A stretch of DNA of 64,000 bases from Caulobacter sp. NIBR1757 (GTDB lineage Bacteria; Pseudomonadota; Alphaproteobacteria; Caulobacterales; Caulobacteraceae): contig NZ_CP115463.1 of NCBI RefSeq assembly GCF_027912495.1, forward strand, positions 4,352,501-4,416,500, read 5' to 3'. Position 1 is the first letter of the stretch; every line of letters starts with the position of its first letter. The notes below the pieces were generated by a model, which had not been told where the DNA came from, searched no databases, and saw only the letters and a program-made list of their open reading frames with translations. Both the position numbers and the translations under genes were made by a program. Below, piece by piece: positions 1 to 64,000 of the stretch.

Positions 1-684
1 CGGGGAGCCTTCGAACAGCACCTCGCCGGCGTGGATGATCGAGGCGCGGTCGATGATGTCGAGGGTCTCACGGACGTTGTGGTCGGTGATCAGGATGCCG
101 ATGCCGCGCCCCTTGAGGTAGCCGATCACCTCGCGGATGTCGGCGATGGCCAGGGGGTCGATGCCGGCGAAGGGCTCGTCGAGCAGCATGAAGGCCGGCT
201 CGGAGGCCAGGGCCCGGGCGATTTCCACCCGCCGGCGTTCACCGCCCGACAGGCTGATAGCCGGGGCCGCGCGCAGGTGCTCGATGCGCAGCTCTTCCAG
301 CAGGTTGGTGGTGGTCTTGATGGCCTGGTCGCGGTCGGGGACACGCATCTCGACCACGGCCATGACGTTCTGCTCGACCGTCAGGCCCCGGAAGATCGAG
401 GCCTCCTGCGGCAGGTAGCCGACGCCGAGGCGGGCGCGCTGGTACATGGGCAGGGCGGTGATGTCGGCCCCGTCGAGCAGGATGCGGCCGTGATCGACCG
501 GGATCAGGCCGGTGATCATGTAGAAGCAGGTCGTCTTGCCCGCGCCGTTGGGGCCCAGCAGGCCGGCGACCTCGCCGCGTTCCAGGCGCAGGGAGACGTT
601 CTTGACGACCTGCCGGTCGCCAAAGCGCTTGCCGAGATTCTCGACGAGGAGGCCGGCGCCCTTGTCCTGCGAAACGTCCGTCAT
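1..684 (-). CDS. lptB: LptB, ATPase of the LPS export ABC transporter (3' end outside window)
   Basis: This is the cytoplasmic ATPase of the LptB2FGC complex, which extracts lipopolysaccharide from the inner membrane and drives it across the periplasm. The 228 visible codons carry a full ABC core: Walker A GPNGAGKT (residues 44-51), Q-loop YLPQEA, signature LSGGERRR, Walker B FMLLDEP followed by FAGIDP, and H-loop ITDHN. The FAGIDP and ITDHNVRETL strings are typical of LptB rather than of other ABC ATPases. The ATG at 684-682 lies 3 nt after the lptA stop, so the two are co-transcribed and probably translationally coupled. The frame is still open at the window edge, so only the last few residues are missing. 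Confidence 0.95.
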   Translation of the reverse strand, partial: MTDVSQDKGAGLLVENLGKRFGDRQVVKNVSLRLERGEVAGLLGPNGAGKTTCFYMITGLIPVDHGRILLDGADITALPMYQRARLGVGYLPQEASIFRGLTVEQNVMAVVEMRVPDRDQAIKTTTNLLEELRIEHLRAAPAISLSGGERRRVEIARALASEPAFMLLDEPFAGIDPLAIADIREVIGYLKGRGIGILITDHNVRETLDIIDRASIIHAGEVLFEGSP

Positions 685-687
685 GCT

Positions 688-1203
688 CTATTGCGACTTG
701 CTGCTCGGGAACAGCACGGCGCGCACGCGGCTCTTGCTGTCGCGGCCCTTGGCGCCGGCGAACAGCTGCGACTGGCCGGTCGTCAGGTTGATGACCGCCC
801 GTTCGGCCCGGGCGACATTCTCGCCCTGGATGACGACCACGTCGCCGGTCAGCACGATGGTGTCGTTGCCGGCGGTGTAGACCGCGTGCCGGGCGCTGAT
901 CCGGCGATCAGGCTGGACGTAGAGGACGTCGCCTTCGGCCACCAGCTTCTCGGTCGGGCCGCAGCCGTCGCCCTTCTTGACCTGATAGGCGTTGACGACC
1001 TGGGCGCGCAGGCGGGTCTTGGCCTGCATGGCCTCGACGTCGCCCTTGAAAACCTGGCGGCATTCCTCGGGATAGGTCTCGGTCGCGTCGGCCGCGATAT
1101 CGAGGGGCGCGTTGGTGCGCGGCGCGATCTGGGCCGCCGCCGCGCCGGCCATCGCCAGGGTCGCCACCAGGGCGCCCGCCGCCATCACATGAACCTTGCG
1201 CAT
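688..1203 (-). CDS. lptA: LptA, periplasmic LPS transport protein
   Basis: The 171-residue protein starts with a Sec signal peptide (basic MRK, hydrophobic core, cleavage near AAAAQ at about residue 25). An OstA/LptA-like beta-jellyroll follows, with the repeated pattern of short strands such as VAEGDVLYVQPDRRISA and VVIQGENVARAERAVINL. LptA forms the periplasmic bridge that passes LPS from LptC to LptD. It sits between lptC (8 nt upstream) and lptB (3 nt downstream), the usual lptC-lptA-lptB order. The length is normal for the family. The identification rests on context plus the OstA-like pattern. Confidence 0.9.
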   Translation of the reverse strand: MRKVHVMAAGALVATLAMAGAAAAQIAPRTNAPLDIAADATETYPEECRQVFKGDVEAMQAKTRLRAQVVNAYQVKKGDGCGPTEKLVAEGDVLYVQPDRRISARHAVYTAGNDTIVLTGDVVVIQGENVARAERAVINLTTGQSQLFAGAKGRDSKSRVRAVLFPSSKSQ

Positions 1204-1211
1204 CGTCTGCC

Positions 1212-1829
1212 TTATTTCTCGATTCGGGCCCGGACCCGGCCCTTCATGATGACGCGTCCGGTCTCCCGGTCCACCTCATAGGAGTTTGCCTGAACCTGGC
1301 CAAGCGGGCCATCGCCTGAAATGCCCTGCTGACCGGTGATCTTGCCCGTCCGGGTGTCGATAATGCTGTCGTTCGTGGCGATACGTTGGCCCTGGCCGTT
1401 GTCGATGCGGACATCGCCGGACAGCCGCAGGATGCGGGTCTTCTCGTCATAGACGCCGCGCCTGGCCGTCATCCGCGACGGCGCGCCTGTCTCCCCGCCC
1501 AGGTTGAGGACCGGATCGGTGAGAATGACCTCCTGCATCAGGGTGTCGCTGCGGGCGGCCGAGCCGGCCCCGATCAGGAAGCTGCGGCCGTCGGCCATGC
1601 GGCCCATGAAGCGGGCCCCGACCAGCTTGATTTCCTTCTGGGTGACCTTGGGCAGCTGATTGGGCGCCTGAATGGAGCTCAAGGTGAAATAGCCGGCCAG
1701 GGCGATGACCAGCGCCCCCATCAGGGCCGGCAACAGCCAGCGCAGCACCCGGATGACAGCCGAGCGCCGGCGCCAGGCTTCCATCCCGGTGCGGGGTCGG
1801 CTGTGGGCAAGGGCGTCGGCGGCGGTCAT
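1212..1829 (-). CDS. lptC: LptC, inner-membrane LPS export protein
   Basis: This 205-residue bitopic protein has one N-terminal transmembrane helix (about residues 30-50, WLLPALMGALVIALAGYF) and a periplasmic OstA-like domain. The tail pattern SYEVDRETGRVIMKGRVR is typical of alphaproteobacterial LptC. It takes LPS from LptFG and hands it to LptA. The gene is 22 nt downstream of nrnC and 8 nt upstream of lptA, inside a four-gene minus-strand operon. The N-terminal cytoplasmic stretch of about 28 residues is longer than in E. coli LptC, as is common in alphaproteobacteria. Confidence 0.88.
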   Translation of the reverse strand: MTAADALAHSRPRTGMEAWRRRSAVIRVLRWLLPALMGALVIALAGYFTLSSIQAPNQLPKVTQKEIKLVGARFMGRMADGRSFLIGAGSAARSDTLMQEVILTDPVLNLGGETGAPSRMTARRGVYDEKTRILRLSGDVRIDNGQGQRIATNDSIIDTRTGKITGQQGISGDGPLGQVQANSYEVDRETGRVIMKGRVRARIEK

Positions 1830-1851
1830 CGGGTTCCTAGATAGGGACGAT

Positions 1852-2469
1852 TCAGCTGTGCGCGAAGATGTCGACGTCTTCCCAGCCGGCGAGGTCGAGC
1901 GTGCAGCGGGCCGGCAGGAAGTCGAAACAGGCCTGGGCCAGGGCGGTGCGGCCCTCGCGGGCCAGCATCATCTCCAGCTTGGCCTTGGCGGCGTGCAGGT
2001 AGAGGACGTCGCTGGCGGCATAGGCCAGCTGTTCCGGGGTCAGGGTCGCCGCGCCCCAGTCGCTGGACTGCTGGGCCTTGGAAAGGTCGACCCCGACCGT
2101 CTCCTTGACCACGTCTTTCAGGCCATGGCGGTCGGTGTAGGTGCGGGCCAGCTTGCTGGCGATCTTGGTGCACCAGACCGGGGTGGTGATGACGCCCAGG
2201 TGCAGTTCGAACATGGCGATGTCGAAGCGGCCGAAGTGGAAGATCTTGGTCACCGCCGGATCGGTCAGCAGGGCCTTGAGGTTGGGCGCGTCATAGGTCT
2301 CGCGGTCGAGCTGGACCATATGGGCGTCGCCGTCGCCGGCGCTGATCTGCACCAGGCAGAGGGGGTCGCGCCGGAAGCGCAGGCCGAGGGTCTCGGAATC
2401 GACGGCGACGGAGGTCACGCCGGCGAACAGGCCGGCCGGCAGGTCGCCGATATGAAGGTGATTGGCCAA
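1852..2469 (-). CDS. nrnC: NrnC-type 3'-5' exoribonuclease (RNase D-like nanoRNase)
   Basis: This is a 205-residue single-domain DEDDy exonuclease. The motifs seen are DSET (motif I), FHFGRFDIAM (motif II) and LAYAASDVLYL with the Tyr-x3-Asp of motif III. It lacks the C-terminal HRDC domains of true RNase D. This length and architecture match the alphaproteobacterial NrnC family, which degrades short oligoribonucleotides such as pGpG, so that is the preferred call. An annotation pipeline may name it ribonuclease D. The start is TTG at 2469, since no ATG or GTG lies in a plausible position. It is the first gene of the minus-strand run leading into lptCAB and begins just after the tRNA-Leu gene. 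Confidence 0.85.
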   Translation of the reverse strand: MANHLHIGDLPAGLFAGVTSVAVDSETLGLRFRRDPLCLVQISAGDGDAHMVQLDRETYDAPNLKALLTDPAVTKIFHFGRFDIAMFELHLGVITTPVWCTKIASKLARTYTDRHGLKDVVKETVGVDLSKAQQSSDWGAATLTPEQLAYAASDVLYLHAAKAKLEMMLAREGRTALAQACFDFLPARCTLDLAGWEDVDIFAHS

Positions 2470-2536
2470 CTGATTTTTCTCTCTACTGCCGCGTCATACC
2501 ATACTGGCTACCGCCTGCGAGACTAAGAGAGAGCGG

Positions 2537-2623
<87 letters not shown>

Positions 2624-2756
2624 TCGCTAGGCATCCTTGTCGGATGGCCGCGAAGGCGCGCTCATTACGGCAGGCTTTGTGCGCGGTCAATGGCCGAGAT
2701 TGCGATTATCGTCAGGCTCGTCTAAGCCCGCGCCAGTTCAGAGGATAGGCGAAGCC

Positions 2757-3713
2757 ATGCAAGGTCTGGTCACGGTTTTCGGCGGCACCGGTTTCATCGG
2801 CCGGCAGGTGGTTCGGGCGCTGGCCAAGAAGGGCCTGCGGGTCCGGGCGGCGGCGCGCCAGCCGGGACGCGGCTATCGCCTGCGCATGCTGGGCGACGTC
2901 GGCCAGATCTCGGTGGTCCAGGCCAACATCCGTGACAAGGCCTCCATCGCCCGCGCCGTCGAGGGCGCCGAGGCGGTGATCAATCTGGTCGGCATCATGC
3001 GCGAGTCCGGCCGCCAGCGCTTCCTGGCCGTCCACGGCATGGGGACCCGCAACGTCGCCGAAGCCGCCAGGGCGGCGGGCGCCAGGCGCTTCGTGCAGAT
3101 GTCGGCCATCGGCGCCGACCCGGACGGCGCCTCCAAGTACGCCCGCACCAAGGCCGAGGGCGAGGCGGCGGTGCGCGAGGTGTACCCCGACGCGGTCATC
3201 ATCCGTCCCTCCATCGTCTTCGGTCCCGAGGACGACTTCTTCAACCGCTTCGGCCAGATGGCGGCCCTGAGCCCGGCCCTGCCGCTGATCGGCGGCGGCC
3301 ATACGAAGTTCCAGCCCATCTACGTCGGCGACCTGGCCGCGGCCATCGCCCAGGCCGCCGCCAGCGACGCCTTCGCCGGCCAGACCATCGAGCTGGGCGG
3401 CCCGGCCGTTCACGACTTCAAGGCGCTGATGGCCTTTGTCTGCACCGAGACCGGCCGCAAACGCATCCTGGCCCCGCTGCCTTTCCCGCTGGCCGCCCTG
3501 ATGGGCATGGCGGGCGATCTCGTCGGCGCGGTCATCGCCCCGCCGATCACCAGCGACCAGGTCGAACTGCTGCGCACCGACAATGTGGCGACGGGTCCCG
3601 GCCTGGAAGCCTTCGGTATTGTCGGCAAGCCGATCGAGGCGATCGTCCCATCCTACCTCTACCGCTACCGCAAGGGCGGCCAGTACGCCGAGACGCCGGA
3701 AGGGGCCTACTAG
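2757..3713 (+). CDS. NDUFA9-like complex I accessory NAD(P)-binding protein
   Basis: This 318-residue atypical short-chain dehydrogenase has an N-terminal Rossmann motif (VFGGTGFIGRQVVRAL, about residues 6-22). It also has NLVGIM after strand 4, a QMSAIGADP strand 5 segment, and SKYARTKAEGE in the place of the SDR YxxxK catalytic pair. The sequence IIRPSIVFGPEDDFFNRF and a C-terminal PSYLYRYRKGGQY segment match alphaproteobacterial relatives of the mitochondrial complex I subunit NDUFA9. In that family the protein is structural and binds NADPH without known catalysis. It stands alone here, convergent with queG. The ATG at 2757 is used because the upstream in-frame extension has no homology-like content and runs into the tRNA flank. 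Confidence 0.85.
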   Translation: MQGLVTVFGGTGFIGRQVVRALAKKGLRVRAAARQPGRGYRLRMLGDVGQISVVQANIRDKASIARAVEGAEAVINLVGIMRESGRQRFLAVHGMGTRNVAEAARAAGARRFVQMSAIGADPDGASKYARTKAEGEAAVREVYPDAVIIRPSIVFGPEDDFFNRFGQMAALSPALPLIGGGHTKFQPIYVGDLAAAIAQAAASDAFAGQTIELGGPAVHDFKALMAFVCTETGRKRILAPLPFPLAALMGMAGDLVGAVIAPPITSDQVELLRTDNVATGPGLEAFGIVGKPIEAIVPSYLYRYRKGGQYAETPEGAY

Positions 3714-3972
3714 CCGGCCGGCCGCGCTATCGAAGCGGCCTACCATTATACCGCGCTTCCGGGGGCAAGGGCCGGAGGCGGTCCAGGACCCTTTGAAAAC
3801 ATTGATGGAACCGTGCCCGCCGGGTGGGCCGGGCCGCAGGGATAGTAGCCTGAAGCGTAGGCCCGACGGAGGCCGACTGTCGCCGGATGTAGGTCGAAAT
3901 GGCGTCGATGGCGCTACATCGGGCGCCGGGATTTCGGGTGTCGGTGTCGCAGCCTCAAAAGGCCCCAAAAAC

Positions 3973-3990
3973 AATATGTCTAGACATATT
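3973..3990. other. 18-bp perfect AT-rich palindrome
   Basis: The sequence AATATGTCTAGACATATT is identical to its reverse complement. It lies near the middle of the 285-nt gap between two convergent genes (the NDUFA9-like gene and queG) and is strikingly AT-rich for this region. It has no U-tract, so it does not look like a terminator. It could be a protein-binding site. No other structure of note was seen in this gap. Confidence 0.5.
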
Positions 3991-3998
3991 CATCGCCC

Positions 3999-5099
3999 CT
4001 AGAGGGCCTGATCCCACTCGGCGACGACGGCCGGATCGGTCTCCGCGACCGTGGCCCGCAGGACCGCCGCCCGCGCCGGCGCCAGCCGCTTCAGCGCCCA
4101 GACCGCCGCCCCGCGCACGACCGGGTTGGCGTCGGCCAGCCGGGCCTCGACGACGGGGACGAGGGACGGATCGCCGCTGTTGCCGGCGGCGTAGAGGACG
4201 TTGCGGACCAGCCGGTCGCGGCCGATGCGGGTCACCGCGCTCTTCCTGAACAGCCGCCGGAACCCCTCGTCGTCCAGCCCCGCCAGTTCGGCCAGCGCCG
4301 GTTCGTCCAGCTCGGGCCGGGCCCGTAGCCCCATCTCCCGGGCCCGCACCGCGAACTTGTTCCATGGGCAGACGGCCAGGCAGTCGTCACAGCCATAGAT
4401 GCGGTTGCCCAGCGCCGGCCGCAGGGCGGCGTCGACCGGCCCTTCATGCTCGATGGTCAGGTAGGAGATGCAGCGGCGGGCGTCGAGCTGGTAGGGGGCC
4501 GGGAAGGCGCTCGTCGGACAGATGTCGAGGCAGGCGCGGCAGGTCCCGCAGGCGTCCTCGCCGGGCGCCTCCAGGGGCAGGTTGATGCTGGTCAGCACCG
4601 AGCCGAGGAACAGCCAGCTGCCCAGCTCCCGCGAGACGAGGTTGGTGTGCTTGCCCTGCCAGCCGAGGCCCGCCCGCTCGGCCAGCGGCTTTTCCATCAG
4701 CGGGGCGGTATCGACGAAGACCTTCACCTCGCCGCCGAACTTCGCCTTGATCCAGCCGCCGAGGTTTTTGAGCCGGCCCTTGATCAGGCCGTGATAGTCG
4801 TCGCCGCGGGCGTAGGCGCTGATCAGGCCGTTGGAGCGCCGGGACAAGCCCTCCAGAGGATCGGTCGCCGGTCCGTAGGTCATGCCGACGACCACGGCGC
4901 TCTTCGCTTCCGGCCACATGGCGGTCGGATGGGCCCGGCGCTCCAGCGTCTCCTCCATCCAGGCCATGTCGCCGTGGCGACCGGCCTCGACGAACTGCGC
5001 CAGTCGCGCCCCCGCCGGCCAGGCGTCCGCCGCCGAAGCAAACCCGCAGGCATCGAAACCGAGGGCCCGCGCCCGTTTGCGGATGTCGTCGGGGGTCAT
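3999..5099 (-). CDS. queG: QueG, epoxyqueuosine reductase
   Basis: This enzyme reduces epoxyqueuosine to queuosine at the wobble position of tRNAs with GUN anticodons, using cobalamin and two [4Fe-4S] clusters. The 366-residue protein has the N-terminal QueG domain with VVVGMTYGP and the cluster motifs CGTCRACLDICP (about 190-201) and CDDCLAVCPWN. An extra cysteine lies in RRCISYLTIEHEG. A C-terminal HEAT-like segment contains the pattern VVRGAAVWALKRL. Its ATG overlaps the stop of the upstream secreted-protein gene by 4 nt (ATGA), so the two are probably translationally coupled. Confidence 0.95.
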   Translation of the reverse strand: MTPDDIRKRARALGFDACGFASAADAWPAGARLAQFVEAGRHGDMAWMEETLERRAHPTAMWPEAKSAVVVGMTYGPATDPLEGLSRRSNGLISAYARGDDYHGLIKGRLKNLGGWIKAKFGGEVKVFVDTAPLMEKPLAERAGLGWQGKHTNLVSRELGSWLFLGSVLTSINLPLEAPGEDACGTCRACLDICPTSAFPAPYQLDARRCISYLTIEHEGPVDAALRPALGNRIYGCDDCLAVCPWNKFAVRAREMGLRARPELDEPALAELAGLDDEGFRRLFRKSAVTRIGRDRLVRNVLYAAGNSGDPSLVPVVEARLADANPVVRGAAVWALKRLAPARAAVLRATVAETDPAVVAEWDQAL

Positions 5100-6136
5100 C
5101 GCTGCTTGAAGAGATTGACCCGCTGTTCAAAGAGGGCCCCGCGCCGGTCGACCAGCGGCTCGATACCCTCGAAGACCTTGCCTTCCGGGTCCATGTCCGT
5201 CTCGCCAGAGGCCAGTCGGTCGGCGATCTTGCCGAGCAGGTCGGCGACGGCGACCTCGACCCGGCCGCTTTCCTCGATGGTGTCGAGGGCGCTGAAGATG
5301 GCCGTCCGGAAGGGCCCCTCCGGAAGGATCACGGAGAATTCTCCCTGAATCTTGCGGGCGCTCGGCCAGGCCTTCAGGGCTTCCTGCCGGCCGATGGCGA
5401 CCTTGGCCTGCATGGCCTTGCCGGTGGCGATCGGGTCGGGGTCTTCCTCGTTGATCTGGCGCTCCAGATATTCGAGGGCCAGCATCATCGCCTCGTTGGT
5501 CGCCTTGGCCGACTTGGACAGGGCCACCTGCGGATGGTCGGAGCGGTTGGCCATGACGACAGACAGGTCGAGCATGGCGTTCTCGTTGCGGATCGCCAGC
5601 CGGGTGCCCGCCAGCATGTGGCGTGCGACCTCAAGCTTGGCGTTATCGTCGCCGGCGGCGGCCTTGAGCAGCACTGGCCGCAGGCGGTTGAGCAGGGTTT
5701 CGGACTCGTCGATGACGCCGCGGGCGATGCCGGGCAGCGACTTGAAACCCTCCACCTGGCGCACCGAGTCGGGGCCCAGGGTGCGATACCGGCGCTCCAG
5801 CTCGGCCGGCATCTGCGGCAGGGCGGCGATGGCGGTCTTCTGACGGGCGACCTCGGCGTCGGCCTTGACCAGCCAGGCCTGGATCCACGCCCTGCCCTCG
5901 GGCCCGGTCCGCTCGGGGCCCATGGCCTCGGTGACGACGTCGATCATTTCCAGGCCGAAAGTGTTGTTGTCGGCCATCACCTGGTTGTAGGGCGCCGACC
6001 AGGCGATGACGTCGGCCAGCAGCTTCTGCGCCTCGGCCTCGGTGTCGACCCGGTTGACCGGCTGTCCGAGGGCCGGCGTGGCGGCCATCGGCGCGGCGAT
6101 CAGCACCGCCGCCAGCATCAGCTTGAAGATACGCAT
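5096..6136 (-). CDS. secreted alpha-helical protein of unknown function
   Basis: I do not recognise a family for this 346-residue protein. It opens with a clear Sec signal peptide (MRIFKLMLAAVLIAAPMAAT, cleavage near ALGQ at about 24). The rest is rich in Ala, Glu, Leu and Arg with long predicted helices and no cysteines, membrane segments or obvious catalytic motif. The start at 6136 is chosen because the longer in-frame start adds eight residues before an excellent signal peptide. It lies between fzlA (upstream) and queG (overlapping by 4 nt), all on one strand, so it is probably co-transcribed with both. Confidence 0.75.
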   Translation of the reverse strand: MRIFKLMLAAVLIAAPMAATPALGQPVNRVDTEAEAQKLLADVIAWSAPYNQVMADNNTFGLEMIDVVTEAMGPERTGPEGRAWIQAWLVKADAEVARQKTAIAALPQMPAELERRYRTLGPDSVRQVEGFKSLPGIARGVIDESETLLNRLRPVLLKAAAGDDNAKLEVARHMLAGTRLAIRNENAMLDLSVVMANRSDHPQVALSKSAKATNEAMMLALEYLERQINEEDPDPIATGKAMQAKVAIGRQEALKAWPSARKIQGEFSVILPEGPFRTAIFSALDTIEESGRVEVAVADLLGKIADRLASGETDMDPEGKVFEGIEPLVDRRGALFEQRVNLFKQR

Positions 6137-6184
6137 CCCGAAAACTCCCCCCGGCGCCAAATGGGCGCCTCCTGGGAGGCGCCT

Positions 6185-6871
6185 CTAGAAGTCCAGGTCG
6201 TCGTAGTGGCCGGCGGGGGCGAGGCCCGGCCAGCGATCAGCCAACAGCGGCCGGAAGCATGGCCTGGACTTCAGCTTCATGTACCAGGTCTTGGCGGCGG
6301 GAAAGTCCCGCCAGGGCACGTCGCCGAAATAGTCGATCACCGACAGGTAGGCGGCGGCCGCGAAATCGGCCAGCGACACCCGCTTGCCGGCCAGCCAGTC
6401 ACGCTCGCGCAGCAGGGTTTCCAGATACTGCATATGGACCTTGAGCCCGTCGCGGCCGGCCCGCAGGTTGGCCAGGGCCGGGGCGCCCAGCCGCAGCAGG
6501 CGCTTTTCCATCTTCTCGTGCAGCAGCAGGCCGGCGACCTCGAAGTCGAACTTGCGGTCGAACCACTGGACGATGCGCCGCGCCTCGGCCCGTTCGGCCG
6601 CCTCGCGGCCGAGCAGCGGCGGTTCGGGATAGCTCTCTTCCAGGTGTTCGAGGATGGCGCGGGCTTCGCAGACGACGATCCGCTGGCCGTTCACGACCTC
6701 GACCAGCACCGGCGGCACGCCGGACGGATTGAGCGCGAAGAGCTCCTCGGGGCCTTCCCAGTAGCGGACGACCTGGTCGCTGAACGCCAGGCGCTTTTCG
6801 CCGAGCGCCAGCCGCACCTGGCGCGAGGCCGGGTCGAGGGGGAAGTGGTAGAGGGTGCGTTCGACGCTCAT
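6185..6871 (-). CDS. fzlA: FzlA, GST-fold FtsZ-binding cell-division protein
   Basis: This 228-residue protein has a glutathione S-transferase fold: a thioredoxin-like N-domain (TLYHFPLDPASRQVRLAL, NPSGVPPVLVE, EARAILEHLEE) and an all-helical C-domain with LAGKRVSLADFAAAAYLS. In Caulobacter, FzlA is a GST homologue that binds FtsZ, curves its filaments and sets constriction rate. From memory, the FtsZ-binding residues defined there are Trp38 and Asp227. Here residue 38 is Trp (in RYWEGP) and residue 227 is Asp in the terminal YDDLDF. This agreement in both numbering and length is the main basis for naming it fzlA rather than a generic GST. It is followed closely by the secreted-protein gene and queG. 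Confidence 0.8.
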   Translation of the reverse strand: MSVERTLYHFPLDPASRQVRLALGEKRLAFSDQVVRYWEGPEELFALNPSGVPPVLVEVVNGQRIVVCEARAILEHLEESYPEPPLLGREAAERAEARRIVQWFDRKFDFEVAGLLLHEKMEKRLLRLGAPALANLRAGRDGLKVHMQYLETLLRERDWLAGKRVSLADFAAAAYLSVIDYFGDVPWRDFPAAKTWYMKLKSRPCFRPLLADRWPGLAPAGHYDDLDF

Positions 6872-6924
6872 GGGGGGCGGGGCTGACTATAAAGCGAATC
6901 GTACCCGCTTTGCGCCTATCCGGA

Positions 6925-6940
6925 TTAACGCGTCGTTTAC
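6925..6940. promoter_or_regulatory. CtrA-like box upstream of fzlA
   Basis: TTAA-N7-TTTAC lies about 55 nt upstream of the fzlA start. The Caulobacter CtrA consensus is TTAA-N7-TTAA, so the second half-site has one mismatch. It lies in the 322-nt gene-free stretch 6872-7193, whose only other visible content is the inverted-repeat element at 7010-7144. The same variant (TTAA-N7-TTTAC) recurs at 54873. Confidence 0.3.
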
Positions 6941-7009
6941 TGGGTTGCGAAACGCGGTCCCTCTTCCGCTTGGCGGGCCCAATCGCAGATGACTGTTCCG
7001 CCCCTTTTC

Positions 7010-7144
7010 GTCATCCCGGAAGACCGCGAAGCGGGCTATCCGGGACCCAGGGGGTGCGTGATCTCGTTCTCAAAACGCAGCGTTTCGGCCGGTGCGTTGC
7101 AGCCCCTGGGTCCCGGATAAGCGCTTCGCGCTTTCCGGGATGAC
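7010..7144. repeat. intergenic inverted-repeat element, GTCATCC/GGACCCA family, copy 1
   Basis: The outer arms GTCATCCCGGAA (7010) and TTCCGGGATGAC (ending 7144) are reverse complements. So are the inner blocks TCCGGGACCCAGGGG (7039) and CCCCTGGGTCCCGGA (7103). Each arm also folds on itself (TCCCGGA...TCCGGGA around a GCGAAGCG-type tip), so the whole is a pair of facing REP-like hairpins. It fills most of the gap between fzlA and the citrate synthase gene. Three related elements occur at 18130, 20913 and 50231. Confidence 0.85.
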
Positions 7145-7193
7145 AGGCGTTTGGAAAAGCGGCGCCGTAGCGGTTGCCGGCGCAACACTGCCA

Positions 7194-8279
7194 TCAGGCC
7201 GCGATGCGCGGCGTCGGCCCGACATACTCCGACTGCGGGCGGATCAGGCGGCCGCCGGCCAGTTGTTCGCGGGCGTGGGCCAGCCAGCCGGCGGTGCGGC
7301 CCATGGCGAAGACGCCGGTGAAGGTGGCCGGCGGGAAGGCCAGGGCTTCCAGCAGCAGGGCGGTGAAGAACTCGACATTGACGTCCAGCGGCCGGTTCGG
7401 CCGGTGTTCCTTGAGGATGGCCAGGGCGGCGGCCTCGACCGCCTCGGCGAAGGCCAGGCGGCCGGGCAGGCGGCCCGACTCCTCGGCCAGGCGGCGGACC
7501 GCGCCCTTGAGCGCGTCGGCGCGGGGATCGCGCACCCGGTAGACCCGGTGGCCGAAGCCCATCAGCCGCTCGCCCCGGTCCAGCGCCGCCTCGATCCAGG
7601 GCCGGGCGTTCTCCGGCTTGCCGATGGCGTCGAGCATCTCGATGACCGGCCCGGGCGCGCCGCCGTGCAGCGGCCCCTTGAGCGCCGAGATGCCGGCCAG
7701 CACGGCGCTGGTCAGGCCGGCGCGGGTCGAGGCGACGACCCGGGCCGCGAAGGTCGAGGCGTTGAGGCCGTGATCGCAGACGGTGACCAGATAGGCGTCG
7801 AGGGCCTCGGGATGACCGGCCGGCGGGGCCTTGCCGTGCAGCATGCGCAGGATGTCGGCGGCATGGCCGAGCGCCGGGTCGGGGGCGACGGGGGCGTCGC
7901 CGGCCTGCAGCCGGACGATGGCCGGGGTGAACACCGCCGGGGCCGCGATCAGCCGCAGGGCGGTGGCCAGGTCGTCGCCGTCGGCGAGGCGGGCGGTCAG
8001 GGCGCGCATGGCCTCGACCGGGCCGAGCGCCAGCAGGCCGTCATCGACCGCCTGCACCTCGTTGAACACCTCCACCCGGGCCCGGCCGAGGGCGGCGGTC
8101 AGGTCTTCGGGCAGGTTCTCGAAGAAGCCGTCGAAGAGCAGCCGCACCACTTCCTCATAGCGGGTGCGCCCGGCCAGCTGGTCCAGGGTCCAGCCGCGGA
8201 TGACCAGGCGCCCGGCCTTGCCATCGACATCGGACAGCACGGTGCGGGCGGCGACGACGTCTTCGAGACCGTCGGACAT
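7194..8279 (-). CDS. citrate synthase (citrate/2-methylcitrate synthase family)
   Basis: Citrate synthase condenses oxaloacetate and acetyl-CoA. This 361-residue protein is the short, Gram-positive/archaeal-like form. Active-site segments seen are GPLHGGAPG (substrate His), GFGHRVYRVRDPRA (second His and the arginine region) and NVEFFTALLLEAL, where the usual catalytic Asp of NVDF is Glu. A C-terminal MGRTAGWLAH follows. The Asp-to-Glu change also occurs in some related families, so activity cannot be excluded. A 2-methylcitrate synthase role is possible, but no prp genes are nearby. The gene diverges from a second citrate synthase across an 83-nt gap that holds TTGATCAA palindromes. The ATG at 8279 has an AGAGGA ribosome site. 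Confidence 0.88.
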   Translation of the reverse strand: MSDGLEDVVAARTVLSDVDGKAGRLVIRGWTLDQLAGRTRYEEVVRLLFDGFFENLPEDLTAALGRARVEVFNEVQAVDDGLLALGPVEAMRALTARLADGDDLATALRLIAAPAVFTPAIVRLQAGDAPVAPDPALGHAADILRMLHGKAPPAGHPEALDAYLVTVCDHGLNASTFAARVVASTRAGLTSAVLAGISALKGPLHGGAPGPVIEMLDAIGKPENARPWIEAALDRGERLMGFGHRVYRVRDPRADALKGAVRRLAEESGRLPGRLAFAEAVEAAALAILKEHRPNRPLDVNVEFFTALLLEALAFPPATFTGVFAMGRTAGWLAHAREQLAGGRLIRPQSEYVGPTPRIAA

Positions 8280-8329
8280 GACATTGTTCCTCTCGTTTCA
8301 CCTTGTCTTGCGGCTGAAATCGGACCAAT

Positions 8330-8366
8330 GTTGATCAACGTCAATCTTGATCAATATAATCAATGT
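8330..8366. promoter_or_regulatory. cluster of TTGATCAA palindromes between divergent citrate synthase genes
   Basis: Two perfect palindromes, GTTGATCAAC (8330-8339) and TTGATCAA (8347-8354), have centres 16 bp apart. Further half-sites (TCAAT, ATCAATGTCAAC) run up to and over the ATG at 8363. This is the natural operator region for both divergent genes. The HTH domain of the plus-strand citrate synthase is the obvious candidate to bind it, which is an inference. Confidence 0.55.
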
Positions 8367-9511
8367 CAACCGACTGGATCGACCGCGAGACCGCCCTGCA
8401 GCGCCTCGGCGTGCGGTCGCAGACCCTCTATGCCTATGTCAGCCGAGGCCGGGTCGACGCCCGCCCCGATCCGGCCGATCCGCGCCGCAGCCTCTACCGC
8501 GCCGCCGACATCGGGGCCCTGACCGACCGGCGGGCTCGGGGCCGCAAGGCCTCGGCGGTGGCCCAGAGCGCCATCGCCTGGGGCGAGCCGGTGCTGGCCA
8601 GCGCCATCACCACCATCGCCGGGGGGCGCCTCTGGTATCGGGGGCGGGACGCCGCCGAGCTGGCGCAGACCCAGACCCTGGAGGCCGTGGCGCGCCTGCT
8701 GCGCGGCGGTCATGGCGCGGTGCTCAAGAGCGTCGAGCGCACCGCTCCGCCCGCCTTGGATGACGGCAAGGCCAGGCTGTTCGCGGCCCTGGCCGCCCGG
8801 GCCGCGGCCGAGCCGCCGGCGCGGGGGCGGGCGCCGCTGGCCCTGGCGCTGGAGGGCGGCGGCCTGCTCGACCTCGTCGCCGACGCGGTCTGCGGCGGGC
8901 TGGGAACCGGCCCGATCCACCAGCGCCTGGCCGCCGCCTGGGGCCAACCGTCAGCGGCGGACCCGATCCGCCGCGCCCTGGTGCTGCTGGCCGACCATGA
9001 GCTCAACGCCTCGACCTTCGCCGCCCGGGTGGCGGCCTCGACCGGGGCCGGGCTGTCGGCGGCGGCGCTGGCCGGTCTCTGCGCCCTGTCCGGGCCCCTG
9101 CACGGCGGCATGGCGGCCCGGGTCTGGAACCTGCTCGAGGAATCCCGCCGCATCGGCCCGGCCGCCACGGTCGAGGGGCGTCTCGCGCGCGCCGCCCCGA
9201 CCCCCGGCTTTGGCCACCCGCTCTACCCGGAGGGCGATCCGCGCGCCGAAGCCCTGCTGACGGCCTGTCCGCCGACGGAGGATCTGGCGGCGCTGCTGGG
9301 CGCCGTGGAGAGCGGCACCGGAGAGCGGGCCAACATCGACTTCGCCCTGGTGGCCATGGCCGAGGCCCTCGGGCTTCCCCGGGACGCGCCCTTCCTGCTG
9401 TTCGCGGTGGCCCGCTCGGCGGGGTGGATCGCCCATGCGGTCGAGGAGGGGTCGGGGGGACGGCTGATCCGGCCCCGGGCACGGTATGTGGGGCCGGCGG
9501 TGGGGGTATAG
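8363..9511 (+). CDS. citrate synthase with N-terminal helix-turn-helix domain
   Basis: The first 50 or so residues (WIDRETALQRLGVRSQTLYAYVSRGRVDAR...SLYRAADI) form a MerR/excisionase-type DNA-binding helix-turn-helix. Residues from about 65 form a citrate synthase fold: GEPVLASAITTIAGGRLWYRGRD, LNASTFAARVAAST, SGPLHGGMA, GFGHPLYPEGDPRA and ANIDFALVAMAEALG, the last with the catalytic Asp kept. At 382 residues it may be an enzyme, a metabolite-responsive regulator using the synthase fold as a sensor, or both. It diverges from a plain citrate synthase and its ATG lies inside the palindrome cluster, with no visible Shine-Dalgarno sequence, so leaderless translation or autoregulation is plausible. 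Confidence 0.88.
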   Translation: MSTDWIDRETALQRLGVRSQTLYAYVSRGRVDARPDPADPRRSLYRAADIGALTDRRARGRKASAVAQSAIAWGEPVLASAITTIAGGRLWYRGRDAAELAQTQTLEAVARLLRGGHGAVLKSVERTAPPALDDGKARLFAALAARAAAEPPARGRAPLALALEGGGLLDLVADAVCGGLGTGPIHQRLAAAWGQPSAADPIRRALVLLADHELNASTFAARVAASTGAGLSAAALAGLCALSGPLHGGMAARVWNLLEESRRIGPAATVEGRLARAAPTPGFGHPLYPEGDPRAEALLTACPPTEDLAALLGAVESGTGERANIDFALVAMAEALGLPRDAPFLLFAVARSAGWIAHAVEEGSGGRLIRPRARYVGPAVGV

Positions 9512-9534
9512 GGCGACTGGCGGCGCAATTATTG

Positions 9535-9731
9535 CTCTCCGCCCTCTGGGCGGAGGACCGCTTTCGAGCCTTCAAGCGAGAAAGCAGGAGGCGGGCCCAC
9601 CGGCGGTGGGGGACTAGCGTGTTCCCTTACACACCGGCGGCGGCTTTCGCCCTTCACGTCCGCTGGTGGAAGTCCCGCCTCCTGCTCTGTCGCTGGCGCT
9701 CCAGAGCGGTCCTCCGCCCCAAGGGCGGAGA
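9535..9731. repeat. long imperfect inverted-repeat element with about 60-nt arms
   Basis: The left arm starts CTCTCCGCCCTCTGGGCG and runs to GCAGGAGGCGGG. The right arm starts CCCGCCTCCTGCTC at 9673 and ends CCGCCCCAAGGGCGGAGAG. The ends and the GCGGTCCTCCGCCC block match exactly in inverted orientation while the middle differs. Each arm tip (CTCCGCCC...GGGCGGAG) is itself a hairpin. It fills the gap between two convergent genes and shares no clear motif with the GTCATCC family. Confidence 0.75.
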
Positions 9732-9739
9732 GCTGGACC

Positions 9740-10900
9740 TCACGACGCGTAGAAGTCCCGTTTGGCCAGCATCATGGCCGTCACCAGTTCGCGCTCGGCC
9801 TCGCTGAGCAGGGGGTTCCAGACGTCGAAGATCAGGATCACGCGGAGCTGGTCGGCGTCGTTCCAGGCTTCGTGCTCGATGGTGTCGTCGAAGGCCCAGG
9901 CCTCGCCCATCTTCCAGGAGCGCAGGTCGTTGCCGACCCGGAACCGGGCTGGTCCGGGCAGGATCAGCGGCAGGTGGACCAGCAGCCGGGCGTTGGTCGA
10001 GCCGGTGTGGGGCGGGATGTGGGTGTTGGCCTCAAGGGCGGAGAACAGGGCCGTGGGGGCATAGCCCTGCTGGTCGCACAGGGGCAGGCGCGAGAGCAGC
10101 TCCGCCGTCTTCGGACACTGCTTGCAGGCGGCGTCCTGCCTCACGCCGTCGCGCCACAGCCACAGGGACCGCCAGCGGCGCGACCTGTTGAGCTCCGCCC
10201 ACTGGTTGACCGGGGCGCCGGCCGGATAGTCGATGTAGGGGGCGAAGGCGGCGTCGGCGGCGGCCAGCGCCCCCTCCAGCTCACCCCGGATCATGTCGGT
10301 CGCCGCTTCCAGCTCCGGGAACCAGGGGAAGAGGCCGCGGTCGAAGAAGGGCACGGCCGGTAGTTGCGGGTAGTGGAAGTCGACCGGCTCGGAGACGTAA
10401 GCCCGCTTGCGGCCGCTGAGGATCTGCAGCGCCTCGTCGAAGCGGCCGAGGCTCTGGTTGCCATGCCGGCCGCGAACCTCGGCGACACGGGCGTCGAGAT
10501 GCTGGGCCAGACTGTCGGCATGCTGGTCGACGACCGTCCGGGCCCGGGCCAGCGGGGCGGCGACGCCCGGCGGCAGATGGCTTTCGGGCGGGGCGATCTT
10601 CAGGACGTTGCGATAGACCAGCGCCGCCGCCTTGGGCCCGGAGACCTGTTCGACCAGGGCCGCCTTCGAGAGCATGGCCATGAAGTGATAGGGGTCGGCC
10701 ATCAGCACCCGGTCGAGGCTGGCGATGGCGGCGCGTAGGTCGCCGCCGACCCGCTGGGCCAGGGCGATGTTCATCAGGATCTCGAGGTCGTCCGGGGCCT
10801 GGACGCGGGCCTGGCCAAGCAGGGTCAGCGCCCGCGCGGAGTCGCGGCGCTGCAAGGCGGCCATCGCCTGATTGACCAGATCGGCCCCCGCCGACGTCAT
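9740..10900 (-). CDS. TPR protein with aspartyl/asparaginyl beta-hydroxylase domain
   Basis: The N-terminal half contains two or three tetratricopeptide-like helical pairs (ALQRRDSARALTLLGQARVQAPDDLEILMNIALAQ, then GDLRAAIASLDRVLMADPYHF). The C-terminal half (about 200-386) is an AspH-type Fe(II)/2-oxoglutarate dioxygenase: LEANTHIPPHTGSTNARL supplies the first His and the 2OG-binding arginine region, and FDDTIEHEAWN the second His. Relatives hydroxylate Asp or Asn side chains; the substrate here is unknown. The start at 10900 has an AGGAC ribosome site 6 nt upstream. ATG at 10927 is an alternative. The 129-nt gap up to gltB holds no other gene. It does contain GTTCGATTAGTTGAAC, an inverted repeat of unknown meaning. 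Confidence 0.85.
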   Translation of the reverse strand: MTSAGADLVNQAMAALQRRDSARALTLLGQARVQAPDDLEILMNIALAQRVGGDLRAAIASLDRVLMADPYHFMAMLSKAALVEQVSGPKAAALVYRNVLKIAPPESHLPPGVAAPLARARTVVDQHADSLAQHLDARVAEVRGRHGNQSLGRFDEALQILSGRKRAYVSEPVDFHYPQLPAVPFFDRGLFPWFPELEAATDMIRGELEGALAAADAAFAPYIDYPAGAPVNQWAELNRSRRWRSLWLWRDGVRQDAACKQCPKTAELLSRLPLCDQQGYAPTALFSALEANTHIPPHTGSTNARLLVHLPLILPGPARFRVGNDLRSWKMGEAWAFDDTIEHEAWNDADQLRVILIFDVWNPLLSEAERELVTAMMLAKRDFYAS

Positions 10901-11062
10901 CGTAACGTCCTGAACGCTCACACCCATGCGCAAGGGTTATCTGGCCGACCGACGGCGAGCGACAGCGAAGATGACAAATCGGTAATACTGCGACAGCTTG
11001 TCGCAGAACAGGGTTCGATTAGTTGAACGCGCTCAGCGAACTGCCCGTTTTACCAGCAGAGA

Positions 11063-14000
11063 CTAGGCCCGTTCGTGCGCGGCCTCCTCGGCCTCCAACG
11101 GATGGTCGATACGGCCGAGCATTTCCTTGGGACAGACCTGCCAGAACAGGCCACGCGTCCGCTCCCAGTCGCGCAGCAGGCCTTCGGCGAAGGCCGACCC
11201 GGTCTCATGGGCGTGCTCGCGGACCAGCTTCTTCAGCACCTCTTCCCAATGGGCCGAGGCCAGCCGCTGGACGACGACGCTGTCGGGATTGACGCAGCCC
11301 TTGAAGCGGCCGGACAGGTCGAGGACGAAGGCCATGCCGCCGGTCATGCCGGCCGCGAAGTTCTCGCCGACGGGGCCGAGGATCACCGCCGTGCCGCCGG
11401 TCATGTATTCGAGGCCGTTGGTGCCGACGCCCTCGACCACCGTCGTGGCGCCCGAGTTGCGCACCGCGAACCGCTCGCCGGCCTGGCCGGCGGCGAACAG
11501 CTTTCCGCTGGTCGCGCCGTAGAGGACGGTGTTGCCGAGGATGACGTTGGTCTCCGGCGCCACCAGGTGGCGCGAGGGCTTGATGACGATGGTGGCGCCC
11601 GACAGGCCCTTGCCGACATAGTCGTTGGCCTCGCCGGTCAGCACGATGCGCAGGCCTCTGACGGCGAAGGCGCCGAGGCTCTGGCCGGCCGAGCCCTTCA
11701 GCTCGACGGTCAGGTGGCCGGCCGGCAGGGCGCTCATCCCGAACTTGCGCACGATATGGCTTGAGATGCGCGCGCCGATGGCCCGGGCTGTGTTCCGCAC
11801 CGTGTAGGTCAGCTGCATCTTCTCGCCGCGCTGCAGCAGCGGGGCAGCGTCGCGGACGATCTGGGCGTCGAGGGTGTCGGGCACGGGGTTGCGGCCGTTG
11901 ACCGTCGAATAGGGCGGGTTGCTGCCCGGGTCGGCCCGAACCAGCAGGGGGTTCAAGTCGAGGTCGTCGAGGTGTTCGCCGCCGCGGCTGACCTGGGCCA
12001 GCAGGTCGGTGCGGCCGACCACTTCCAGCAGCGAGCGGAAACCGAGGTCCGACAGGATCTCGCGAACTTCCTCGGCGATGAAGGTGAAGAGGTTGATGAC
12101 CTTTTCCGGCGTGCCGGTGAACTTCTGGCGCAGGGCATCGTCCTGGGTGCAGACGCCGACCGGGCAGGTGTTGCTATGGCACTGGCGGACCATGATGCAG
12201 CCCATGGCCACCAGCGAGGCGGTGCCGATGCCGAACTCCTCGGCCCCCAGCATCGCCGCCATGACGATGTCGCGGCCGGTGCGCAGGCCCCCGTCGGTGC
12301 GCAGGGTCACATGGTGGCGCAGGTTGTTGAGGGTCAGCACCTGGTTGGCCTCGGAAAGTCCCAGTTCCCAGGGCGAGCCGGCGTACTTGATCGAAGTCTG
12401 GGGCGAGGCGCCCGTGCCGCCGACGTTGCCGGCGATCAGGATGACATCCGCCTTGGCCTTGGCCACGCCGGCCGCGATGGCGCCGATGCCGGTCATCGAA
12501 ACCAGCTTCACCGTCACCCGGGCGTCGGGGTTGATCTGCTTGAGGTCATAGATGAGCTGCGCCAGGTCCTCGATCGAATAGATGTCGTGGTGCGGCGGCG
12601 GACTGATCAGCATGACGCCGGGCGTGGCGTGGCGCAGCCTGGCGATCAGTTCGGTGACCTTGAAGCCGGGCAGCTGGCCGCCCTCGCCGGGCTTGGCGCC
12701 CTGGGCGACCTTGATCTCGATCTCGCGGCATTCGTTCAGGTATTCGGCGGTGACGCCGAACCGGCCGGAGGCGATCTGCTTGACGGCGCTGTTGGGGTTG
12801 TCGCCGTTGGGCAGCGGCCGGTAGCGGGCCCGGTCCTCGCCGCCCTCGCCGGAGACGGACTTGGCCCCGATGCGGTTCATGGCGATGTTGAGGACGCCAT
12901 GGGCCTCGGGGCTGAGGGCGCCCAGGCTCATGCCGGGGGTCAGGAAGCGCTTGCGGATCTCGTTGACGCTCTCGACCTCGTCCAGCTCGACGGGGGTGCG
13001 GCCCTTGCGGAAGTCGAGCAGGTGGCGCGGCTGGCTGGCCTTCTGGCGGTGCAGGCCGGCGCTCCAGCGTTTGTAGGCCTCGTAGTCGCCGCTGTCGCAG
13101 GCGGCCTGAAGGGTGTGGATCAGCCGGGCTTCGAAGGCATGGGCCTCGCCCGAGCGGCGGGCCTTGTAGAAGCCGCCGACCGGCAGGGCGATGGCGGCCG
13201 GCGCCCAGGCGCGGCGGTGGATCTCGACCGTCTTGGCCTCGATGCCGGCCAGGCCGATGCCGGAAATGCGGCTGGGCATGCCGGGGAAGAACTCCGCCGC
13301 CAGCGAGCGCGACAGGCCCATGGCCTCGAAGTTGTAGCCGCCGCGGTAGCTGGAGATCACCGCGATGCCCATCTTGGAGATGATCTTCAGCAGGCCCTGC
13401 TCGATGGCCGTCTTGAAGTTCACGCAGACGTCGCGAAGGCTCAACTCCCCGGTCAGGCCGCGCTCCAGCCGATCCTGGAAGCTTTCCTGGGCGAGCCAGG
13501 CGTTGACCGCCGTCGCCCCGACCCCGACCAGGACGGCGAAGTAGTGGGTGTCCATGCACTCGGCCGAGCGGACGATGATCGAGACGTAGGAGCGCAGGCC
13601 CTTGGCCACCAGGTGGGCATGCACCCCGGCGGTGGCCAGGATCATCGGCAGGCCGACGCGGGTCGGGCCGCTTTCGGTGTCGGTCAGGACGATGGTCGAG
13701 CAGCCGCGCAGGGCGGCGTCTTCGGCCTCGGCCTTGATGCGGTCGAGGTTCGCGCGAAGGGCGTCGCCGGCCCGCGCCTCGGGGGCCGGCAGCGGCATGG
13801 TGCAGTCGATGACGGCCAGGTTCTTGCCGGCGATGTAGCCGAGGATGCGGTCGTACATGCCGGTGGTCAGCACCGGGCTTTCCAGCACATAGACGTCGGT
13901 CTGGGCCTCGTCCTGGGCCAGGATGTTGCCGAGGTTCTTGAACCGGGTCTTCAGGCTCATGACGCCCGTCTCCCGCAAGGGGTCGATCGGCGGGTTGGTC

Positions 14001-15604
14001 ACCTGGCTGAAGTTCTGGCGGAAGAAGTGGCTGAGCGGCCGGTACTTGTCGCTGAGCACGGCCAGCGGCGCGTCGTCGCCCATCGAGCCGATCGCCTCCT
14101 TGCCGTCCTCGACCATGGGAGCCAGCACCATCTCCAGGTCCTCGAGCGAATAGCCGGCCGCCGTCTGGCGACGGGTCAGTTCCTCGCGGTCGGCGCACAG
14201 GCGGTCTTCCGGCCCGGGGCCGATCTCCTTTTCGAGATCGACCATGTTGGCCAGCCAGTCCTTGTAGGGATGCCGCTGGGCCAGTTCGTCGACGATCTCC
14301 TCCTCGCCGTACATGCGCCCTTCGGTCAGATCGATGGCGATCATCCGGCCCGGGTGAATGGTCAGCTTGCGGCTGATCCGCTCGTCCGGCACCCCACACA
14401 TGCCGGCCTCGGACCCGACAATCAGCAGACCATCGTCGGTCAGGGCGGCGCGCAGCGGGCGCAGGCCGTTACGGTCCTTGCCGGCCACCACCCAGCGGCC
14501 GTCGGTGGCGCACAGGGCGGCGGGTCCGTCCCAGGGTTCCATGACCGCGTTGCAGTAGGAATAGAGCGCCTTGTGCTCGGGCTTCATCTGCTCGTCGGAC
14601 TTGGCGTTCCAGGCTTCCGGCACCAGCAGGGCCTTGGCCATCGGGGCGCTGCGGCCGGCGCGGACCAGCACCTCGAAGGTGTTGTCGAGGGCGGCGCTGT
14701 CCGATCCGCCCGCCTGCACCACCGGCTTGATGTCGTCGCCGAGATCGCCGAAAGCCTGGGCGGCCATGCGGATCTCGTGGCTCTTCATCCAGTTGATGTT
14801 GCCCTTGATGGTGTTGATCTCACCATTGTGGGCCAGCATGCGGAACGGCTGGGCCAGGCGCCATTGCGGGAAGGTGTTGGTCGAATAGCGCTGGTGGAAG
14901 ATGGCCACCGCCGCCTCGAACCGCTCGTCGCGCAGGTCAGGGTAGAAGGCGTCGATGCTCTCGGCCAGGAACATGCCCTTGTAGATCAGCGACCGGGCCG
15001 ACAGGCTGCAGAGGTAGAAGTCCTGGATGGCCGCCTGGGCGACGCGCTTCTCGATCCGCTTGCGGGCCAGGAACAGGGCCCGCTCCAGCGCCTCGCCCTC
15101 GAGGCCGGGGGGCGGCGACAGCATGATCTGCTCGATCTCGGGGCGGGTGGCGTTGGCCTTCTCGCCGATCACCGAGGTATCGACCGGCACCTGGCGCCAG
15201 CCGTAGATATAGAAGCCGAAGCGCAAGGCCTCGCTTTCGACGATGGTCCGGGCGGCTTCCTGGGCGCCGAGATCCGTGCGCGGCAGGAAGACCTGGCCGA
15301 CGGCGATCGGGCCGGGCCGCAGGGCATGGCCGGTGCCGGCCACCTGTTCCTCGAAGAAGGCCTGGGGAACGGACAGCAGGATGCCGGCCCCGTCGCCGGT
15401 CTTGCCGTCGGCGTCGACGGCGCCCCGGTGCCAGACCGCCTTCAGGGCCTTGATCGCCAGGTCGACGATCTCGCGGCGCGGCTTGCCGTCGATGGCGCAG
15501 ACCAGGCCGACGCCGCAGGAGTCGCGTTCCATGGAGGGATCGTAGGCGTTGCCGTCGATCAGCAGCTGGCGGTTCTTGAGGTAGAGGTCGAGGACGTTGG
15601 ACAT
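11063..15604 (-). CDS. gltB: glutamate synthase (NADPH) large subunit
   Basis: The 1513-residue protein transfers the amide of glutamine to 2-oxoglutarate. The class II amidotransferase nucleophile is Cys30 (ERDSCGVGLVCAIDG), so a 29-residue propeptide must be removed. The FMN/synthase domain follows, with GEGGEDRARY and KPGEGGQLPG. The [3Fe-4S] motif is CIMVRQCHSNTCPVGVC. The C-terminal GxGxG beta-helix has GLSGATIVIKPSRH and GATTVVEGVGTNGLEYMTGGTAV with normal spacing. The ATG at 15604 lies 5 nt after the gltD stop with GGAG placed well. The gene order is gltD-gltB, the reverse of the enterobacterial gltBD order. Confidence 0.97.
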   Translation of the reverse strand: MSNVLDLYLKNRQLLIDGNAYDPSMERDSCGVGLVCAIDGKPRREIVDLAIKALKAVWHRGAVDADGKTGDGAGILLSVPQAFFEEQVAGTGHALRPGPIAVGQVFLPRTDLGAQEAARTIVESEALRFGFYIYGWRQVPVDTSVIGEKANATRPEIEQIMLSPPPGLEGEALERALFLARKRIEKRVAQAAIQDFYLCSLSARSLIYKGMFLAESIDAFYPDLRDERFEAAVAIFHQRYSTNTFPQWRLAQPFRMLAHNGEINTIKGNINWMKSHEIRMAAQAFGDLGDDIKPVVQAGGSDSAALDNTFEVLVRAGRSAPMAKALLVPEAWNAKSDEQMKPEHKALYSYCNAVMEPWDGPAALCATDGRWVVAGKDRNGLRPLRAALTDDGLLIVGSEAGMCGVPDERISRKLTIHPGRMIAIDLTEGRMYGEEEIVDELAQRHPYKDWLANMVDLEKEIGPGPEDRLCADREELTRRQTAAGYSLEDLEMVLAPMVEDGKEAIGSMGDDAPLAVLSDKYRPLSHFFRQNFSQVTNPPIDPLRETGVMSLKTRFKNLGNILAQDEAQTDVYVLESPVLTTGMYDRILGYIAGKNLAVIDCTMPLPAPEARAGDALRANLDRIKAEAEDAALRGCSTIVLTDTESGPTRVGLPMILATAGVHAHLVAKGLRSYVSIIVRSAECMDTHYFAVLVGVGATAVNAWLAQESFQDRLERGLTGELSLRDVCVNFKTAIEQGLLKIISKMGIAVISSYRGGYNFEAMGLSRSLAAEFFPGMPSRISGIGLAGIEAKTVEIHRRAWAPAAIALPVGGFYKARRSGEAHAFEARLIHTLQAACDSGDYEAYKRWSAGLHRQKASQPRHLLDFRKGRTPVELDEVESVNEIRKRFLTPGMSLGALSPEAHGVLNIAMNRIGAKSVSGEGGEDRARYRPLPNGDNPNSAVKQIASGRFGVTAEYLNECREIEIKVAQGAKPGEGGQLPGFKVTELIARLRHATPGVMLISPPPHHDIYSIEDLAQLIYDLKQINPDARVTVKLVSMTGIGAIAAGVAKAKADVILIAGNVGGTGASPQTSIKYAGSPWELGLSEANQVLTLNNLRHHVTLRTDGGLRTGRDIVMAAMLGAEEFGIGTASLVAMGCIMVRQCHSNTCPVGVCTQDDALRQKFTGTPEKVINLFTFIAEEVREILSDLGFRSLLEVVGRTDLLAQVSRGGEHLDDLDLNPLLVRADPGSNPPYSTVNGRNPVPDTLDAQIVRDAAPLLQRGEKMQLTYTVRNTARAIGARISSHIVRKFGMSALPAGHLTVELKGSAGQSLGAFAVRGLRIVLTGEANDYVGKGLSGATIVIKPSRHLVAPETNVILGNTVLYGATSGKLFAAGQAGERFAVRNSGATTVVEGVGTNGLEYMTGGTAVILGPVGENFAAGMTGGMAFVLDLSGRFKGCVNPDSVVVQRLASAHWEEVLKKLVREHAHETGSAFAEGLLRDWERTRGLFWQVCPKEMLGRIDHPLEAEEAAHERA

Positions 15605-15609
15605 GATCT

Positions 15610-17049
15610 CTACTCCGCGGCGACCAGCGCCGGCGTCGCCGACAGCTGCTTGTGGATCGAGGCGGCGGCGTCGAAGCCGTCGCGGATGGCCCAGACGACG
15701 AGCGAGGCGCCGCGGGCAATGTCGCCGGCGGCGTAGACGCCCGGCAGGTTCGTTTCCTTGGAGCGGCGATTGATCTTCACCGTCCCGGCCCGGCTGACCT
15801 CCAGGTCGGGGCTGCCCAAGGTCGTCGGCAGGTCTTCCGGATCGAAGCCGAGGGCCTTGATGACCAGGTCCGCCTTGATCTCGAAGTCGCCGTTCTCGAT
15901 CGGCTCGGGGCTCTGGCGGCCGGAGGCGTCGGCGGGACCCAGGCGCATGCGGGCGGCGCGCACGCCGCTGGCCTGGCCGGCGTCTCCGGTGACGGCGCGG
16001 GGGCCGGCCAGCCATTCGAAGACGACGCCCTCTTCCTCGGCGTTGGTCACTTCGCGCAGGGAGCCGGGCATGTTCTCGCGGTCGCGGCGGTAGAGGCAGG
16101 TGACGCTGGCCGCGCCCTGGCGGATGGCGGTGCGCACGCAGTCCATCGCCGTGTCGCCGCCGCCGACGACGACGACATTCTTGCCTTCGGCGTCCAGCTC
16201 GCCGCTGTCGAAGGCCGGCACGGCGTCGCCGTAGCCCTTGCGGTTGGAGGCTGTCAGATAGTCGAGGGCGGCGACCACGCCGCCCGAGCCGGCGCCGGGC
16301 ACCGGCAGGTCCTTGGCGGCATAGACGCCGGTGGCCAGTAGCACGGCGTCATGCTCGCGGCGCAGGTCCTCGAGGCTGGCGTCCCTGCCGACCTCGAAGT
16401 TCAGCCTGAAGACGATGCCGCCGTCGGCGAGGCGGTCGGTGCGGCGCTGGACGACGTCCTTCTCCAGCTTGAAGCCGGGGATGCCATAGACGAGCAGGCC
16501 GCCCGGCCGGTCGTAACGGTCATAGACGGTGACGTCATAGCCCAGTTCGAACAGGCGCTCGGCGGCGGACAGCCCGGCCGGGCCGGCGCCGACGACGCCG
16601 ACCGACTGGCCGCGCGGCGCGCCCTGCACGAGGGGCGCGACCCAGCCTTCTTCCCAGGCCCTGTCGGACAGATAGCGTTCGACCGCGCCGATGGTGACGG
16701 TGCCGTGCCCCGACTGCTCGATGACGCAATTGCCCTCGCACAGGCGGTCCTGCGGGCAGATGCGGCCACAGATTTCGGGCATGCTGCTGGTCGCCTGCGA
16801 CAGCTCATAGGCCTCGCGCACCCGTCCGGTCGCGGTCATCCGCAGCCAGTCGGGGATGTTGTTGTGCAGCGGGCAATGGGTCTGACAGAAGGGCACGCCG
16901 CATTGCGAGCAGCGCGAGGCCTGCTCCGACGCCTTGGCATCGACGAAGTCGGCGTAGATTTCCTGGAAGTCGCGGTCGCGCGCGCCGGCCTCACGCTTCG
17001 GCGGCGTGCGGCGGTCGATCACCGTGAACTTCAACATCCGTTCGGCCAT
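15610..17049 (-). CDS. gltD: glutamate synthase small subunit
   Basis: This 479-residue FAD/NADPH oxidoreductase feeds electrons to GltB. N-terminal cysteine clusters for two [4Fe-4S] centres are CSQCGVPFCQTHCP (about 41-54) and CGRICPQDRLCEGNC. The FAD motif is GVVGAGPAGLSAAERL and the NADPH motif is VVVGGGDTAMDCVR. The C-terminal YAAGDIARGASLVVWAIRDG closes the FAD site. ATG 17049 is preferred because GGTGGGGA lies just upstream; the in-frame GTG four codons earlier is part of that ribosome site. It is the first gene of a gltD-gltB operon and diverges from uppP. Confidence 0.96.
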   Translation of the reverse strand: MAERMLKFTVIDRRTPPKREAGARDRDFQEIYADFVDAKASEQASRCSQCGVPFCQTHCPLHNNIPDWLRMTATGRVREAYELSQATSSMPEICGRICPQDRLCEGNCVIEQSGHGTVTIGAVERYLSDRAWEEGWVAPLVQGAPRGQSVGVVGAGPAGLSAAERLFELGYDVTVYDRYDRPGGLLVYGIPGFKLEKDVVQRRTDRLADGGIVFRLNFEVGRDASLEDLRREHDAVLLATGVYAAKDLPVPGAGSGGVVAALDYLTASNRKGYGDAVPAFDSGELDAEGKNVVVVGGGDTAMDCVRTAIRQGAASVTCLYRRDRENMPGSLREVTNAEEEGVVFEWLAGPRAVTGDAGQASGVRAARMRLGPADASGRQSPEPIENGDFEIKADLVIKALGFDPEDLPTTLGSPDLEVSRAGTVKINRRSKETNLPGVYAAGDIARGASLVVWAIRDGFDAAASIHKQLSATPALVAAE

Positions 17050-17128
17050 GAGAGTCCCCACCCGTTTCCGGGGTCGAAAATTGCGTGGAACGGCTCATAG
17101 GGGCTCGTTTGGGCAACAAGAATGCGAC

Positions 17129-17219
17129 GGTCTATTTTGTAGACTGAATTTCAAGTGATGCCCGGTTTGGCGGCGCCAAGGACCAGGGCAGCAATCATAT
17201 TTGGTCCCTAAAATAGACC
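17129..17219. promoter_or_regulatory. spaced inverted repeat between gltD and uppP
   Basis: GGTCTATTTT (17129-17138) and AAAATAGACC (17210-17219) are exact reverse complements 71 nt apart in the 271-nt divergent intergenic region. The left copy lies about 80 nt upstream of gltD and the right copy about 100 nt upstream of uppP. Each copy is near a TAGAC...TGAATT string. The arrangement suggests a dimeric regulator binding at two half-sites or two promoters sharing an element. The regulator is unknown. Confidence 0.4.
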
Positions 17220-17320
17220 AACTGAATTCCGGACGGCATTTTGCCCCCGTAGTCTTCCCGGTCTTGCCAAGGCCGGAATTGAACGGGACAAGGCGCCCTC
17301 TTCCCCTAGAGGCCACCTGC

Positions 17321-18124
17321 ATGCCCGACTGGTTGTCCGCCATCATCCTCGGCCTCGTCGAGGGCCTGACCGAGTTCATTCCGGTCTCCTCCACGGGCCA
17401 TCTGCTGCTGACCAGCCGGGCCCTGGGCCTGGAGCCGGGGTTCTGGGACACCCTGGTGGTGATGATCCAGCTGGGCGCCATCCTCGCGGTCATCGCCCTC
17501 TACTTCCAGCGCCTCTGGGCCGTGCTGATCGGCCTGCCCACCAGGCCCGAGGATCGCCGCTTCGCCCTCAGCGTGCTGATCGCCTTCATCCCGGCGGTCG
17601 TGCTTGGCCTTCTGCTGCACGACTTCATCAAGGAAGTTCTGTTCAACCCGACCATCGTCTGCTGGTCGCTGATCGCCGGCGGGGTGGTGCTGATCCTGCT
17701 CGACCGCTGGCGCCCGACGCCGAAGGTCACCGACGCAATGCAGACGCCCTTCCGCACAGCCCTCGGCGTCGGCCTGCTTCAGTGCCTGTCGATGATCCCC
17801 GGCGTCTCGCGCTCGGGGGCCACCATCGTCGGCGGCGTGCTGATGGGCATGGAGCGGCGGGCGGCGGCCGAGTTCAGCTTCTTCCTGGCCATCCCGACCA
17901 TGGTCGGCGCTTTCGCCCTCGACTTCATCGACAGCCGCGAGGCCATCTTTGCCCGCCCCGACGGGGTGATGCTGATCGCCATCGGCTTCGTCGTCTCGTT
18001 CGTCAGCGGCCTCGTCGTGATCAAGTGGATGCTGGGCTTCATCGACAAGCATGGCCTCAGCCCGTTCGGCTGGTGGCGCATCCTGGCGGGGGTCGTGGGG
18101 CTGGGGTTGCTGGCCTTTACCTAA
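17321..18124 (+). CDS. uppP: undecaprenyl-diphosphate phosphatase
   Basis: This 267-residue integral membrane protein dephosphorylates undecaprenyl diphosphate to recycle the lipid carrier for peptidoglycan and polysaccharide synthesis. The two signature motifs are present: EGLTEFIPVSSTGHL (about 13-27) and PGVSRSGATIVGG (about 157-169). Eight hydrophobic segments are seen, as usual for BacA/UppP. ATG 17321 is chosen since the upstream in-frame extension contains promoter-like DNA and no homology. Confidence 0.95.
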   Translation: MPDWLSAIILGLVEGLTEFIPVSSTGHLLLTSRALGLEPGFWDTLVVMIQLGAILAVIALYFQRLWAVLIGLPTRPEDRRFALSVLIAFIPAVVLGLLLHDFIKEVLFNPTIVCWSLIAGGVVLILLDRWRPTPKVTDAMQTPFRTALGVGLLQCLSMIPGVSRSGATIVGGVLMGMERRAAAEFSFFLAIPTMVGAFALDFIDSREAIFARPDGVMLIAIGFVVSFVSGLVVIKWMLGFIDKHGLSPFGWWRILAGVVGLGLLAFT

Positions 18125-18129
18125 ATTCC

Positions 18130-18259
18130 GTCATCCCGGGCGGCCGTAGGCCGACCCGGGACCCAGGTGGGCCGGAGCGCCGCTGTCGCCACCGCCAACA
18201 ATGGCGGAGGTGGCCCCTGGGTCCCGGCTCTCCGCGCTGCGCGCTCCGGCCGGGATGAC
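18130..18259. repeat. intergenic inverted-repeat element, GTCATCC/GGACCCA family, copy 2
   Basis: The outer arms are GTCATCCCGG (18130) and CCGGGATGAC (ending 18259). The inner blocks are CCGGGACCCAGG and CCCCTGGGTCCCGG (18214). The architecture matches copy 1, but the arm tips differ. It sits between convergent uppP and argE, ending 2 nt before the argE stop codon, where it could also act as a transcription terminator or mRNA 3' end. Confidence 0.85.
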
Positions 18260-18261
18260 AG

Positions 18262-19440
18262 TTATGGGGCCGACAACGCCTCCACCAACCGCACCATGAA
18301 CCCCGCCCCGCGCCGCAGCTGCGCCACCTCGATCCATTCGTCCGGCTGGTGCGCCTGGTCGATCCAGCCCGGGCCGCAGAGGACCACCGGGAACCCGCCG
18401 CGCTGGAACTGCCCCGCTTCGGCCGCGTAGGACACCGCCCGCAGCGGCCCGTTGTCGCCGGCCAACCGCCGCGCCAGCGCCTCGGCCGGTCCGCCCGGCT
18501 GCAGGGCCAAGGGCGGGACGTTGCTGTACAGCTCCCACTCGACCCCGCACTCGGGGAACCGCGCCTTCAGCTCGGCGTCCATCGCCGCGCACCGCTCCCA
18601 GAACGGCGCCAGCAACGCCGCCGGATCCTGGTCGGGCGGGCTGCGCAGGTCGAAGCTGAAGCTGCATTGGCGGGCCAGGATGTTCACCGCCGTGCCGCCG
18701 TGGATCAGGCCGATGGTCAGGGTCGCGTGCTTCGGCTCGAACGGGGAAGCCGGGTCGGCGTCAGCGATCAGCCGGTCGGCCATCGCCGTCAGCTCGCCCA
18801 TCAGCTTCAGCGCCGCCATGTTGGCCGAGACGCCCAGATGCGTCTGGCTGGAATGCGCCTCATGGCCCGTCACCGTGACCTTGGCGGACAGGATGCCCTT
18901 GTGGGCCCCGACCACCTCCATGCCGGTCGGCTCGCCGACCACGGCCAAGGCCGGCGGCGGGTCTTCGCGGCTGAGGGCCTCGATCATCGCCGGGGCGCCG
19001 AGACAGCCGATCTCCTCGTCATAGGAAAACGCCAGCCACGCCGGCCGCTTCAAATCCGCCTTCGCCAGCTCCGGTACGGCCGCCAGGGCCAGGGCGATGA
19101 ACCCCTTCATGTCGGCGCTGCCCCGTCCGTAGAGCTTGCCGTCCTTCTCGGTCAGCACCCAGGGGTCAGTCGACCAGGGCTGGCCATCGACCGGCACCAC
19201 GTCGGTATGGCCCGACAGGATCACCCCGCCCGCCGCCGCCGGCCCGATGCGCGCCATCAGATTGGCCTTGGAGCCATCGGCGTTGCTCACCCGCCGGCTC
19301 TCGACGCCGAGGTCCGCGAGATAGGCCTCGACCCATTCGATCAGCGCCAGGTTGGAGCGGCGCGAGGTGGTGTCGAAACCGACCAGGGTGGTCAGGATGC
19401 CGACGGCGCGGTCGTGAAGGGCGTCAGGGGAAACAGTCAT
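18262..19440 (-). CDS. argE: acetylornithine deacetylase (M20 family)
   Basis: The 392-residue di-zinc M20 amidohydrolase has [10 protein letters not shown] (zinc His and Asp), [18 protein letters not shown] (catalytic Glu pair) and VGEPTGM (zinc ligand region). The C-terminal metal His is in [12 protein letters not shown]. Its length and the N-terminal [17 protein letters not shown] fit ArgE, which removes the acetyl group from N-acetylornithine in arginine synthesis. DapE is the alternative but fits less well. The upstream neighbour purU is divergent. Confidence 0.88.
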
Positions 19441-19517
19441 GCCCCCTACATATGCGATCCCGCCTTCAGGGGAACTGGGTTGCGCAAGCCCGACCGCCCC
19501 GTTACGCGCCAGACCAC

Positions 19518-20375
19518 ATGACCGCCCCGTCCCTGATCCTCACCCTCGCCTGCCCTGACCGCCGGGGCATCGTCGCCGCCGTCTCGACCTTCCTGGCCGG
19601 GCGCGACTGCAACATCCTCGACGCCCAGCAGTATGACGACGCCGAGACCGGCCGCTTCTTCATGCGGGTGGTGTTCGACCCCGCCGGCGGCACGGCCGAC
19701 GGCCTGCGCGAGGCCTTCACCGCCATCGGCGCCGAGTTCTCGATGACCTGGACCCTGCGCGACCCGGCCCAGCGCTACCGGGTGATGATCCTGGCCAGCA
19801 AGACCGACCACTGCCTGGCCGACCTGCTGTACCGCTGGCGCATCGACGAACTGCCGATGGAGATCTCGGCCGTGGTCTCCAACCACGGCGCCGAAACCTT
19901 CCAGCATGTCGACCTGAAGGGCCTGCCCTTCCATCACCTGCCGGTCGCCAAGGACACCAAGCTGGAACAGGAGGCCCAGCTCTGGGCGCTGATCCGCGAG
20001 ACGAACACCGACATCGTCGTGCTCGCCCGCTACATGCAGATCCTGTCGGATGGTCTGGCGGCCAAGCTGGAGGGCCGCTGCATCAACATCCACCACAGCT
20101 TCCTGCCGGGCTTCAAGGGCGCCAAACCCTACCATCAGGCCCATGCGCGGGGCGTGAAGGTGATCGGGGCGTCGGCCCACTACGTCACCGGCGACCTCGA
20201 CGAGGGCCCGATCATCGAGCAGGACGTCGAGCGCATCAGCCACCGCGACACGCCCGAGGACCTGGTCCGCAAGGGCCGCGACATCGAACGCCGCGTCCTG
20301 GCCCGGGCCCTGCGCTGGCGGCTGGAGGACCGGGTGCTGCTGAACGGCCGCAAGACAGTGGTGTTTACCGACTAG
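19518..20375 (+). CDS. purU: formyltetrahydrofolate deformylase
   Basis: PurU hydrolyses 10-formyl-THF to THF and formate, balancing one-carbon pools. The 285-residue protein has an N-terminal ACT domain ([26 protein letters not shown]) and a C-terminal formyltransferase fold. The catalytic set is [25 protein letters not shown] with downstream [17 protein letters not shown] 19518 opens directly on the ACT strand. Its last 4 nt overlap the end of the convergent FKBP gene. Confidence 0.95.
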
Positions 20376-20866
20376 CCAAGCACCGAATTTCCCCGCGCCG
20401 GCAGCACGCCCAGCAGCTGGATGCGGAAGACCAGCACGGAATTGGGCGGGATGTTGCCCGAGCCGTCCTTGCCGTAGCCCTCCTCGGGCGGCACGTAGAC
20501 GATCCACTCGTCGCCCGGGCGCATCTTCGGGATCACCTCCATCCAGGCGGGGATGAAGTTCTCAAACGGCATGATGGCCGGCGCCCCGCGCTCGAAGCTG
20601 GAGTCGAAGACGTTGCCGTTGAGCAGCTTGCCCTCGTAGTGGACCTTCAGCTCATCGCCCTTCTTGGGCTTCAGCCCGCTGACCGGGCCGGAGGTCACGA
20701 CGATGTACTGGACGCCGTCCTTCAGCACCTGAACGCCCGGCTTGGTGGCGTTCTCCTTCATGAAGGCCTCGCCCTCGAGCGCATTCTTCTGGGCCAGCCG
20801 CTCGTTGTCGCAACTGGCCAGGGACAGGGCCGCGATGGCGGCGAGGATGACGGGGATGAAGCGCAT
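20372..20866 (-). CDS. FKBP-type peptidyl-prolyl isomerase lipoprotein
   Basis: The 164-residue protein has a lipoprotein signal peptide with lipobox LASC (Cys about 19). It also has a short FKBP N-domain helix ([19 protein letters not shown]) and an FKBP catalytic domain ([48 protein letters not shown]). It probably works as a periplasmic folding factor anchored to a membrane. ATG 20866 is used because the longer in-frame start lies inside the upstream repeat element. It converges with purU. Confidence 0.9.
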
Positions 20867-20912
20867 GGATGATCTCACGGTGGTCAGCGGCGAGTAGCGG
20901 GTTTCACAAACC

Positions 20913-21079
20913 CTGTCATCCTTCGGTCGTCCCGAAGGGGCGATCCGGAGGACCCACGGCAAGGGCGGAACCGCCTGGAGTCTGAAGGATGGCACAACAG
21001 AAGCGCCAACCTACCAACGCCAGCTGCCTGGCGGACGGGTGGGTCCTCCGGATCGGCTTCGCCGACCGAAGGATGACAG
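20913..21079. repeat. intergenic inverted-repeat element, GTCATCC/GGACCCA family, copy 3
   Basis: The outer arms CTGTCATCCTTCGGTCG (20913) and CGACCGAAGGATGACAG (ending 21079) pair over 17 bp. The inner blocks ATCCGGAGGACCCAC (20943) and GTGGGTCCTCCGGAT (21039) pair over 15 bp. Compared with copy 1, the middle of each arm has changed on both sides so that pairing is kept. It occupies the gap between the FKBP gene and the threonine ammonia-lyase gene. Confidence 0.88.
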
Positions 21080-21092
21080 CGGTGTGTGTGGC

Positions 21093-22295
21093 TCAGACCA
21101 CCCGCGGCGGATACCCGCTCTCGCGCAGGGCATCCATGATCTCCTGGGTGTGCTGCGCGTCGCGGGTCTCGATCATGACGTCGAACTCCGCGCCCTTGGC
21201 CGGCACGTCGAGCGCCAGGCGGTTGTGGGCGACCTCGATGATGTTGCCGCCCATCTCGCCGATCACCCGCGACACCGTCGCCAGCAGACCGGGACGGTCA
21301 TCGCCGACGATACGCAGCGAGATGATCCGCTGGGCCCGCACCAGCTCGCGGGTCAGCACGCTGGCCAAAAGGCGGGTGTCGATGTTGCCACCACAGAGGA
21401 TCAGGCCGCACTTCCTGCCGCGGAACCGCTCCGGATAAGCCAGCAGCGCCGCCAGCGAGGCCGCGCCGGCCCCCTCGGCCACCGTCTTCTCGACATTGCA
21501 GTAGAGGGCCACCGCCCGCTCGATGAAGGGCTCTTCCAGCAGCAGCACGTCCTCGACCAGCGGCCGGGCGACCGAATAGGTGATGTCGCCGACCTGCTTG
21601 ACGGCGATGCCCTCGGCGATGGTCTGGCCGCCGCTGTGGCCGGCCATGCCGCGCATCTTGTTGGTGAAGCTGGGATACATCGCCGGCTCGCAGCCGATGA
21701 TGCGGATGTCCGGGTTCATGGCCTTGGCCGCCACCCCGACGCCGCTGATCAGTCCGCCGCCGCCGATCGGAACGGGAAGGATCTCCAGATCCGGCACGTC
21801 CTCCAGCATCTCCAGGGCGATGGTGCCCTGGCCGGCCATGACTTCCAGGTCGTTGAAGGGATGCACGAAGGTCAGGCCCCGCTCGTCCTTCAGCTTCATG
21901 GCGTGGGCGTAGGCGTCGTCGTAGGTCTCGCCCTCAATGACCACATTGGCCCCGTGGGCGCGGGTGTGCTCGACCTTCACAAACGGCGTGCCGCGCGGCA
22001 TGACGATGGTCGAGGGCACACCCAGCCGGGTGGCGTGGTAGGCCAGCCCCTGGGCATGGTTGCCGGCGCTGGCGGCGATGACGCCCTTGGCCTTGTCGGC
22101 CTCGCTCATCAGCATCAGTTTGTTGAGCGCCCCGCGCTCCTTGTAGGCGGCGGTGAACTGCAGGTTCTCGAACTTCACCCACACCTGGGCGCCGGTAATC
22201 TCCGACAGGGTCTTGGAATAGCGGCAGGGCGTGCGCTCGATATGGCCCTGCAGGCGGGCCGCGGCGGCGCGGATGTCATCGATGTGGAGGGTCAT
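21093..22295 (-). CDS. ilvA: threonine ammonia-lyase (biosynthetic-type, C-terminal ACT)
   Basis: This PLP enzyme deaminates threonine to 2-oxobutanoate, the first step to isoleucine. The 400-residue protein has the PLP lysine in AAYKERGALNKL (about 54), SAGNHAQGLAYHA, the glycine-rich phosphate loop VPIGGGGLISG and a C-terminal CGGNID. One ACT domain (about 325-400, ISLRIVGDDRPGLLATVSRVIG) replaces the two ACT-like repeats of long IlvA, so it belongs to the short class called TdcB- or IlvA1-like. A hairpin (CCGGCTTC-TCG-GAAGCCGG) lies in the short gap from the upstream acyltransferase gene. Confidence 0.9.
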   Translation of the reverse strand: MTLHIDDIRAAAARLQGHIERTPCRYSKTLSEITGAQVWVKFENLQFTAAYKERGALNKLMLMSEADKAKGVIAASAGNHAQGLAYHATRLGVPSTIVMPRGTPFVKVEHTRAHGANVVIEGETYDDAYAHAMKLKDERGLTFVHPFNDLEVMAGQGTIALEMLEDVPDLEILPVPIGGGGLISGVGVAAKAMNPDIRIIGCEPAMYPSFTNKMRGMAGHSGGQTIAEGIAVKQVGDITYSVARPLVEDVLLLEEPFIERAVALYCNVEKTVAEGAGAASLAALLAYPERFRGRKCGLILCGGNIDTRLLASVLTRELVRAQRIISLRIVGDDRPGLLATVSRVIGEMGGNIIEVAHNRLALDVPAKGAEFDVMIETRDAQHTQEIMDALRESGYPPRVV

Positions 22296-22325
22296 TTAGG
22301 TCCGGCTTCCGAGAAGCCGGAGGCT

Positions 22326-23420
22326 TCACCGCAATCCACGGATCAGGTCAAGCCGCCGCATGGCCTTGCCCGGCAGTTCCGACACCGGCCCCAGCGGCAG
22401 GGCCTCGGCCGCCTGGCGCAGGGCATAGGCCGCGCCGCGCACCAGGGCGGCCGGGGAAGCGGCGCCGATAAAGCCGTGGCTGACCGGGGTGATGACGTTC
22501 GAGAACTCCCGCTTGAAGCGGTAATCGCCGGCCCCGAGATCCAGCCGCCGGTAGGGCGTGGTGTCCATCCAGCGCAGGATGTCCTGGAACAGGATCATGC
22601 CCGGGCTCCAGCGCGTGAACTCCGGATCATGACCGATCAGCCAGCTGTTGATCGTGTCATGGGCCCGCAGGTTGAACTGCGCCGCCACCAGCTTTTCCCC
22701 GACATGCAGGGTGAAGAGGATGCCGCCGTATTCCGGATCGCGGCTCTGAAACAGGTCGCGGACAAGGCGGCTGGTCCAGCCGGCCGCCAGCACGTCGGTC
22801 TGGCCGGTCGCCTTCCACTGCTGGCTCTTCCAGGCCATCAGCTGGTCGAAGTCGGCCTTGCCGCGCGAGAAGGCGGTGAACACCGGGGCCCCGGCCTCGC
22901 GCTCCAGCTTGCGGCGCTTCTTGTCGCAATCCTTGTGGATGCCGACCCCGGCCGCCTTGCGCTCGGCGGCGTAGGCCTCGAACCCGTCCGGCATGTCGAT
23001 GGCGAAGCTCGGCTGCGTGCCCTTGAAGGCCGGCGCGAAGTCGGCCTGGCAGCCCAGCATATGGGAGAAGTCGAGGCGCCCGACCCCGATGGCCTCGACC
23101 AGCCTGACCGGATCGACCCGCACGCCCGGGGCCGTGACAAGGCCCTGATAGTCGCACATCGGCGCCCCGACCGGCATGGCGGTCATCGCCCCGACCCTGG
23201 CGGCCATGAAGCCGACGGCCTCGCCGCCCTCCTTGAGCACCGCCACCCTGACGTTGGCCTTCTCGCCCTGCGCCCGCGCCACCGACCGCGCCCACCAGGG
23301 CGACAGGAAGGGGCTGTGCCAGCCCGGCTGCGCCGCCTGCAGCGCCGCCCAGCGGTCCACCTGGGCGGCGGTCAGGTCTTCGGGACGGACGATGTCGATC
23401 TGCACGGGCTGGCGACTCAC
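22326..23420 (-). CDS. CelD/BcsL-family GNAT acyltransferase (HfsK-like)
   Basis: The 364-residue protein shows the FemAB/GNAT double fold of the CelD/BcsL family: an N-terminal WHSPFLSPWWARSVA segment, a central HKDCDKKRRKLEREAG basic helix, and a C-terminal acetyl-CoA-type core (GGILFTLHVGEKLVAAQFNLRAHDTINSWLIGHDPEF, SPGMILFQDILRW, YRRLDLGAGDYRFKREFSN). Relatives include Caulobacter HfsK, a c-di-GMP effector that modifies holdfast polysaccharide. I cannot tell HfsK from other family members here. The start is GTG at 23420. It lies upstream of ilvA on the same strand. Confidence 0.75.
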   Translation of the reverse strand: MSRQPVQIDIVRPEDLTAAQVDRWAALQAAQPGWHSPFLSPWWARSVARAQGEKANVRVAVLKEGGEAVGFMAARVGAMTAMPVGAPMCDYQGLVTAPGVRVDPVRLVEAIGVGRLDFSHMLGCQADFAPAFKGTQPSFAIDMPDGFEAYAAERKAAGVGIHKDCDKKRRKLEREAGAPVFTAFSRGKADFDQLMAWKSQQWKATGQTDVLAAGWTSRLVRDLFQSRDPEYGGILFTLHVGEKLVAAQFNLRAHDTINSWLIGHDPEFTRWSPGMILFQDILRWMDTTPYRRLDLGAGDYRFKREFSNVITPVSHGFIGAASPAALVRGAAYALRQAAEALPLGPVSELPGKAMRRLDLIRGLR

Positions 23421-23514
23421 GGGGGGTAACTGCCGATCATCAATACAGCCGAAGCGTTTCCGCTTGGTTTAGCGTCAGCGGCGAACGAAATCGCCGCCCC
23501 GCCGTTAGCGGCCG

Positions 23515-24807
23515 ATGGCCCTGCCCCAATCCCTGCTCCCCGATCCCTACATTGTCCTCCTCGCGGTCGGCGGTTTGCTGATCGCCCTGGTCGCCTGGCT
23601 GCCGCTGGCCCTGCGCCGTCTGCCGCTGTCCCTGCCCATTGTCTGCATCGGCCTGGGGGCGGCCATCTTCTCCCTGCCTCAGGTCGGCCTGGCGCCCTTG
23701 CCGGTCCGCTATCCGGAGGTGACGGAGCGGCTGACAGAATTTGTCGTGATCATCGCCCTGATGGGCGCGGGACTGAAGATCGACCGGATCGTCGGCTGGC
23801 GACGCTGGGGGATCACCTGGCGGCTGCTGGCCGTGACCATGCCCCTGTCGATCGCCGCCATCGCCCTGCTCGGGGTCTGGGCCGGCCTGCCGTTGGCGGC
23901 CGCCATCCTGCTCGCCGCCAGCCTGGCGCCGACCGATCCGGTGCTGGCCGCCGACGTTCAGGTCGGCCCGCCAAGGACCGGCGAAGAGGACGAGGTGCGC
24001 TTCGGCCTGACGTCCGAGGCGGGGCTCAACGACGGCCTGGCCTTTCCCTTCGTCAACCTCGGGCTGGCGTTGGCCCTGGCGGCGACGACCGGCAAGCCCT
24101 GGTTGGTCGACTGGCTGAGCTACGATGTGCTCTGGAAACTGCTGGCCGGCGGGGTCGCCGGCTGGCTGATCGGCCGACTGTTCGGCTGGCTGACCTTCCG
24201 GGTGCCGGGCAACCCGCTGGCCAAGACCGGCGACGGGCTCATCGCCATCGCCTGCACCCTGGTGGCCTATGGCCTGACCGAAGCGGTGCACGGCTACGGC
24301 TTCCTGGCGGTGTTCATCAGCGCCCTGACCCTGCGCCATGCCCATCGCCAGCACGCGTTCCAGCGGGAGATGCATGACATCACCGAACAGCTGGAACGCA
24401 TCGCCATGATGGTCGTCCTGCTGTTGTTCGGGGGCGCGCTGGTCAGCGGGCTGCTGGCCCCGCTGACCTGGATCGACATCGCCCTGGCCCTGGCGGTGCT
24501 GGTGGTGGTCCGGCCCCTGTCCGGGCTGGTCGGCATGATCGGCCTGAAGGCGACCTGGAGCGAGCGGCTGACCCTGGCCTTCTTCGGCATCCGCGGGGTC
24601 GGGTCCTTCTACTACCTGGCCTATGGCCTCAACCACGCGCCGATCGCCGGGGCCGAGCGCCTCTGGGCCATCGTCGGCCTGATCGTCCTGGCGTCCGTGC
24701 TGCTGCACGGCCTGACCGTCACCCCGGTGATGCGCGGCCTGGACCGGAAGCGGGGGGTCGATCCCGACAAGGATCAGGAAGACGAGCCGGCGCCGAGCGC
24801 GCCATGA
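23515..24807 (+). CDS. CPA1-type cation:proton antiporter
   Basis: The 430-residue membrane protein has about 12 hydrophobic segments. Two ion-site segments typical of CPA1 sodium/proton exchangers are present: AASLAPTDPVLAADVQ (TDP, about 140) and TSEAGLNDGLAFPFV (ND, about 175). A GIRGVGSFYYLAYG helix corresponds to the conserved TM11 region. The charged tail (RKRGVDPDKDQEDEP) is short, with no TrkA-C domain. It diverges from the acyltransferase gene and is followed by the ABC operon after 124 nt. Confidence 0.9.
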   Translation: MALPQSLLPDPYIVLLAVGGLLIALVAWLPLALRRLPLSLPIVCIGLGAAIFSLPQVGLAPLPVRYPEVTERLTEFVVIIALMGAGLKIDRIVGWRRWGITWRLLAVTMPLSIAAIALLGVWAGLPLAAAILLAASLAPTDPVLAADVQVGPPRTGEEDEVRFGLTSEAGLNDGLAFPFVNLGLALALAATTGKPWLVDWLSYDVLWKLLAGGVAGWLIGRLFGWLTFRVPGNPLAKTGDGLIAIACTLVAYGLTEAVHGYGFLAVFISALTLRHAHRQHAFQREMHDITEQLERIAMMVVLLLFGGALVSGLLAPLTWIDIALALAVLVVVRPLSGLVGMIGLKATWSERLTLAFFGIRGVGSFYYLAYGLNHAPIAGAERLWAIVGLIVLASVLLHGLTVTPVMRGLDRKRGVDPDKDQEDEPAPSAP

Positions 24808-24931
24808 CCCTCGCCCCTTACCGTTGTTTCACTTGCCCCTGCCCGCCGCCCCCGGCATGACTGCTGATGGGGGCGTACCCGGCCAACAGTACGGTCGGCA
24901 CAGGATCTGACTTCAAGGGGTTCGAGCAGCC

Positions 24932-25807
24932 ATGCTGATCGTCGAAAATCTGACGCACATCTATCCGAACGGCGCCAAGGCGTTGGATGAGGTAAGCCTG
25001 ATCGTGCCCAAGGGCATGTACGGCCTGCTGGGCCCCAACGGCGCCGGCAAGTCGACCCTGATGCGGACCATCGCCACCCTGCAGGCGCCGACCGAGGGCC
25101 ATGTCCGCTTCGGCGAGATCGATGTGCTGAAAGACCCCGAGGAACTGCGCAAGGTGCTCGGCTACCTGCCGCAGGACTTCGGCGTTTATCCCCGAGTCTC
25201 GGCCTACGACATGCTCGACCACATGGCCGTGCTCAAGGGCGTCTCCAACGGCAAGGAGCGCCGCGAAACGGTCGAATACCTGCTCAACCAGACCAACCTC
25301 TGGGCCGTGCGCAAGCGGGCCCTGGCCGGCTTCTCCGGCGGCATGCGCCAGCGCTTCGGCATCGCCCAGGCCCTGATCGGCGACCCGGCCCTGATCATCG
25401 TCGATGAGCCGACCGCCGGCCTCGACCCGGAAGAGCGCAACCGTTTCCTCAACCTGCTGGCCGAGATCGGCGAGAACGTCGTGGTCATCCTCTCGACCCA
25501 CATCGTCGAGGACGTCGCCGACCTCTGCCCGGCCATGGCCATCATCTGCGAAGGCCGCATCGTCAAACAGGGCGCGCCGCTCGACCTGGTCGCCGGCCTC
25601 AAGGGCCGCATCTGGAAGAAGACCATCGAGAAGAGCGAGCTGGAGGGCTATCGCGGCCGCTACCGCGTCATCCACACCCGGCTGTTCACCGGCCGCACGG
25701 TGATCCACGTCGAGGCCGACAGCGATCCGGGCGACGGCTTCACCCCGGTCGAGGGCGGTCTGGAAGACGTCTACTTCTCGACCCTCCGCACCTCTCGCGC
25801 CGCTTAA
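24932..25807 (+). CDS. ABC transporter ATP-binding protein
   Basis: The 291-residue ATPase has Walker A GPNGAGKST (about 36-44), Q-loop YLPQDF, signature FSGGMRQR, Walker B LIIVDEPTAGLDP and H-loop STHIVED. After the core (about 215 residues) there is a C-terminal extension common in ABC-2 exporters. It lies 15 nt upstream of a permease fused to an M1 peptidase and must form one transporter with it. The substrate is unknown. Confidence 0.93.
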   Translation: MLIVENLTHIYPNGAKALDEVSLIVPKGMYGLLGPNGAGKSTLMRTIATLQAPTEGHVRFGEIDVLKDPEELRKVLGYLPQDFGVYPRVSAYDMLDHMAVLKGVSNGKERRETVEYLLNQTNLWAVRKRALAGFSGGMRQRFGIAQALIGDPALIIVDEPTAGLDPEERNRFLNLLAEIGENVVVILSTHIVEDVADLCPAMAIICEGRIVKQGAPLDLVAGLKGRIWKKTIEKSELEGYRGRYRVIHTRLFTGRTVIHVEADSDPGDGFTPVEGGLEDVYFSTLRTSRAA

Positions 25808-25822
25808 GAGAGGGCCGACCGC

Positions 25823-28800
25823 ATGTTCGGCAAGATCGCCAGCTTCGAATTCCGCTACCAGCTCAAGAACCCGGTGTTCTGGGTGGCGGCGGGCATCTTC
25901 TTCCTGCTGACCTTCGGGTCGGTGGTCGTCGACCAGATCAGCATCGGGGGTGGGGGCAACACCCACAAGAACGCCCCCTTCGCCATCGCCCAGATCCACA
26001 TGATCTGGACCATCTTCTTCATGTTCGTCTCCACGGCCTTCGTGGCCAACGTCATCGTCCGCGATGACGAGACGGGCTTTGGCGGCATCCTGCGCTCGAC
26101 CCGGGTCAAGCGCTTCGACTACCTCTACGGCCGTTTCTCCGGGGCCTTCGCGGCCTCCGCCCTGGCCTTCCTGTCGATCCCGCTCGGCATCGTGGTCGGC
26201 AGCTACATGCCCTGGGTCGATCCCGAGACCCTGGGCCCGCTGACCTGGCAGCCCTTCCTGGTCAGCTACTTCGTCCTGGCCCTGCCCAACATCCTGCTGA
26301 CCGCCGCCATCTTCTTCAGCCTGGCGACCATCACCCGCTCGCTGATGTGGACCTACGTCGGCGTCGTCGCCTTCCTGGTCATCTGGACCGTCGCCACCAT
26401 CGCGCTGGACCGCCCCGAGTGGGAAAAGCTGATCGCCGCCTGGGAGCCGCTGGGCTTCGGGGCGGTGAGCCTGGCCACCAAGTACTGGACGGTCGCCGAC
26501 CGCAACACCCTGACCCCGGCCATCGAAGGCCTGCTGCTGCAGAACCGCGTCTTCTCGCTGGCGCTGTCGGGTCTGTTCCTGGCCCTGCCGATGCTGCTGT
26601 TCCGCTTCACCCCGGGCAAGGCCAGCGGCAAGCGCGCCAAGCAGCTGAAGATCGCCGCCGCCGCCGCCGCTTCCGAGCCGCCGCCGGCCCCGCTGGCCCG
26701 GCTGCCCAGGCCGACCTTCGGCGCGGGCGCCGCCTGGGCCCAGCTGATGACCCGCACCCGGCTCGACATGGGCCAGGTGTTCGGCAGCCCGGCCTTCGCC
26801 GTCCTGCTGGCCATCGGCCTGTTCAATGCTGTCGGCGGCCTGTGGTTCACCACCGAGGAGACCGGCTACGGCGGCGTGATCCATCCGCTGACCCGGGTGC
26901 TGATCCCGGCCCTGATGGGCAGCTTCGCCATCATTCCGCAGATCATCGCCATCTACTACGCCGGCGAGCTGGTCTGGCGCGAACGCGACAAGAAGACCCA
27001 TGAGATCATCGACGCCTCGCCGGTGCCGGACTGGGCCTTTGTCGCGCCCAAGACCCTGGCCATCGCCCTGGTGCTGATCGCGACCCTGCTGGTCAGCGTC
27101 GTGGCCGCCATCGCCATCCAGACCTTCAAGGGCTACACCAACTACGAGATCGGCAAATGGATCGTCTGGTACGTCCTGCCCCAGGCCGTCTCCTCGATCC
27201 TGATGGCCGCCCTGGCCGTCTTCATCCAGGCGCTCAGCCCGCACAAGTTCGTCGGCTGGGGCCTGATGGCGCTGTTCATCATCGCCCGCGCCACGCTCGG
27301 CAACATCGGCTTCGACCACATCCTCTACAACTACGGGGCCAACCCCGGCACGCCGCTGTCGGACATCAACGGCCTCGGCAAATTCTGGATCGCCGCCTGG
27401 ACGGCGCGCACCTACTGGTCGCTGGTCGCCCTGCTGCTGCTCATCCTCACCTGGGGCCTGTGGCGGCGCGGGACCGAGACCCGCCTGTGGCCGCGCATCG
27501 CCCGGCTGCCGCATCGGCTGATGAGCGGCGCAGGGGTGCTGTTCGTCGCCGTCCTGCTCGGCGCCGGCGCCATCGGCGGCTGGATCTACGTCAACACCAA
27601 TGTCTGGAACGAACACCGCACCAACGACGCCAACGAGGCGTGGACGGCGGACTATGAGAAGACGCTGATCAACCAGCGCCACTTCGACAGGGTCCCCCAG
27701 CCGAAGATCCAGTCGATGAAGCTGGATGTCGACCTGAGGCCCCACCAGCCCAGCCTGAAGGTCACCGGCACCTACGTCATCAAGAACATGACGTCCGAGG
27801 ACCTCAAGGAAGTCCACGTCCGCTTCGACCGCGATCTCAAGGTCCAGGGCCTCAGCATCGAGGGCGCCCGGCCGAAGGAAACCCTGGCGAAGTTCAACTA
27901 CCGCATCTTCGCCCTCGACAAGCCGATGAAGCCCGGTGAGGAGCGGACCATGAGCTTCATCACCGAACGCTCGCAGAAGGGCTTCAAGAACAGCGGCAAC
28001 GAGACCCGCGTCGTCGACAACGGCACCTTCGTCAACTCCATGGAGTTCGCCCCGGCGCTGGGCATCTGGCCGGGCGACGGGCTGCAGGACCGGGCCAAGC
28101 GTCGCAAGTACGGGCTCAACCCCGACATGCCGGTGGCCAAGCTGGGCGACGTCCCCTCACGCCAGTTCAACTACCTGCGCCACGACGCCGACTTCATGAG
28201 TTCGGACATCACCGTCACCACCGAGGCCGACCAGACGCCGATCGCGCCCGGCCGCCGGATCAGCGACCGGATCATCGGCACCCCGACCGGCAAGCGCCGC
28301 CAGGCTCACTTCGTGACCAGCGCCCCGGTCATGCCCTTCTTCTCGATCCAGTCGGCGCGCTACGCCATCAAGCGCCAGACCTACAAGGGCATCGAGCTGG
28401 AGATCTATTACCAGCCCGAGCACGCCTACAACATCGACCGCATGTTCACGGCGATGAAGACCTCGCTCGACTACTACCAGGCCAACTTCAGCCCCTACCA
28501 GTTCGACCACCTGCGCTTCATCGAGTTCCCGGCCTACGGCAACTTCGCCCAGGCCTTCGCCGGCACCATGCCCTGGTCGGAGAACCTGTTCTTCATCGCC
28601 GACTACAGCGACCCCGAGAAGGTCGACATGGTCACCTATGTCGGGGCTCACGAGATCGGCCACCAGTGGTGGGCCCACCAGGTCGTCGCCTCCGACCAGG
28701 AGGGCATGACCATGACCTCCGAAACCCTGGCCCAGTACAGCGCCCTGCGGGTGATGAAGAAGCTCTATGGTGAGGACCAGATCCGCAAGTTCCTCAAGTA

Positions 28801-29440
28801 TGAGCTCAACAGCTACCTGCGGGACCGCGGCGGCCAGGCGCTGGAGGAGAAGCCTCTGGAGCGGGTCGAGGGCAGCCAGGGCTACATCCACTACCGCAAG
28901 GGATCGCTGGTCATGTACCGGCTGGCCGAGGAGATCGGCGAGGACAACGTCAACGCCGCGCTTGCCCAGTTCCTGAAGGACCACGCCTTCAAGGGCGCGC
29001 CCTATCCGATCTCGACCGACCTGGTGAAGCTGTTCCGCGAACGCGCCCCCGCCGACAAGCAGGCCCTGATCACCGACCTGTTCGAGAAGATCACCCTCTA
29101 TGATGTGAAGGTGACCGACGCGACGGTGAAGGCCCGCAAGGACGGCCGGTTCGATGTCACGCTGACGGTGGATGCGAAGAAGCTCTACGCCGACGGCAAG
29201 GGCAAGGAGACGGCCGCGCCGATGAACGAGATGCTCGACATCGGGGTGTTCACCCAACAGCCGGGCAAGAAGGGCTTCGGCAAGGCCAGCATCCTGGTCC
29301 TCGAACGCAAGCCCATCCGCGGCGGCAAACAGACCCTGACCTATACGGTCGCCAAGAAACCGGTCTGGGTCGGCGCCGATCCCTACAACATCCTCATCGA
29401 CCGCAACTCCGACGACAACCTGTTCAAGATCGGCTCGTAG
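25823..29440 (+). CDS. ABC-2 permease fused to M1-family aminopeptidase
   Basis: Residues 1-590 form two ABC-2-type membrane halves (about 12 hydrophobic segments, with a cytosolic linker near 270-300). A last helix GVLFVAVLLGAGAIGGWIYV leads to a soluble M1 domain (about 620-1205) on the far side of the membrane. The zinc motif is H943-EIG-H947 in GAHEIGHQWWAHQ, and the third ligand is Glu967 in SETLAQYSAL, one residue further than the usual HExxH-x18-E. The GxMEN-like exopeptidase motif is not obvious. The fusion suggests a transporter coupled to periplasmic peptide cleavage. It has a clear AAGAGAGGG ribosome site. Such permease/peptidase fusions are a known but poorly characterised family. 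Confidence 0.92.
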   Translation: MFGKIASFEFRYQLKNPVFWVAAGIFFLLTFGSVVVDQISIGGGGNTHKNAPFAIAQIHMIWTIFFMFVSTAFVANVIVRDDETGFGGILRSTRVKRFDYLYGRFSGAFAASALAFLSIPLGIVVGSYMPWVDPETLGPLTWQPFLVSYFVLALPNILLTAAIFFSLATITRSLMWTYVGVVAFLVIWTVATIALDRPEWEKLIAAWEPLGFGAVSLATKYWTVADRNTLTPAIEGLLLQNRVFSLALSGLFLALPMLLFRFTPGKASGKRAKQLKIAAAAAASEPPPAPLARLPRPTFGAGAAWAQLMTRTRLDMGQVFGSPAFAVLLAIGLFNAVGGLWFTTEETGYGGVIHPLTRVLIPALMGSFAIIPQIIAIYYAGELVWRERDKKTHEIIDASPVPDWAFVAPKTLAIALVLIATLLVSVVAAIAIQTFKGYTNYEIGKWIVWYVLPQAVSSILMAALAVFIQALSPHKFVGWGLMALFIIARATLGNIGFDHILYNYGANPGTPLSDINGLGKFWIAAWTARTYWSLVALLLLILTWGLWRRGTETRLWPRIARLPHRLMSGAGVLFVAVLLGAGAIGGWIYVNTNVWNEHRTNDANEAWTADYEKTLINQRHFDRVPQPKIQSMKLDVDLRPHQPSLKVTGTYVIKNMTSEDLKEVHVRFDRDLKVQGLSIEGARPKETLAKFNYRIFALDKPMKPGEERTMSFITERSQKGFKNSGNETRVVDNGTFVNSMEFAPALGIWPGDGLQDRAKRRKYGLNPDMPVAKLGDVPSRQFNYLRHDADFMSSDITVTTEADQTPIAPGRRISDRIIGTPTGKRRQAHFVTSAPVMPFFSIQSARYAIKRQTYKGIELEIYYQPEHAYNIDRMFTAMKTSLDYYQANFSPYQFDHLRFIEFPAYGNFAQAFAGTMPWSENLFFIADYSDPEKVDMVTYVGAHEIGHQWWAHQVVASDQEGMTMTSETLAQYSALRVMKKLYGEDQIRKFLKYELNSYLRDRGGQALEEKPLERVEGSQGYIHYRKGSLVMYRLAEEIGEDNVNAALAQFLKDHAFKGAPYPISTDLVKLFRERAPADKQALITDLFEKITLYDVKVTDATVKARKDGRFDVTLTVDAKKLYADGKGKETAAPMNEMLDIGVFTQQPGKKGFGKASILVLERKPIRGGKQTLTYTVAKKPVWVGADPYNILIDRNSDDNLFKIGS

Positions 29441-29457
29441 GGGCGGATCGCTGCACC

Positions 29458-29617
29458 TCCCTCCCCGAATTGGGGAGGGCAGGCCGAAGGCCGGGTGGGG
29501 AAGTGGGTCACCGCCCCTGCCGGTTTCTCGCTGATGAATTTGTAGGCCCTGGAGCCTGTGGCCGACTTCCCCACCCGACGCGCAACGCGCGTCTGCCCTC
29601 CCCAATTCGGGGAGGGA
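29458..29617. repeat. intergenic inverted-repeat element, CTCCCC hairpin family, copy 1
   Basis: The outer arms pair perfectly over 25 bp (29458-29482 with 29593-29617; each contains CTCCCCGAATTGGGGAG, itself a hairpin, in one of the two orientations). The inner blocks CGGGTGGGGAAGT (29492) and ACTTCCCCACCCG pair over 13 bp. It lies between the convergent permease-peptidase and yggS-like genes and ends 6 nt before the latter's stop. Confidence 0.85.
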
Positions 29618-29623
29618 CGCGCC

Positions 29624-30289
29624 CTACCGCCCCCCAAACAGCGCCGTGCCCACGCGCACGCTGGTCGCGCCGAACCGTACCGCCGTTTCAAAATCCCCGC
29701 TCATCCCCATCGACAGCTTCCCGACCCCGTTCCGCTCGGCGATCTTCCGCAGAAGCGCGAAATGCAGCCCCGCCGGTTCGCGCTCCGGCGGAATGCACAT
29801 CAGCCCCTCGATGCTCAGGCCCAGATCCCGGCACCGGGCGATGAAGGCGTCCGCCGCCGCCGGCGCCACGCCCGCCTTCTGGGGCTCCTCCCCGGTATTG
29901 ACCTGCACATAGAGCCGCGGCGTCCGCCCCGACTTGGCCATCGCCTCGGCCAGCGCCCCGGCGATCTTCTCCCGGTCCACGGTCTCGATGACGTCGAACA
30001 GCGCCACCGCCTCGGCCGCCTTGTTGCTCTGCAGCGGCCCGATCAGCCGCAGCTCCAGCCCCTCGCGCCGGTTCTCCCCTGCCCAGCGGCCGGCCGCCTC
30101 CTGCACCCGGTTTTCGCCGAACACCCGCTGGCCGGCATCCAGTATGGCGGCGATCTTCTCTTGCGGCTGCAGCTTGGAGACGGCCACAAGGGTGACGTCC
30201 GACGCCGCCCGCCCCGCCTCTGTCGCCGCCCGGGCGATACGGTCCAGGATCGCGGCGCGGCGGTCGGCAATGGAGGGATCGGTTGGCAC
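29624..30289 (-). CDS. YggS/PLPHP-family pyridoxal phosphate homeostasis protein
   Basis: This is a PLP-binding alanine racemase N-domain-like barrel of about 221 residues. The PLP lysine is in TLVAVSKLQP (about 40). Other family segments are FGENRVQEA and the C-terminal LSMGMSGDFETAVRFGATSVRVGTALFG. Family members buffer PLP and affect amino-acid pools, with no known catalysis. The start is uncertain: GTG 30289 is used here and TTG 30304 is possible. Either overlaps the divergent ThiE-like gene, which starts at 30283. Confidence 0.88.
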   Translation of the reverse strand: MPTDPSIADRRAAILDRIARAATEAGRAASDVTLVAVSKLQPQEKIAAILDAGQRVFGENRVQEAAGRWAGENRREGLELRLIGPLQSNKAAEAVALFDVIETVDREKIAGALAEAMAKSGRTPRLYVQVNTGEEPQKAGVAPAAADAFIARCRDLGLSIEGLMCIPPEREPAGLHFALLRKIAERNGVGKLSMGMSGDFETAVRFGATSVRVGTALFGGR

Positions 30290-30891
30290 AGGGCGAACTC
30301 GCAAGACTACTGGAGGCCGCCAAGCGCCTACGCCCGGCCCGCGTCCCTGCCAAGCCCCTGCCCCGCCTGCTGTTCCTCACCGACCCGGATCGCACCCCCG
30401 ATCCCGAAGCCATCCTCGAAACCCTGCCGCCTGAGGTCGGCGTCATCTACCGCCCGTTCGGCGCCGCCAACGCCGTCGAACAAGGCCGCCGCCTGACCGC
30501 CATCGCCCGCCGCCGCGGCCTGATCCTGCTGGCCGGCGCCGACCCCGACCTCGCCCAGGCCATCGGCGCCCAGGGCGTCCATCTGCCTGAACGCCTGGCC
30601 CATCAGCTGCCGGCCCTGCGCGCCGCCCGCCCGGCCTGGATCCTCACCGCCGCCGCCCACAGCCTCTCCGCCGTCGCCGTCCCCGCCGACGCCCTGCTGG
30701 TCTCCCCGGTCTTCCCCTCCAGCAGCCCCTCGGCCGGCCAACCCCTCGGCGTCGAAGCCTTCACCGCCCTCGTCGCCGCCGCCTCTGCCCCGGTCTACGC
30801 CCTCGGCGGCGTCACCACGCAGACCGCCCTCCTGCTGGCAGACAGCGGCGCCGCCGGCCTCGCCGGTATCGACGCCTTTTTGCCCGGGTAG
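30283..30891 (+). CDS. thiamine-phosphate-synthase-like protein
   Basis: The 202-residue TIM-barrel protein has LLFLTDPDRTPDPE near the start, GVHLPERLAHQL (HLP, the pyrophosphate region), SPVFPSSSPSAGQPLG and a phosphate-loop VYALGGVTTQTALLLADSGAAGLAGI. These fit the ThiE/TenI fold. The usual ThiE metal and HMP-binding residues (for example DD after VHLG) are not evident, so it may be a TenI-like paralogue and not a true thiamine phosphate synthase. TTG at 30283 is supported by GGAGGG five bases upstream. Its 5' end overlaps the 5' end of the divergent yggS-like gene. Confidence 0.75.
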   Translation: MAQGELARLLEAAKRLRPARVPAKPLPRLLFLTDPDRTPDPEAILETLPPEVGVIYRPFGAANAVEQGRRLTAIARRRGLILLAGADPDLAQAIGAQGVHLPERLAHQLPALRAARPAWILTAAAHSLSAVAVPADALLVSPVFPSSSPSAGQPLGVEAFTALVAAASAPVYALGGVTTQTALLLADSGAAGLAGIDAFLPG

Positions 30892-31113
30892 AATTCCAGA
30901 GCACCCAAAACGGTCCCGGCGCCGGGAGGCCCCTCCGGGGCCCCACCGGGCCCCCAACCGCCCCACTTCCCGCCCCACCGGTTCGCCACCGGTTCACCAC
31001 CGAAAGCCCGCCAGACACCCCCGTGCGGGCCACCATAACTATTTGAACATGTTATATTTTTGCGGATATGCCGCCGCCGCGCCTGTATAATCGGCAGGCC
31101 GCTTCGATAAGCC

Positions 31114-31839
31114 CTAGCGCCCGAAGGCGTGCAGTCCCGCGCCATGCGCCCGCAGCCAGTTGCGGTGCGGTGCGGGATCGCCGAACAGCTCATAGACCAG
31201 GGCCCAGAACCTCGGCCCATGGTTGGCCTCGATCAGGTGGGCGCACTCATGGGCGGCGACATAGTCGGCCACCGCGAACGGAGCCAGGGCCAGGCGCCAG
31301 CTGTAGCGGATCGAGGCCGGCTTCGCGATCCGGGCGGGGGTGCAGCTGCCCCAGCGGGCCTTGGCGTCGACGACGCTGACGCTCGGCGTCGAGACCCGAA
31401 GCTGGGCGGCATAGCCGGCCGTCATCTGGGTGAATTTGCGTTTGGCCTCGGCCTTGATTAGCCGCATGACCCGGTCGCCGAAGGCGGCGTCGTCCGGCGC
31501 CGCGATAATCCCGGCCTCCAGGTCGATCTTCGCCCGGCCGGTCCTGGTCTCCAGCCGGAACGGCCGGCCGAACAGCTCGACGACCATCCCCGGCGCGACG
31601 ACCCGCGCTTCGGGCAGGTCGGCCAGCTGGGCCTCGATCCAGCCGACCCGCTCGCGGGCGAAAGCGACGGCCTCGCCCAGGCGCTTGGCGGTCGGGGCGG
31701 TGGCGATCACCTCGCGCCGGGTGCGGTCCACCCGCAGGGAGATGCGGCGAGCCCGAGGGTTGACGCTCAGCCGCATCACATGGCCGGCCGCCTCGAGGCG
31801 GTCGCCGTGGCTGTAGGCGGGCGGCTTGAACAAACTCAT
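31114..31839 (-). CDS. YgjP/DUF45-type zinc metallopeptidase
   Basis: The 241-residue protein has a C-terminal HECAHLIEANHGPRFWALV, an HExxH motif with the third His in NHGPRFW, and VVDAKARWGSCTPARIAKPASIRYSWRLAL, typical of the YgjP/WLM-like M48-related family. The N-terminal half is a beta-rich region with LSVNPRARRISLRVDRTRREV. Relatives are annotated as predicted metal-dependent hydrolases, and E. coli YgjP has been reported to have UTP pyrophosphatase activity. The 222-nt gap before it (30892-31113) has an AT-rich island near 31036-31070 and no convincing gene. Confidence 0.85.
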   Translation of the reverse strand: MSLFKPPAYSHGDRLEAAGHVMRLSVNPRARRISLRVDRTRREVIATAPTAKRLGEAVAFARERVGWIEAQLADLPEARVVAPGMVVELFGRPFRLETRTGRAKIDLEAGIIAAPDDAAFGDRVMRLIKAEAKRKFTQMTAGYAAQLRVSTPSVSVVDAKARWGSCTPARIAKPASIRYSWRLALAPFAVADYVAAHECAHLIEANHGPRFWALVYELFGDPAPHRNWLRAHGAGLHAFGR

Positions 31840-31913
31840 CGTCTTCCGACTACCCCGTATCGCGGGTGCGGAAAACGATCATTTTGTTGCGGTCCTGAAA
31901 CGTCAGGCGGGCC

Positions 31914-33173
31914 TCAAGTGTCGGGGAAGTCGGGATCCACGCGGCGGATGAACTTCGCCACCCGCGGCTGGATTTCCTCATTGAACCGGCGACCGTTGAA
32001 CACCCCGTAGTGGCCGACGCCCGGCTGGACGTAGAGCTCCTTCATGTCCTCGGGGATGTTCGGCGTCAGGCCGTGCGCCGCCTGGGTCTGGCCGACGCCG
32101 GAGATGTCGTCCAGCTCGCCCTCGACCGTCATCAGGGCGATGTCGGTGATGGCGGTCAGATCGACCTTCTTGCCGCGATGGGTCAGTTCGCCCTTGGGCA
32201 GCAGGTACTTCTGGAAGACGATCTCGACCGTCTGCAGGTAGAATTCCTCGGTCAGGTCGAGCACCGACAGGTACTCGTCGTAGAACACCCGGTGCTTGTC
32301 AGCGCCGTCGTCGTCGCCGATCACCAGGTGGTCGAAGTAGCGCTTGTGGGCGTCCTGGTGCTTTTCCAGGTTCATCGACATGAACGAGGCCAGCTGCACG
32401 AAGCCCGGATAGACGCGCCTAAGGGCCCCCGGATGGGGCGGCGGCACGGTGTAGATCATGTTCGACTGGAACCAGGCGAAGGGCCGCTGCTCGGCCAGCT
32501 GGTTGGTCACCGTCGGCGACAGGCGCGCGTCGATGGGCGAGCCCATGAAGGTCATGCTGCGAGGCCGGTTGGGATCCTTGTCGGCGGCCATCAGGGCGGC
32601 GGCCGCGAGAACCGGCGGGCCGGGCTGGCAGACGGCGATGACGTGGGCCCGCGCCCCCATCACGCCGAGCATCTCGCGGACGTGGTCGATATAGTCGTGG
32701 AAGTCGAAGCGCCCCTCCATCATCGGCACGTCGCGGGCGTTGACCCAGTCGGTGACGAAGACGGCATGGTGCGGGATCAGCGCCTCGACCGTGCCGCGCA
32801 GCAAGGTGGCGTAGTGGCCCGACAGCGGCGCGACCAGCAGGACGGCGGGGTCCAGCTGCATCTTGCCGGCCCGGCGCATGTCGCCCATGTCGCGGTCGAA
32901 CTGGATCAGGCGGCACCAGGGGCTTTCCCAGACCACGGTCTCGCGCACCTTGACGGTGTGGCCGTTGACCTCGGTGGTCTTGATGCCCCACTCGGGCTTG
33001 CCGTAGCGCCGGGTGACGTTGGCGTAGAGGTCGGCGGCCGCATACAGGTTGCGCCCCAGCGCCGAATCCCGGGCCGGGTTCAGCGGAGAGGACCAGAAGT
33101 CCCGGGCCGCCCGCGCCGCGAAGCGCATCGGCGTGGAGGCGTAGTAGGTGGCTTCCTGCAGGGTGTAGAGCAT
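31914..33173 (-). CDS. phaZ: intracellular polyhydroxybutyrate depolymerase
   Basis: This is a 419-residue alpha/beta hydrolase of the PhaZ (intracellular, short-chain) family. Family strings are MLYTLQEATYYASTPMRF at the start, LLVAPLSGHYATLLRGTVEAL, FVTDWVNARDVP, and the nucleophile elbow VCQPGPPVLAA, where Cys replaces the usual Ser of lipases, as in other PhaZ proteins. LMTVEGELDDISG (Asp) and QPGVGHYGVFNGRRF (His) complete the triad. It mobilises stored PHB. The ATG at 33173 is preceded by AAGG. No phaC or phasin gene is adjacent. Confidence 0.93.
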   Translation of the reverse strand: MLYTLQEATYYASTPMRFAARAARDFWSSPLNPARDSALGRNLYAAADLYANVTRRYGKPEWGIKTTEVNGHTVKVRETVVWESPWCRLIQFDRDMGDMRRAGKMQLDPAVLLVAPLSGHYATLLRGTVEALIPHHAVFVTDWVNARDVPMMEGRFDFHDYIDHVREMLGVMGARAHVIAVCQPGPPVLAAAALMAADKDPNRPRSMTFMGSPIDARLSPTVTNQLAEQRPFAWFQSNMIYTVPPPHPGALRRVYPGFVQLASFMSMNLEKHQDAHKRYFDHLVIGDDDGADKHRVFYDEYLSVLDLTEEFYLQTVEIVFQKYLLPKGELTHRGKKVDLTAITDIALMTVEGELDDISGVGQTQAAHGLTPNIPEDMKELYVQPGVGHYGVFNGRRFNEEIQPRVAKFIRRVDPDFPDT

Positions 33174-33327
33174 ATGTCCGACCTTTGTTGCGGCGCAGCA
33201 TAACACGCGATCACTTAACGAAGTCCAGCGGCAAATGGCTCCCCGCGGTTGCCCATTTGGCCGACCAGTGGTCTATGCTGCCCCGATCGGAAAGGGAGCT
33301 ACAAGGGCGTTGCGGGACAGTCGTGCC

Positions 33328-33879
33328 ATGGCGGGGAGTGACCCCTATGCGGTGCTGATCCTGGCGATCGCCGAACGCGGCGACCGCGCCGCCTTCCGGC
33401 AGCTGTTCGACCACTACGCCCCCCGGGTGAAGGGCTATCTGGCCCGGCTCGGCCTCGACCAGGCCCGGGCTGAAGAGCTGGCCCAGGAAGTCCTGGTCAC
33501 CGTCTGGCGCAAGGCGGCCAGCTTCGACGCCAGGCGGGCGTCGGTTTCGACCTGGATCTTCCGCATCGCCCGTAACCGCCGAATCGACATCTACCGCCGC
33601 GACCGCACCGCCGAATTGGACGCCGACGAGCCGGCCCTGCAGCCGCCGCCGATGGCCGGGCCGCACGAGGAGCTGGACGCCGGACAGCAACAACGCCGCA
33701 TCGCCGCCGCCCTGAAGACTCTTCCCGAAGAACAACGCGACCTGGTTCGCCGCGCCTTCTACGACGACTTGAGTCACAGCGAGATCGCCGAGGCGACCGG
33801 ACTGGCCCTGGGGACGGTAAAGTCGAGGCTAAGACTGGCCTTCGGCAAGCTGCGGGCCGTGCTGGAGGAACCGGCATGA
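33328..33879 (+). CDS. ECF RNA polymerase sigma factor (ECF11/RpoE-ChrR type)
   Basis: The 183-residue protein has sigma region 2 (FRQLFDHYAPRVKGYLARLG, RAEELAQEVLVTVWRKAASFD, VSTWIFRIARNRRIDIYRR). After a short acidic linker comes region 4 (LKTLPEEQRDLVRRAFYDDLSHSEIAEATGLALGTVKSRLRLAFGKLR). The downstream ChrR-like anti-sigma factor points to the ECF11 group, whose members respond to singlet oxygen or related stress in alphaproteobacteria. The start used is ATG 33328. An in-frame TTG at 33310 would add six residues. The stop overlaps the ATG of a 29-codon ORF by 4 nt. Confidence 0.9.
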   Translation: MAGSDPYAVLILAIAERGDRAAFRQLFDHYAPRVKGYLARLGLDQARAEELAQEVLVTVWRKAASFDARRASVSTWIFRIARNRRIDIYRRDRTAELDADEPALQPPPMAGPHEELDAGQQQRRIAAALKTLPEEQRDLVRRAFYDDLSHSEIAEATGLALGTVKSRLRLAFGKLRAVLEEPA

Positions 33880-33965
33880 CCTGTCACACTCGCCGTTTCC
33901 TTGACGCGGTTCTTCGCCGGTCCATATCGCCTCTCGTGACTGGACATCCGAGGTTCCTGCCGTGA
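33876..33965 (+). CDS. 29-codon ORF linking sigma and anti-sigma genes
   Basis: It starts with ATGA overlapping the sigma-factor stop and ends with GTGA overlapping the GTG start of the ChrR-like gene, so it bridges the 82-nt gap exactly. The peptide begins MTCHTRRFLDAVLRR and is basic, with no recognised domain. Both overlaps are of the type used for translational coupling. It may serve only to carry ribosomes to the anti-sigma start. Its length allows chance, so confidence is low. Confidence 0.3.
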   Translation: MTCHTRRFLDAVLRRSISPLVTGHPRFLP

Positions 33966-34654
33966 CCGCCGCCGCGACCATTGACGCCAACATCGACGTC
34001 TTCGCCGACCGCCTGGCCCAGGCGCCCGACGCCGGCCTGAAGCTGCTGGCCTCGGCCGCCGCCGCCGTGCGTGACGACCGGCCCGCCCCCAACGAGGACG
34101 TCGCTGGCCTGTTCCTCGACGACGAGGCGCCCATGGCCTTCAGCGCCGGCGGCGCCGACGCCGCCCTGGCCCGTATCGACGCCCTCTGCGATCTCGACAC
34201 CCGCCGGCCCGCCCCCTCCAGCGACAACCGCGCCGCCGCCGGCGCCGCCAGGACCCTCAACGAACTGGCGGGCCTGCCCGACCCGGTCCGCGAGGCCGCC
34301 TTCGAGGCCATCATGGGCGGCAGGAACTTCGGATTCTCCGGTTTCGGCATCCGGCGCCTGTCGATCCCGATGGACGGACCCGGCAAGGTCGATTTGCTGC
34401 GCATCGAGCCCGGCGCCGGCGTCGCCAACCACGACCACGACGGCGAGGAATTCACCCTGGTCCTGACCGGCGCCTTCAACGACGGCCACCAGACCTACGG
34501 CCCCGGCGACATCAACGTCGGCCTTCCCGGCTTCAAGCACGAGCCCAAGGCCCTGCCCGGCGACGTCTGCTACGCCCTGGCCGTCTCCTACGGCTCGGCC
34601 CGCTTCGACGGCTCCATCGGCCTGCTGCAAAAGCTCACAGGTTTCGGCAACTAG
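33962..34654 (+). CDS. chrR: ChrR-like cupin anti-sigma factor
   Basis: The 230-residue protein has a C-terminal cupin with H157-x-H159-x3-E163 (NHDHDGEEF) and H193 (GFKHEP). From memory of Rhodobacter ChrR, the cupin zinc ligands are His141, His143, Glu147 and His177; the spacing, including Glu to His of 30, is the same here. The N-terminal anti-sigma part is odd. The H...HxxxCxxC zinc ligands of ChrR are missing and there is no Cys or His in the first 60 residues. So sigma binding may be zinc-independent. It starts with GTG, coupled to the short ORF before it. Confidence 0.82.
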   Translation: MTAAATIDANIDVFADRLAQAPDAGLKLLASAAAAVRDDRPAPNEDVAGLFLDDEAPMAFSAGGADAALARIDALCDLDTRRPAPSSDNRAAAGAARTLNELAGLPDPVREAAFEAIMGGRNFGFSGFGIRRLSIPMDGPGKVDLLRIEPGAGVANHDHDGEEFTLVLTGAFNDGHQTYGPGDINVGLPGFKHEPKALPGDVCYALAVSYGSARFDGSIGLLQKLTGFGN

Positions 34655-34750
34655 GACCCCCTGACGCACCCAAAGTGCGTGCAAGGTAAATCGCCTCTTA
34701 ACCCTCCACGCGCACAACGGACCCCTATTGGGTTCGAAGGGCTTTTCGGT

Positions 34751-37099
34751 ATGGCGAAGGCGGCGCGGCGGTCGGGCGCGGAACTGCTTGTGGAAGCGGC
34801 GGTCATCGCCTGGGGCCTGCCGGGCACGGCGCGCTTCCGGGGCGGGGTAACGGCCGCGGCCGGCGCCGCCCTGGCCGTGGCCCTGGCCACCTACAATCCA
34901 GCCGATCCCAGCTTCAACGCCGCCTCGGGCGGGGCCGCCACCAATGCGCTCGGCGGGGCCGGCGCCCTGATCGCCGACCTGGCCATGCAGTCGCTCGGCC
35001 TCGGCGCCTGGCTCAGCGCCATCCTGATGACCGCTTTCGGCATGACCCGCGTCCTCGACGCCGAGCCGGACCGGGGTCGCAAGGCCCTGCGCATCAAATC
35101 CGCCGTCGGCGCCCTGGGCGTGTTGCTGCTTTCCGCCGCCGTCGCCGCTCCGCCGCCGCCGGCCGCCTGGCCGCTGGCGCTGGGCCTGGGCGGGCTCTGG
35201 GGCCAGGGCCTGTTCGGCCTGGTCCGCGACCTGTTCGGCTTCGTGCATCTGCCGGGCGCCGCCCTGTTCGCGGGCCTGCTGCTGGCCGCCGGCGGCATCA
35301 CCGCCACCGTCTGGTCGCTGGGCCTGCAGAAACTGGCGGCCGGCTTCGATCCCGAAACCTTAGCCCGCCTTTTCCACCGCGAGCCGAAAGCGGCGGCCCC
35401 GCCCGCGCCGGCCCCAACCCGCAAGCCCGCCAAGCCTCGCGCCGCCCGCGCACCGCTGCCGCCGATCGAGGAGGACGAGACCCCGATCGCCGCCCCGGCC
35501 GCCGAGCCGGTGCTCAACATCCGCCAGCCCAAGGTTCCGGCCCGCGCCTCCAGCCGCGAGACCCGCGAGCGCCAGCCGGCCTTCGAGTTCGAGGAGCGCG
35601 AGGACGGCTTCCAGCTGCCCGAGCTCTCCATGCTCGCCCAACCCAAGCCGCGCGCCAACACCTTCGACGAGGCGGCCCTGCGCCAGAACGCCCGGCTGCT
35701 GGAAAGCGTGTTGGCCGAGTTCGGCGTCCGCGGCCAGATCGACCAGATCCGCCCCGGCCCGGTCGTCACCCTCTATGAACTGACCCCCGCCCCCGGGGTG
35801 AAGAGCGCCCGCGTCGTCGCCTTGAGCGACGACATCGCCCGCTCGATGAGCGTCGCCGCCTGCCGCGTCAGCGTCGTGTCCGGCCGCAACGCCATCGGCA
35901 TCGAACTGCCCAACGCCAAGCGCGAGACCGTCTATCTGCGGGACCTCCTGTCCAGCCCCGACTACGAAAAGCAGGGCGCCATCCTGCCGATGGCGCTGGG
36001 CGAGGGCATCGGCGGCGAGCCCTACATCGCCGACCTCGCCAAGATGCCCCACCTGCTGATCGCCGGCACCACCGGTTCGGGCAAGTCGGTGGGCGTCAAC
36101 GCCATGATCCTGTCGATCCTCTACAAGCTGCCGCCGGATCAGTGCCGCTTCATCATGATCGACCCCAAGATGCTGGAACTCAGCGTCTATGACGGCATCC
36201 CGCACCTGCTGGCCCCGGTCGTCACCGATCCCAAGAAGGCCATCGTCGCCCTCAAATGGACGGTCCGCGAGATGGAGGACCGCTATCGCCGCATGTCCAA
36301 GATCGGCGTGCGCAACATCGGCGGCTATAACGAGCGGGCCAAGGAAGCCCTGGAAAAGGGCGAGCACTTCGAGCGCACCGTCCAGACCGGCTTCGACGAC
36401 GCCGGCCGCGCCATCTACGAGTCCGAGAAGATCCGCCCCGAGCACATGCCCTATCTGGTCGTCGTCATCGACGAGGTCGCCGACCTGATGATGGTGGCCG
36501 GCAAGGACATCGAAGGCGCCGTCCAGCGCCTGGCCCAGATGGCCCGCGCCGCCGGCATCCACCTGATCATGGCGACGCAACGCCCGTCGGTGGACGTCAT
36601 CACCGGCACCATCAAGGCCAACTTCCCGACCCGGATCAGCTTCCAGGTGACCAGCAAGATCGACGCCCGCACCATCCTTGGCGAACAGGGCGCCGAGCAG
36701 CTGCTGGGCATGGGCGACATGCTCTACATGGCCGGCGGCGGCCGCACGACGCGTCTGCACGGGCCCTTCGTCTCCGACGGCGAGGTCGAGGCCGTGGCCA
36801 AGTTCCTGCGCGACCAGGGCATGCCCAACTACCTCGAGGAAGTCACCGCCGGCAGCGAGGACGACGAGGAAGGCGGAGACGGCGCCGTGGCCGCCGACGG
36901 CTCCGGCGGCGACCTCTACGACCACGCCGTGGCCGTGGTCACCCGCGACCGCAAGGCCTCGACCAGCTACATCCAGCGCCGCCTGCAGATCGGCTACAAC
37001 CGCGCGGCTTCCCTGATGGAGCGGATGGAGCGCGAAGGCATCGTCGGCGCCGCCAACCACGCCGGCAAGCGCGAGATCCTCGTCGGGCCGCCGCCGTAA
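34751..37099 (+). CDS. ftsK: FtsK/SpoIIIE DNA translocase
   Basis: FtsK pumps chromosomal DNA through the division septum and supports dif recombination. The 782-residue protein has four N-terminal membrane segments (within about 25-195) and a short proline/alanine-rich linker (about 215-300). The motor has Walker A GTTGSGKS (Lys445), Walker B LVVVIDEVADLM and MATQRPSVDVITG. A C-terminal winged-helix gamma domain (DHAVAVVTRDRKASTSYIQRRLQIGYNRAASLMERME) reads KOPS-like sequences. ATG 34751 is favoured. A TTAACC sequence lies about 55 nt upstream, a possible CtrA half-site. The linker is short compared with E. coli, as usual in alphaproteobacteria. Confidence 0.95.
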   Translation: MAKAARRSGAELLVEAAVIAWGLPGTARFRGGVTAAAGAALAVALATYNPADPSFNAASGGAATNALGGAGALIADLAMQSLGLGAWLSAILMTAFGMTRVLDAEPDRGRKALRIKSAVGALGVLLLSAAVAAPPPPAAWPLALGLGGLWGQGLFGLVRDLFGFVHLPGAALFAGLLLAAGGITATVWSLGLQKLAAGFDPETLARLFHREPKAAAPPAPAPTRKPAKPRAARAPLPPIEEDETPIAAPAAEPVLNIRQPKVPARASSRETRERQPAFEFEEREDGFQLPELSMLAQPKPRANTFDEAALRQNARLLESVLAEFGVRGQIDQIRPGPVVTLYELTPAPGVKSARVVALSDDIARSMSVAACRVSVVSGRNAIGIELPNAKRETVYLRDLLSSPDYEKQGAILPMALGEGIGGEPYIADLAKMPHLLIAGTTGSGKSVGVNAMILSILYKLPPDQCRFIMIDPKMLELSVYDGIPHLLAPVVTDPKKAIVALKWTVREMEDRYRRMSKIGVRNIGGYNERAKEALEKGEHFERTVQTGFDDAGRAIYESEKIRPEHMPYLVVVIDEVADLMMVAGKDIEGAVQRLAQMARAAGIHLIMATQRPSVDVITGTIKANFPTRISFQVTSKIDARTILGEQGAEQLLGMGDMLYMAGGGRTTRLHGPFVSDGEVEAVAKFLRDQGMPNYLEEVTAGSEDDEEGGDGAVAADGSGGDLYDHAVAVVTRDRKASTSYIQRRLQIGYNRAASLMERMEREGIVGAANHAGKREILVGPPP

Positions 37100-37169
37100 C
37101 GGCCGTCATTTCGCCTTCCGAACGCGCGATGTTGCAACCCGAAGGACGACCAACGACTTTAGGGCCGAC

Positions 37170-37808
37170 ATGACCCAACACCTGAACCGCCGCGACACCC
37201 TCGCCGGCCTGATCGCCCTTTCCGCCACCGGCCTCGCCGGGGCTGCCTTCGCCGCGCCCCTGTCGGCCGACGACAAGGCGCTGGTCGACAAGGCCACCGC
37301 CTATCTGCAGGGCCTCGGCTCCGCCAAGGGCCGCTTCATCCAGACCGATCCACGCGGGACCCAGACGCAGGGCTCCTTCTACCTGCAGCGCCCCGGCAAG
37401 GCCCGCTTCGCCTACGACGCCCCGGCCAGCAAGCTGCTGGTCAGCGACGGCCGCTTCGTCTCCGAGGCCGACACCCGGCTGAAGACGGTCAACCGCTATC
37501 CGCTCGGCCAGACACCGCTGGCCCTGTTCCTGGCCCAGGACGTGCGGCTCGACAAAGGCGTGGTGATCACCAAGGTCAGCCGGCTCGACGGCGGCTTCTC
37601 CCTGACCATGGCCGACGGCCGCAAGCAGACCCGCGGAACCCTGACCATGAACTTCAGCGACAGTCCGATCGGGCTGATCGGCTGGGTGGTCAGCACCGTA
37701 CAGGGCGCGACCCGGGTGCGGCTGACCACCCTGGAGCGGGTCGGCGGCCTCGACGCCAAGCTGTTCGCCACGCCCTTCCCGCCGGCGAAGAAGACCGGGC
37801 GGCCCTGA
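37170..37808 (+). CDS. lolA: LolA, outer-membrane lipoprotein chaperone
   Basis: LolA carries lipoproteins through the periplasm from LolCDE. The 212-residue protein has a signal peptide ending GAAFA, GRFIQTDPRGTQTQGSFYLQRPGKARFAYDAP (the LolA beta-sheet signature), LLVSDGRFVS and LTTLERVGGLDAKLF. It has no LolB-type lipobox. The signal peptide contains NRRDTLAGL, which looks like a twin-arginine motif, unusual for LolA. It follows ftsK by 70 nt, the common alphaproteobacterial arrangement. Confidence 0.92.
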   Translation: MTQHLNRRDTLAGLIALSATGLAGAAFAAPLSADDKALVDKATAYLQGLGSAKGRFIQTDPRGTQTQGSFYLQRPGKARFAYDAPASKLLVSDGRFVSEADTRLKTVNRYPLGQTPLALFLAQDVRLDKGVVITKVSRLDGGFSLTMADGRKQTRGTLTMNFSDSPIGLIGWVVSTVQGATRVRLTTLERVGGLDAKLFATPFPPAKKTGRP

Positions 37809-37859
37809 GGCCTCGGACTGTGCCCTTCTCGACACAGCCAAGGTTTCACAGAAATGTCG

Positions 37860-37888
37860 TTGACGTTTCCGGACTGAAGTTGTTCTAA
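37860..37888 (+). promoter_or_regulatory. sigma-70-type promoter for a candidate sRNA
   Basis: TTGACG (37860-37865) and TTCTAA (37883-37888) are separated by exactly 17 nt. The -35 is a strong match to the vegetative consensus. No protein-coding frame follows; a terminator lies about 125 nt downstream. Confidence 0.5.
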
Positions 37889-37894
37889 TGCAAC

Positions 37895-38019
37895 ACATGG
37901 CGGTTGGCGCGTCCGACCTCGCGCCGCCGCGGACCGTGCCGGAAACCTATCCCCTCCCGGCGGCGGCATGAGAGACAACTTTTCCGCCCGATGCCGCATG
38001 GCATCGGGCGTTTTTCTTT
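37895..38019 (+). ncRNA. candidate small regulatory RNA with C-rich loop
   Basis: A promoter at 37860-37888 and a Rho-independent terminator at 37986-38019 bracket about 125 nt without an ORF. The predicted transcript folds into a first hairpin (GGCGCG-TCCGACCT-CGCGCC). A second stem (GCCG...CGGC) exposes CCTATCCCCTCC, and the terminator stem follows. A C-rich loop complementary to Shine-Dalgarno sequences is typical of alphaproteobacterial trans-acting sRNAs. I cannot assign it to a named family. It lies between lolA (+) and a lipoprotein gene (-). The 5' end is estimated from promoter spacing. Confidence 0.5.
37986..38019 (+). terminator. Rho-independent terminator
   Basis: A perfect 10-bp stem GCCCGATGCC/GGCATCGGGC with loop GCAT is followed by GTTTTTCTTT. 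The T-run is only on the plus-strand side, so it terminates rightward transcription, either the candidate sRNA or read-through from lolA. Confidence 0.85.
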
Positions 38020-38025
38020 GAGGGA

Positions 38026-38370
38026 TCAGAAGGTGAGCGGCGGCAAACCCGCGCGTTCACGGGCCAGGTGGATGTAGGCGACGTATCGCTCGGCGTTCTG
38101 TGTGGTCGGATAGCCGTTCGGCAGCTTGCCGCGCAGAGACCCGATCCGGGCGCCCCAGTGCTCCGGCCAGGTCTGGCTCCCGAGCTTCATCGGCGGACGC
38201 CCGGCGCGTTCGGCGGCGACCGCCTCATCAACGCCGGCGACCCAGATGGCGAACTGCCGATCCGTATCCCGGATGGAGCCGTGCTCGTCCTCCAGCCGCG
38301 CGACGGTGTGGCAGCCGCCCAGCCCGGCCAGGCAAAAAGCCAAAATCAGACCCTTCGCGCCTTTGATCAT
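38026..38370 (-). CDS. small lipoprotein of unknown function
   Basis: The 114-residue protein has a lipoprotein signal peptide (MIKGAKGLILAFCLAGLGGC, lipobox LGGC with Cys20). The mature part of about 95 residues contains DTDRQFAIWVAGVDEAVAAERAGRPPM and a C-terminal RYVAYIHLARERAGLPPL. No known domain was recognised. ATG 38370 is chosen over an upstream in-frame start because it begins the signal peptide directly. It is divergent from xthA. Confidence 0.7.
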   Translation of the reverse strand: MIKGAKGLILAFCLAGLGGCHTVARLEDEHGSIRDTDRQFAIWVAGVDEAVAAERAGRPPMKLGSQTWPEHWGARIGSLRGKLPNGYPTTQNAERYVAYIHLARERAGLPPLTF

Positions 38371-38429
38371 CGCCGTCTCCCGCGGACGAGCATGGCGCCG
38401 ACGGCGGCTCACCGCTACCTAGTCGTTCC

Positions 38430-39236
38430 ATGCGCCTTCGACTCGCCACCTGGAACATCAACTCCGTCCGTCCGCGCGGCGACCTGATCGGCCGCATGGT
38501 CGAGGAGATCGCTCCCGACGTCATCGCCCTGCAGGAGATCAAGTGCCAGGAGCACGAGTTCCCGCGCGAGATGTTCGAGGCGCTCGGCTACCGTCACTTC
38601 CGCATCCATGGCCAGAAGGGCTGGCACGGGGTGGCCATTGTCTCGCGCCTGCCGCTGGAGGACTCCCCGCCGCTCGACGTCTGCAAGAACGGCCACGCCC
38701 GCTGTGTCGGGACGATGGTCGGCGGCGTCGAGATCCAGAACTTCTACATCCCGGCCGGCGGCGACATCCCCGACCGTGAGCTGAACCCCAAATTCGACCA
38801 CAAGCTCGACTTCTTCGAGAAGCTGACCGCCGAGTTCGGCAAGCGCGACCCGCGCAATCCCCTGATCGTCACCGGCGACCTCAACGTCGCCCACGGCGAG
38901 AACGACGTCTGGAACCACAAATACATGTCCAAGGTGGTCAGCCACACGCCGGTCGAGGTGGGGGCCATGGAGGGCCTGATCGCCTCGGGCCGGTTCATCG
39001 ACCTGCCGCGCGAGGTGGTGCCGCCGTCGGAGAAGCTGGCCAGCTGGTGGAGCTACCGCGCCGCCGACTTCCGCGCCTCCAACCGTGGGCTGCGCCTCGA
39101 CCACATCCTGATCAGCCCGGGCCTGCGCGACGCCGCCTTCCACACCGGCAAGGCGATCAGCAAGGTTCATGAAGATGTGCGCGGCTGGGACAAGCCGAGC
39201 GACCACGCGCCGGTGACGGCTGATTTCATGATCTGA
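38430..39236 (+). CDS. xthA: exodeoxyribonuclease III
   Basis: This AP endonuclease and 3'-5' exonuclease of base-excision repair has 268 residues with the endonuclease/exonuclease/phosphatase motifs: ATWNINSVR, LQEIKCQ (metal Glu), VTGDLNVAH (Asp/Asn), RLDHILIS and SDHAPV (catalytic Asp-His). Length and motif spacing are normal for XthA. It is followed by an inverted-repeat element and a convergent regulator gene. Confidence 0.95.
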   Translation: MRLRLATWNINSVRPRGDLIGRMVEEIAPDVIALQEIKCQEHEFPREMFEALGYRHFRIHGQKGWHGVAIVSRLPLEDSPPLDVCKNGHARCVGTMVGGVEIQNFYIPAGGDIPDRELNPKFDHKLDFFEKLTAEFGKRDPRNPLIVTGDLNVAHGENDVWNHKYMSKVVSHTPVEVGAMEGLIASGRFIDLPREVVPPSEKLASWWSYRAADFRASNRGLRLDHILISPGLRDAAFHTGKAISKVHEDVRGWDKPSDHAPVTADFMI

Positions 39237-39241
39237 CAGTT

Positions 39242-39394
39242 GCTCCCCCTCCGGGGGAGCTGGCAGCCGCGAAGCGGCTGACTGAGGGGGTCACCGCTCA
39301 GGTCAGCGGGTAAACCTCTTGAAGCTGAACCGCCGGTGGGGACCCCCTCCACCATCGCCTGCGGCGACGGTCCCCCTCCCCCGATGGGGGAGGA
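39242..39394. repeat. intergenic inverted-repeat element, CTCCCC hairpin family, copy 2
   Basis: It starts with hairpin GCTCCCCCTCCGGGGGAGC (39242), then AGCCGC-GAA-GCGGCT. The core blocks GAGGGGGTC and GACCCCCTC face each other, and it ends with CCTCCCCCGATGGGGGAGG. The arms pair only in part but the order of hairpins is mirrored. It lies between convergent xthA and the OmpR-type regulator gene. Confidence 0.75.
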
Positions 39395-39397
39395 CCT

Positions 39398-40084
39398 CTA
39401 CGGCTGCAACCGATACCCGCCGGCCTCGGTGATCAGCAACCGCGCCTGGCCGGGATCCGGCTCGATCTTCTGCCTCAACCGATACACGTGGGTCTCCAGC
39501 GTGTGGGTCGTCACCCCGGCGTTGTAGCCCCAGACCTCGGTCAGCAGCTCCTCCCGCGCGATGGCCTTGGAGCCGGCGCGATAGAGGTACTTGAGGATGT
39601 TGGTCTCTTTTTCCGTCAGCCGGACCTTCTTGCCCTTGTCATCAACCAGCAGCTTGGCGGCCGGGCGGAACTCATAGGGGCCGATGCGGAACACCGCGTC
39701 TTCCGACGCCTCATGGCTGCGCAGCTGGGCGCGGATGTGGGCCAGCAGGACGGCAAACCGGAAGGGCTTGGTCAGATAGCCGTTGGCCCCCGATTCGAGG
39801 CCGAGGATGGTGTCGGCGTCGGTCGAGGCGGCCGTCAGCATGACGATCGGCGCCGTCACCCCCGCCTTGCGCATCAGCCGGCAGGCCTCGCGGCCGTCCA
39901 TGTCGGGCAGGTCGACGTCGAGCAGGATCATGTCCGGCCGGGTTTCCCGGGCCATGACCTGGCCTTCGGTGGCGGTGGCCGCCTCGAGGGTGGTGAACTC
40001 CTCGTGCAGCCGCAGCTGTTCAGCCAGCGCGCCGCGCAGGTCGTCGTCGTCGTCGATGATCAGGAGGGTCTTGCGTTGCGCCAT
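39398..40084 (-). CDS. cenR: OmpR-family response regulator, probable CenR
   Basis: The 228-residue protein has a receiver domain (acidic cluster IIDDDDD, phosphoacceptor Asp in ILLDVDLPDMDG, Thr/Ser in MLTAAS, Lys in LTKPFR) and an OmpR winged helix (VRLTEKETNILKYLYRAGSKAIAREELLTEVWGY, THTLETHVYRLRQKIEP, ITEAGGYRLQ). The high similarity of the output domain to the essential Caulobacter cell-envelope regulator CenR, plus the neighbouring L,D-transpeptidase, suggests that name, but this is from memory. No cognate CenK-like kinase is adjacent. ATG 40084 is used; an ATG four codons earlier is possible. Confidence 0.7.
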   Translation of the reverse strand: MAQRKTLLIIDDDDDLRGALAEQLRLHEEFTTLEAATATEGQVMARETRPDMILLDVDLPDMDGREACRLMRKAGVTAPIVMLTAASTDADTILGLESGANGYLTKPFRFAVLLAHIRAQLRSHEASEDAVFRIGPYEFRPAAKLLVDDKGKKVRLTEKETNILKYLYRAGSKAIAREELLTEVWGYNAGVTTHTLETHVYRLRQKIEPDPGQARLLITEAGGYRLQP

Positions 40085-40151
40085 GAACAGAACCATGCAC
40101 CGTTTCGCCCCTTGAGGCCAAGCGGGCAACGCCAAGCCGTGGAGCCATGAA

Positions 40152-40655
40152 TTGAACTTCACCGCCCATGCCGACGGTCGCTTCGAGATAGGGAGCCGAA
40201 CCGTTCCCTGCATCCTCGGCAAGGGGGGCGTTAAGCCCGCCGCCGACAAACGCGAGGGTGACGGCGCCTCGCCCATCGGAACCTGGCCGATCCGCCGCCT
40301 GCTGTACCGGCCCGACAAGAGCCCGCCGCCGAAGACGGGGTTGCCGGTGCATCCGATCCAGCCCGACGAAGGCTGGTGCGACGCGTCCGACGATCCGAAC
40401 TACAATCGCCCGGTCAAGCTGCCCTACGCCGCCAGCCACGAGCGGTTGTGGCGGGGCGACGACGTCTACGATCTGGTGCTTGTTCTGGGGCACAATGATG
40501 ACCCGGTGGTCCCGGGCATGGGCTCGGCCATCTTCCTGCACCTGACGCGGCCCGAGCGGACCCCGACCGAGGGCTGCGTGGCCCTCGACCGGCCGGACCT
40601 GCTCGAGTTGCTGGCGCAGGCCCGGCCGGGCGATACGGTGACGATCTCTACTTGA
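40152..40655 (+). CDS. L,D-transpeptidase (YkuD-like) family protein
   Basis: The 167-residue protein has the catalytic motif IFLHLTRPERTPTEGCVAL with the nucleophile Cys in TEGCV and the upstream His in LHL. LGKGGVKPAADKREGDGASPIGTW is the usual N-terminal part of the domain. No signal peptide or anchor is visible, so either it is exported another way or the start is further upstream. L,D-transpeptidases cross-link peptidoglycan or attach proteins to it. Its 3' end overlaps the convergent DUF4142 gene by 8 nt. Confidence 0.85.
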   Translation: MNFTAHADGRFEIGSRTVPCILGKGGVKPAADKREGDGASPIGTWPIRRLLYRPDKSPPPKTGLPVHPIQPDEGWCDASDDPNYNRPVKLPYAASHERLWRGDDVYDLVLVLGHNDDPVVPGMGSAIFLHLTRPERTPTEGCVALDRPDLLELLAQARPGDTVTIST

Positions 40656-41220
40656 GACCTTCCTGGATGCCCTTGGCCTTGGTCAGGTGCTCCTGAACGA
40701 CGGGCGCGGTGGAGGCGGCGGCGGCCTGCAGGGCCGGGACCGTGCCGTCGGCCGCGTAGCGGGTCATCAGGTCGAGCGCCGCCTGGTGGCCGTCCACCTG
40801 GGCGTCCATGTAGGCCTTGTCGAAGTCGGCGTCGGAGGCCTTGGCCAGATCGTCCAGCTTGCCCTGCAGGTCGGCCGGCAACATGGTCGGGAGAACCAGC
40901 GGCTGACCGGAATCGGCGATGGCCTTCTTGAGGCCCGCCGTCGTCTGGGTGTGCATGTCGATCATCATCTGGGCGAAGGCCTTGATGTCGGCGTTCCTGG
41001 TCCGGGTCAGGGCGAGCTTGCTGCTCTCGATCTCGAACATGTCGCTCGCCGCCGCCTTGGCGACGAAATCAGGCGCGCCGGCTTCGTTGGCCGGGGTCGG
41101 GACGGTGGCGGCCGGGTTGGCGTCCGGCGTGGCGGGGCTGGTCTCTTCCGGCGGCTTGCCGCAGGCGGCGAGGGCCAGGGCGGCGCAGGCGGCGCCGGCG
41201 ATGAGAAGCTTGCGGTACAT
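40648..41220 (-). CDS. DUF4142-domain lipoprotein
   Basis: The 190-residue protein has a lipoprotein signal peptide with lipobox LAAC (Cys20). A Pro/Ala/Thr-rich spacer leads to a DUF4142 four-helix domain (FVAKAAASDMFEIESSKLALTRTRNADIKAFAQMMIDMHTQTTAGLKKAI, ADFDKAYMDAQVDGHQAALDLMTRYA). The fold is ferritin-like but lacks a full metal set. DUF4142 genes often belong to stress regulons. A weak EcfG-like site, GGAAC-N17-GGTT, lies on the minus strand at 41305-41280, 60 nt upstream, with one mismatch in the -10. Confidence 0.88.
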   Translation of the reverse strand: MYRKLLIAGAACAALALAACGKPPEETSPATPDANPAATVPTPANEAGAPDFVAKAAASDMFEIESSKLALTRTRNADIKAFAQMMIDMHTQTTAGLKKAIADSGQPLVLPTMLPADLQGKLDDLAKASDADFDKAYMDAQVDGHQAALDLMTRYAADGTVPALQAAAASTAPVVQEHLTKAKGIQEGLK

Positions 41221-41296
41221 GGGGTCTCTCCTGCACTGAACACGGCCGCTCGATGCGCGCGGCTCTTGCTGATCAGCTAAACCTCACGGGGGTGTG

Positions 41297-42514
41297 ATGC
41301 GTTCCAATGTCGAGCCGCCGACCGACGGGCCCCTCAAAGGTCTTGTCGTCATCGAGATGGGCACGCTGATCGCCGGCCCGTTCTGCGGCCAGATCCTTGG
41401 CGACTTCGGGGCGACGGTGATCAAGCTGGAGGACCCCGGCAAGGGCGATCCCATGCGCCAGTGGGGCCGCAGCCTGCCGATGGGCCACAGCCCCTGGTGG
41501 CCGGTGATCGGCCGCAACAAGCGCTCAGTGACCCTGAACCTGCGCGATCCCGACGGTCAGGCCATCGCCCGCAAGCTGATCGCCGGGGCCGATGTGCTGA
41601 TCGAGAACTTCCGGCCGGGCGCGATGGAAAAATGGGGCCTGGGCTACGAGGCGCTGAGCGCGGTCAATCCGAAGCTGGTCATGGCCCGCGTCTCCGGCTT
41701 CGGCCAGACCGGCCCCTATGCCCAGCGGGCCGGCTACGCCCTGATCGGCGAGGCCATGGGCGGCCTGCGCTACATCACCGGCGAGCCCGACCGCGCCCCG
41801 GCCCGGGCCGGCATCTCGGTCGGCGACAGCCTGGCCGGGCTGCATGCGGCGCTGGGAACGATGATGGCGCTGCACGCGCGGGAGCGCACCGGCAAGGGCC
41901 AGATCGTCGATGCCGCCATCTATGAGAGCGTGCTGTCGGTGATGGAGAACCTGATCACCGAATACGGCCTGACCGGCTATGTGCGCGAACGCTCCGGCTC
42001 GGTGCTGCCGGGCATTGCGCCGTCCAACGCCTATCCGACCGCCGATGGGGCGCTGGTGGTCATCGGGGCCAACCAGGACACCCTTTTCGCCCGCCTCTGC
42101 ACCGCCATGGGCCGGCCCGAGCTGGCGGCCGATCCGCGCTACGCCGGCCATGCGGCCCGCGGCGAGAACCAGGCGGAGCTGGACGCCCTGATCGGCGCCT
42201 GGACGGCGACCTTGCCGGCGAGCGACCTGCTGGCCCTGATGGAGGCCAGCGGCGTCGCCGCCGGCCGCGTCTACCGCGCCCCCGACATGCTGGAAGATCC
42301 GCAGTTCGCGGCCCGCGAGGCCATTGTCGAGACGCCTCACCCGGTGTTCGGCAGCGTAAAGATGCAGAACGCCTTCCCCAAGCTCAGCGACACCCCGGGC
42401 GGGGTCCGCTGGCCGGGGCCGGGGCTGGGGGAGCATACGGACGCGGTGCTGGGCGAACGGGCCGGGGTTTCAGCGGAGGATCTGGTGAAGCTGCGCGAGC
42501 GCGGGGTGATCTGA
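41297..42514 (+). CDS. CaiB/BaiF-family CoA-transferase
   Basis: This 405-residue class III CoA-transferase contains LKGLVVIEMGTLIAGPFCGQILGDFGATVIKLE, RNKRSVTLNLRDPDG, LIENFRPGAMEKWGLGYE and the catalytic Asp in GQIVDAAIYESVLSV. The substrate cannot be inferred: no acyl-CoA dehydrogenase or hydratase genes are adjacent. GTG at 41294 directly precedes ATG 41297 and either may be used. Confidence 0.9.
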   Translation: MRSNVEPPTDGPLKGLVVIEMGTLIAGPFCGQILGDFGATVIKLEDPGKGDPMRQWGRSLPMGHSPWWPVIGRNKRSVTLNLRDPDGQAIARKLIAGADVLIENFRPGAMEKWGLGYEALSAVNPKLVMARVSGFGQTGPYAQRAGYALIGEAMGGLRYITGEPDRAPARAGISVGDSLAGLHAALGTMMALHARERTGKGQIVDAAIYESVLSVMENLITEYGLTGYVRERSGSVLPGIAPSNAYPTADGALVVIGANQDTLFARLCTAMGRPELAADPRYAGHAARGENQAELDALIGAWTATLPASDLLALMEASGVAAGRVYRAPDMLEDPQFAAREAIVETPHPVFGSVKMQNAFPKLSDTPGGVRWPGPGLGEHTDAVLGERAGVSAEDLVKLRERGVI

Positions 42515-42520
42515 CTCCAT

Positions 42521-42687
42521 CCTTCCCCGTTCACGGGGAAGGGGGACCGCCGGCGAAGCCGGTGGTGGAAGGGGCGAGGGCCGTGCGCCGGCCTCGCCGA
42601 TTGGATCTGAGACATTTCTGAACGAGGGTGGGCGGCCCTCGCCCCCACCACCGCTTCGCGGTCCCCCTCCCCCGCAAACGGGGGAGG
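42521..42687. repeat. intergenic inverted-repeat element, CTCCCC hairpin family, copy 3
   Basis: The left arm begins CCTTCCCCGTTCACGGGGAAGG and continues GGGACCGCCGGCGAAGCC to GGCGAGGGCC. The right arm begins GGCCCTCGCCCCCACCACC (42634) and ends CCCCGCAAACGGGGGAGG. Outer tips are hairpins and the mid blocks (GGTGGTGG/CCACCACC, GGGGGACCGC/GCGGTCCCCC) face each other. It lies between the convergent CoA-transferase and sensor-kinase genes. Confidence 0.78.
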
Positions 42688-42697
42688 ATTGGGAAGA

Positions 42698-44602
42698 TCA
42701 ACGCGCCACGGCCTCGGCCACGGCCCGGACGATCTGGTGGATGTTGTAGGGCTTGCGCACGATCGGCGCATCGAACCCGCCGGGGGCGCCGCGTTCGCCG
42801 TAGCCGGTGGCGAACACGAACGGGATGCCCCGCGCCGCCAGGCGCTCGGCCACCGGCGTGACCAGCCGGCCGCCGAGATTGACGTCCAGCACCGCCGCGT
42901 CGAGCTCCGCCTCGGCCAGGGCCATGGCCTCGTCGACGTCGCCGGCCGTGCCGACGATGACGGCGCCGGCCTCGACCAGCCCGGCCTCCAGCTCCAGAGC
43001 CAGCAGGGTGGCGTCCTCGACGATCAGCAGCCGTAAGCCCTCGACCCCGCCGCGCCCGGCCGCCTGACCGGTCGAGACGCCGCTCGGGGCCGGCGGCTCC
43101 TGCGACGCCTTGGCGTCGGCCAGGGCGGCGCGGGCGGCGGTCAGGTGAACCTTCACGCCGCTCTTTTCGTAAGTGACCTTGCCGACGCCGCCGAGCTCGC
43201 GGCCGGTGACCCGGTCGAGCAGCACCGCGCCGAAGCCCGTGCGGGTCGGCTGCACGACCGGCGGGCCGCCCGTCTCCTGCCAGTCCAGCGCGAAGCCGCC
43301 GTCGGGCCGCTTCCTCCAGTCGAGCAGCACGCGGCCGCCCTCCACCGACAAGGCGCCGTACTTGATGGCGTTGGTGGCCAGCTCATGTAGGGCCAGCGAC
43401 AGGGCGTTGGCGGCGCGCGGGGTGAGAAACAGGTCCGGTCCCGACCAGATGGCCTGGCCCTGGCCCAGTCCGCCCAGCTCGGCCTCGACGATGGAGCCGA
43501 GGCTGGCCCCGTGCCAACGGGTGGCGGTCAGCAGCTCATGGGCCTGGGCCATGGCCTTCAGCCGGCCCGAGAAGCTCTCGATGAAGCCGTCCACCGATGA
43601 GGTCCGGCGCGCCGACTGCGCGGCCAGCGACTGGACGGCGGCCAGCACGTTCTTCACCCGATGGTCCAGTTCGGCCATCAGGGTTTCGCGCTGTTCCTCG
43701 TCGCGCTTGCGGTCGGTGATGTCCTGGACAACGCCGATGATCTTGCGCGGCTGGCCCCCGGCGTCGAGGACGACCGCGCCCGCCCCCATCATCCAGCGCA
43801 CCTCGCCGTTGTCCGGCCGCACGATGCGGTATTCGGACCGGTAGCGGCCCGTCGATTTCAGGGAGCGATCAACCTCGGCCCGCAGCTTTTCGCGGTCCTC
43901 GGGATGAACATATCTGAACGACAGGTCGCCATGCTCGCCGCTGGCGGAATCGCGGCTGAGGCCGGTCAGGGCCTTCATCTGGTCGTTGATGACCATGCGA
44001 TCGGCGCCGACGTCCCATTCGAACTCGCCAAGCCCGCCGGCCTCCAGGGCCAGGTCGCGCCGCTGACGGTCCAGCCGCCGGCCGCGCTCGACCGCCAGCC
44101 GGTGGGCGTCGGCCATCAGGTGATCGGTCGCCATTTCGGCCAGGTCCCGCAGGGCCGGGGCGAGATCGTCCTCGCCGGGCGGATGGGCCTGCGGATCGCC
44201 GACCGCCAGCAGCCCGACCACCGCCCCGTCGGGCGTGACCAGCGGGGCGCAGGCGTAGAAGGCGACATCGACCTGGGTCAGGGTGTGGCGAATATCGTCG
44301 AACCGGCTGTCGGTCCGCACATCGCCGCTGATCAGCACCTGGGCCCGACGAATCATCACGTCGGCCAGCGAGCCGGACCGCGGATACTCCCGTCGCTCCA
44401 GCCCGAGGATCGCCTTGTGCCAGAGCCGGTCCCTGTCGACGAGGACGATGGCGGCGCGCGGAGCCCCGAACAGGGCGGCGGCCAGGCGAACCACCCGGTC
44501 AAAGTGGGGATCGCTATCGCTGTCGAGCGCGCCGAGGCCGCGGAGCACCGCCAGCCGGTCCTCCTCGGTCATTTCGACGTCAGGTGCGACAATTTTACTC
44601 AT
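42698..44602 (-). CDS. hybrid HWE-family sensor kinase (GAF-PAS-HWE-REC)
   Basis: The soluble 634-residue kinase has a GAF domain (about 20-165, AIVLVDRDRLWHKAILG...CAPLVTPDGAVVGLLAVGD) and a PAS/PAC domain (about 180-305, ending VVQDITDRKRDEEQRETL). The HisKA_2/HWE phosphoacceptor is His314 (AELDHRVKNVLAAVQSLAAQ), with an ATPase containing LALHELATNAIKYGALS and GFGAVLLDRV. A C-terminal receiver has phosphoacceptor Asp573 (VLDVNLGG). HWE/HisKA_2 kinases often feed the PhyR-NepR-EcfG general stress system. It diverges from an EcfG-type promoter, which supports but does not prove that role. The input signal is unknown. Confidence 0.9.
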   Translation of the reverse strand: MSKIVAPDVEMTEEDRLAVLRGLGALDSDSDPHFDRVVRLAAALFGAPRAAIVLVDRDRLWHKAILGLERREYPRSGSLADVMIRRAQVLISGDVRTDSRFDDIRHTLTQVDVAFYACAPLVTPDGAVVGLLAVGDPQAHPPGEDDLAPALRDLAEMATDHLMADAHRLAVERGRRLDRQRRDLALEAGGLGEFEWDVGADRMVINDQMKALTGLSRDSASGEHGDLSFRYVHPEDREKLRAEVDRSLKSTGRYRSEYRIVRPDNGEVRWMMGAGAVVLDAGGQPRKIIGVVQDITDRKRDEEQRETLMAELDHRVKNVLAAVQSLAAQSARRTSSVDGFIESFSGRLKAMAQAHELLTATRWHGASLGSIVEAELGGLGQGQAIWSGPDLFLTPRAANALSLALHELATNAIKYGALSVEGGRVLLDWRKRPDGGFALDWQETGGPPVVQPTRTGFGAVLLDRVTGRELGGVGKVTYEKSGVKVHLTAARAALADAKASQEPPAPSGVSTGQAAGRGGVEGLRLLIVEDATLLALELEAGLVEAGAVIVGTAGDVDEAMALAEAELDAAVLDVNLGGRLVTPVAERLAARGIPFVFATGYGERGAPGGFDAPIVRKPYNIHQIVRAVAEAVAR

Positions 44603-44670
44603 AACGGCACCTTAGACCGAGTTCGCCGGTTAAGCGACTGGTGGCGGTTAGCCTTCCGGCGCCCTATCTT

Positions 44671-44695
44671 GGAACCTGCGCCTGTCCTCGACGTT
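44671..44695 (+). promoter_or_regulatory. EcfG (sigma-T) general-stress promoter for the DUF883 operon
   Basis: GGAAC (44671-44675), a 16-nt spacer and CGTT (44692-44695) match the alphaproteobacterial EcfG consensus GGAAC-N16/17-CGTT exactly. The DUF883 ATG is at 44758, giving a leader of about 55 nt. It lies in the gap between the HWE kinase gene and the DUF883 gene, facing the latter. Confidence 0.75.
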
Positions 44696-44757
44696 GTCGG
44701 GCCGTCACGCATGACGACCCAACGCCCGGGGTGCGGGCCTCTAGCGGAGATTATTCC

Positions 44758-45102
44758 ATGACCAACGTGCCCACCGGCGCCGAGACCGAAGCCGTCAAGG
44801 CGAAGACCTCGCTGAAGAACGCGGCCAACCATGCCGAGAAGAGCTTCGCGGAAGCCGCCGAAGCCGCCAAGACCTCGATCACCGAAGCCGCCGCGCGCGC
44901 CGAGGTGGCGATCAAGGAAGGCCTCGAAACCTTCCGCGCCCAGAGCCGGACCTACGCCGACACGGCCGGCCACCAGCTCGACGTGGCCCAGCGCTACGTC
45001 ACCGAGCGGGTGAAGGAAAAGCCCCAGACCGCCCTGCTGGCGGCGGCCGGCGTCGGCCTGCTGCTCGGCCTGCTGCTGGCCGGCCGCGGCGACCGGCGTT
45101 GA
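44758..45102 (+). CDS. DUF883/YqjD-like membrane-anchored protein
   Basis: The 114-residue protein has a long Ala/Glu/Lys-rich amphipathic helix (about 10-85, EAAEAAKTSITEAAARAEVAIKEGLETF). It has RVKEKPQTALLAAAGVGLLLGLLL (single C-terminal membrane helix with the family's EKP motif) and a terminal GRGDRR. E. coli relatives YqjD and ElaB are stationary-phase, membrane-tethered ribosome-binding proteins. It follows an EcfG-type promoter and overlaps the next gene (TTGA), so it is probably stress induced. Confidence 0.85.
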   Translation: MTNVPTGAETEAVKAKTSLKNAANHAEKSFAEAAEAAKTSITEAAARAEVAIKEGLETFRAQSRTYADTAGHQLDVAQRYVTERVKEKPQTALLAAAGVGLLLGLLLAGRGDRR

Positions 45103-45512
45103 TTGTAGAGCGCACGCTTGCGGCCCTGGCGACGGCGGCGGCGGTTATCGCCGCCGTTTCCGTGGCCATCGTCGCCGCCTTCTTCGCCCTCTTCGCCCTG
45201 GTCGAGCCGTTCGTCGGCAAGGCCGGGGGCGGAGCCGTGGTGGCCGGAGCCGCCGCTGTCCTGGCGGCGGTGATCGCCATGGTCGCCGCCCGCAAGATGG
45301 AAGGCGACAAGCGCCGCCATCAGCAGGCGCAGGCCGCCAACACGGCGGCAGGCGGTCACGCGGACATCGCCACCGTCATCCTGAGCGTGGTCAAGGACCG
45401 GCCCATTCTGTCGGCCGGCGCGGCCATTGCTGTCGGCGTCTATGCCCTGCGCAATCCGGCCCTGATCAGCGCCGTGGTGCGGGGCTTCATGGACGGCCGG
45501 TCCAAGCCGTAA
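45099..45512 (+). CDS. YqjE-like (phage-holin superfamily III) membrane protein
   Basis: The 137-residue protein has two closely spaced membrane helices (ALATAAAVIAAVSVAIVAAFFALFALV and GAVVAGAAAVLAAVIAMVAA). A charged segment KMEGDKRRHQQAQ follows, then a third weak hydrophobic stretch. The DUF883-then-YqjE order is the same as in the E. coli yqjDE pair. Despite the holin label, nothing phage-like surrounds it. The start is TTG 45099 within a TTGA overlap with the upstream stop, so translation is coupled. Confidence 0.78.
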   Translation: MIVERTLAALATAAAVIAAVSVAIVAAFFALFALVEPFVGKAGGGAVVAGAAAVLAAVIAMVAARKMEGDKRRHQQAQAANTAAGGHADIATVILSVVKDRPILSAGAAIAVGVYALRNPALISAVVRGFMDGRSKP

Positions 45513-45513
45513 G

Positions 45514-45531
45514 GCCGGGGCAAACCCCGGC
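45514..45531 (+). terminator. short hairpin after the DUF883-YqjE pair
   Basis: GCCGGGG-CAAA-CCCCGGC begins immediately after the stop codon at 45512. Only GACTTTC follows, so it is at best a weak terminator. Confidence 0.4.
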
Positions 45532-45557
45532 GACTTTCAAGCGTTGTGATCTGTGAA

Positions 45558-45590
45558 CGCCGGCGGCTCCCCTCGCCGGCGCAAGAGGAG
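45558..45590 (+). promoter_or_regulatory. leader hairpin and ribosome site of sodB
   Basis: A perfect 8-bp stem CGCCGGCG/CGCCGGCG encloses GCTCCCCT and ends one base before the Shine-Dalgarno AAGAGGAG (45583-45590). The loop is partly complementary to that site. It may tune sodB translation or mRNA stability. Confidence 0.35.
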
Positions 45591-45599
45591 TTGTGTCTT

Positions 45600-46223
45600 A
45601 TGCCTTTCATTCTGCCCGACCTGCCCTATGCCCGCGATGCGCTGGCCCCCACCGTTTCCGGCGAGACCCTCGACTACCACCATGGCAAGCACCACAAGGC
45701 CTACGTCGAGACGCTGAACAAGCTGCTCGAGGAGAAGGGCGAGACGCCCGAAAGCCTGGAGGCCGTGGTCACGTCGGCCGGCCCCGGCAAGCTGTTCAAC
45801 AATGCCGCCCAGGCCTGGAACCACGGTTTCTTCTGGGAAAGCATGAGCCCCTCGCCGGGAACGCCGTCAAGCGCCCTGGCCGAAGCCATCGAGGCGTTCG
45901 GCGGCCTTGAGGCGCTCGGCAAGACGTTCGTCGAGACCGGCGTCGGCCAGTTCGGCTCCGGCTGGGCGTGGCTGCTGTGGAAGGACGGCAAGATCGCGGT
46001 CGAACCCAGCCACGACGCCGACAATCCGCTGGCAAGCGGCGCCGGCTTCCCGCTGCTGGTCTGCGATGTCTGGGAGCACGCCTACTATCTGGACCATCAG
46101 AACGACCGGAAGGGCTTCCTGACCGCCTGGTTCAAAAACCTGGCGAACTGGGACTTCGCCGCCGATCAGCTGGCGGCCGCGCAGGGGTCCGGTGAAGGCT
46201 ACAAATACCCGCCGCCGAAGTAG
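45600..46223 (+). CDS. sodB: iron/manganese superoxide dismutase
   Basis: The 207-residue protein disproportionates superoxide. Metal ligands are visible in order: His in [14 protein letters not shown] (about 27), His in [12 protein letters not shown], and Asp and His in [23 protein letters not shown] and the second-shell residues around it fit iron SOD, as in other alphaproteobacterial SodB. There is no signal peptide, so it is cytoplasmic. It sits between two genes with EcfG-type promoters but has no such promoter of its own in the 87-nt gap. Confidence 0.95.
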
Positions 46224-46237
46224 AATCGCCTGGTCAT

Positions 46238-46262
46238 GGAACCACGATCATAGAAACCCGTT
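46238..46262 (+). promoter_or_regulatory. EcfG (sigma-T) general-stress promoter for the DUF1328 gene
   Basis: GGAAC (46238-46242) and CGTT (46259-46262) are separated by 16 nt, an exact match to the EcfG consensus. The DUF1328 ATG is at 46318, about 55 nt downstream, the same distance as at the DUF883 promoter. Confidence 0.75.
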
Positions 46263-46317
46263 TTCCAAATCGACGACGCGACGCCTTCGCGTTTTGATTA
46301 AAGGGAAGGTTTTCAAG

Positions 46318-46488
46318 ATGCTCAGGTGGGCGCTTATTTTCCTCGTCGTGGCTCTTGTCGCGGCCGTTCTTGGGTTTGGTGGTATCGCCGGGGCCTCGGC
46401 CTCGATCGCCAAGATCCTGTTCTTCGTTTTCCTGGTCCTGTTCGTGGTCTCCCTGGTCATGAACATGGTTCGGGGTCGGGCGCCCTAG
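46318..46488 (+). CDS. DUF1328 (YtjA-like) small membrane protein
   Basis: The 56-residue protein is [19 protein letters not shown] followed by [31 protein letters not shown]. This is the two-helix DUF1328 pattern, with the conserved GIAG turn and a short basic tail. AAGGGAAGG lies upstream of the ATG at a usable distance. Function is unknown. DUF1328 genes are common members of alphaproteobacterial general-stress regulons, in line with the EcfG promoter here. Confidence 0.9.
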
Positions 46489-46518
46489 CGGCAAACGCCA
46501 GGACGTAGACCTCCGATG

Positions 46519-46549
46519 AAGGGCGGCGCCGCAAGGCCCGCCCTTTTTC
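46519..46549 (+). terminator. Rho-independent terminator after the DUF1328 gene
   Basis: The stem AAGGGCGG/CCGCCCTT runs into a T-run TTTTT. It separates the stress gene from the M16 peptidase gene. Confidence 0.8.
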
Positions 46550-46590
46550 GTGCGCGCGAAGCTGCTAAGCACCTCCGGTAGGTCCTGGAG

Positions 46591-49434
46591 ATGTCCCGCG
46601 TGCTGAAGTCCGTTTCCGCCAGAGTGCTGGCCGCCGCCCTGTTGTTCGCCGTTCCCGCCGGCCTGATCGCCGCGCCCGTCCTCGCCGCCGAACAGCCCAC
46701 CGCCCCGCCGATCAAGTACCGCGAACGGGTCCTGGCCAACGGCCTGCGGGTGATCAGCTCGGTCGATCGCTCCACCCCCAATGTCACGGTGCAGGTCTGG
46801 TACGGCGTCGGCGGCAAGGACGATCCCGAGGGCCGCACCGGCTTCGCTCACCTGTTCGAACACCTGATGTTCAAGGCCACCCGCGACCTGCCCCCGGAAG
46901 CCTTCGACCGCATGACCGAGGATGTCGGCGGCTTCAACAACGCCTTCACCGCCGACGACATGACCGCCTACTACGAGCTGGTCCCGGCCCATCACCTTGA
47001 GCGCCTGCTGTGGGCCGAGTCCCAGCGCCTGGGCTCGCTGGTCGTCGACGAGGCCAACTTCAAGTCCGAGCGCGACGTGGTGAAGGAGGAGCTGCGCCAG
47101 CGGGTGCTCGCCAACCCCTACGGCCGCTTCCAGTCGCTGCTGGTGCCCTCGGCCAGCTATACTACCCACCCCTACCGCCGGCCGGTGATCGGTTCGATCG
47201 AGGACCTCGATTCGGCGACTATCGATGACGTGCTGGCCTTCCATGCCACCTACTACCGGCCCGACAACGCCGCCCTGATCGTGGTCGGCAACTTCGACGA
47301 GGCCCGGCTCGACGCCTGGGTCGACAAATACTTCGGCGCCATCAGGACGCCCGCGACCCCGCTGCCGCGCGTCACGGTCCAGGAACCGGCCCGCAAGGGC
47401 GCCAAAACCGTCACCGGCTACGCCCCCAATGTGCCGCTGCCGGCCATCGCCATCACCTGGCAGGCGCCCAAGGCGGCCGACCCGGACGCCGCCGCCCTGA
47501 CCGTGCTCGACGCCATCCTGTCGGCCGGCAAGTCCTCGCGGCTCTACAACAGCCTGGTCTACCAGCAGCAGATCGCCCAGGAGGCCTTCTCCACCGCCGA
47601 ACTCAACGCCCAGCCGGGGCTGTTCTACGTCGGCGCCATCATGAGCAGCGGCAAGACCCTGGACGAGGGCGAGAAGGCCCTGCTGGCAGAGGTCGCCCGC
47701 CTGCGCGAGGCCCCACCGACCGCCGCCGAACTGGCCGAGGCCAAGAGCGAGATGATCGCCGGCGCCGTGCGCCAGCGCGAGACCATCGACGGCAAGGGCT
47801 TCGTGCTCGGTTCGGCCCTGGTGCTGGAAGGCGATGCGGCCAAGGCCAACAGCGGCATCGACGAGCTGAACGCCGTCACCACCGCCGACGTGCAGCGTGT
47901 GGCCCGCAAATACCTCGACCCCAAACGCATGGTCGTCGTCCGCTACATGGACGAAAGCCAGCGGCCCAAGGGCGCCAGGGATGAAGTGGCCAAGCCGGTC
48001 ACCGTGGTCAGCAAGCCGTTCAAGGGCGAGCGCGTCGCCCTGCGCGAGGCGGCCCAGCGTGAAAAGGCCCCGGCGCTCGGCGAACCGATCGCCCCGGTCC
48101 TGCCGACCCCCGTCGAGAAGACCCTGCCTAACGGCCTGCGGGTCATCGTCGCCCGCTCCAGCACCCTGCCGCTGGTCACCGCCGACCTCACCGTGCGGGC
48201 CGGGTCGGTGTTCGATCCCGACGGTCAGGCCGGCCTTGCCGCCATGGCAGCCGACCTGATGACCGAAGGGGCCGGCGGCAAGAGCGCCACCCGGATCGCC
48301 GCCGAGAGCGAGGCCCTCGGCGCCGAGCTCTCGACCGGGGCCGGCCGCGAGTTCACCTCCGTGACCCTCAGCAGCCTGACCAGCAACCTCGACGCCTCCA
48401 TCGACCTGATGGCCGACGTCGCCTTGCGCCCGGCCTTCGATCAGGAGGAACTGGACCGCTCGCGCGATCAGGCCATCGACGGCTTCCAGGTCGCGCTGAC
48501 CGAGCCCGGCTCGGTCGCCGGCTATGTCTCCGCCCCGGCGGTATGGACCGGCACCCCGTTCGCCGACGTCACCACCCCTGCGACCCTGAAGACCCTCAAG
48601 CGCGACGACCTCGCCGCCTTCCACGCCCGCTGGTTCCGGCCCGACAACGCCGTGCTGGTGATCACCGGCGACATCAGCCCGGACGCCGGCTTCGCCCTGG
48701 CCGAGCGGGCCTTCGGGGCCTGGCAGGCGCCGGCCACGCCGCTGCCGGCCCAGCCGGCCGTCTCGGCGGCGTCGCAGCCGCGCATCGTCATCGTCGACAT
48801 GCCCGGGGCCGGCCAGGCCAGCGTCATCGTCGCCAAGCGGGCCATCACCCGCGACGATCCCCGCTACTACGCCGGTCTTGTGGCCAACAATGTGCTCGGC
48901 GGCGGCTACAGCTCGCGCCTGAACCAGGAGATCCGGCTGAAGCGCGGCCTGGCCTACGGGGCCGGCTCCAGCCTGTCGGTGCGCAAGGGCAGCGGCGGCT
49001 TCTCGGCCTCGACCTCGACCAAGAACGAGACGGCCGGCGAGGTGCTGACCCTGCTGCGCGGCGAGATGACCCGCCTGGGCGAAGCGCCGCCGACAGCCGA
49101 GGAGATGGCCGCCCGCAAGTCGGTGCTGATCGGCGGTTTCGGCCGCGAGTTGGCCACCACCGGCGGCCTGGCCGACACGCTGGGCTCCCTGGCCGCCTAT
49201 GGCATCGACCTCAGCGAAGTGTCGCTGTTCACGACCAGGATAGAGGCGGTGACGCCCCAGCAGGTGCAGGACTTCGCCGCCCAGGTGCTCAAGCCCGGCG
49301 AGGCCAGCGTCATCGTCGTCGGCGACGGCAAGCTGTTCGGCAAGAGTCTGGCCGAGGCCCTGCCCGGCGCCGAGGTCATTCCGATCGCCGACCTCGACCT
49401 CGACAGCCCGACCCTGCGCAAGGCCCAAAAATGA
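46591..49434 (+). CDS. M16-family zinc peptidase (two-domain insulinase type)
   Basis: The 947-residue protein has a signal peptide (cleavage near VLAAEQ, about 34) and two tandem M16 repeats. The first repeat carries the inverted zinc motif H87-LFE-H91 (FAHLFEHLMFKAT) with downstream SERDVVKEELRQR for the third ligand. The second repeat (from about 510, PVEKTLPNGLRVIVARSSTLPLVTADL) lacks HxxEH and so is the inactive partner. The N-terminal signal places it in the periplasm, possibly degrading peptides. It overlaps thiD by 4 nt (ATGA). Confidence 0.92.
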   Translation: MSRVLKSVSARVLAAALLFAVPAGLIAAPVLAAEQPTAPPIKYRERVLANGLRVISSVDRSTPNVTVQVWYGVGGKDDPEGRTGFAHLFEHLMFKATRDLPPEAFDRMTEDVGGFNNAFTADDMTAYYELVPAHHLERLLWAESQRLGSLVVDEANFKSERDVVKEELRQRVLANPYGRFQSLLVPSASYTTHPYRRPVIGSIEDLDSATIDDVLAFHATYYRPDNAALIVVGNFDEARLDAWVDKYFGAIRTPATPLPRVTVQEPARKGAKTVTGYAPNVPLPAIAITWQAPKAADPDAAALTVLDAILSAGKSSRLYNSLVYQQQIAQEAFSTAELNAQPGLFYVGAIMSSGKTLDEGEKALLAEVARLREAPPTAAELAEAKSEMIAGAVRQRETIDGKGFVLGSALVLEGDAAKANSGIDELNAVTTADVQRVARKYLDPKRMVVVRYMDESQRPKGARDEVAKPVTVVSKPFKGERVALREAAQREKAPALGEPIAPVLPTPVEKTLPNGLRVIVARSSTLPLVTADLTVRAGSVFDPDGQAGLAAMAADLMTEGAGGKSATRIAAESEALGAELSTGAGREFTSVTLSSLTSNLDASIDLMADVALRPAFDQEELDRSRDQAIDGFQVALTEPGSVAGYVSAPAVWTGTPFADVTTPATLKTLKRDDLAAFHARWFRPDNAVLVITGDISPDAGFALAERAFGAWQAPATPLPAQPAVSAASQPRIVIVDMPGAGQASVIVAKRAITRDDPRYYAGLVANNVLGGGYSSRLNQEIRLKRGLAYGAGSSLSVRKGSGGFSASTSTKNETAGEVLTLLRGEMTRLGEAPPTAEEMAARKSVLIGGFGRELATTGGLADTLGSLAAYGIDLSEVSLFTTRIEAVTPQQVQDFAAQVLKPGEASVIVVGDGKLFGKSLAEALPGAEVIPIADLDLDSPTLRKAQK

Positions 49435-50222
49435 TAGGCCGCGTCCTGATCATCGCCGGCTCCGACAGTGGCGGCGGCGCCGGCCTGCAGGCCGACATCA
49501 AGGCGGTGACCCTGCTGGGGGCCTATGCGGCCACCGCCGTGACCGCCATCACCGTGCAGAACACGCTCGGCGTCACCGGGGTGCACCCCATCCCCCTCGA
49601 CATCATCGAGGCCCAGGGCCGCGCCGTGCTCGACGACATCGGGGCCGACGCCATCAAGACCGGCATGCTGGGCGATGCCGGCACGGTCGCCGTCGCCGCC
49701 CGGCTGATCGACAGCGCCGGCGCCATTCCCGTCGTCGTCGATCCGGTGATGATCGCCAAGGGCGGGGCCAGCCTGCTCGACCCCCGCGCCATCGAGGCCG
49801 TGCGCTCAGAGCTTGTCCCCCGCGCCACCCTGCTGACCCCCAACGCCCCCGAGGCCGAAGCGCTGACCGGCCTGCCGGCGACCAGCACCGACGACCTGCG
49901 CCGGGCCGGCCACACCCTCCTGCGCATGGGCGCGAAGGCAGTGCTGATGAAGGGCGGCCATGTGCCCGGCGACCGGCTGATCGATCTTCTGATCACCGCC
50001 GATGGCGAAACCGCCTTCGAGGACGCCCGCATCGACACCCAGCACACCCACGGCACCGGCTGCACTCTGGCCAGCGCCTGCGCGGCGGGCCTGGCCCAGG
50101 GCCTCGACCTGACCGCCGCTGTCGCCCGCGCCTGGAACTACGTCCATCGCGCCATCGAGGCCGCTCCGGGCCTGGGCATGGGGCACGGACCGCTCGACCA
50201 CGCCTGGATGCTGCGCGACTAA
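49431..50222 (+). CDS. thiD: hydroxymethylpyrimidine/phosphomethylpyrimidine kinase
   Basis: ThiD phosphorylates HMP and HMP-P for thiamine synthesis or salvage. The 263-residue ribokinase-fold protein contains AGSDSGGGAGLQADIKAVTLLGAYAA, VVDPVMIAKGGASLL, LTPNAPEAEALTG, VLMKGGH and the anion-hole motif THGTGCTLASA with the catalytic Asp/Cys region. It starts within the M16 stop codon, an unusual pairing of a thiamine gene with a periplasmic peptidase. No TPP riboswitch is visible. Confidence 0.94.
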   Translation: MIGRVLIIAGSDSGGGAGLQADIKAVTLLGAYAATAVTAITVQNTLGVTGVHPIPLDIIEAQGRAVLDDIGADAIKTGMLGDAGTVAVAARLIDSAGAIPVVVDPVMIAKGGASLLDPRAIEAVRSELVPRATLLTPNAPEAEALTGLPATSTDDLRRAGHTLLRMGAKAVLMKGGHVPGDRLIDLLITADGETAFEDARIDTQHTHGTGCTLASACAAGLAQGLDLTAAVARAWNYVHRAIEAAPGLGMGHGPLDHAWMLRD

Positions 50223-50230
50223 CCCCCACC

Positions 50231-50351
50231 CTGTCATCCTCCGGCCGCACAGCGGACCGGGGGACCCATGTCGGCTCTGGAAAGACTCCCGGCGGTTTTC
50301 ACGCGGACAGTTGGGTCCCCCGGTCCGACTTCGTCGGCCGGAGGATGACAG
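50231..50351. repeat. intergenic inverted-repeat element, GTCATCC/GGACCCA family, copy 4
   Basis: The outer arms CTGTCATCCTCCGGCCG (50231) and CGGCCGGAGGATGACAG (ending 50351) pair over 17 bp. The inner blocks CGGACCGGGGGACCCA (50253) and TGGGTCCCCCGGTCCG (50312) pair over 16 bp. Constant parts (GTCATCC, GGACCCA) are shared with copies 1-3 while the rest has changed symmetrically. It lies between thiD and a secreted-protein gene on the same strand. Confidence 0.88.
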
Positions 50352-50436
50352 CGGTTGGGCGGCCATCCCGCGACAACTTGCGCGATGACAGATCCCGGGC
50401 GGCATGATTCCCTTCCCCAAGTCGGGGAGTTCCACC

Positions 50437-50892
50437 ATGCGTCTCATCATCGCCATGGCCGTGATGGCCGTCGCCCTGCCCACCGTCGCCTCGGCGGAAA
50501 CCTGGTTGCCGATCGCCAAGGGCGCGGCCCATGTCTCCTACGCCGACCCGGACGCCCTCAGCGGCGATGACACCGAGGTCGGGGTCCGGGAGATGAAGGT
50601 CTACGACCCGCCCATCGCCGCCGACGGTCAGACCATCCGCGCCCGCATCGTCAACTACCGGTTCCGCTGCGATTCCACCCGCTTCAAGATCCTCGACGTC
50701 GAGAATATCGACGAGACCGGCAAGAGCCTGGGCCTTGCCCCCATCGACGAGGACTGGCGCGAACCGGTGGTCGCCGGCACGGTCGGCGAGAAGCTGGCCG
50801 CCTTCGGCTGCGGCCAGATGGCCATGGACCCTGACGGCGCGGTGACCCGCTCGTCGGCTATTCGCGACGGCCGCTGGATGCTCTCGCAATAG
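50437..50892 (+). CDS. small secreted protein, surface-adhesin-E-like
   Basis: The 151-residue protein has a signal peptide MRLIIAMAVMAVALPTVASA and a beta-rich mature part with TWLPIAKGAAHVSYADPDALSG, EVGVREMKVYDPP and RIVNYRFRCDSTRFKILDVENIDETGKSL. The Cys pair (in FRCDST and FGCGQM) could form a disulfide. The layout resembles small secreted proteins annotated as surface-adhesin protein E-like, but similarity is judged by eye only and the function is unknown. Confidence 0.72.
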   Translation: MRLIIAMAVMAVALPTVASAETWLPIAKGAAHVSYADPDALSGDDTEVGVREMKVYDPPIAADGQTIRARIVNYRFRCDSTRFKILDVENIDETGKSLGLAPIDEDWREPVVAGTVGEKLAAFGCGQMAMDPDGAVTRSSAIRDGRWMLSQ

Positions 50893-50917
50893 AGGCCGAA
50901 TCGGCGACATTGGCCGG

Positions 50918-51484
50918 ATGCTGAAGACCAGACTCGAAGAGATCGTCCGCGCCGCCCCGACCCTGATGACCGCCCTGCGCCATGCCCGGGACCTCGACCT
51001 GCCGGACTGGCTGGTCGTCTCGGGCGCGGTCTACCAACGGGTCTGGAACCACCTGACCGGCCGGGATCCCGACTACGGAGTGCGCGACTACGACCTGGCC
51101 TACTGGGACGCCGACACCAGCTACGAAGCCGAGGATGTGTTCATCAAACAGGCCGCCGCCCTCTTCCCGCCGCCGCTCAACGCGCTCGTCGAGGTGCGCA
51201 ACCAGGCCCGCGTCCACCTGTGGTTCGAGGATCATTTCGGCGAGCCCTACGAGCCTCTGGCCAACAGCGCCGAGGCCCTGTCCCGCTTTGTCGCCCCGGC
51301 CTTCGGCGTCGGCGTGCGGCTGGAGAAGGACGACCGCTTGACGATTGAAGCCCCGTTCGGCCTTGAGGACCTGTTCGCCATGACCCTGCGGCCCAACCCG
51401 AACCGCCAGCTGGCCAGGGGCTGGGAAAAGACCACCACCTCGGCCCGCAACCGCTGGCCGGAAGTGAAGATCGTTCAGCCCTGA
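50918..51484 (+). CDS. DUF925 nucleotidyltransferase-like protein
   Basis: The 188-residue protein shows the DUF925/NTP_transf_6 pattern: [41 protein letters not shown] (acidic pair), [18 protein letters not shown] and a C-terminal [15 protein letters not shown]. The RDYDLAYWD segment is where the metal-binding acidic residues of the fold would lie. The biological role is unknown. It follows the secreted-protein gene by 25 nt. Confidence 0.85.
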
Positions 51485-51504
51485 CTAGGGCGAGGAGGCG
51501 GCCG

Positions 51505-52317
51505 TTGCGCCAGTGGACCATCGACGCCTTCACCGCCGCACCGTTCAAGGGCAATCCCGCCTGTGTGGTGGAGCCGTTCGAGGCCTGGCCGACGGACGCC
51601 TGGATGCAGGCCCTGGCGGCCGAGAACAACCAGGCCGAAACCGCCTGTCTGCTGAAGACCGCCGATCCGGCCCGTTTCGGCCTGCGCTGGTTCACCCCGA
51701 CGACGGAGGTTCCGCTCTGCGGCCACGCCACCCTCGCCTCGGCCCATTTGCTGCTGACGGAGCTGGGCCTGTCGGTCCCACAGGTCGCCTTCGAGACCCG
51801 CTCGGGCGTGCTGACGGTGGCCCGCGAGGGCGGCCTCTACGCCATGGACTTCCCGGCCGACCCGCCACGGCGCACGGATGTCCCGGCCGGCCTCGCCGCG
51901 GCCCTCGGCATCGAGCCCGCGGAGGTCTGGGCCGGCGCCTATCTGGTCGCCATGCTGGACAGCGAGGCGGCGGTTCGGGCCCTGACGCCCGACATACCCG
52001 CCCTTGGAAAAGTCGGCGGCGAGGCCAGCGAGGGCCCCGGCAACCTTTGTGTCGTCGCCCTGGCCGACGCCAGCGCGCCCTACGATGTCGTCAGCCGCTT
52101 CTTCGCGCCCGGCTCAGGCATTCCGGAGGACCCGGCCACAGGCTCGGCCCACTGCATCCTGGCGCCCCTGTTCGCCGACAAGCTCGGCCGGGTCCGCAAT
52201 CGCTTTCACCAAGCCTATCCAGGTCGCGGCGGCGATCTGGACTGCGAGGTGCGGGGCGATCGCGTGATCCTGCGCGGCCAGGCCGTGACCGTGATCGAAA
52301 GCCTGCTCAGAGTCTGA
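51505..52317 (+). CDS. PhzF-family isomerase
   Basis: The 270-residue two-domain protein has the diaminopimelate-epimerase fold of the PhzF family: [15 protein letters not shown], the catalytic Glu in [10 protein letters not shown] (about 46), [12 protein letters not shown] and the C-terminal [17 protein letters not shown]. Family members isomerise varied substrates. There are no phenazine genes here, so the substrate is unknown. The start is TTG 51505, 20 nt after the upstream stop, with GAGGAGGCGG as ribosome site. Confidence 0.9.
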
Positions 52318-52329
52318 CCCCAAACGTAG

Positions 52330-52360
52330 AGCGCCCCCGCCGGGGACAGGCGGGGGCGCT
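52330..52360. terminator. shared hairpin between convergent genes
   Basis: A 12-bp stem AGCGCCCCCGCC/GGCGGGGGCGCT with a short loop lies between the PhzF gene (+) and the small secreted-protein gene (-). There is no strong T-run on either side, so it is a probable bidirectional terminator by position and stem strength. Confidence 0.5.
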
Positions 52361-52413
52361 TGGGGGGGCTCGCGAGCAGGGGGAGGGCGAGCGAGCCCCG
52401 GTCTCTTCCGAGA

Positions 52414-52752
52414 CTAGTAGCGGCGGTGATCGCGGCGATGGTCGCGATCGTTGGCCTGCCAGCGAATCTTGATGCTGAGGCGGTCGAAGCGACGGTCCAG
52501 ATCGACCCGTTCCCAGGCCTGCAGGCCGCCGGTCGAGCGGTAGCGGGCTTCCAGACGGGCGATGCCGCGGAATTCCTGGCGCAGGTTGGCGGCCTCACGG
52601 CGGGTGATCTGGCCGCTGCGGACGCCCATGTCGATCCGGCGGTCAAGCTGGGCCTGGCGCTGGTTGATGTTCTGCCACGGGGCGGCGAGAACCGGGGCGG
52701 CGGTGGCGGCCAGGGCCGACGCGGCCACGATGGCGATAACGAACTTTTTCAT
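52414..52752 (-). CDS. small secreted basic helical protein
   Basis: The 112-residue protein has a clear signal peptide (MKKFVIAIVAASALAATAAPVLA). The mature part is rich in Arg and Gln: NINQRQAQLDRRIDMGVRSGQITRREAANLRQEFRGIARLEARYR, ending in an Arg/His/Asp tail (NDRDHRRDHRRY). The QRQ...LDRRI..G...G.ITRREA..LR pattern is seen in many uncharacterised alphaproteobacterial secreted proteins. No function is known. It is transcribed downstream of, and possibly with, the hybrid kinase. Confidence 0.75.
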   Translation of the reverse strand: MKKFVIAIVAASALAATAAPVLAAPWQNINQRQAQLDRRIDMGVRSGQITRREAANLRQEFRGIARLEARYRSTGGLQAWERVDLDRRFDRLSIKIRWQANDRDHRRDHRRY

Positions 52753-52855
52753 CGTGTTGTCCTTCCTGATGACGCCGCCCGTTCGACGACGTTGAAGGCA
52801 GTTGAACACGTGGAGCCTGAAATGGTTCTGACCGGCTCGTTGTCTGGCGTTCAGG

Positions 52856-54751
<1,896 letters not shown>

Positions 54752-54872
54752 TGGCCCGAAGTCTTGCCCCTGTTCCGGAGCCTTATCGCGCAATCTTCCT
54801 AACGCTTCGCTTCCAAAGGGAATTCGCGTCCAAGGTGCGACAATGTTAACCAATGATTCACCTTGGACGAGT

Positions 54873-54912
54873 TTAAGATTTCGTTTACTATCCTTACTGA
54901 CCGGTTAACCGG
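54873..54912. promoter_or_regulatory. CtrA-like box and CCGGTTAACCGG palindrome before a small unknown gene
   Basis: TTAA-N7-TTTAC (54873-54888) is one base from the CtrA consensus, and 12 nt downstream is the perfect palindrome CCGGTTAACCGG (54901-54912), which contains TTAACC. Both lie in an AT-rich patch within 65 nt of the start at 54934. They suggest cell-cycle control of that gene, and possibly of the divergent kinase. Confidence 0.4.
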
Positions 54913-54933
54913 GGATTTCAGGAGGGTGTGAAA

Positions 54934-55266
54934 GTGGACAAGGCATTTGTGGCTCAACGCGTGGCCACCAAGCTGTTCTCGACCGAGAAGGCCATTGATG
55001 CGGCCATGGTCGAAGCGGCTGAACTGCTGGCCGGCGCCGTAGAGGCCCGCGCCCAGCTGAAGCTGTCGGCGGTGACCGGCGACAAGGCCCAGGCCAAGCT
55101 GGTGGAGGCCATCGGCGCCCTCGCCCAGGCCCGGACCGCGATCGTCGAGATGCACCATGAAATGGCGGACCTGAAGCTCCGCGTCGGCATTCGCACCAAG
55201 CTGATCGGTGTCGAAGAAAAGCCGGAAGAAGAAACCAAGCCCAAGGGGCTGCGGGAAGTCGGCTAA
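54934..55266 (+). CDS. small helical protein of unknown function
   Basis: The 110-residue, all-helical, Ala/Glu/Lys-rich protein has no signal peptide or membrane segment. It contains FVAQRVATKLFSTEKAID and QARTAIVEMHHEMADLKLRVGIRTKLIG, then an acidic KPEEETKPKG tail. GTG 54934 is chosen because GGAGGG lies seven bases upstream; the in-frame GTG at 54928 is too close to it. A CtrA-like promoter precedes it and a strong terminator follows, so it is a single-gene unit. I do not recognise the family. Confidence 0.75.
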   Translation: MDKAFVAQRVATKLFSTEKAIDAAMVEAAELLAGAVEARAQLKLSAVTGDKAQAKLVEAIGALAQARTAIVEMHHEMADLKLRVGIRTKLIGVEEKPEEETKPKGLREVG

Positions 55267-55291
55267 CCTCGACGACCACCGACTTTTGGAG

Positions 55292-55327
55292 GCGCGCCGG
55301 ACCCCAGGTCCGGCGCGCTTTTCTTTT
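55292..55327 (+). terminator. strong Rho-independent terminator
   Basis: A perfect 12-bp stem GCGCGCCGGACC/GGTCCGGCGCGC with a 3-nt loop is followed by TTTTCTTTT. It ends the unit of the small helical protein. Confidence 0.9.
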
Positions 55328-55485
55328 GGGCTCGGCGCAAAGGGCGCGGTCTCCAGGTCCAGCAGGGAAAGTTGCGATAGTTTAACTGGTTTCGTTTCAG
55401 GGTTGGCCTAGAGGCTAACCCTGTTTGAAGTGAAGCCACGCTTCCCTTCGCGAGATTACCCTCCACCGGCCTGCCGCGAGCCCGA

Positions 55486-55941
55486 ATGACACAGTATCTG
55501 CCCTTTCTGATCGTCTGGCTGGCAGTGCTGGCGACGTTCGTGTTCGCTGTCCTGAAGGGCGGGATTGCGGAGCGCTTCGCCGCGACCCTGGTCGTCATCG
55601 GCGCGCTGTACGCCTTTGGCGTCGGGCGGCTTCTCGACAACGAGATGCGCACCCTGGCCCTGCTGCTCGGCGATTTCCTGCTGGCCATGGGGTTCCTGAC
55701 CCTGGCCGTGCGTTACGCCAGCCTCTGGCTCGGCGGCGCGATGCTGCTGCAGGCCGTGCAGTTCACCCTGCACGCCTGGTACATGCTGGGCGAACGCCGT
55801 CCCGACATGTTCCACGTCATCGTCAACAACGCCGATACGGTCGGCATCCTGCTGTGCATCGTGCTGGGCACCGCCACCGCCTGGCGTCGCCGCGGTGAAC
55901 GGCAGACGACGGCCGGCGCCGCGGCGCCCGAGGCCGGCTAG
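55486..55941 (+). CDS. small integral membrane protein of unknown function
   Basis: The 151-residue protein has four hydrophobic segments (FLIVWLAVLATFVFAVL, FAATLVVIGALYAFGV, LALLLGDFLLAMGFLTLAV, VGILLCIVLGTATAW) with a charged C-terminus. HAWYMLGERRPDMFH is a polar loop that may be conserved. There is no known domain by eye. Its last 4 nt overlap the end of the convergent transporter gene. Confidence 0.72.
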   Translation: MTQYLPFLIVWLAVLATFVFAVLKGGIAERFAATLVVIGALYAFGVGRLLDNEMRTLALLLGDFLLAMGFLTLAVRYASLWLGGAMLLQAVQFTLHAWYMLGERRPDMFHVIVNNADTVGILLCIVLGTATAWRRRGERQTTAGAAAPEAG

Positions 55942-56864
55942 GCCGGATCCTTCGCCGCCGACCGCCAGGTCGTCAGGCCAACCCCCAGCAGGATCAGGCC
56001 GAGCGCCACAAAGGCGGTCCAGCCCGGCCGCTCGCCCATCAGCACGACGCCGAGGCCCGTCGCCCACAGCGGCGCCAGATACATCGACATGCTCATGAAC
56101 ACCGGCCCGCGCCGCTGGACCAGCCAGACGTAGCCGACACTGCCGAGCCCAGTGGAGAAAACGCCGAGCGCGGTGACCGCCGCCAGGGCCTTGACCGGCG
56201 GCATCGGCGGCAGCGGGGTGGTCGCCAGAGCGCCGACGGTGGCGAAGGCCAGGCCGGTCAACAGCATCAACAAAGCCCCGGCCGTAGAGCTGACCGGCGG
56301 CGCCTTGCGGGCGAAGATGTTGGACACCGCATACATCAGGCCGCCGAGAATGGCCGCGCCCAGCGCCAGCCCCTCGACCGCGCCGCCGGCCACCGACCGC
56401 GGCCAAACCAGCACCACCAACCCGACAAATCCCAGCCCGACGCCAAGGCCGCGGCGCAGGTCGAGCCGCTCGGCCGGCAGCAGCACATGGGCCAGGGCCG
56501 CCGTGAACAGCGGCGAGGAGCCGTTGCAGATGGCGTTGATGGCGCTGGGCAGGCCCTGGGCGGCATAGGCGAAGAAGAAGAACGGCAAGGCCATGCCGAC
56601 CAGTCCGACGGCCGCGTACCAGCCCCAGGCCGCGTGCGGCCGGGGCAACAGGGGCGGCAGCCGCTCGCCCCGGACAACGAAGATCACCGCCAGCACGAGG
56701 GTGGCGACGCTCATCCGCACCACCGTGTTCCAGGCCGGCGGAATGTCGTGCACGGCGATCTTCAGCCCGGCGAAGGCCGACCCCCAGGCGATGACCAGGG
56801 CGGCCAGCACCAGCCAGTCGAGGGCGGGCGCGGGACTGCGGGCGGGGGCGGCGGTGGGGGTCAT
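55938..56864 (-). CDS. EamA/DMT-family transporter
   Basis: The 308-residue protein has ten hydrophobic segments in two EamA repeats. The first has AWGSAFAGLKIAVHDIPPAWNTVVRM and the second has LMYAVSNIFARKAPP and YLAPLWATGLGVVLMGERPGW, with the usual E-R-P-x-W at the end of the repeat. DMT transporters export amino acids or other small metabolites; the substrate is unknown. ATG 56864 is preferred over the upstream in-frame start because the extra residues are Arg-rich and atypical. Confidence 0.9.
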   Translation of the reverse strand: MTPTAAPARSPAPALDWLVLAALVIAWGSAFAGLKIAVHDIPPAWNTVVRMSVATLVLAVIFVVRGERLPPLLPRPHAAWGWYAAVGLVGMALPFFFFAYAAQGLPSAINAICNGSSPLFTAALAHVLLPAERLDLRRGLGVGLGFVGLVVLVWPRSVAGGAVEGLALGAAILGGLMYAVSNIFARKAPPVSSTAGALLMLLTGLAFATVGALATTPLPPMPPVKALAAVTALGVFSTGLGSVGYVWLVQRRGPVFMSMSMYLAPLWATGLGVVLMGERPGWTAFVALGLILLGVGLTTWRSAAKDPA

Positions 56865-57000
56865 CAGGCGGGGTGATAGGGGGCGTCGCGACCGCTGTCG
56901 TCTCAATCCCTGTTTCCGATTGCGGCGGCGGCCTCAACGGAGCCCTCAAGGTCGAATGAGAAAATCTCCGCTTGCCGCGCCGCACAAATTCCTGTCCTTA

Positions 57001-57061
57001 GGCGGCGGGCCAGGCCTCCCCAACGAGGCCCAGTCCATCTGTGAGGATGGGAGACATCGCT
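57001..57061 (+). promoter_or_regulatory. serC-type leader RNA structure before serC
   Basis: Two hairpins precede serC: GGCCTC-CCCAAC-GAGGCC (57013-57030) and CCATC-TGTGAG-GATGG (57035-57050). The second overlaps the Shine-Dalgarno GGGAG (57049-57053), so folding could block translation. Position and form agree with the serC RNA motif known upstream of serC in alphaproteobacteria, though I cannot compare it with the Rfam model here. Confidence 0.55.
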
Positions 57062-58240
57062 ATGACTACCTCGACCCCGGCCATGCCCGGAGTGCGCCCC
57101 GCGCGCCCTGAATTTTCGTCCGGCCCCTGCGCCAAGCGCCCCGGATGGACCCCCGAAAACCTGAAGGACGCCGTGCTCGGCCGCTCGCACCGGGGCAAAC
57201 CCGGCAAGGCGGCGCTGAAACGCGCCATCGACCAGACCCGTGAGATTCTCGAGGTTCCGGCCGACTACCTGATCGGCATCGTCCCCGGCTCCGACACCGG
57301 CGCCGTCGAGATGGCCCTGTGGTCGCTGCTCGGCCCCAAGCCGGTTCAGCTTCTCGCCTTTGAATCCTTCGGCAAGGACTGGGTGACCGACGTCACCAAG
57401 CAGCTGAAGCTGCCCGACGTCGAGGTGCTGGACGCCCCCTACGGCCTGCTGCCGGACCTCACCAAGGTGCGCCCCGACGCCGACCTGGTGTTCACCTGGA
57501 ACGGCACCACCTCCGGCGTGCGCGTGCCGAACGGCGACTTCATCGCCGCGGATCGCACCGGCCTGACCATCTGCGACGCCACCAGCGCCGCCTTCGCGCA
57601 GAAGCTCGACTGGGCCAAGCTCGATGTCGTCACCTACAGCTGGCAGAAGGCGCTCGGCGGGGAGGCCGCCCATGGCGTGCTGATCCTCTCGCCCCGCGCC
57701 GTCGAGCGGCTGGAGAGCCATACCCCGGCCTGGCCGATGCCGAAACTCTTCCGCATGACCAAGGGCGGCAAGATCAACGCCGAGATCTTCGAAGGCGCGA
57801 CGATCAACACCCCCTCCATGCTCTGCGTCGAGGACTATCTCGACGCCCTGACCTGGTCGAAGGACGTCGGCGGCCTCAAGGGCCTCAACGCCCGCGCCGA
57901 CGCCAACTTCGCGGCCCTCGCCGCCTGGGTGGAAAAGACCGCCTGGGTCGACTTCCTGGCCGTCGATCCGGCCACCCGCTCCAACACCAGCGTCTGCCTG
58001 AAGGTCGTCGACCCCAAGATCGCCGCCCTGCCCGCCGACGCCCAAGCCGACTTCGCCAAGAAGCTGGCCTCCTTGCTGGAGAAGGAAAAGGCGGCCTTTG
58101 ACATCGGTGGCTACCGCGACGCGCCTCCCGGCCTTCGCATCTGGTGCGGCTGCACCATCGAAGCCGCCGACGTCGAAGCCCTGACCCCCTGGCTGGACTG
58201 GGCCTTCGCAACGGTGTCGTCCGAACTCACGGGCGCCTGA
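57062..58240 (+). CDS. serC: phosphoserine aminotransferase
   Basis: SerC makes O-phosphoserine from 3-phosphohydroxypyruvate and glutamate. The 392-residue PLP enzyme is the alphaproteobacterial type, with the PLP lysine in [48 protein letters not shown] (PLP-pyridine Asp) and an N-terminal [12 protein letters not shown]. The next gene is serA on the same strand. ATG 57062 follows GGGAG and lies under a structured leader. Confidence 0.93.
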
Positions 58241-58369
58241 GACCCCCTCAGTCGCCCCGGATGAAGTCCGGGGCGACAGCTCCCCTGAGGGGGAGCGACC
58301 GCCGCAACAATTGCCTCCTCACCGTCCCTCCCCCTCAGGGGGAGGTGGCCCGAAGGGCCGGAGGGGGTC
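58241..58369. repeat. intergenic inverted-repeat element, CTCCCC hairpin family, copy 4
   Basis: The ends GACCCCCTC (58241) and GAGGGGGTC (ending 58369) are inverted. Inside are hairpins GTCGCCCCGGA...TCCGGGGCGAC, CTCCCCTGAGGGGGAG, CTCCCCCTCAGGGGGAG and GGCCC-GAA-GGGCC. It sits between serC and serA, so it is probably transcribed within that operon and could adjust their relative expression. Confidence 0.78.
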
Positions 58370-58392
58370 ACCGCCATCAAAGGACTACCTCC

Positions 58393-59970
58393 ATGCCCCG
58401 CGTTCTGATTGCTGACAAACTGTCGCCCGCCGCCGTCGAGATCTTCGCCAAGCGCGGGGTCCAGGCAGACGTCATCACCGGCCTCTCGAAAGAGGAACTG
58501 CTGAAGATCATCGGCGACTACGACGGCCTGGCCGTCCGCAGCGCCACCAAGGCCGACAAGGATGTGCTGGCCGCCGCCGTCAACATGAAGGTCATCGGCC
58601 GGGCCGGCATCGGGGTCGACAACGTCGATATCCCGGCCGCCACCGCCCGCGGCATCGTGGTGATGAACACGCCGTTCGGCAACTCGATCACCACCGCCGA
58701 GCACGCCATCGCCATGATGTTCGCCCTGGCCCGTGAACTGCCCGCCGCCGACGCCTCCACCCAGGCCGGCAAGTGGGAGAAGAACCGCTTCATGGGGGTG
58801 GAGCTGTTCAACAAGACCCTCGGCCTGATCGGCTGCGGCAACATCGGCAGCCTGGTCGCCGAGCGGGCCCTGGGCCTGAAGATGAAGGTCATCGCCTACG
58901 ACCCCTTCCTGTCGGCCGAACGCGCCGTCGAGCTCGGGGTCGAAAAGGTCGAGATCGACGAGCTGATCGAACGCGCCGAGTTCATCACCCTGCACACCCC
59001 ACTGACCGACAAGACCCGCAACATCCTGTCGGCCGAGGCCCTGGCGAAGACCCGCAAAGGCGTGCGGATCATCAACTGCGCCCGCGGCGGCCTGGTCGAT
59101 GAGGCGGCCCTGCGCGCCGGCCTCGACTCGGGCCACATCGGCGGCGCGGCCTTCGACGTCTTCGTGCAGGAGCCGGCTGGCCCTGAGAACCCCCTGTTCG
59201 GCGCCCCCAACTTCATCGCCACCCCGCACCTGGGCGCCAGCACCGCCGAGGCCCAGGAGAATGTGGCCCTGCAGGTGGCCGAACAGATCAGCGACTACCT
59301 GCTGACCGGAGCCATCACCAACGCCCTCAACAGCCCCTCGATCACCGCCGACGAAGCGCCGAAGCTGAAGCCCTTCGTGGCCCTGGCCGAGAAGCTCGGC
59401 CTGTTCGCCGGCCAGATGATGGACCCGGGCCTGAAAGCCATCGAGGTCGCCTACATCGGCGAGGTCGCCAAGCTGAACGTCAAGCCGATGACGGCCGCCG
59501 CCCTGGCCGGCGTGCTGCGCCCGATGCTGGCCGAGATCAACATGGTCAGCGCGCCCGCGATTGCAAAAGAACGGGGCGTGACGGTGTCGGAAAACCGCCA
59601 GGAGCTGTCGCCGGTCTATGACAGCCTGATCCGCATCACGATCACCACGCAGGCGGGCGAGAAATCCTTCGCCGGGGCGGTGATCGGCGGCATCCCGCGC
59701 ATCGTCGAGGTCAAGGGCATGGAGCTGGACGCCCCGTTCGGGAACGCCATGCTCTACGTCAACAACCTCGACAAGCCGGGCTTCATCGGCGCGCTGGGCG
59801 GCATGCTGGGCGAGGCGGCGGTCAACATCGCCACCTTCAACCTCGGCCGCGTCGGCGCCGGCGACGACGCCATCGCCCTGGTCGGCGTCGACCAGGCGCC
59901 GGACGCCGAACTGCTGGCGCGGATCCAGGCCCTGCCGCACGTCAAGGAAGTGCGGGCTCTGGTGTTCTGA
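58393..59970 (+). CDS. serA: D-3-phosphoglycerate dehydrogenase
   Basis: SerA catalyses the first step of serine synthesis. The 525-residue long form has VLIADKLSPAAVEIF at the N-terminus, RAGIGVDNVDIPAAT, the NAD motif GLIGCGNIGSLVAERA, ARGGLVDEAAL (Arg), the Glu of QEPAGPENPLF and ATPHLGAST (His). An intervening domain (about 315-450) and a C-terminal ACT domain (LYVNNLDKPGFIGALGGMLGEAAVNIATFNLGR) follow. The ACT domain usually binds serine for feedback control. It forms a serCA pair with a repeat element between the genes. Confidence 0.96.
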   Translation: MPRVLIADKLSPAAVEIFAKRGVQADVITGLSKEELLKIIGDYDGLAVRSATKADKDVLAAAVNMKVIGRAGIGVDNVDIPAATARGIVVMNTPFGNSITTAEHAIAMMFALARELPAADASTQAGKWEKNRFMGVELFNKTLGLIGCGNIGSLVAERALGLKMKVIAYDPFLSAERAVELGVEKVEIDELIERAEFITLHTPLTDKTRNILSAEALAKTRKGVRIINCARGGLVDEAALRAGLDSGHIGGAAFDVFVQEPAGPENPLFGAPNFIATPHLGASTAEAQENVALQVAEQISDYLLTGAITNALNSPSITADEAPKLKPFVALAEKLGLFAGQMMDPGLKAIEVAYIGEVAKLNVKPMTAAALAGVLRPMLAEINMVSAPAIAKERGVTVSENRQELSPVYDSLIRITITTQAGEKSFAGAVIGGIPRIVEVKGMELDAPFGNAMLYVNNLDKPGFIGALGGMLGEAAVNIATFNLGRVGAGDDAIALVGVDQAPDAELLARIQALPHVKEVRALVF

Positions 59971-59977
59971 GGCAACC

Positions 59978-60065
59978 GAGATACGGGGACACTATACCTA
60001 TCTCTTGGCGCCGACCGCGCTGCTGCGCCATGGGTTGCGAGATAGGTATAGTGTCCCCGTATCTC
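59978..60065. repeat. perfect 27-bp inverted repeat with 34-nt loop (REP/MITE-like)
   Basis: Arms 59978-60004 and 60039-60065 are exact reverse complements over 27 bp and contain ATACGGGGACACTATACC and GGTATAGTGTCCCCGTAT. The TACGGGGACA core is like sequences found near REP-associated tyrosine (Y1) transposases. There is no transposase in the window, so this would be a non-autonomous copy. It is unlike the two GC-rich families here. Confidence 0.85.
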
Positions 60066-60125
60066 TCCACCGGCGCTTGACGGCCTTCCAACGCCCGGCC
60101 CTACTCCTCCATGGGAGGGCCCTTC

Positions 60126-61499
60126 ATGATCAGCCGTTTCTTCCGCCTGGCGGAAAACAACACCAGCGTTCGCACCGAGGCGCTGGCCGGCGTCACCACC
60201 TTCCTGACCATGGCCTACATCATCCTGGTCAATCCCGGCATCCTCAGCCAGGCCGGCATGCCGGCCGCCGCCGTGGTCGTGGCCACCTGTCTGGCGGCCG
60301 GGATCGGCAGCATCCTGATGGGCGTGATCGCCAACTATCCCATCGCCCTGGCTCCCGGCATGGGGCTGAACGCCTACTTCACCTACACGGTGGTGCTCGG
60401 CATGGGCCTGCCCTGGCAGACGGCGCTCGGGGCCGTCTTCATCTCCGGCGCCGCCTTCCTGATCATGACCCTGGCCGGCCTGCGCCAGCTGATCGTCGCG
60501 GCCATCCCCCGGCCGCTGTTCGCCTCCATCGCCGCCGGCATCGGCCTGTTCATCGCCTTCATCGGGCTCAAGAACGCCGGCATCGTCGTCGCCCACCCGG
60601 CCACCACCGTGGCGCTCGGCGACCTGACCAGCCCCGCCGCCCTCGTCGCCCTGCTGGGCCTGGCGGTCATCGCCCTGCTGCAGGTGTGGAACGTCCGCGC
60701 CGCCATTCTGATCGGCATCGTCGTGGCCAGCGCCCTCGGCTGGCTCCTCGGCCTGGTCGCCTTCAAGCCCGAGCCCATCGACCCGGCCGCCCTGACCGCC
60801 ACCCTGTTCAAGGCCGACATCCCGGCCGCTCTCGGCCTCGGCCCGAACGGCAAGGGGCTCTCCATCGGCCTGGTCGAGATCCTCTTCGTCTTCCTGTTCG
60901 TCGATCTGTTCGACAACCTCGGCACCCTGGTCGCCGTCTCAAAGCGGGCGGGCCTGGTCCGGCCGGACGGCTCGATCCCCCGCCTCAACCGCATCTTCGT
61001 CGCCGACAGCCTGGCCACCATGATCGGGGCCGGCGCGGGGACCAGCACCACCGTCAGCTATATCGAGAGCGCTGCCGGGGTCTCGGCCGGCGGCCGGACG
61101 GGCCTGACCGCCGTGGTCACCGGCCTGCTGTTCCTGCTGGCCATCGCCTTCGCCCCCTTCGCCAGCGCCATTCCGGCAGCCGCCACCGCCCCGGCCCTGA
61201 TCCTGGTCGGCGCCCTGATGATGGCGCCTCTGGCGGAAGCCGACTGGACCGACCCCCAGGTCGCCATCCCCGCCTTCCTGACCCTGATCATGATCCCCCT
61301 GACCTTCTCCATCGCCAACGGCCTGGCCATGGGCGTCATCAGCTTCGCCATCCTCAAGCTCGTCCGCCCGCGCCCGGCGGTCGTCCCGGTGGAGGGCCTT
61401 CTCGGCCGCAAAGTCCTGGGCGTCAGCTTCGGCGACCTGTTCCTCTACGCCCTGGCGGCGTTGTGCATCGCGCGGTTCGTGTGGCTGGGCGGGGAATAG
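60126..61499 (+). CDS. NCS2-family purine permease (AzgA/GhxP-like)
   Basis: The 457-residue membrane protein has about 13 hydrophobic segments. AzgA-type signatures are EALAGVTTFLTMAYIILVNP at the start, PIALAPGMGLNAYFTYTV, FVFLFVDLFDNLGTLVAV and GAGAGTSTTVSYIESAAGVSAGGRTGLTA. These fit adenine/guanine/hypoxanthine proton symporters. ATG 60126 follows GGGAGGG by eight bases; the ATG at 60111 lies on top of that ribosome site. Confidence 0.92.
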   Translation: MISRFFRLAENNTSVRTEALAGVTTFLTMAYIILVNPGILSQAGMPAAAVVVATCLAAGIGSILMGVIANYPIALAPGMGLNAYFTYTVVLGMGLPWQTALGAVFISGAAFLIMTLAGLRQLIVAAIPRPLFASIAAGIGLFIAFIGLKNAGIVVAHPATTVALGDLTSPAALVALLGLAVIALLQVWNVRAAILIGIVVASALGWLLGLVAFKPEPIDPAALTATLFKADIPAALGLGPNGKGLSIGLVEILFVFLFVDLFDNLGTLVAVSKRAGLVRPDGSIPRLNRIFVADSLATMIGAGAGTSTTVSYIESAAGVSAGGRTGLTAVVTGLLFLLAIAFAPFASAIPAAATAPALILVGALMMAPLAEADWTDPQVAIPAFLTLIMIPLTFSIANGLAMGVISFAILKLVRPRPAVVPVEGLLGRKVLGVSFGDLFLYALAALCIARFVWLGGE

Positions 61500-61549
61500 C
61501 TGTTTGCGCGACCCCGGCCTTTCGGCTACAGAACCGCTCCCTGATCAAG

Positions 61550-61626
<77 letters not shown>

Positions 61627-61643
61627 GGGCTTCACGCCCCCTC

Positions 61644-62741
61644 CTACATCAGCAGCACCACCTTGATGCAGTCGCCGTGATGCTGGGCGGCGATGGCCTC
61701 GTTGATCTGGCTGAAGGGGAAGGTCTGGATCAGGCGGTCGAAGGGCAGGCGGCCGGCGCGCCAGTGGTCCATCAGTTCCGGCAGGAAGACGTCCGGGTCG
61801 CTGTCGCCCTCGATGATGCCCTTCACGGTGTGGCCGAAGGTCATGATGCTGTTGACGTCACCCGGCGTCGGCGTGCCCGGCGGGGTGATGCCGACGATGC
61901 CGAACACCCCCTTGGAAGCCAGGGCGCCCATCACCGCCTGCTGCACGGCCGGCACGCCGCTGGTGTCGAAGGCGTAGTCGACGCCGCCGGGCAGGATGGC
62001 CCGCACGGCCGCCGTCAGGTCCGGGGTGGCGGCCGGGTCGATAACATGGGTGGCGCCGAACTCGCGGGCCAGGTCGCGGCGGGCGGCCTGGGGCTCGACC
62101 AGGATGATGGTCTTGCAGCCCTGGATCTTCGCCCCCATCACGGCGCTGAGGCCCACGGGCCCACCGCCGGTGATCAGCAGGGATGAGCCCGCCTCGCAGG
62201 CCAGCGACCGCATGACGCCGCCGGCCCCCGTCTGGATACCGCAGCCCAGCGGCCCGATGAGTTCGAGCGGCAGGTCGTCCGGGACCTTCACCAGGTTGCG
62301 CTCGTAGGTGATGGCGTGGCTGGCGAAGGAGGACTGGCCGAAGAAGCTGCCGCCCACCGGGGTTTCGCCATCGTGCAGGGTACGGCTGCCGTCGGTGCGC
62401 ATGCCGATGTAGTTGAGCATCGGCATGGTCTCGCAATAGGCCGCGTCGCCGCGGTCGCAGCGTGAGCAATGCCCGCAGGAGCGGAAGGTCATCGCCACCC
62501 GGTCGCCGGGCGCCACCTTGGTCACCCTGGCGCCGACCGACTCGACGATGCCTGATCCCTCGTGGCCAAGAACGGCCGGCGGCGGGATCATCTCGCCTTC
62601 CTTGAAGACGATGTCGGTGTGGCAGACCCCGACCGCGACGATGCGCACCAGCACCTCGTCCTCGCGCGGATCGTCGAGCGTCAGGGTGCGGAACTCGAAG
62701 GGCTTGCCCGCGCCCGTCGCAACGGCGGCCAGAACGTCCAT
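61644..62741 (-). CDS. zinc-dependent medium-chain alcohol dehydrogenase
   Basis: The 365-residue MDR enzyme has the catalytic zinc ligand Cys in VGVCHTD and His-Glu in [11 protein letters not shown] full structural zinc set is in [15 protein letters not shown]. The third catalytic ligand is Cys in [10 protein letters not shown], and the nucleotide motif is [16 protein letters not shown] with [11 protein letters not shown], where Glu suggests NAD preference. The layout resembles aryl- or benzyl-alcohol dehydrogenases. The substrate is not inferable from neighbours. It is convergent with the tRNA. Confidence 0.88.
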
Positions 62742-62892
62742 GCTGATCTCTCCCAGGCGGCCGCGCGACCGGCGGCGTTCCGGGGCAGCCTAAGCCGGCT
62801 TCCGTGGCGGAGGGGAAGATGTCGATTTAGGCTGGACTGCCGCCACGTCGCGCGCGTCAATCTGCCCGCAACGATACGGCAGGAGGGACACC

Positions 62893-63381
62893 ATGGCCCG
62901 CGCGAAGAAGACCCACACGAAAGTCGGCGAAGACTATCTGGCCGCTTCCAAACACCGGGTCAGCCACCGGTTCGACCTGCCGGCCGCCGCCGTCTGGGCC
63001 GCCCTGCTGGACGGCAAGGCCTGGACCGAATGGCTGCCGCTGACCGGCGTGACCTGGACCAGCCCCAAGCCCTTCGCCGTCGGCACGACCCGCACCGTCA
63101 GCGTCGGCGAGATGGAGATCGATGAGGTCTTCTTCGCCTGGGAGGAGGGCCGGCGCATGGCCTTCTATTTCGCCGCCTCCAGCCTGCCGGTTTCGGCGGG
63201 GGTCGAGGACTATCGCGTGGTCGAGGTTCCCGGCGGCTGCGAGCTGCAGTGGGCGGGCCGGGTCAGCGCGCCGCTGATCCTCGGCTGGCTGATCGGCCGA
63301 CAGCTGGCCGGCGGCCTGAAGGCGGGAATGCCGAAGCTGGAGGCGCTGATCAAGGCCGATCCGAAGCGCTTCGGGTTGTAA
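62893..63381 (+). CDS. SRPBCC-family (START-like) protein
   Basis: The 162-residue helix-grip protein contains VSHRFDLPAAAVWAALLDGKAWTEWLPL, then TRTVSVGEMEIDEVFFAWEEGRRMAFYF, YRVVEVPGGCELQWAGRV and a C-terminal long helix LAGGLKAGMPKLEALIKADPKRFG. These proteins bind hydrophobic ligands. The ligand is unknown. A GCAGGAGGGACACC ribosome site precedes the ATG. Confidence 0.85.
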   Translation: MARAKKTHTKVGEDYLAASKHRVSHRFDLPAAAVWAALLDGKAWTEWLPLTGVTWTSPKPFAVGTTRTVSVGEMEIDEVFFAWEEGRRMAFYFAASSLPVSAGVEDYRVVEVPGGCELQWAGRVSAPLILGWLIGRQLAGGLKAGMPKLEALIKADPKRFGL

Positions 63382-63433
63382 ACGCGCGGCCAAGGCCCAT
63401 GAAAAGGCGGAATCGACGGTGTAGGATGACCGC

Positions 63434-64000
63434 ATGATCATGATGCGTCCTCTCCTCCTTGCCGCCGGCCTCGCGCTCGGCCTCACCTTGCCGGCCGCCG
63501 CCGCGAAGAAGCCAGCCCCGACGCCGGCTCCGTTGACCCCCGCCCCCGTGGTTGCCGCCGAGCGGGCCTTCGCCGCCGATGGCCTGGCCATGGGCATCAA
63601 GCAGAGCTTCCTGAAGAACATGGCCGACGACGCCATCGTCTTCCAGCCCGAGCCGAGGAACGCCCGCGAGGCGATCAGCGCCCAGCCCGACGGCGGCCCG
63701 AAGCTGGAATGGTGGCCGGTCTGGGCGGGGATTGCGGCCAGCGGCGATCTGGGCTTCACCACCGGTCCCTACGCGGTCGACGGCAATCGCGGCGGTCACT
63801 ACTTCACCCTCTGGAAGAAGCAGGCCGACGGCGCCTGGAAGTGGGTCTACGACGGCGGGCCGAGAAGCAGTTCCAAGAACGCCCCCGGGCCGGACAGCAC
63901 CCCGGGCTACCTGATGGTCTCCAAATCCTCGGCCGGAGACGAGGCGACCGCCTTCGCCTCGGCCCAGGCCGCCGACGCGGCCCTCAACGCCGCCGCCGCG
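63434..64000 (+). CDS. secreted NTF2-like protein (3' end outside window)
   Basis: The 189 visible codons start with a signal peptide (MIMMRPLLLAAGLALGLTL, cleavage near AAAAK) and a Pro/Ala spacer. An NTF2/SnoaL-like cone fold follows (AAERAFAADGLAMGIKQSFLKNMADDAIVFQPEP, LGFTTGPYAV, GHYFTLWKKQADGAWKWVYDGG). The pattern resembles DUF4440-type secreted proteins of unknown function. The frame is open at the right edge. Confidence 0.78.
   Translation, partial: MIMMRPLLLAAGLALGLTLPAAAAKKPAPTPAPLTPAPVVAAERAFAADGLAMGIKQSFLKNMADDAIVFQPEPRNAREAISAQPDGGPKLEWWPVWAGIAASGDLGFTTGPYAVDGNRGGHYFTLWKKQADGAWKWVYDGGPRSSSKNAPGPDSTPGYLMVSKSSAGDEATAFASAQAADAALNAAAA

Follow-up and report, generated by a model that had tools for sequence, protein, structure and literature searches.

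Locus and Gene Neighborhood

The window, by which we mean the whole 64,000-nucleotide stretch of Caulobacter sp. NIBR1757 DNA analyzed here, contains a genuine small-RNA gene that is functional by homology and corresponds to the previously described RusT (Table 1). In C. crescentus, RusT (CCNA_R0199) is an sRNA of 118 nt that depends on Hfq and whose gene lies between lolA and xth (Vogt et al. 2024 mBio, PMC11005374); its orthologs hold the same position in other Caulobacter (PMC11005374). The copy in the window lies on the same strand between the same two genes, with one extra gene before xth. Among 180 family loci, the 5′ neighbor is lolA in 177 and the 3′ neighbor is xth in 172. These loci combine two sets that share genomes, some of them being counted twice, and most of the exceptions are contig ends. 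An earlier note on this DNA had placed the element between lolA and a lipoprotein gene. Both genes are there, but the lipoprotein-like gene is no normal neighbor: it stands at this place in 1 of the 180 loci and is thus peculiar to NIBR1757. A Pfam search with this gene (38026–38412) returned no match.

Table 1. Features of the rusT locus in the window
Feature	Coordinates	Strand	Remarks
lolA, conserved 5′ neighbor	37170..37808	+	PF03548, E 1.6e-25
rusT promoter, −35 element TTGACG	37860..37865	+	TTGAC kept by most of the 128 family loci aligned
Dyad GTTGTTCTAATGCAAC (GTK-N10-MAC) over the −10 element	37879..37894	+	candidate repressor operator, possibly for NtrX (putative regulator)
−10 element TCTAAT, 18-nt spacer	37884..37889	+	last T invariant in 128 loci
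rusT ortholog, predicted transcript of ~118–124 nt	37895..38018	+	5′ end placed by comparison with the homologous C. crescentus RNA
Stem-loop 1	37900..37930	+	variable letters, structure kept
Stem-loop 2	37934..37966	+	stem CCGUGCCGG/CCGGC-GCGG, nearly invariant
Seed loop AAACCUAUCCCCUC in stem-loop 2	37943..37956	+	ATCCCCTCCCGG invariant in 34/34 aligned sequences
GAGACAACUUUU, predicted counterpart of the RusT Hfq-protected region nt 73–84	37972..37983	+	register from C. vibrioides; footprint PMC11005374
Rho-independent terminator	37985..38018	+	stem 37985–38010 and U-tract
Lipoprotein-like gene, lipobox LAGLGGC	38026..38412	−	between rusT and xth
xth (exodeoxyribonuclease III type), conserved 3′ neighbor	38430..39236	+	PF03372, E 1.2e-26

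Structure of the Predicted RNA

Two internal hairpins and a textbook terminator had been described from the window alone, and both are borne out by folding and by comparison with relatives. The predicted transcript folds with −60.9 kcal/mol, against −48.6 ± 3.7 kcal/mol for shuffled sequences (z = −3.3). In the aligned copies, 97.6% of the cells pair over the whole structure, versus 34–52% when it is slid. The terminator stem comprises 11 pairs, 9 of them G–C, and is followed by TTTTTCTTT. Across 34 relatives its pairing is kept, with changes on both sides in 9 of the 11 pairs. Different clades build stem-loop 1 from different letters; in the relatives this hairpin has a mean z of −2.2, with 95% of the values below −1. 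Its columns do not line up between clades, which keeps it out of the RNAalifold consensus, and it was examined one sequence at a time instead. Checking the stems in relatives, as the earlier note had proposed, gave a consistent answer for stem 1 and the terminator: the letters change and the pairing stays.

The middle of the RNA behaves differently. None of the 34 aligned copies departs from CCGT-CCGG, ATCCCCTCCCGG or GCGGCATGAGAGA, and across Caulobacter and Phenylobacterium hardly a letter changes in the loop, the stem and GCGGCAUGAGAGA. Stem-loop 2 does present the C-rich sequence CCUAUCCCCUCC that had been described as an exposed loop. Conservation of hairpin 1 and the terminator as structure, and of the middle as sequence, gives the picture of a base-pairing sRNA. 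Past the seed hairpin, the GCGGCGGCATGAGAGA region (37961–37974) is as invariant as the seed itself, beyond what the stem or the Hfq site would appear to need.

Leaderless starts are common in Caulobacter, and an ATG at 37897 lies beside the predicted 5′ end. From this codon a frame of 24 amino acids (MAVGASDLAPPRTVPETYPLPAAA) is open to a TGA at 37977 and kept in the nearest relatives, so that the earlier description of a unit with no reading frame is not literally correct. The transcript could accordingly be taken for a short mRNA that carries a leaderless 24-codon gene. Yet single-base indels shift other clades into other frames, and therefore the frame does not look selected as coding. The peptide is unconserved; what is conserved instead is the nucleotide loop and the paired structure, and RusT itself works as a base-pairing RNA (PMC11005374). 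We consider the mRNA reading very unlikely and dropped a small-ORF interpretation of the stretch; in substance, the unit still seems to be non-coding.

Promoter and Candidate Operator

The earlier note proposed a promoter of the form TTGACG-17-TTCTAA. Its −35 part stands, given the conservation of TTGAC among relatives, but the −10 element fits better when it is read one base later, as TCTAAT with an 18-nt spacer; in the alignment, relatives have GATAAT, AATAAT or ATTAAT at this position. A strict promoter scan of the stretch lists no promoter here because TTCTAA lacks the A and the T that the scan demands. Since both elements are conserved in relatives, the rusT promoter is very likely real.

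This promoter also bears on whether the element is an independent gene. Throughout the genomes compared, it sits a short distance behind lolA, as would be expected of a lolA 3′ UTR with its terminator, or else of a leader belonging to a downstream gene. We find either reading hardly credible: the element has its own conserved −35 and −10 sequences and its own dyad, its terminator comes ahead of xth or of the opposing lipoprotein-like gene, and RusT of C. crescentus is a 118-nt transcript from its own regulated promoter (PMC11005374). The earlier proposal of a complete small transcription unit thus holds for 37895–38018, which is promoter-driven, non-coding and terminator-ended, measures about 122 nt, and recurs beyond chance (68 of 75 same-genus genomes match).

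The −10 element is covered by a dyad of the form GTK-N10-MAC. It was found in 128 of the 128 loci with sufficient upstream sequence, compared with 3.4% of shuffled upstream stretches. RusT expression is constitutive in ntrX mutants (PMC11005374), and a repressor site over the −10 element is consistent with this published behavior. A match to the dyad, GTTGAATTTTTGGCAC, also lies upstream of ntrY; by our estimate, chance alone would yield one such match within 400 bases in roughly one case out of ten. The NtrX motif reported for Brucella and Sinorhizobium, CAAN2-5TTG, differs from GTK-N10-MAC. We propose the dyad as a candidate NtrX operator.

Identification as RusT

It is almost certain, in our judgment, that 37895–38018 is the ortholog of C. 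crescentus RusT and that it makes an Hfq-bound repressor of about 120 nt under NtrX control. The two share the lolA/xth position, the length, the order of the stem-loops and the terminator, in which the predicted transcript of the window ends. Seed loop and Hfq region are near-identical, sites matching the loop at OmpW and TonB-receptor genes are common to both, and both genomes encode hfq and ntrYX. In contrast, stem 1 and the terminator of the NIBR1757 copy are written in other letters, its 5′ half is a few nucleotides longer, and the additional lipoprotein-like gene separates rusT from xth.

The published seed of RusT comprises loop nucleotides 45–57 with C53 (PMC11005374). When the copy of C. 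vibrioides DSM 9893 is numbered in the 118-nt register, nucleotides 45–57 fall on the C-rich loop, with C53 in its CCCC, and nucleotides 73–84, the published Hfq footprint, correspond to GAGACTAGACTT. The second stem-loop of the window copy likewise holds the conserved seed, the second C of CCCC (37952) being the counterpart of C53. A covariance model built from 34 diverse copies scores 104.7 bits over 37895–38018; the window copy was itself among these 34.

In C. crescentus, the transcript, its binding by Hfq, its control through NtrX and the repression of its targets have been demonstrated, and iron starvation or an excess of zinc induces RusT there (PMC11005374). We infer that the same workings hold in NIBR1757. 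The anti-Shine-Dalgarno-like C-rich loop and the trans-acting mode suggested in the earlier note match what the C. crescentus ortholog was shown to be (PMC11005374); the note had the kind of object right but missed its identity as RusT.

That the element belongs to another known sRNA (Rfam ar7, suhB/MmgR or anti-hemB, or GsrN, CcnA or CrfA) has practically no probability left, since the weak Rfam matches (anti-hemB 21 bits, suhB 15.3, ar7 14.8) fall well short of the respective gathering cut-offs (49.5, 41 and 60), CcnA, which likewise has a CCCC loop, maps to the replication origin, and GsrN and CrfA are loci distinct from RusT (PMC11005374). The Rfam search of the stretch brought no family near its cut-off, membership in ar7, suhB and anti-hemB included. 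CcnA had been our first suspicion, from the C-rich loop and the nearness to the chromosome end, and was dropped on account of its position in the origin. In C. crescentus its CCCC loop also pairs with GGGG near start codons, but CcnA is 182 nt long, linked to CtrA and encoded at another locus, in the replication origin (PMC8959179). RusT shares with RyhB-type iron-sparing sRNAs the induction by iron starvation and an Hfq-mediated action on mRNAs; unlike these, it is controlled by NtrX, a Fur box was not found, and it mainly lowers outer-membrane transporters (PMC11005374).

Predicted Target Sites

In C. crescentus, the loop of RusT mediates the repression of TonB-dependent receptors, OmpW and further targets, two of which were also examined with compensatory point mutations (PMC11005374). 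We looked for the corresponding sites in 650 genes called in about 0.8 Mb (about 40 stretches of 20 kb), 33 of which encode TonB-dependent receptors; the gene starts are our own calls. GGGGATA, the complement of UAUCCCC in the loop, is the top-ranked 7-mer in the start regions of the 33 receptor genes. It occurs in 5 of these, versus 2 of the 617 others (Fisher p 4.9e-6); with our gene-start calls, 28 of the 33 receptor start regions lack it. The two non-receptor genes encode OmpW, a RusT target validated in C. crescentus (PMC11005374), and a TolC-like outer-membrane protein. Duplex energies point in the same direction with a modest effect: the AUC is 0.69, compared with 0.60 when the loop is shuffled, and 1 of 150 shuffles did equally well.

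Of the Caulobacter ompW loci, 48 were readable, and 46 of these have GGGGATA a few bases 5′ of the start codon; the exceptions are L254 and L262, and the flanks differ widely. Of the 46 sites, 42 were flagged by script and four (L248, L252, L255 and L272) were read by eye, the script having placed the start too far downstream. This conservation could in part stem from a role as ribosome-binding site; yet the motif is rare before other genes.

The gene for the TolC-like protein (G000:C1:2011419-2012900) carries GGGGATAG just 5′ of its start. This protein is a predicted RusT target that is absent from the published C. crescentus list.

Proposed Mode of Action

The NIBR1757 genome encodes hfq, ntrY and ntrX in the same order as C. 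crescentus. In the mechanism that we propose, disturbed iron homeostasis would lift the repression by NtrX at the rusT promoter, and the derepressed promoter would give rise to a stable transcript about 120 nt long. Hfq would attach to the single-stranded stretch 5′ of the terminator and to the U-tail. Through its C-rich loop (CUAUCCCC), stem-loop 2 could then pair with GGGGAUA(G) just upstream of start codons in mRNAs that encode proteins of the outer membrane (TonB-dependent receptors, OmpW). We infer that repression proceeds by blocked ribosome binding, with the consequence that less outer-membrane protein would be made and the outer membrane remodeled.

What the present analysis contributes to this picture is conservation of RusT, its synteny, its structure and the match of target sites on both sides. 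A regulator characterized in one species is thereby confirmed independently, by comparative evidence from the sRNA side and the target side. Besides this evidence, the candidate operator and a wider distribution are additions to what was known of RusT. Seed, candidate operator and alignment could seed an Rfam family, none of the existing ones reaching its cut-off here.

Distribution in Relatives

The published RusT alignment covers Caulobacter only (PMC11005374). By DNA search (BLAST), the element is found in the 68 same-genus genomes mentioned above with E ≤ 0.01, nearly all of them below 1e-6. A search of the GTDB genome set with the core pattern gave 113 contigs. Judged by their titles, practically all come from Caulobacter, Phenylobacterium or another member of Caulobacteraceae, and a few have vaguer or odd MAG labels. 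The covariance model matches 342 of 390 family genomes, with E-values that are rough. A search of a plasmid collection for the element gave no match.

Matches of the model across the class, with E-values from 1e-4 to 1e-8, were not accepted as homologs because the model leans on the GC-rich terminator and its E-values are rough. Beyond the family, the only candidates that we kept were two genomes in which the loop recurs exactly behind lolA. These belong to another alphaproteobacterial family and have GCCGGCCTATCCCCTCCCGGC and a terminator behind lolA (L184 1501–1615 and L185 609–724); they are possible distant RusT elements. In a further genus of Caulobacteraceae, weaker copies (L182, L183) occupy the interval from lolA to xth. 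This distribution suggests that the RusT family is older than Caulobacter.

With slightly less than even confidence, we propose a broader view: that of an old RusT family extending past Caulobacter, almost unchanged in Phenylobacterium, diverged across most remaining genera of Caulobacteraceae, and represented in one genus of a different family by the same loop behind lolA. The dyad would be an NtrX repressor site that also stands before ntrY, and the sRNA, the operator and the ompW site would have been kept as one circuit.

Some Caulobacter genomes (G002, G074 and others) have three to five matches each to the RusT model. The weaker of these matches may mark further C-rich sRNAs, such as the Sis family, or terminators alone.
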